This document shows, piece after piece, positions 1-12,903 of a DNA stretch of 12,903 nt. Each line of letters begins with the position of its first letter. Within the stretch, counting starts at the first letter, position 1. The position numbers were made by a program, and so were the translations under genes. Source of the stretch: Chitinophagaceae bacterium. GTDB lineage: Bacteria; Bacteroidota; Bacteroidia; Chitinophagales; Chitinophagaceae. The notes under the pieces are model-generated. The model had not been told where the DNA came from and did not search any database. It saw only the letters and a program-made list of their open reading frames with translations. The stretch lies in NCBI GenBank assembly GCA_023251335.1, contig JAHEZA010000022.1:1-12903 (forward strand), in the 5' to 3' direction.

Positions 1-1098
1 TTCGTGTATCATTGTTGTGACATCATGCATAGACTGAGCCGCGTTCATAAAAATAAATGGTGCGCCGCTTTCTGCCAACGGCATGTTGTATCCTCCTGGC
101 GCTTTTCCACTGCGGCTTTCCAAATCCAGGTGGTGCATCGCATTCATTTGCTGCAGGCAATCACCGAAAAAGGGGCGAATCCTGGTAAAGCATTCAATGG
201 TTTTATCAAGCAATTCTTTTCCTGTTTCAAACGGAGTCAGTGGTTTTGTGCCTTCAGGTTCTGCTTCCATATCCCACGGACGAAGCTGCTCCACTTGCAG
301 TTTCGCTTTCTTATGCTGGTATATTTTTGCTACCAAAGGAATTACATGCTTTTTTACAGAATCATGAAATTCAAAAGTGTCCTCTTTGTTATAATCAAAA
401 CGACCAAGCTCTTTAAATTTAAAATCCCTGTAATTTTTAAAGCCTGCATTCAAGGCCTCCTGGTTTCTTTTTTTTATCAGATCAGAAAATAAAATGTCCA
501 GTTCATCCTTATTCTCCAGTCTTCTTTCATTCACCTTTCGGTAAACTTCTTCGCGAAGTTTTATGTCGTGGCTTTCAAGAAATTTACTAGCCTGCTGCAG
601 CGTGTATTCCTTACCGTTAACCTCTATACTCATTTTTCCAGTGATCATTCCATAATGCTGCTGCAATACGGCAAGTTCTGATTGTATTGGAATATTTTCT
701 TCCCTAAAAAGATCTATGCTCTTTCGTATAGAGCGCAGGTAGGTAAAGTATTTATCTTTATCTAATTCATCAGTAAACGGACAATTAATCAGTTTTTTAT
801 TTATCTCAAAAGCATAGGGTTGAATCTTTGGCTGAATTTCCATTACAAAGAAATTGAAGGCTTCTTCCAGCTTTTTGTTATTGGTGTCGCAGGTCATCCG
901 TATCTGTCGCCAACAGGAATCTTCATTGATCATGGCTTCCAGTTCGCTCATGTCTGCCAGCCATTTTTCCAATTCTTCTTTTGAATTCAGTTTTCTTTCA
1001 AGAAGCTCTTTAAAATAAGGCTCAAGGCTTGCCCAATCAGAAACGGTTAAATCTTCCGGAAGATAATTTCTTTTTAATTTTTGTAACTGAGTAGTCAT
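1..1098 (-). CDS. M3 family oligoendopeptidase (PepF-like), C-terminus outside window
   Basis: Zinc metallopeptidase of the M3 (thimet/oligoendopeptidase F) type, expected to cleave short peptides in the cytoplasm. The frame is open from ATG at 1098 to the window edge, giving 366 residues without a stop; full family members are about 560-600 residues, so roughly the last third is missing. The N-terminal part is the long charged helical region of the family. The visible C-terminal part contains GGYNMPLAESGAPFIFMNA followed by MHDVTTMIHE, and the last two residues (H365, E366) are the first half of the HExxH zinc motif. No signal peptide is seen: the start MTTQLQKLKRNYLPEDL is polar. The gene lies 186 bp downstream of the DUF5606 gene on the same strand, probably as a separate unit. 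Family assignment is firm; whether it is PepF proper or another M3B clade cannot be decided here. Confidence 0.92.
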   Translation of the reverse strand, partial: MTTQLQKLKRNYLPEDLTVSDWASLEPYFKELLERKLNSKEELEKWLADMSELEAMINEDSCWRQIRMTCDTNNKKLEEAFNFFVMEIQPKIQPYAFEINKKLINCPFTDELDKDKYFTYLRSIRKSIDLFREENIPIQSELAVLQQHYGMITGKMSIEVNGKEYTLQQASKFLESHDIKLREEVYRKVNERRLENKDELDILFSDLIKKRNQEALNAGFKNYRDFKFKELGRFDYNKEDTFEFHDSVKKHVIPLVAKIYQHKKAKLQVEQLRPWDMEAEPEGTKPLTPFETGKELLDKTIECFTRIRPFFGDCLQQMNAMHHLDLESRSGKAPGGYNMPLAESGAPFIFMNAAQSMHDVTTMIHE

Positions 1099-1163
1099 AG
1101 TGAATGGGTGATTTAATAGGTTTGAGATTTACGAAAATGCAGTAAACAAATAAAAAGTGGAGA

Positions 1164-1179
1164 TTTCTCTTCGGAGAAG
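1164..1179. other. Small UUCG hairpin in the leader of the M3 peptidase gene
   Basis: TTTCTC, loop TTCG, GAGAAG form a 6-bp stem (one G-T pair). It lies in the 186-bp gap between the DUF5606 and M3 peptidase genes. On the minus strand the stem is followed about 9 nt later by a T-run, so it could be a weak terminator for DUF5606 or merely leader structure. The stable UUCG loop is on the plus-strand side, which has no gene, so function is doubtful. Confidence 0.2.
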
Positions 1180-1255
1180 CTATGTTGCTAATTAATAATC
1201 TTGCTTATAGTAAATCAACAAATAATAACAATTTGTATTCAGGATAATATTCCCG

Positions 1256-1277
1256 ATTAACCAATTGACCAATTAAC
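1256..1277. repeat. Short intergenic tandem repeat, 8-bp unit ATTRACCA
   Basis: Just after the stop of the DUF5606 gene the unit ATTAACCA is followed by ATTGACCA and then ATTAAC, that is 2.75 copies of an 8-bp unit with one substitution. It is non-coding. No hairpin terminator with a T-run is associated with it. The function is unknown. Confidence 0.55.
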
Positions 1278-1284
1278 TTCTTCC

Positions 1285-1800
1285 CTACTTCACTCCCCTG
1301 CTTTCGATTTTTTTAGGATTCATCTGCTGTGGCTTCATATCTTTTACGTGCGCATTTTCTATGTGAGCAGGCTTTGCATTTTTTAATTCGGCGGCAGCCT
1401 CTTTTTCTTCTTCCGTTTTTACTTTTATTTCGATTTTATTTTTCGCAATGATGTGAAACCATTTCACCATCTTCTTCATATCACTGGCATAAACCCTGTC
1501 AAAATCCATATCCGGATATACTTTTTGAAAATAACTTTTGAGTGCTTTTGGGTCGGCGCTGTTTTCCGGCACTTTCTCTTTGTTCTTTTTCATCGCCTCA
1601 AACAGTTCGGCCAGCGAAGTATTGCCGGAGGTGGCATATACTTCTATACTTTCAAGATGTGAAAAATTATGCTGGCGGGTGCTAACAAATTTGGAAACAT
1701 TGTCTTCCAGTGAGCGCACAACGGCCCCGTCAGATTTTGACGATAACAATTCAAATAAGCCGGGCATGCCGGTAACAGAAACTAGTTTACTATACTCCAT
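1285..1800 (-). CDS. DUF5606 domain protein
   Basis: Protein of 171 residues from ATG at 1800 to TAG at 1285. I recognise the Bacteroidota-specific DUF5606 family from the opening MEYSKLVSVTGMPGLFELL and the following SKSDGAVVRSLED, which matches the family pattern of a short strand, a 'G.PGLF.L' turn and a 'G.VVRSLE' strand; the next conserved block is YATSGNTSLAELFEAM. The molecular function is not known. No signal peptide or membrane span is visible, so it is presumably cytoplasmic. The C-terminal 45 residues are charged, Ala/Glu/Lys-rich and probably disordered. An upstream in-frame ATG at 1830 would add MHSRKVKNNF, but the family normally begins near the MEYSK methionine and the extension covers a probable promoter, so I prefer 1800. 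It is transcribed divergently from the outer-membrane protein cluster. Confidence 0.85.
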   Translation of the reverse strand: MEYSKLVSVTGMPGLFELLSSKSDGAVVRSLEDNVSKFVSTRQHNFSHLESIEVYATSGNTSLAELFEAMKKNKEKVPENSADPKALKSYFQKVYPDMDFDRVYASDMKKMVKWFHIIAKNKIEIKVKTEEEKEAAAELKNAKPAHIENAHVKDMKPQQMNPKKIESRGVK

Positions 1801-1826
1801 AAAATTATTTTTTACTTTTCGGGAGT

Positions 1827-1834
1827 GCAATATA
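1827..1834 (-). promoter_or_regulatory. Possible -7 box for the DUF5606 gene (TATATTGC)
   Basis: On the minus strand, TATATTGC lies 26 bp before the preferred ATG. It resembles the Bacteroidota -7 consensus TAnnTTTG with one T missing. No well-placed -33 TTTG is seen; the nearest one is about 27 bp upstream. Weak call. Confidence 0.2.
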
Positions 1835-2027
1835 ATAGAAATGGCATTTAGTTCCCGTTAACAAAATAAAAAAGTGTTTTTAACAATAGTAGTCTAATAA
1901 TCCGCCAATAACCTTAATTGCTCAAATTAGAAACGAATATTATTTGCTAATCAACAACCAGGCAATTTGTTTTTCGTCCTGCGAAGGTTTTTTGCAATTA
2001 CATCGTCCTATGATTAATTCACTCAAT

Positions 2028-4901
2028 ATGCAAAAAATTCTAGTTCTATTTTTCTCGGTAATTGTTTGTGCAAATTCTTATGGGCAAAGCGTTTCAGGAA
2101 CTGTTGAAGATGCGGGAAGCAATTCACCTCTCTCAAACGCCACCGTTAGTTTTGCTAATGCCAATTCACCCACAAAGCCTTTGCTTACGGTAAGCGGCGG
2201 CAACGGATCTTTCATTTTCAAAAATGTACCAACAGGGAATTATACTTTATCTATAACATCTGTTGGCTATAAGGCTTATGAAAAAAAGATAGTTGTAGGG
2301 GATAAAGATATTGCTCTGGGTACAATTGCCATTGCTAAAACCGCTGAAACTCTTTCAACTGTTGTAATTGACAACACACCGGCTGTAAGGCAACATGGTG
2401 ATACGCTCGATTATTCAGCGAGCAAATACAAAGTGAATCCTGATGCTACCAGTGAGGACCTGATAAGAAAAATGCCGGGAGTAACAGTGGATAAATCGAC
2501 AGGAGCGGTGACTGCCCAGGGCGAAACTGTAAAAAAAGTGACCGTAGATGGGAGAGACTTTTTTGGAGATGATGCTACCGCTACTCTAAGAAATTTGCCT
2601 GCCGATGTGGTTGACAAGATCCAGGTATTTGATAAACTCAGCGACCAGGCTCAACTTACCGGCTTTGATGATGGTAACACAACCAAGTCAATTAATATTG
2701 TTACGAAAAAAGATATGCGCACGGGAAACTTTGGGCGTATCTATGGCGGCTATGGAACGGATGGAACCTACAACGCCGGCGGCAACGTAAGTTTTTTCAA
2801 CAATGCCAGAAGAATTTCTTTGGTAGGATTGGCAAATAATGTAAACCAGCAAAACTTTTCATCGCAGGATTTACTGGGTGTAAGCAGCAGTGGAAACCGC
2901 GGGGGCGGCGGAAGACGTGGCGGCCAGGGTGGCAACACGTCCGGTTTTACAGTAGGTCCTCAAAATGGTATTGCTACCACCAATGCATTCGGGATAAATT
3001 ACAGCGATGCATGGGGAAAGAAAGTGGACGTGACAGGAAGCTATTTTTTTAATAACAGCAATACGAACAATCTCCAAACCATTGAGCAGGAAAATTTTGT
3101 TACTGCCGACTCTTCTTTATACTATAATGAAAATTCACTTTCTAAAGCAAAGAATTATAACAATCGTGTGAATTTCAGGCTTACTTACCGGATTGATTCC
3201 AGCAATACAATTATTGCCACTTCTAATTTAAATTTTCAAACCAATAATTCTATCAATCTTGTAAAGGGCAAAAACTACATTGACCAGGCAAAACAAAACT
3301 TATTAAGCGAGACTGAAAATGACATTAATAGTGATAATAAGGGAAACAATTTAAGTAATGAAGTGTTGCTTCGCCATGCTTTTTCAAAAAGAGGAAGAAG
3401 CATTTCTCTTGGGGTGAACCAGTCTTCCGGAGATAAAAACGGGGAAAATTTTTTAGACGCCTATAATAGTTATTATAAACCACTTAGCCAGGATACGGTA
3501 AAACAACTTTCTAACCAGGAAAGCAATAGTAATCAGTACCGGCTAAGCCTGGTTTACACCGAACCGATAGCTCCAAAAACACAAATGCAGATAAATTACA
3601 CCCCAACTTTCCAAACCAGCAAGGCAGACCAGGAGACTTTTGGTTATGATGATGGAAGTTCCAAGTATTCAACATTAGATACCAGCCTTAGCAATAAATT
3701 TAATAACACCTACAATACACAAAACACAGGTGTAACCTTTCGTCATGGCGACAGGAATAATATGATAGCTGCTGGCATCTCTTACCAATACAGCGAATTG
3801 AAAAGCAGCCAGGAATTTCCGCAGGTTGGAAAAATTGACAACACATACAGTAACTTTTTGGGGAATGTTTTTTCAAGGTTTAAGTTATCATCCAGAAGCA
3901 CGTTGAGGGTGATTTACCGTGGATCGGTGAGCGCGCCATCCGTAACACAATTACAAAATGTAATTAATAACTCCAACCAGTTTTTCTATACAACCGGAAA
4001 CCCTGGCCTGCAACAACAATACACCAATAACCTGATTGCACGTTATAATTATACCAACTCCGGAAAAAGTAAAAGTTTTTTTGCGAACCTTTTCCTTCAG
4101 AATATTAGCGATTATATAACCAATGCTACCTATACCGCATTCGAAGATTCGGCTCTTTCCAATACGGTGATTTTGAACAAAGGCTCGCAATTGTCTAAGC
4201 CAGTCAATATGAATGGCTACATCAGTGCACGGTCTTTTTTTACTTACGGAATGCCATTAACATTTATAAAATCAAACCTGAACTGGAATGCCGGAGTAAG
4301 CTATACAAGATTACCTGGAATGAATAATAACGTCTCTAATATTTCCAACATTACTAATTACAATTTGGGCGCTGTATTGGGAAGTAATATTAATGAGTAT
4401 ATTGATTTCAATATATCTTATTCTGCAAATTTCAATGTAGCAAAAAATACCTTTCAGCCTAACTTAGATAATAATTATTTTACACAAACGGCAGGCATTG
4501 ACGTCAATTTACTAACTAAAAAAGGAACTTTTTTCCAAAATAGTTTAGCTAATCAAAATTACAAAGGCTTGTCCGACGGCTTCAACCAGAACTATTGGTT
4601 ATGGAATATGGCCATAGGCCAGAAATTTTTGAAAGGAGAAAAAGGAGAATTGAAACTTTCGGTATTTGACCTGTTAAATCAAAATAAAAGTATTACCCGT
4701 TCTGTTACTTCTTCTTATGTTCAGGACCAGACAAACACCGTATTGCAACAATATTTTATGCTGACATTTACTTATAAATTGAAGACATTTGGAAAAGGAA
4801 AGGCTCCCGGTAATGACAGAGGAGACGAAAACCGGCATTTTGGCGGGCCGGGTGGACCTCCATTCGGCGGTGGCCGTGGCCCCGGCGGCCCTCAACTTTA
4901 G
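2028..4901 (+). CDS. TonB-receptor-like outer-membrane beta-barrel protein (carboxypeptidase-regulatory domain, plug, barrel)
   Basis: Outer-membrane protein of 957 residues from ATG at 2028. Residues 1-20 (MQKILVLFFSVIVCANSYGQ) are a signal peptide. Residues 21-110 form a carboxypeptidase-regulatory-like beta sandwich, with the typical GTVEDAGSNSPLSNATV and SVGYKAYEKKI strands. Residues 115-235 are plug-like: LIRKMPGVTVD, VTVDGRDFFGDD, LPADVVDKIQVFDKLSDQA. The rest is alternating aromatic/polar barrel sequence ending in QQYFMLTFTYKLKTFG, as in the OMP_b-brl_3 family. Unusual are a Gly/Arg-rich stretch (residues 290-302) and a Gly/Pro/Arg-rich tail of about 36 residues after the last strand. 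No TonB box is obvious, so energised transport is uncertain and the substrate is unknown. ATG at 2010 (MINSLN extension) is possible; the TTG at 1944 is not credible. It is followed 18 bp later by an ECF sigma gene, suggesting co-transcription. Confidence 0.9.
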   Translation: MQKILVLFFSVIVCANSYGQSVSGTVEDAGSNSPLSNATVSFANANSPTKPLLTVSGGNGSFIFKNVPTGNYTLSITSVGYKAYEKKIVVGDKDIALGTIAIAKTAETLSTVVIDNTPAVRQHGDTLDYSASKYKVNPDATSEDLIRKMPGVTVDKSTGAVTAQGETVKKVTVDGRDFFGDDATATLRNLPADVVDKIQVFDKLSDQAQLTGFDDGNTTKSINIVTKKDMRTGNFGRIYGGYGTDGTYNAGGNVSFFNNARRISLVGLANNVNQQNFSSQDLLGVSSSGNRGGGGRRGGQGGNTSGFTVGPQNGIATTNAFGINYSDAWGKKVDVTGSYFFNNSNTNNLQTIEQENFVTADSSLYYNENSLSKAKNYNNRVNFRLTYRIDSSNTIIATSNLNFQTNNSINLVKGKNYIDQAKQNLLSETENDINSDNKGNNLSNEVLLRHAFSKRGRSISLGVNQSSGDKNGENFLDAYNSYYKPLSQDTVKQLSNQESNSNQYRLSLVYTEPIAPKTQMQINYTPTFQTSKADQETFGYDDGSSKYSTLDTSLSNKFNNTYNTQNTGVTFRHGDRNNMIAAGISYQYSELKSSQEFPQVGKIDNTYSNFLGNVFSRFKLSSRSTLRVIYRGSVSAPSVTQLQNVINNSNQFFYTTGNPGLQQQYTNNLIARYNYTNSGKSKSFFANLFLQNISDYITNATYTAFEDSALSNTVILNKGSQLSKPVNMNGYISARSFFTYGMPLTFIKSNLNWNAGVSYTRLPGMNNNVSNISNITNYNLGAVLGSNINEYIDFNISYSANFNVAKNTFQPNLDNNYFTQTAGIDVNLLTKKGTFFQNSLANQNYKGLSDGFNQNYWLWNMAIGQKFLKGEKGELKLSVFDLLNQNKSITRSVTSSYVQDQTNTVLQQYFMLTFTYKLKTFGKGKAPGNDRGDENRHFGGPGGPPFGGGRGPGGPQL

Positions 4902-4919
4902 CATATAAATATTTTTGCT

Positions 4920-5498
4920 TTGAATGATGAAAGAGAATTAATAGCCCTCCTTAAAAAAAAAGACAGGAAAGCTTTTAAAATAATTGTGGAAGCCTGGCAG
5001 GATATGGTTTACAACACTGCACTTGGACTTTTGCAAAATGCTGAGGATGCTGAGGATACGGCCCAGGAAGTTTTTATACAGGTATATGATTCCATTCTTA
5101 CATTTAAAGAAGAATCCAAATTTTCTACCTGGCTTTATCGTATTACGGTTACTAAATCACTGGATCTTATCAGGAAGAAAAAAAGAAAAAAAAGATTTGC
5201 GTTTGTTCAAAGTTTGTACGGCAAAAATGATGAGTTGGTAAATGACCCTTCCGACTTTTTTCATCCGGGCGTAAAACTGGAAAACAAAGAAAATGCGGTT
5301 GTTCTTTTTAAGGCAGTAGAAAAATTACCCGCCAATCAAAAAACGGCTTTTATACTCAATAAAACAGAAGGTTTAAGCTATGGAGAAATTAGTGAGATAA
5401 TGAAATTGAGTGGATCGGCGGTGGATGCGCTTTTGCAACGTGCAAAAAAAAATCTACAAACGCATCTGAAAGAATATTATGAAGTAGCTTTAAAATAA
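4920..5498 (+). CDS. ECF-type RNA polymerase sigma factor (sigma-70 family)
   Basis: Protein of 192 residues that should direct RNA polymerase to a small regulon. Region 2 spans about residues 10-90 and shows YNTALGLLQNAEDAEDTAQEVF (the core-binding helix with the conserved 'DAEDxxQEVF') and FSTWLYRITVTKSLDLIRKKKRKKR. Region 4 spans about 125-182 with LPANQKTAFILNKTEGLSY and the helix-turn-helix YGEISEIMKLSGSAVDALLQRAKKNL. No C-terminal extra domain is present. The start is TTG at 4920: the first in-frame ATG is at residue 29, inside region 2, and the two overlapping ATGs at 4924 and 4927 lie in a frame that stops after five codons. It begins 18 bp after the barrel gene. The coding sequence has A9, A7, A8 and A9 runs. 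The next gene product is a likely membrane partner. Target promoters were not identified. Confidence 0.92.
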   Translation: MNDERELIALLKKKDRKAFKIIVEAWQDMVYNTALGLLQNAEDAEDTAQEVFIQVYDSILTFKEESKFSTWLYRITVTKSLDLIRKKKRKKRFAFVQSLYGKNDELVNDPSDFFHPGVKLENKENAVVLFKAVEKLPANQKTAFILNKTEGLSYGEISEIMKLSGSAVDALLQRAKKNLQTHLKEYYEVALK

Positions 5499-5558
5499 AG
5501 AAGGATTTCTATAAAAATAACGTCTAATTAAAGAGTGATAATAAAAAATATAATCATC

Positions 5559-5888
5559 ATGCAGAAAAATATCAATCATAAGATTCAGAAAGCGCTCGAT
5601 AGCCTTGACGGTATGGACAAGGCTTCAGTAAAACCATTCTTTTTTGCGAGGCTGGAAGCAAGAATGAACAGTGAGAAAAGTATTTGGGGAAATGTATCAT
5701 CTTTTGTTGCCAGGCCCGCTATTGCATTTGCGTGTATTTGTTTCATAATAATGGTTAATGCCGCTGTTATTTTTTCTTCAGCAAAAAGTAATGCCGTTAG
5801 TTCCAGCCAAAATGATGAGATTGCTACAGTAGATGAATACAGCCAGGTAAGTTCTAACCTTTTTGAATTTGTAAATACACAACCTTAA
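5559..5888 (+). CDS. Small single-span membrane protein, candidate anti-sigma factor
   Basis: Protein of 109 residues. The N-terminal ~47 residues are polar and cytoplasmic by prediction, with helix IQKALDSLDGM and the motif PFFFARLEARM (residues 26-36). One membrane span follows at about 51-74 (PAIAFACICFIIMVNAAVIF), then a short Ser/Asn-rich outer part. It has neither the HxxxCxxC motif of zinc-binding anti-sigma factors nor FecR/DUF4974 features. Its position directly after an ECF sigma gene and before a membrane-anchored Spy-like protein suggests the role that CnrY plays in Cupriavidus: holding the sigma factor at the membrane. That is inference from topology and gene order; the sequence itself is not one I can assign to a characterised family. 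ATG at 5559 is preferred to the GTG at 5535, which would add MIIKNIII. Its stop overlaps the next start (TAATG), indicating translational coupling. Confidence 0.75.
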   Translation: MQKNINHKIQKALDSLDGMDKASVKPFFFARLEARMNSEKSIWGNVSSFVARPAIAFACICFIIMVNAAVIFSSAKSNAVSSSQNDEIATVDEYSQVSSNLFEFVNTQP

Positions 5889-6388
5889 TGAACAATTCCG
5901 CAAAAATAAAGTCGCTGGTCACCATTATCATTTTCCTGTTGATAACAAATATTGCTATGTTGATCTTCTTCCTGGCCGCCGGTAGGCCGGCAGATATGAG
6001 AGAAAAAAATCGTGAATTCAATGGGATGTACAATTCACTTCAGAGTGAAGTCGGATTTACGAAAGATCAGTTAGATCAATACCAGGTGTTACGAAAAGAA
6101 CAAAGAGATAAAGTGCGCCCATTGTTTAATGAATTAAGAAACGCAAAGAAAGATTTTTATAAATTAATTTATTCTTCTTCTAATCCGGATTCGCTGATCA
6201 ATGCTGACGCGGATTCCATTGCCCAAAAACAAAAAGCGCTCGACATGCAGATGTTTCGTTATTTCAAAAATATCAGGAGTATTTGCACGCCCGAACAGCT
6301 TCCCAAATTCGATACCACGGTTACAAAGGAAATCGGGCGAATGGTCGGAGGACATCCCGGAAATACGAAACAAGGGCATTCCAAATAG
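5888..6388 (+). CDS. Membrane-anchored Spy/CnrX-like periplasmic sensor
   Basis: Protein of 166 residues with an N-terminal membrane anchor at about 9-31 (LVTIIIFLLITNIAMLIFFLA) and no clear cleavage site, then a helical periplasmic domain. Two LTxxQ-like motifs mark the Spy/CpxP/CnrX superfamily: GFTKDQLDQYQVLRKEQ (from 56) and ICTPEQLPKF (132-141), separated by long charged helices (VRPLFNELRNAKKDFYKLIY; ALDMQMFRYFKNIR). Such proteins are often annotated as heavy-metal sensors. The only histidines are in the C-terminal tail (GGHPGNTKQGHSK), so the His/Met nickel-cobalt site of CnrX is not evident and metal sensing is unsupported. The start ATG shares one base with the stop of the preceding one-span protein gene. 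I infer it is the outside sensor that controls the sigma factor through that protein; a chaperone-like role as in Spy is the alternative. Confidence 0.8.
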   Translation: MNNSAKIKSLVTIIIFLLITNIAMLIFFLAAGRPADMREKNREFNGMYNSLQSEVGFTKDQLDQYQVLRKEQRDKVRPLFNELRNAKKDFYKLIYSSSNPDSLINADADSIAQKQKALDMQMFRYFKNIRSICTPEQLPKFDTTVTKEIGRMVGGHPGNTKQGHSK

Positions 6389-6446
6389 TCTTATTTGACC
6401 AACGTCACTTATCATTCTTAAATAAATTAAAAAAAATTAAACATTC

Positions 6447-6830
6447 ATGAAAACAAAGATCACCATGTTGTTTGCATTATTGACAATGGCGACAACCATC
6501 ATTTTTGCCCAGGGCGGCGGGCAACATATGACCGTCCCTGAAAGGGTAAAAGCAACGATGGACAAAATTACCCCGGCGCTTGCCCTCAATCCGCAACAGG
6601 TAAGCAGCACAGACAGCGTGTTTACTGACTATTACACTACAATTGGTAAGGCAATGCAGGATGCGCGGGCCTCAGGCGAACGCCCTGACCGCAGCGTATT
6701 TGAAAAAATGAGGGCTGACAGGGATGCTAAATTGAAAAATATTTTCACCCCGGACCAATACACAAAATTTAAGAATGAAGTAGAAGCTACGCTTCGCCCG
6801 CAAAGAAATCCACAGGGACAGAATACTTAA
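6447..6830 (+). CDS. Secreted Spy-like (LTxxQ) periplasmic protein
   Basis: Protein of 127 residues with a signal peptide (MKTKITMLFALLTMATTIIFAQ, cleavage near residue 22) and a small helical domain. Two LTxxQ-like motifs are visible, LALNPQQV (45-52) and IFTPDQYTKF (99-108), separated by a charged segment (SVFEKMRADRDAKLKN). The spacing and motifs match the Spy/CpxP type, here in a shortened form. Mature protein should be free in the periplasm, in contrast to the anchored relative encoded just upstream. It starts 58 bp after that gene and is followed by a strong terminator, so it is probably the last gene of the cluster. A chaperone, a decoy or a feedback ligand for the sensor are all possible; there is no direct evidence for any of these. 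There is no His/Cys cluster for metal binding. Confidence 0.8.
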   Translation: MKTKITMLFALLTMATTIIFAQGGGQHMTVPERVKATMDKITPALALNPQQVSSTDSVFTDYYTTIGKAMQDARASGERPDRSVFEKMRADRDAKLKNIFTPDQYTKFKNEVEATLRPQRNPQGQNT

Positions 6831-6853
6831 GATTTAAAAAATCACCGGGTTTC

Positions 6854-6884
6854 AAAAAGGATTGCCTTCGGGCGATCTTTTTTT
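6854..6884. terminator. Rho-independent terminator, probably bidirectional
   Basis: AAAAAGG-ATTGCC, loop TTCG, GGCGAT-C-TTTTTTT form a hairpin with a 7-bp GC-containing core (one T-G pair) closed by the stable C(UUCG)G tetraloop and followed by seven T. The A-run on the left side gives a T-run on the other strand, so it can also stop transcription of the convergent engB gene, whose stop lies 56 bp away. It closes the five-gene cluster 24 bp after the last stop codon. Confidence 0.88.
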
Positions 6885-6939
6885 ATGGAATGAATTTTAC
6901 TAAAGAGAAAACCGGAAAAAATGTTTGTTTACTGTATGG

Positions 6940-7575
6940 CTATATCTTCGCCACATCATCATTCATTTCCTGGATTAAATTGAGAATCTTCTCGCGGCCC
7001 ATTTTCTTTACAGAGCTGGTGACAAAATGTTGCGGCAGAAATTGTTGAAAAGTGCGAAGTTTTTCTAAAAATAATTTTACATTTTTACTCACTACGCTTT
7101 GGTTTTCTTTATCAGCTTTAGTAAAAATGAGCGTAAAAGGGATCTCCCATAAAGCAAGATTTTTTATAAACTCAAAGTCTATCTTTTGGGGCGAATGCCT
7201 TGCATCAATCAACACAAAAACTTTGATAAGGTTTTCTCTTTTCCTGATATAATTTTCAATCATCTGTTCCCATCTTCTTCTGCTGCTCATTGAAATTTTT
7301 GCAAAGCCATATCCCGGCAAATCTACAAGATACCACTTCGTGTCTTTCGCATCGCCCGCCTTTGACACACTCATTATTTCAAAATGATTGATCATTTGTG
7401 TCTTACCCGGCGCGTTGGATGTCTTAGCCAGTTTATCATTGTTGCAAAGCATATTGATCAGCGACGATTTGCCTACATTGCTTCGTCCGATAAATGCATA
7501 TTCCGGCCTGTCCGGGGCCGGACATTTTTCAAAAGACGGACTGCTGATAAGATAGATGGCCTTTTTGATGTGCAT
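6940..7575 (-). CDS. engB: Ribosome biogenesis GTP-binding protein EngB (YihA/YsxC)
   Basis: Cytoplasmic GTPase of 211 residues needed for assembly of the large ribosomal subunit. All GTPase motifs are visible: G1 GRSNVGKS (30-37), G2 region TSNAPGKTQ (52-60), G3 DLPGYG (85-90), G4 TKAD (152-155) and G5 TSS (186-188). The segment SMSSRRRWEQMIENYI after G3 is typical of the family, and the length fits the usual 195-215. The open frame continues upstream to an ATG at 7668, but those 31 extra residues are read through a degenerate 7-bp tandem repeat and do not resemble the family, so ATG at 7575 (MHIKKAIYLISSPSFEKCP) is chosen. It is divergent from ubiE, with 128 bp between starts, and convergent with the Spy-like gene across the shared terminator. 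Confidence 0.96.
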   Translation of the reverse strand: MHIKKAIYLISSPSFEKCPAPDRPEYAFIGRSNVGKSSLINMLCNNDKLAKTSNAPGKTQMINHFEIMSVSKAGDAKDTKWYLVDLPGYGFAKISMSSRRRWEQMIENYIRKRENLIKVFVLIDARHSPQKIDFEFIKNLALWEIPFTLIFTKADKENQSVVSKNVKLFLEKLRTFQQFLPQHFVTSSVKKMGREKILNLIQEMNDDVAKI

Positions 7576-7580
7576 ATACT

Positions 7581-7588
7581 GCAAGATA
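7581..7588 (-). promoter_or_regulatory. Possible -7 box for engB (TATCTTGC)
   Basis: On the minus strand TATCTTGC stands 5 bp before the engB ATG and resembles TAnnTTTG with one T missing. A TTG lies 23 bp further upstream, within the loose range for a -33 element. If used, the transcript would have almost no leader. Weak call. Confidence 0.25.
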
Positions 7589-7594
7589 ATGAAA

Positions 7595-7629
7595 GCTGAG
7601 TGCTGACGGATCAAGGCTAAAGGCTCCGG
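7595..7629. repeat. Degenerate heptanucleotide tandem repeat (about GCTNAAG, five copies)
   Basis: Five consecutive 7-bp units are visible: GCTGAGT and GCTGACG, then a diverged GATCAAG, then GCTAAAG and GCTCCGG. The array lies between the divergent engB and ubiE genes, upstream of the chosen engB start. It is non-coding if that start is right. No inverted symmetry was seen. Origin by replication slippage or by spread of a mobile heptamer family are both possible. Confidence 0.6.
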
Positions 7630-7690
7630 ATTCATTTCAAAAATAAAAGTGAAAGAATCGTTAAGCATATTACTTATAAATCCAAAAAAC

Positions 7691-7698
7691 TATCTTTG
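7691..7698 (+). promoter_or_regulatory. -7 promoter box of ubiE (TATCTTTG)
   Basis: Exact match to the Bacteroidota primary-sigma -7 consensus TAnnTTTG, ending 5 bp before the ubiE ATG. No clear TTTG -33 element is present at the expected distance. The spacing implies transcription starts at or within a few bases of the start codon, giving a leaderless or nearly leaderless mRNA. Confidence 0.5.
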
Positions 7699-7703
7699 GG
7701 CTG

Positions 7704-8447
7704 ATGAATATGTATCCTCACGATACGGTGGTGCCCTTTAAAGATTCTGCTGAAAGTAAAAAGAAACAGGTGGAAACCATGTTTGATAAAATTGCTTTCC
7801 GGTATGATTTTTTAAATCGTTTCTTAAGTGCGGGCATTGATGTGAGCTGGCGCAAAAAGGCCATCAAACTTTTGCTACCGTTACACCCAAAAAAAATACT
7901 GGATGTTGCTACGGGAACAGGAGACTTTGCATTGACGAGCTACGAGATATTGAAGCCGGAAAAAATTACAGGAATAGATATCAGCGAAGGCATGCTGGAA
8001 CTGGGCCGGGAAAAAATAGTCAAGGCAGGATTAGCCAATCATATTGAGCTTTTAAACGGCGACAGTGAAGCAATTTTATTTGAAGATAATTCGTTTGATG
8101 CTGTTACAGTAGCGTTTGGAGTTAGAAATTTTGAAAACCTTGAGCAAGGACTTTCAGAAATAAAAAGAGTCATGAGGCCGGGAGGAAGATTGATTGTATT
8201 AGAATGCACTGAGCCCTCGTTACCCGTGATAAAGCAGTTTTATAATGTTTACATGAAATTTATCACACCAAAAATTGGAAGGATTATTGCTAAAAATAAT
8301 GATGCTTATCAATACTTAAACGATTCGGTTCTTCAGTTCCCGCAGAAGAATTCTTTTATTAAAATTTTAAATGAAGCCGGTTATAGAAACACTTTCTACA
8401 AAACATTGACATTAGGAATATGCACCATTTATTGCGCCGAAAAATAG
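7704..8447 (+). CDS. ubiE: Demethylmenaquinone methyltransferase (UbiE/MenG)
   Basis: S-adenosylmethionine-dependent C-methyltransferase of 247 residues catalysing the last step of menaquinone synthesis; Bacteroidota use menaquinone rather than ubiquinone, so menG is the functional name. Visible family features are VETMFDKIAFRYDFLNRFLS (23-42), SAM motif I ILDVATGTGDF (65-75), GIDISEGML (90-98), NGDSEAILFEDNSFD (118-132), the diagnostic FGVRNFENLEQGL (138-150) and EIKRVMRPGGRLIVLE (152-167). No membrane span is present; it acts at the inner face of the membrane. ATG at 7704 is chosen; a second ATG at 7710 is equally compatible. Its last 28 bases overlap the start of porT, so the two are co-transcribed and probably translationally coupled. 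Confidence 0.96.
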   Translation: MNMYPHDTVVPFKDSAESKKKQVETMFDKIAFRYDFLNRFLSAGIDVSWRKKAIKLLLPLHPKKILDVATGTGDFALTSYEILKPEKITGIDISEGMLELGREKIVKAGLANHIELLNGDSEAILFEDNSFDAVTVAFGVRNFENLEQGLSEIKRVMRPGGRLIVLECTEPSLPVIKQFYNVYMKFITPKIGRIIAKNNDAYQYLNDSVLQFPQKNSFIKILNEAGYRNTFYKTLTLGICTIYCAEK

Positions 8448-9133
8448 CTTTTGTTTTATTATTAGTTTTCTTTGGCTCCGTTTCAGGCATGGCCCAGGAA
8501 AGAGAATTATACCAGGAAGACCACGATGCCAGGCCATTCCACTTTGGAATCAACCTTGGTTATAACCGTTCGCATTTTAACATCACACACGATCCGCGAT
8601 TTTTACAATATGACTCTATCATGAGTGTGGAAAGCATCAACAGCCCGGGAATAAATTTAGCATTGCTGGCAAATCTTCGGCTGAGCGATCATTTTGATAT
8701 TCGCGCTCATCCACTGGACCTTACCTTTTCTGAAACTTCATTTTTATACACTCAGAAATATGAAGCAGACACTTCTGTTATCAAAAAAGTACAATCTATT
8801 TCCCTGGGATTTCCGGTAAACGTGGCGTTTAGCAGCGACCGCATTAACAACTTTAAAGTTTATGTGTTTGGAGGGGGTAGATATGATTATAATCTGACAA
8901 GTAATAAAGGAGCTAACGAAGCGGAAGATCTGATTAAACTAAACCGATCAAACATAAGCGCTGAAATAGGCCTGGGATTCCATATTTATTTCCCCTATTT
9001 TGTTTTATCTCCCGAATTAAAATTGAGCAGCGGAATTACCAATCTGCACTCGCGTGATCCAAATCTGAAATATTCTAATGTAATTGACAAGATCAATTCG
9101 AGGATGGTTACGTTTTCGTTGACGGTGGAGTAG
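8420..9133 (+). CDS. porT: PorT family outer-membrane barrel protein (type IX secretion)
   Basis: Protein of 237 residues with a signal peptide (RRKIAFVLLLVFFGSVSGMAQ, cleavage about residue 25) and an eight-strand-like barrel pattern: FHFGINLGYNRSHFNI, SPGINLALLANLRLSDHFDIR, SISLGFPVNVAFSSDR, FKVYVFGGGRYDYNL, ISAEIGLGFHIYFPYFVLSPEL, and a final MVTFSLTVE strand. Length, the 'G.N.G.N.S.F' opening and location directly after ubiE fit PorT, an accessory of the type IX secretion system that moves proteins carrying C-terminal sorting domains through the outer membrane. The ATG at 8420 lies within ubiE and starts the signal peptide, so the 28-bp overlap is real. Other small barrel families look alike at this level, but the gene neighbourhood supports PorT. 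No other T9SS genes are in the window. Confidence 0.85.
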   Translation: MHHLLRRKIAFVLLLVFFGSVSGMAQERELYQEDHDARPFHFGINLGYNRSHFNITHDPRFLQYDSIMSVESINSPGINLALLANLRLSDHFDIRAHPLDLTFSETSFLYTQKYEADTSVIKKVQSISLGFPVNVAFSSDRINNFKVYVFGGGRYDYNLTSNKGANEAEDLIKLNRSNISAEIGLGFHIYFPYFVLSPELKLSSGITNLHSRDPNLKYSNVIDKINSRMVTFSLTVE

Positions 9134-9138
9134 TGATT

Positions 9139-9173
9139 GTGAATGGGCAATCGTGAATCGTGAATGGGCAATG
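9139..9173. repeat. Heptanucleotide tandem repeat, five copies
   Basis: Right after the porT stop, five exact 7-bp steps fit G-(T/G)-(G/C)-AAT-(G/C), in the order GTGAATG, GGCAATC, then GTGAATC, then again GTGAATG and GGCAATG. Units 1-2 and 4-5 are the same apart from the last base, giving a 13-bp direct repeat (GTGAATGGGCAAT) 21 bp apart. It lies between convergent genes, is non-coding, and has no hairpin or T-run that would make it a terminator. Confidence 0.7.
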
Positions 9174-9214
9174 ACATCCATACCTTATAACTTACACAGC
9201 GTAACAATACCTCC

Positions 9215-10915
9215 TTAATAATTATAGTCTCTTCTTGCCGCGTTCCACCTGATTCCTAAATTAAACATGCTTACATTAGGGTATCCGGTATATTTTCTAA
9301 AGAGTGCTGACCCTTCCAGGAAGAGATTTTCTTTTATTTCGTATCCTAACGTCATCGAAAGATTGGCGCAATTTACTCTTTTACCATCGCCTACATAGTA
9401 ACCATAATCTTTGGTACGGGTAGTATATAATTGAAATGGATTAGACCCAAAATTTTCCGCGGCAGAATCCAAACCCTGGAAATAATAAATAGCTCGGGCG
9501 TCTATACTCCATTTGGGTGCCGGCTGGTATTTTAGCACGCCTATTATTTCCTGGAAATTAGCCCCCAGGGGGTGAGCCAGCATTTGGTTGTAATGTGTAT
9601 AATTAGCCACAGAATCATTATGAGAATAAGTAAATGGCCTTACCCTGTCGGTTTCTAACTGCAGATCAAGATTCTTGATCTTAAATGCGTCTATATATTT
9701 TACGCCCAACTGATAACCGAATTTATTAGCCCAATAGCCGCTGTTTGTCACAATTTCGTGCACCAATAATTCATCTAAAAGCAACTGTCCATAAAACTGA
9801 AACTTCTTCGCTACATTGGCTTTAAAATCAAACCCGGCAAGCGCATTGTCCGGACTGCCTACAGTTCCTTCAATATGCCGTAAGAAAATAATTGGATTCA
9901 GATATTCAAAATCAAAATGATTGACTCTTCCAAAGATAATGCCCTCAAATAAACCGAGGTTGAGCCAGCGCGTTACATTCATACTCAAATGATGCATGGC
10001 CGCATACTTTCTATCCAGGAGGTTGTCGCCATCTTTTACAAACTGCGGCATTAATTCCATAAACAGGTTTTGATAATCAAACTTCCATATTTTGGTATTA
10101 AGTTTTAAAAACAGGTAACTGTTTCCGTCATCACTAAGGAAAAGACTTCTGTATCCATTGCCAATAAAATTCTTATCGTAGCCAAATTGTACGTCAATAT
10201 ATTTTGTCACATTAAAAGTGAAATAGCCTCTTCCATCAAAATAATCGTAGCCGTTAGTCTTGAAATTTTTGTAAAAACCCACCCCCGGCACGGCGTTATA
10301 ATCGGCAACTCGTCTTTGATAAAAAGATGGCCCGCGTTCCTGGTTGTCAGTAATGGTGCTTGAAAAACCTATCTTATTAGCAATACGTCCGCGCAAGGTT
10401 ACGCCACGTTTGTTATAATAAAGGCTTTCATCATTTCCTGATTCGGTACCAGCCTTAAATTCAATAACAGGATTTACCGCAAGATAAAAGTCCGGGATAT
10501 CGACTTCCAAAAGGTTTGGCTTGGTAACATAAAATGTATTCCAAAGAGATTTTTTACTCAAAAAGCTTTCTTTGGAACCTGAGTACCATTCCGAACTACC
10601 CATAAACAGCGAATGCAAATTATATTTATCAACAGCGGTTAGATTTATTTCTCTATTTTTATCGTCATCTTCTATTAAAGAAGAATGATCAAGATTGCCG
10701 ATACTATCTGCGTATTCCGCTTCCTGTACCATGGATCTTCGGCTATAAGGTTTCAATGTAGAAAAATTGAATTCATGAAGATATCCCTGTTTGATCTCTA
10801 ACCTGTCCATCAGATGGTATTCTTTAGAACCTTCTGGCAGATAAGTAGTTTGAGCAAAAATGATTACGGGGCAAAAAAACAGAGTTAGGCAGACCGCAGT
10901 TTTTATAACTTGCAT
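9215..10915 (-). CDS. Wzi/RemB-like outer-membrane beta-barrel protein
   Basis: Protein of 566 residues from ATG at 10915. Residues 1-22 (MQVIKTAVCLTLFFCPVIIFAQ) are a signal peptide. A mixed N-terminal part (LPEGSKEYHLMDRLEIKQG, often followed in this family by a helical stretch) leads into a barrel with many short aromatic strands; FNVTKYIDVQFGYDKNFIGNGYRSLFLSD is typical of the capsule-assembly Wzi family and of the RemB gliding-motility protein of Flavobacterium. It ends in SMFNLGIRWNAARRDYNY. Function is inferred only to the level of a surface-facing barrel, possibly for polysaccharide attachment or gliding. The open frame runs further upstream to 11158, but that part lies inside pyrC and reads as a shadow of it. 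It is convergent with porT and divergent from pyrC, with 33 bp between the two start codons. Confidence 0.82.
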   Translation of the reverse strand: MQVIKTAVCLTLFFCPVIIFAQTTYLPEGSKEYHLMDRLEIKQGYLHEFNFSTLKPYSRRSMVQEAEYADSIGNLDHSSLIEDDDKNREINLTAVDKYNLHSLFMGSSEWYSGSKESFLSKKSLWNTFYVTKPNLLEVDIPDFYLAVNPVIEFKAGTESGNDESLYYNKRGVTLRGRIANKIGFSSTITDNQERGPSFYQRRVADYNAVPGVGFYKNFKTNGYDYFDGRGYFTFNVTKYIDVQFGYDKNFIGNGYRSLFLSDDGNSYLFLKLNTKIWKFDYQNLFMELMPQFVKDGDNLLDRKYAAMHHLSMNVTRWLNLGLFEGIIFGRVNHFDFEYLNPIIFLRHIEGTVGSPDNALAGFDFKANVAKKFQFYGQLLLDELLVHEIVTNSGYWANKFGYQLGVKYIDAFKIKNLDLQLETDRVRPFTYSHNDSVANYTHYNQMLAHPLGANFQEIIGVLKYQPAPKWSIDARAIYYFQGLDSAAENFGSNPFQLYTTRTKDYGYYVGDGKRVNCANLSMTLGYEIKENLFLEGSALFRKYTGYPNVSMFNLGIRWNAARRDYNY

Positions 10916-10935
10916 ATAGTTCGCTAATAATAAAT

Positions 10936-10943
10936 TAATTTTC
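10936..10943 (+). promoter_or_regulatory. Possible -7 box of pyrC (TAATTTTC)
   Basis: Matches TAnnTTTG at all fixed positions except the last, 5 bp before the pyrC ATG. A TTG at 10910-10912 is 23 bp upstream. Placement is like that of the better box before ubiE, which lends some support; the sequence match alone is weak in such AT-rich DNA. Confidence 0.25.
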
Positions 10944-10948
10944 AAGGT

Positions 10949-12310
10949 ATGCAAAATTATCTTTTTAAAAATATTTCTGTCGTAAACGAAAATACTATTT
11001 CTGAAAAGGATGTGTATATTAAAAACGGGCGTATAGAAAAGATAGAACGACAGATAGAAATAAAAGGACGGGTTAATGAAATAGATGGGGAAGGAAAACA
11101 TCTTTTTCCGGGCGCGATTGACGACCAGGTGCATTTTCGCGAACCAGGCCTCACTCACAAAGCAACTATCTATACAGAAAGTAAAGCGGCGGTTGCCGGA
11201 GGCGTTACTTCCTTTATGGAAATGCCCAATACAATTCCCAATGCGCTTACGCCTGAATTGTTAGAAGATAAATATGTTATTGGGAAAAATAACTCATTAG
11301 CCAATTATTCATTTTTCATGGGCGTAAGCAATACGAATGCCGAAGAAGTGCTGAAAATAAATAAAAGAAAAAATGATGTTTGCGGTGTAAAAATATTTAT
11401 GGGCGCCAGCACAGGAAACATGCTGGTGGACAGCGAGCCAGCCCTGCACAAAATTTTCAGCGGAAGCGAATTGCTGATAGCGACACATTGTGAAGATGAA
11501 AAAATTATTAAAGAGAATTATAAGAATTTAAAAGCCCAAAAGCCTATTCTTGCTCCTGCAGACCATCCTGTTATCAGGAATGAAAATGCCTGCTACACTT
11601 CCTCTTCATTTGCGGTAGCGCTTGCAAAAAAATATAATAGCCGGTTGCATATTCTTCATATTACCACTGAAAAAGAACTGGAGCTTTTTACTAACCAAAT
11701 CCCCTTAAAACAAAAGAGAATTACAGCCGAAGTATGTGTGCATCACTTACATTTTACAGCAGACGATTATGAAAATCTGGGTTATTTAATAAAATGCAAC
11801 CCCGCTATAAAAGAGGCGAAAAATAAAGAGGCACTCTGGGAAGCATTGTTGGATAACCGTTTGGACGTTATCGCCACGGATCACGCGCCACATACTTTAG
11901 AAGAAAAAGAAGGGCCTTATGAACACGCACACTCCGGTTTGCCACTGGTTCAACACCCTTTATTGATGATGTTGCAATATTATAAACAAGGCAGAATTCC
12001 GTTGGAAAAAATCGCTGAAAAAATGAGCCATGCGGTAGCCGATTGTTTTAGAATAAAAGACAGGGGTTATATTCGGGAAGGAAATTTCGCTGATTTGGTT
12101 GTGGTAGATTTGAATCAATCGACCACCGTAAAAAAAGAAAATTTATTATACAAATGCGGATGGAGCCCTTTGGAAGGAGTTACTTTTCCTGCGGCTATAT
12201 TGCAAACTTTTGTAAACGGCAATCTCGTTTATAATAATTCAATTTATGGAAATACCACCTGGGATGAATCTATTAAGGGGCATCGAATGCTATTTGAAGC
12301 CGATCGATAA
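10949..12310 (+). CDS. pyrC: Dihydroorotase (class I, amidohydrolase superfamily)
   Basis: Third step of pyrimidine synthesis: reversible cyclisation of carbamoyl-aspartate to dihydroorotate, in the cytoplasm. The protein has 453 residues, within the class I range. Residues 1-50 and the last 70 form the small beta domain; the TIM barrel lies between. Visible sites are FPGAIDDQVHFREPGLTH (53-70), MPNTIPN (92-98), GVKIFMGASTGNM (146-158), ATHCED (178-183), LHILHIT (233-239) and IATDHAPH (308-315). The metal positions appear to be Q60, H62, K148, H180, H237 and D311. The usual first histidine of DxHxH is glutamine (codon CAG). The TDHAPHTLEEKE motif and substrate-binding REPG favour dihydroorotase over allantoinase or hydantoinase. 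No other pyrimidine genes are nearby. It starts 33 bp from the divergent Wzi-like gene and ends 59 bp before the MutS-family gene. Confidence 0.92.
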   Translation: MQNYLFKNISVVNENTISEKDVYIKNGRIEKIERQIEIKGRVNEIDGEGKHLFPGAIDDQVHFREPGLTHKATIYTESKAAVAGGVTSFMEMPNTIPNALTPELLEDKYVIGKNNSLANYSFFMGVSNTNAEEVLKINKRKNDVCGVKIFMGASTGNMLVDSEPALHKIFSGSELLIATHCEDEKIIKENYKNLKAQKPILAPADHPVIRNENACYTSSSFAVALAKKYNSRLHILHITTEKELELFTNQIPLKQKRITAEVCVHHLHFTADDYENLGYLIKCNPAIKEAKNKEALWEALLDNRLDVIATDHAPHTLEEKEGPYEHAHSGLPLVQHPLLMMLQYYKQGRIPLEKIAEKMSHAVADCFRIKDRGYIREGNFADLVVVDLNQSTTVKKENLLYKCGWSPLEGVTFPAAILQTFVNGNLVYNNSIYGNTTWDESIKGHRMLFEADR

Positions 12311-12369
12311 TTAATAGTAACACAAGAAATAATCATTAATCCTATTTAATTGATTAACTATTTTAAAGA

Positions 12370-12903
12370 ATGGAAACAGACAAAACTACCTTAAAAGATC
12401 TTTCAATTTTTGATCGCGATGATGAATTCTCTGTTTTCAACAAACTAAATTTTACCCGAACAACCGGTGGCCGTGAACGGCTAAGACAGATTTTTAGTAA
12501 TTCGCTTAGTGATATTGAATCAATAAATAACGTACAGAAAACATTGCAGTTAATTCTCGCAAACCGAGACCAATGGCCGCTTTTCATCAGTAACGGAACC
12601 GTAATGATGATCCATAAATTTTATGAATCTACCATTGATGATATTCCGCCAAGGCCTTCCATTATTTCGGCACGTTTGTATAAGTTATTACACGGCCCGG
12701 ATTTTTCCCTGGTAAAATATTCTATTGGCCATGCTTTCGATTTTATAAAAGGAATGAAGCAAATTGTGTCAGTATTTTTGAATGATAATACGCCCACAAA
12801 TTTCAAAAAACAATTGCAGAAAGCAGAAATACTAACTGAAAAAACGCAATTTTTGGTCGTTGCTCAGAAAGAAAAAGCGGAGGAAATGTCTAATGCCGAA
12901 ATG
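12370..12903 (+). CDS. MutS-family protein, N-terminal part (C-terminus outside window)
   Basis: The frame is open from ATG at 12370 to the window edge, 178 residues with no stop. The start METDKTTLKDLSIFDRDDEFSVFNKLNFTRTTGGRERLRQIF is the clamp/lever (domain III) entry of MutS-related proteins, where 'LSIF...SVF..LN.T.T.GGR..L...F' corresponds to the 'LFxxLNxTxTxxGxRxLRxxL' block of MutS. It is followed by INNVQKTLQLI and a helical, Glu/Lys-rich region (FKKQLQKAEILTEKTQF). There is no mismatch-recognition domain before this block, which places it with the short MutS-related proteins common in Bacteroidota rather than with MutS itself. The ATPase domain should lie beyond the window and cannot be checked. 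The DNA substrate is unknown. It follows pyrC after 59 bp with no convincing terminator, so read-through is possible. Confidence 0.8.
   Translation, partial: METDKTTLKDLSIFDRDDEFSVFNKLNFTRTTGGRERLRQIFSNSLSDIESINNVQKTLQLILANRDQWPLFISNGTVMMIHKFYESTIDDIPPRPSIISARLYKLLHGPDFSLVKYSIGHAFDFIKGMKQIVSVFLNDNTPTNFKKQLQKAEILTEKTQFLVVAQKEKAEEMSNAEM

Follow-up and report, generated by a model that had tools for sequence, protein, structure and literature searches.

A sigma factor, one-span protein and Spy/CnrX-type sensor form the conserved core of a putative CnrYXH-like module in Bacteroidota

The window analysed here, a stretch of 12,903 nucleotides from a Chitinophagaceae bacterium (contig JAHEZA010000022.1), contains five genes in the order and at the positions of the original prediction, all on the forward strand, as confirmed by the open reading frames (Table 1). 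The coordinates likewise confirm the 18 nt between the stop of the barrel gene and the start of the sigma gene, and the TAATG overlap between the one-span stop and the sensor start. The strong terminator expected behind the fifth gene is present as a 13-bp hairpin (MFE -16.3 kcal/mol, z -2.31; equal folding in 7 of 200 shuffles). The A run at the base of this hairpin pairs with the U run, and the hairpin was absent from the output of a consensus terminator scanner. Two ECF-type promoters, P1 and P2, had been missed by the first reading of the sequence. The distance from the CGTC of P1 to the ATG of the barrel gene is 20 nt.

Table 1. Genes, promoters and terminator of the module in the window
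Feature	Position	Strand	Basis
Promoter P1, ECF type GAAGGTTT-N13-CGTC	1983-2010	+	Exact pattern match
Outer-membrane beta-barrel gene	2028-4901	+	ORF, ATG start; first gene in operon
ECF sigma factor gene	4920-5498	+	ORF, start codon TTG
Promoter P2, ECF type GAAGGATT-N13-CGTCTAA, between sigma and one-span genes	5500-5527	+	Pattern match
One-span protein gene (probable anti-sigma factor)	5559-5888	+	ORF, ATG start, 109 aa
Membrane-anchored periplasmic sensor gene, Spy/CnrX-type hairpin	5888-6388	+	ORF
Secreted helical protein gene, possibly Spy-like chaperone	6447-6830	+	ORF
Intrinsic terminator closing operon	6854-6883	+	Folded hairpin

The sigma protein contains sigma-70 regions 2 and 4 (Pfam PF04542 and PF08281), and its nearest solved structures are SigW (7.8e-21) and RpoE (7.4e-19), with CnrH at 1.1e-7. 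Judged by its sequence, it is an RpoE/SigW-like ECF sigma factor. The outer-membrane protein matched PF14905 (E 7e-24) and, N-terminally, the carboxypeptidase-regulatory-like family PF13620 (E 3.9e-14), and a PDB search at E ≤ 0.01 gave no related sequence. It had been called a plug-and-barrel protein: PF14905 supports the barrel, while the plug was read by eye only and no Pfam plug was found at E ≤ 0.1. In line with expectation, neither FecR nor DUF4974 occurs in the five proteins at E ≤ 0.1.

The one-span protein has an N-terminus with a PFFFTRLEARM-type motif, a transmembrane helix with a conserved Asn (within the transmembrane window of 98 of 116 one-span proteins), and a short acidic tail of ~35 residues. 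Its N-terminus would be cytoplasmic and its tail periplasmic. Including this protein, the family comprises 91 database proteins, and matches were found in 135 of 395 genomes of the phylum. It corresponds to no Pfam or NCBIfam family, and Pfam searches with 34 members at E ≤ 0.05 gave no match to an anti-sigma family. A relation to CnrY was not recovered either, as no one-span sequence had a match in the PDB or Pfam, searches that short divergent families can escape. The one-span protein is probably an anti-sigma factor of an unnamed family.

Neither of the Pfam matches of the sensor, PF13801 at E 7.5e-6 and PF07813 at E 0.0014, reached its curated cut-off. The sensor sequence is nearest to E. 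coli Spy (E 0.002), while CnrX ranked first for its predicted fold. The Asn in its transmembrane helix is kept in 110 of 115 sensors, and the same set has 100 sequences with H125, 92 with C133 and 73 with H72. In contrast, the sensor clade of the window has Q72 in 28 of 28 and Y125 in 27 of 28 close sequences. The metal ligands of CnrX are His42, His46, Glu63, His119 and Met123. Met123 is treated as a metal ligand in a passage of PMC7689651. Placed by the aligned ranges of the fold match only, these positions correspond approximately to F44, Y48, Y65, Y125 and I129 of the window sensor, with position 125 near CnrX residue 119. Hence, the window sensor lacks these ligands, while most of its relatives have His at 125, and for this reason the argument that a sensor family without histidines does not sense metal was withdrawn for the family as a whole.

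The secreted protein, with a signal peptide read by eye, had been predicted as a second Spy-like protein. The LTxxQ-like letters are there, but the window sequence gave no Spy-type Pfam match; among its relatives, PF13801 was matched weakly in 3 of 11 aligned sequences (best 4.3e-4). Its AF2 model (pLDDT 80.3) shows four main helices, and the fold matches gave no clear winner, so that a proven Spy fold was dropped. Absence from the Foldseek or VIA fold lists was not counted as evidence.

The one-span gene was the sole criterion in collecting the loci that we compared. We removed L069 and L072 ahead of the counts, as they have no one-span ORF under 260 aa, and L187 and L188 because they duplicate L007 and L010; L247, an apparent false or orphan match, and L009, where the contig ends, were both counted as misses. 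Seven of the 30 loci from elsewhere in the phylum (L259-L265) were hand-picked from the list of phylum one-span matches, and the remainder are all non-family loci of the first collection less L069 and L072, plus L013. The arrangement recurs in many genomes outside the source genome. Of 86 family-type loci, 81 have the trio of sigma factor, one-span protein and sensor, as do all 30 loci elsewhere; the sigma gene adjoins the one-span gene in 82 of 86 and 30 of 30, and the one-span and sensor genes overlap or lie at most 14 nt apart in 83 of 84 family-type loci. The barrel gene, however, is upstream in only 36 of 86 family-type loci (34 beside the sigma gene, plus L212 and L213), unseen in the other 50 (43 among the 77 where 3200 nt or more could be inspected), and found in none of the 30 loci outside the family type. 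It was therefore rejected as an obligatory part. The second secreted protein occurs mainly in family-type loci. Thus, of the five-gene unit originally proposed, the trio is the conserved core and the barrel and second protein are not; the five-gene set was built up at family level around a core that spans the phylum. We found no published description of this gene set, although subscription literature was thinly covered and absence from print is not established.

P1 or a variant of it precedes the barrel in all 13 aligned barrel loci when judged by eye, and in 11 of 13 by regular expression. A weight matrix built from 12 P1 sites only also picks out P2, in 13 of 14 loci (p<0.01 vs shuffles). 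In 26 held-out loci, it found a module site in 23 at p<0.05 and in 21 at p<0.01; three of these loci (L046, L048, L049), being of the window's family, also appear in the further test on family loci. With a score threshold of 10, chosen by us for this test and for that of P3, the matrix places a site before the barrel in 18 of the 22 barrel loci held out (1 of 22 on the opposite strand) and in the gap between the sigma and one-span genes in 18 of 22 (0 of 22 on the opposite strand). Where no barrel is present, a site lies before the sigma gene or in the gap in 42 of 50 loci. The matrix thus misses four barrel promoters, four gaps and eight no-barrel loci. In flavobacterial-type loci, LTxxQ genes lie behind the same type of promoter.

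A third matching promoter, P3, precedes an adaptor-RND-TolC operon on another contig than the module. A strict pattern, shaped by sites already seen, was applied to nine of twelve module genomes, leaving out L010-L012, where the -35 differs. It recovered P1 in 9 of 9, P2 in 9 of 9 and P3 in 7 of 9, which is 25 of its 33 matches. Seven of the eight other matches were inspected: six lie in or overlap genes, and one lies before an isomerase-like gene in one genome. Genome-wide, the strict pattern is not enriched (33 matches vs 34 in the reversed control), nor are loose patterns, with 12 matches vs 29 in one count and, in another, fewer matches than the control in each of 12 genomes. Because raw counts are not enriched, the case for these promoters rests on position and conservation. 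A broad regulon is not supported by the motif, since loose patterns are rarer than in the reversed control.

P3 was followed in 30 of 72 module-bearing genomes of the family, and five of these 30 yielded no adaptor; relatives without the module were drawn from 22 module-less family genomes with listed records. Among the module-bearing relatives, 16 of 25 have such a site, against none of the 8 that lack the module (one-sided Fisher test, p 0.0018), while the opposite strand as control gave 0 of 25 and 1 of 8. L301 was counted as a miss, as the script did not pick its adaptor ORF. Four of the 16 sites have odd distances. The RND sites of L010, L011 and L012 score 10.1, 10.1 and 5.5, and an RND site was spotted in a second genome among the loose-pattern matches listed. 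The permease, read from a relative, scored 1089 bits on the multidrug RND model, short of its cut-off of 1250, and 357 bits on the CusA/CzcA metal model (cut-off 701); by best model the pump appears to be drug-type rather than metal-type. The co-occurrence of the module and P3 may reflect shared ancestry rather than function. Moreover, the P1-type element resembles a general ECF/RpoE promoter, and therefore another sigma factor could read P3. Elsewhere, in two loci of another family of the phylum, MacAB efflux genes are physically joined to the module.

The original prediction of a Cnr-like signalling unit is upheld for its working parts: an ECF sigma factor, a one-span protein, a sensor with CnrX as top fold, and a sigma-type promoter before an RND operon. 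Passages of PMC4803752 and PMC7689651 describe how, in the CnrYXH/cnrCBA system of Cupriavidus metallidurans, the sigma factor turns on the genes for its own regulation together with an RND pump. With the trio conserved, the ECF-type promoters matched and P3 in front of an RND pump, we consider it likely that the unit described here works in the same way, with a signal leading to sigma release and to induction of its own operon and the pump. The cytoplasmic N-terminus of the one-span protein would hold the sigma factor at the inner membrane, while its transmembrane helix and acidic tail would pair with the membrane-anchored sensor. On binding of a periplasmic signal to the sensor, the complex would loosen and free the sigma factor; toxic or amphipathic compounds and misfolded envelope proteins are the likeliest signals. 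Free sigma would then transcribe the barrel and sigma genes from P1, the one-span inhibitor, sensor and secreted helical protein from P2, which would act as a built-in off-switch, and the RND adaptor, pump and TolC from P3 elsewhere in the genome. Given these three targets, the cell would respond with efflux, together with a helper in the periplasm and a barrel in the outer membrane.

Several alternative explanations deserve consideration. According to the original prediction, the system might report the state of the barrel, with the sensor or the one-span tail monitoring its assembly or occupancy. The barrel does lie directly upstream in many family-type loci, and L212 and L213, from one genus, keep barrel, one-span, sensor and second protein joined even though no sigma gene adjoins them. 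Yet, we regard this reading as very unlikely: the trio persists in loci without a barrel, and a Pfam search of the five proteins recognised no FecA-type signalling domain. In addition, the barrel stands behind a separate promoter of the sigma type, as barrels usually do where they are present, and for this reason it looks like an output; a role as the thing sensed is not supported. The same two loci without an adjoining sigma gene, and the lack of matches to anti-sigma families, would suit a one-span protein that is only a membrane partner of the sensor, with the sigma factor controlled otherwise. This seems highly improbable, as nearly all loci have an adjoining sigma gene, and the size, topology and conserved cytoplasmic segment of the one-span protein suit an anti-sigma factor.

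A true CnrX-like, metal-responsive switch would agree with the predicted fold and with the His and Cys residues kept in most sensors, above all H125 near CnrX residue 119. The Gln and Tyr of the window clade and the scores of the permease argue against it, and we think it unlikely. A more general envelope-stress unit, with the trio as the RpoE/RseA equivalent of the phylum, in which the Spy-fold protein would respond to unfolded proteins and efflux would be just one target among many, is a possibility of some weight, if still not a probable one. It is favoured by the kinship of the sigma factor with SigW and RpoE, by the likeness of the sensor to Spy, and by the LTxxQ genes of flavobacterial-type loci. 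However, the strict pattern yields only three conserved sites, although a looser definition could hide more targets. The CnrYXH-like mode of action is the one that we prefer.

Compared to CnrYXH, and to NccYXH, which is alike, the module has in common an ECF sigma factor, a sensor anchored in the membrane and predicted to fold like CnrX, probably a membrane-bound anti-sigma factor, the one-span protein, and, as read from sequence, sigma-type promoters before the regulatory genes and before an RND operon. It differs in gene order (sigma, one-span, sensor instead of anti-sigma, sensor, sigma in Y/X/H), in a one-span protein for which PDB and Pfam searches recognised no relation to CnrY, and in a sigma factor that resembles SigW and RpoE more than CnrH. 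The ligand histidines of the nickel/cobalt switch are missing from the window clade, the apparently drug-type pump lies on another contig where Cnr has a metal-type pump, and a barrel and a secreted protein are added. RpoE/RseA and SigW/RsiW resemble it in sigma sequence and in the one-span topology predicted for the anti-sigma factor, but here the Pfam searches with 34 members recognised no class I anti-sigma or zinc-binding domain, and a separate Spy-fold partner lies in the operon. Like the FecI/FecR/FecA units of Bacteroidota, it has an ECF sigma factor beside an outer-membrane barrel, but the PF14905 barrel is upstream of the sigma gene and neither FecR nor DUF4974 was matched. Dma1/Dma2 with Das1/Das2 also tie a Bacteroidota ECF sigma factor to the inner membrane and a beta-barrel. 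According to PMC13088901, the anti-sigma protein in that system of Bacteroides thetaiotaomicron (ECF21) itself carries the barrel at its C-terminal end, whereas barrel and one-span protein are separate genes here. Unlike Spy, CpxP and ZraP, the sensor is membrane-anchored and genetically tied to a sigma/one-span pair.

According to a passage of PMC7406223, just 6% of Bacteroidetes ECFs have a class I anti-sigma domain beside them; the paper also cites ECF03, an RpoE-like group, as without a conserved anti-sigma factor. Since the one-span family is widespread beside RpoE-like sigma factors, it is a candidate for part of this gap. Tentatively, and with more doubt than confidence, we suggest an unnamed, phylum-wide class of ECF control. 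It would join a new anti-sigma family, by Asn residues in contact within the membrane, to a CnrX-fold sensor. In some clades, the ligand site of this sensor would have been rebuilt from a His/Cys type (metal or redox) for an organic ligand, so that a metal-type switch became one for drug efflux. If true, this class would supply anti-sigma factors for some RpoE-like Bacteroidota ECFs reported without one. The module as read here also predicts how members of this family turn on an efflux pump. One sensor fold with and without the conserved histidines would also offer a natural series, in which the change of ligand could be tested residue by residue.

The unit is a three-gene core with clade-specific additions. 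The core consists of the sigma factor, the one-span protein (a probable anti-sigma factor) and the membrane-anchored sensor, and the conclusion follows from the gene neighbourhoods read at 86 loci of the window's family and 30 loci elsewhere in the Bacteroidota, the window itself standing outside these counts. The one-span gene alone served as bait (E ≤ 0.001). Of 147 genomes in the window's family 72 had a match, as did 135 of 395 across the phylum, the window's own genome counted; some of the weakest phylum matches, sitting in long open reading frames, are probably not true members. In the locus counts, which are not independent because the genomes are kin, from which some rows were dropped and for which some of the other phylum loci were picked by hand, the sigma gene lay 5' of the one-span gene at 82/86 family and 30/30 other loci, and the sensor gene 3' of it at 84/86 and 30/30. 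One-span and sensor genes overlapped or lay at most 14 nt apart at 83 of 84 family loci; the gap was wider at 9 of the 30 other loci. Hence, the five-gene module of the original prediction held for its centre, with sigma and sensor genes both in place at 81/86 and 30/30 loci, but not for its outer members, as neither a barrel of the window's kind (34/86 and 0/30 before sigma) nor a match to the second protein downstream (44/86 and 2/30) was constant. Instead of the barrel, 8 of the 30 other loci carried an LTxxQ-type gene 5' of sigma. Many sensors of the phylum retained H72, H125 and C133, whereas the window's clade has Q72 and Y125; judged by these residues, a natural change of ligand is possible.

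All five predicted genes were found on the plus strand in their expected places (see table). The window is contig C153 (12,903 bases) of a 3.4-Mb genome assembly that is 86% complete and split into 671 contigs. Database matches of its proteins include records labelled Hanamia and Ginsengibacter, and several related module loci carry the name Chitinophagaceae. A gene resembling the divergent one (by eye) adjoins the module in L199, L212 and L213, with the barrel present or absent. Further downstream, two long open reading frames on opposite strands overlap by 210 nt; one has no Pfam match, one is dihydroorotase-like by eye, and the start of the minus-strand frame was probably called too early.

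Features of the module and its surroundings in the window
Feature	Position	Strand	Basis
Outer-membrane barrel, PF14905 and carboxypeptidase-regulatory-like domain	first of five	+	domain search
ECF sigma factor	second of five	+	
Promoter-pattern match (P2)	5500-5524, between sigma and one-span genes		pattern search
One-span protein, 109 residues, without any family	third of five	+	family search
Membrane-anchored sensor, weak match to PF13801	fourth of five, 5888-6388	+	domain search
Secreted helical protein (second protein)	fifth of five	+	
Terminator hairpin	3' of the five genes		
Divergent gene, DUF6852 and DUF5606	1285-1830	-	
Long open reading frame	9215-11158	-	
Long open reading frame	10949-12310	+	

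A DNA alignment of 13 loci revealed the element GAAGGTTT-N13-CGTC, or a variant of it, just 5' of the barrel start codon (P1). A regular expression caught it in 11 of the 13, the remaining two beginning with A; variants were GGGGAATT in L010-L012 and CATC in L045. Promoters of this type are common to RpoE-like sigma factors generally. In the window's own genome the pattern recovered the barrel promoter, P2 and a site before an RND adaptor gene on contig C416 (P3). A weight matrix built from 12 barrel-promoter sites, with dinucleotide shuffles as background, found P2 in 13 of 14 loci (p<0.01; L044 failed). At held-out loci, a site at the module was detected in 23/26 at p<0.05 and 21/26 at p<0.01 (L047, L061 and L071 failed), its position varying between before sigma, before the one-span gene and before the upstream LTxxQ gene. 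Further family loci had sites before the barrel (18/22; opposite-strand control 1/22) and in the sigma/one-span gap (18/22; control 0/22), and family loci lacking the barrel had one in either of two positions (42/50; controls 4/48 and 1/48). A conserved CGT box likewise marks SM6, a promoter class of Flavobacterium psychrophilum to which the promoter of an ECF/anti-sigma pair belongs (PMC9723704).

The original prediction proposed that the cell may report the state of the barrel or of the periplasm to transcription. As to the barrel, the core is found without it, and the barrel lies behind its own promoter of the sigma type; for these reasons it is best read as a putative output. The barrel was present at 34 of the 77 family loci for which 3200 nt or more of upstream sequence was available. 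Among the 34 family loci with the barrel before sigma, 30 had a second-protein match downstream. In L212 and L213, barrel, one-span, sensor and second-protein genes are contiguous without a sigma gene between them, and both promoter elements are still present. The best sigma match in these genomes (60-61% identity) sits elsewhere, in one of them adjoining a second one-span/sensor pair (L242).

In six close orthologues P3 ended 27-35 nt before the start of the adaptor gene; in a seventh it ended 5 nt from the called start, which probably lies too far upstream. The scores of three more distant orthologues were 10.1, 10.1 and 5.5; a 39%-identical relative scored 14.4, at 96 nt. In the relatives read, the operon runs adaptor, RND permease, TolC, then purE (last names by eye); in the window's own genome the permease gene runs off the contig end. 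Against a multidrug RND model a relative's permease reached 1089 bits, short of the cut-off of 1250, versus 357 on a metal-pump model. The strict pattern was scanned in nine module genomes out of twelve, L010-L012 being omitted for their differing -35, and showed no excess by raw count, with 33 matches against 34 for the reversed pattern. These matches included P1 in 9/9, P2 in 9/9 and P3 in 7/9 genomes; of the 8 others, 7 were inspected, 6 lying in or overlapping genes and 1, in the genome of L148 alone, 24 nt 5' of an isomerase-like gene (by eye).

P3 was also sought before adaptor relatives (E ≤ 1e-80) in 30 module-bearing genomes of the window's family (an adaptor relative found in 25) and 22 module-less ones (found in 8). 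Sites above threshold occurred in 16/25 module-bearing versus 0/8 module-less genomes (Fisher one-sided p 0.0018), with opposite-strand controls of 0/25 and 1/8; these counts, too, come from kindred genomes and are not independent. Twelve of the 16 ended 34-88 nt 5' of the called adaptor start; the other four were irregularly placed, either inside that start or 102-148 nt from it. MacA-MacB efflux genes adjoin the module in another family of the phylum, on its upstream side in L055 and on its downstream side in L058; a similar promoter element stands 3' of the sensor gene in both.

In Cupriavidus, CnrYX restrains the sigma factor CnrH as long as CnrX has no Ni or Co bound, and freed CnrH transcribes cnrYXH and RND pump genes (PMC4803752, PMC7689651). 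The window's unit matches Cnr in its parts, in the kind of target predicted for it and in its predicted self-activation, and therefore most likely works as Cnr does. We do not assign the unit to the Cnr family: the gene order differs, the Cnr ligand histidines are absent and its one-span protein bears no recognisable relation to CnrY. The module's sigma factor is predicted to activate its own genes, Cnr-style, and the RND pump operon. Since the pump is of the drug type, the favoured signal would be amphipathic toxicants or the envelope damage that they cause.
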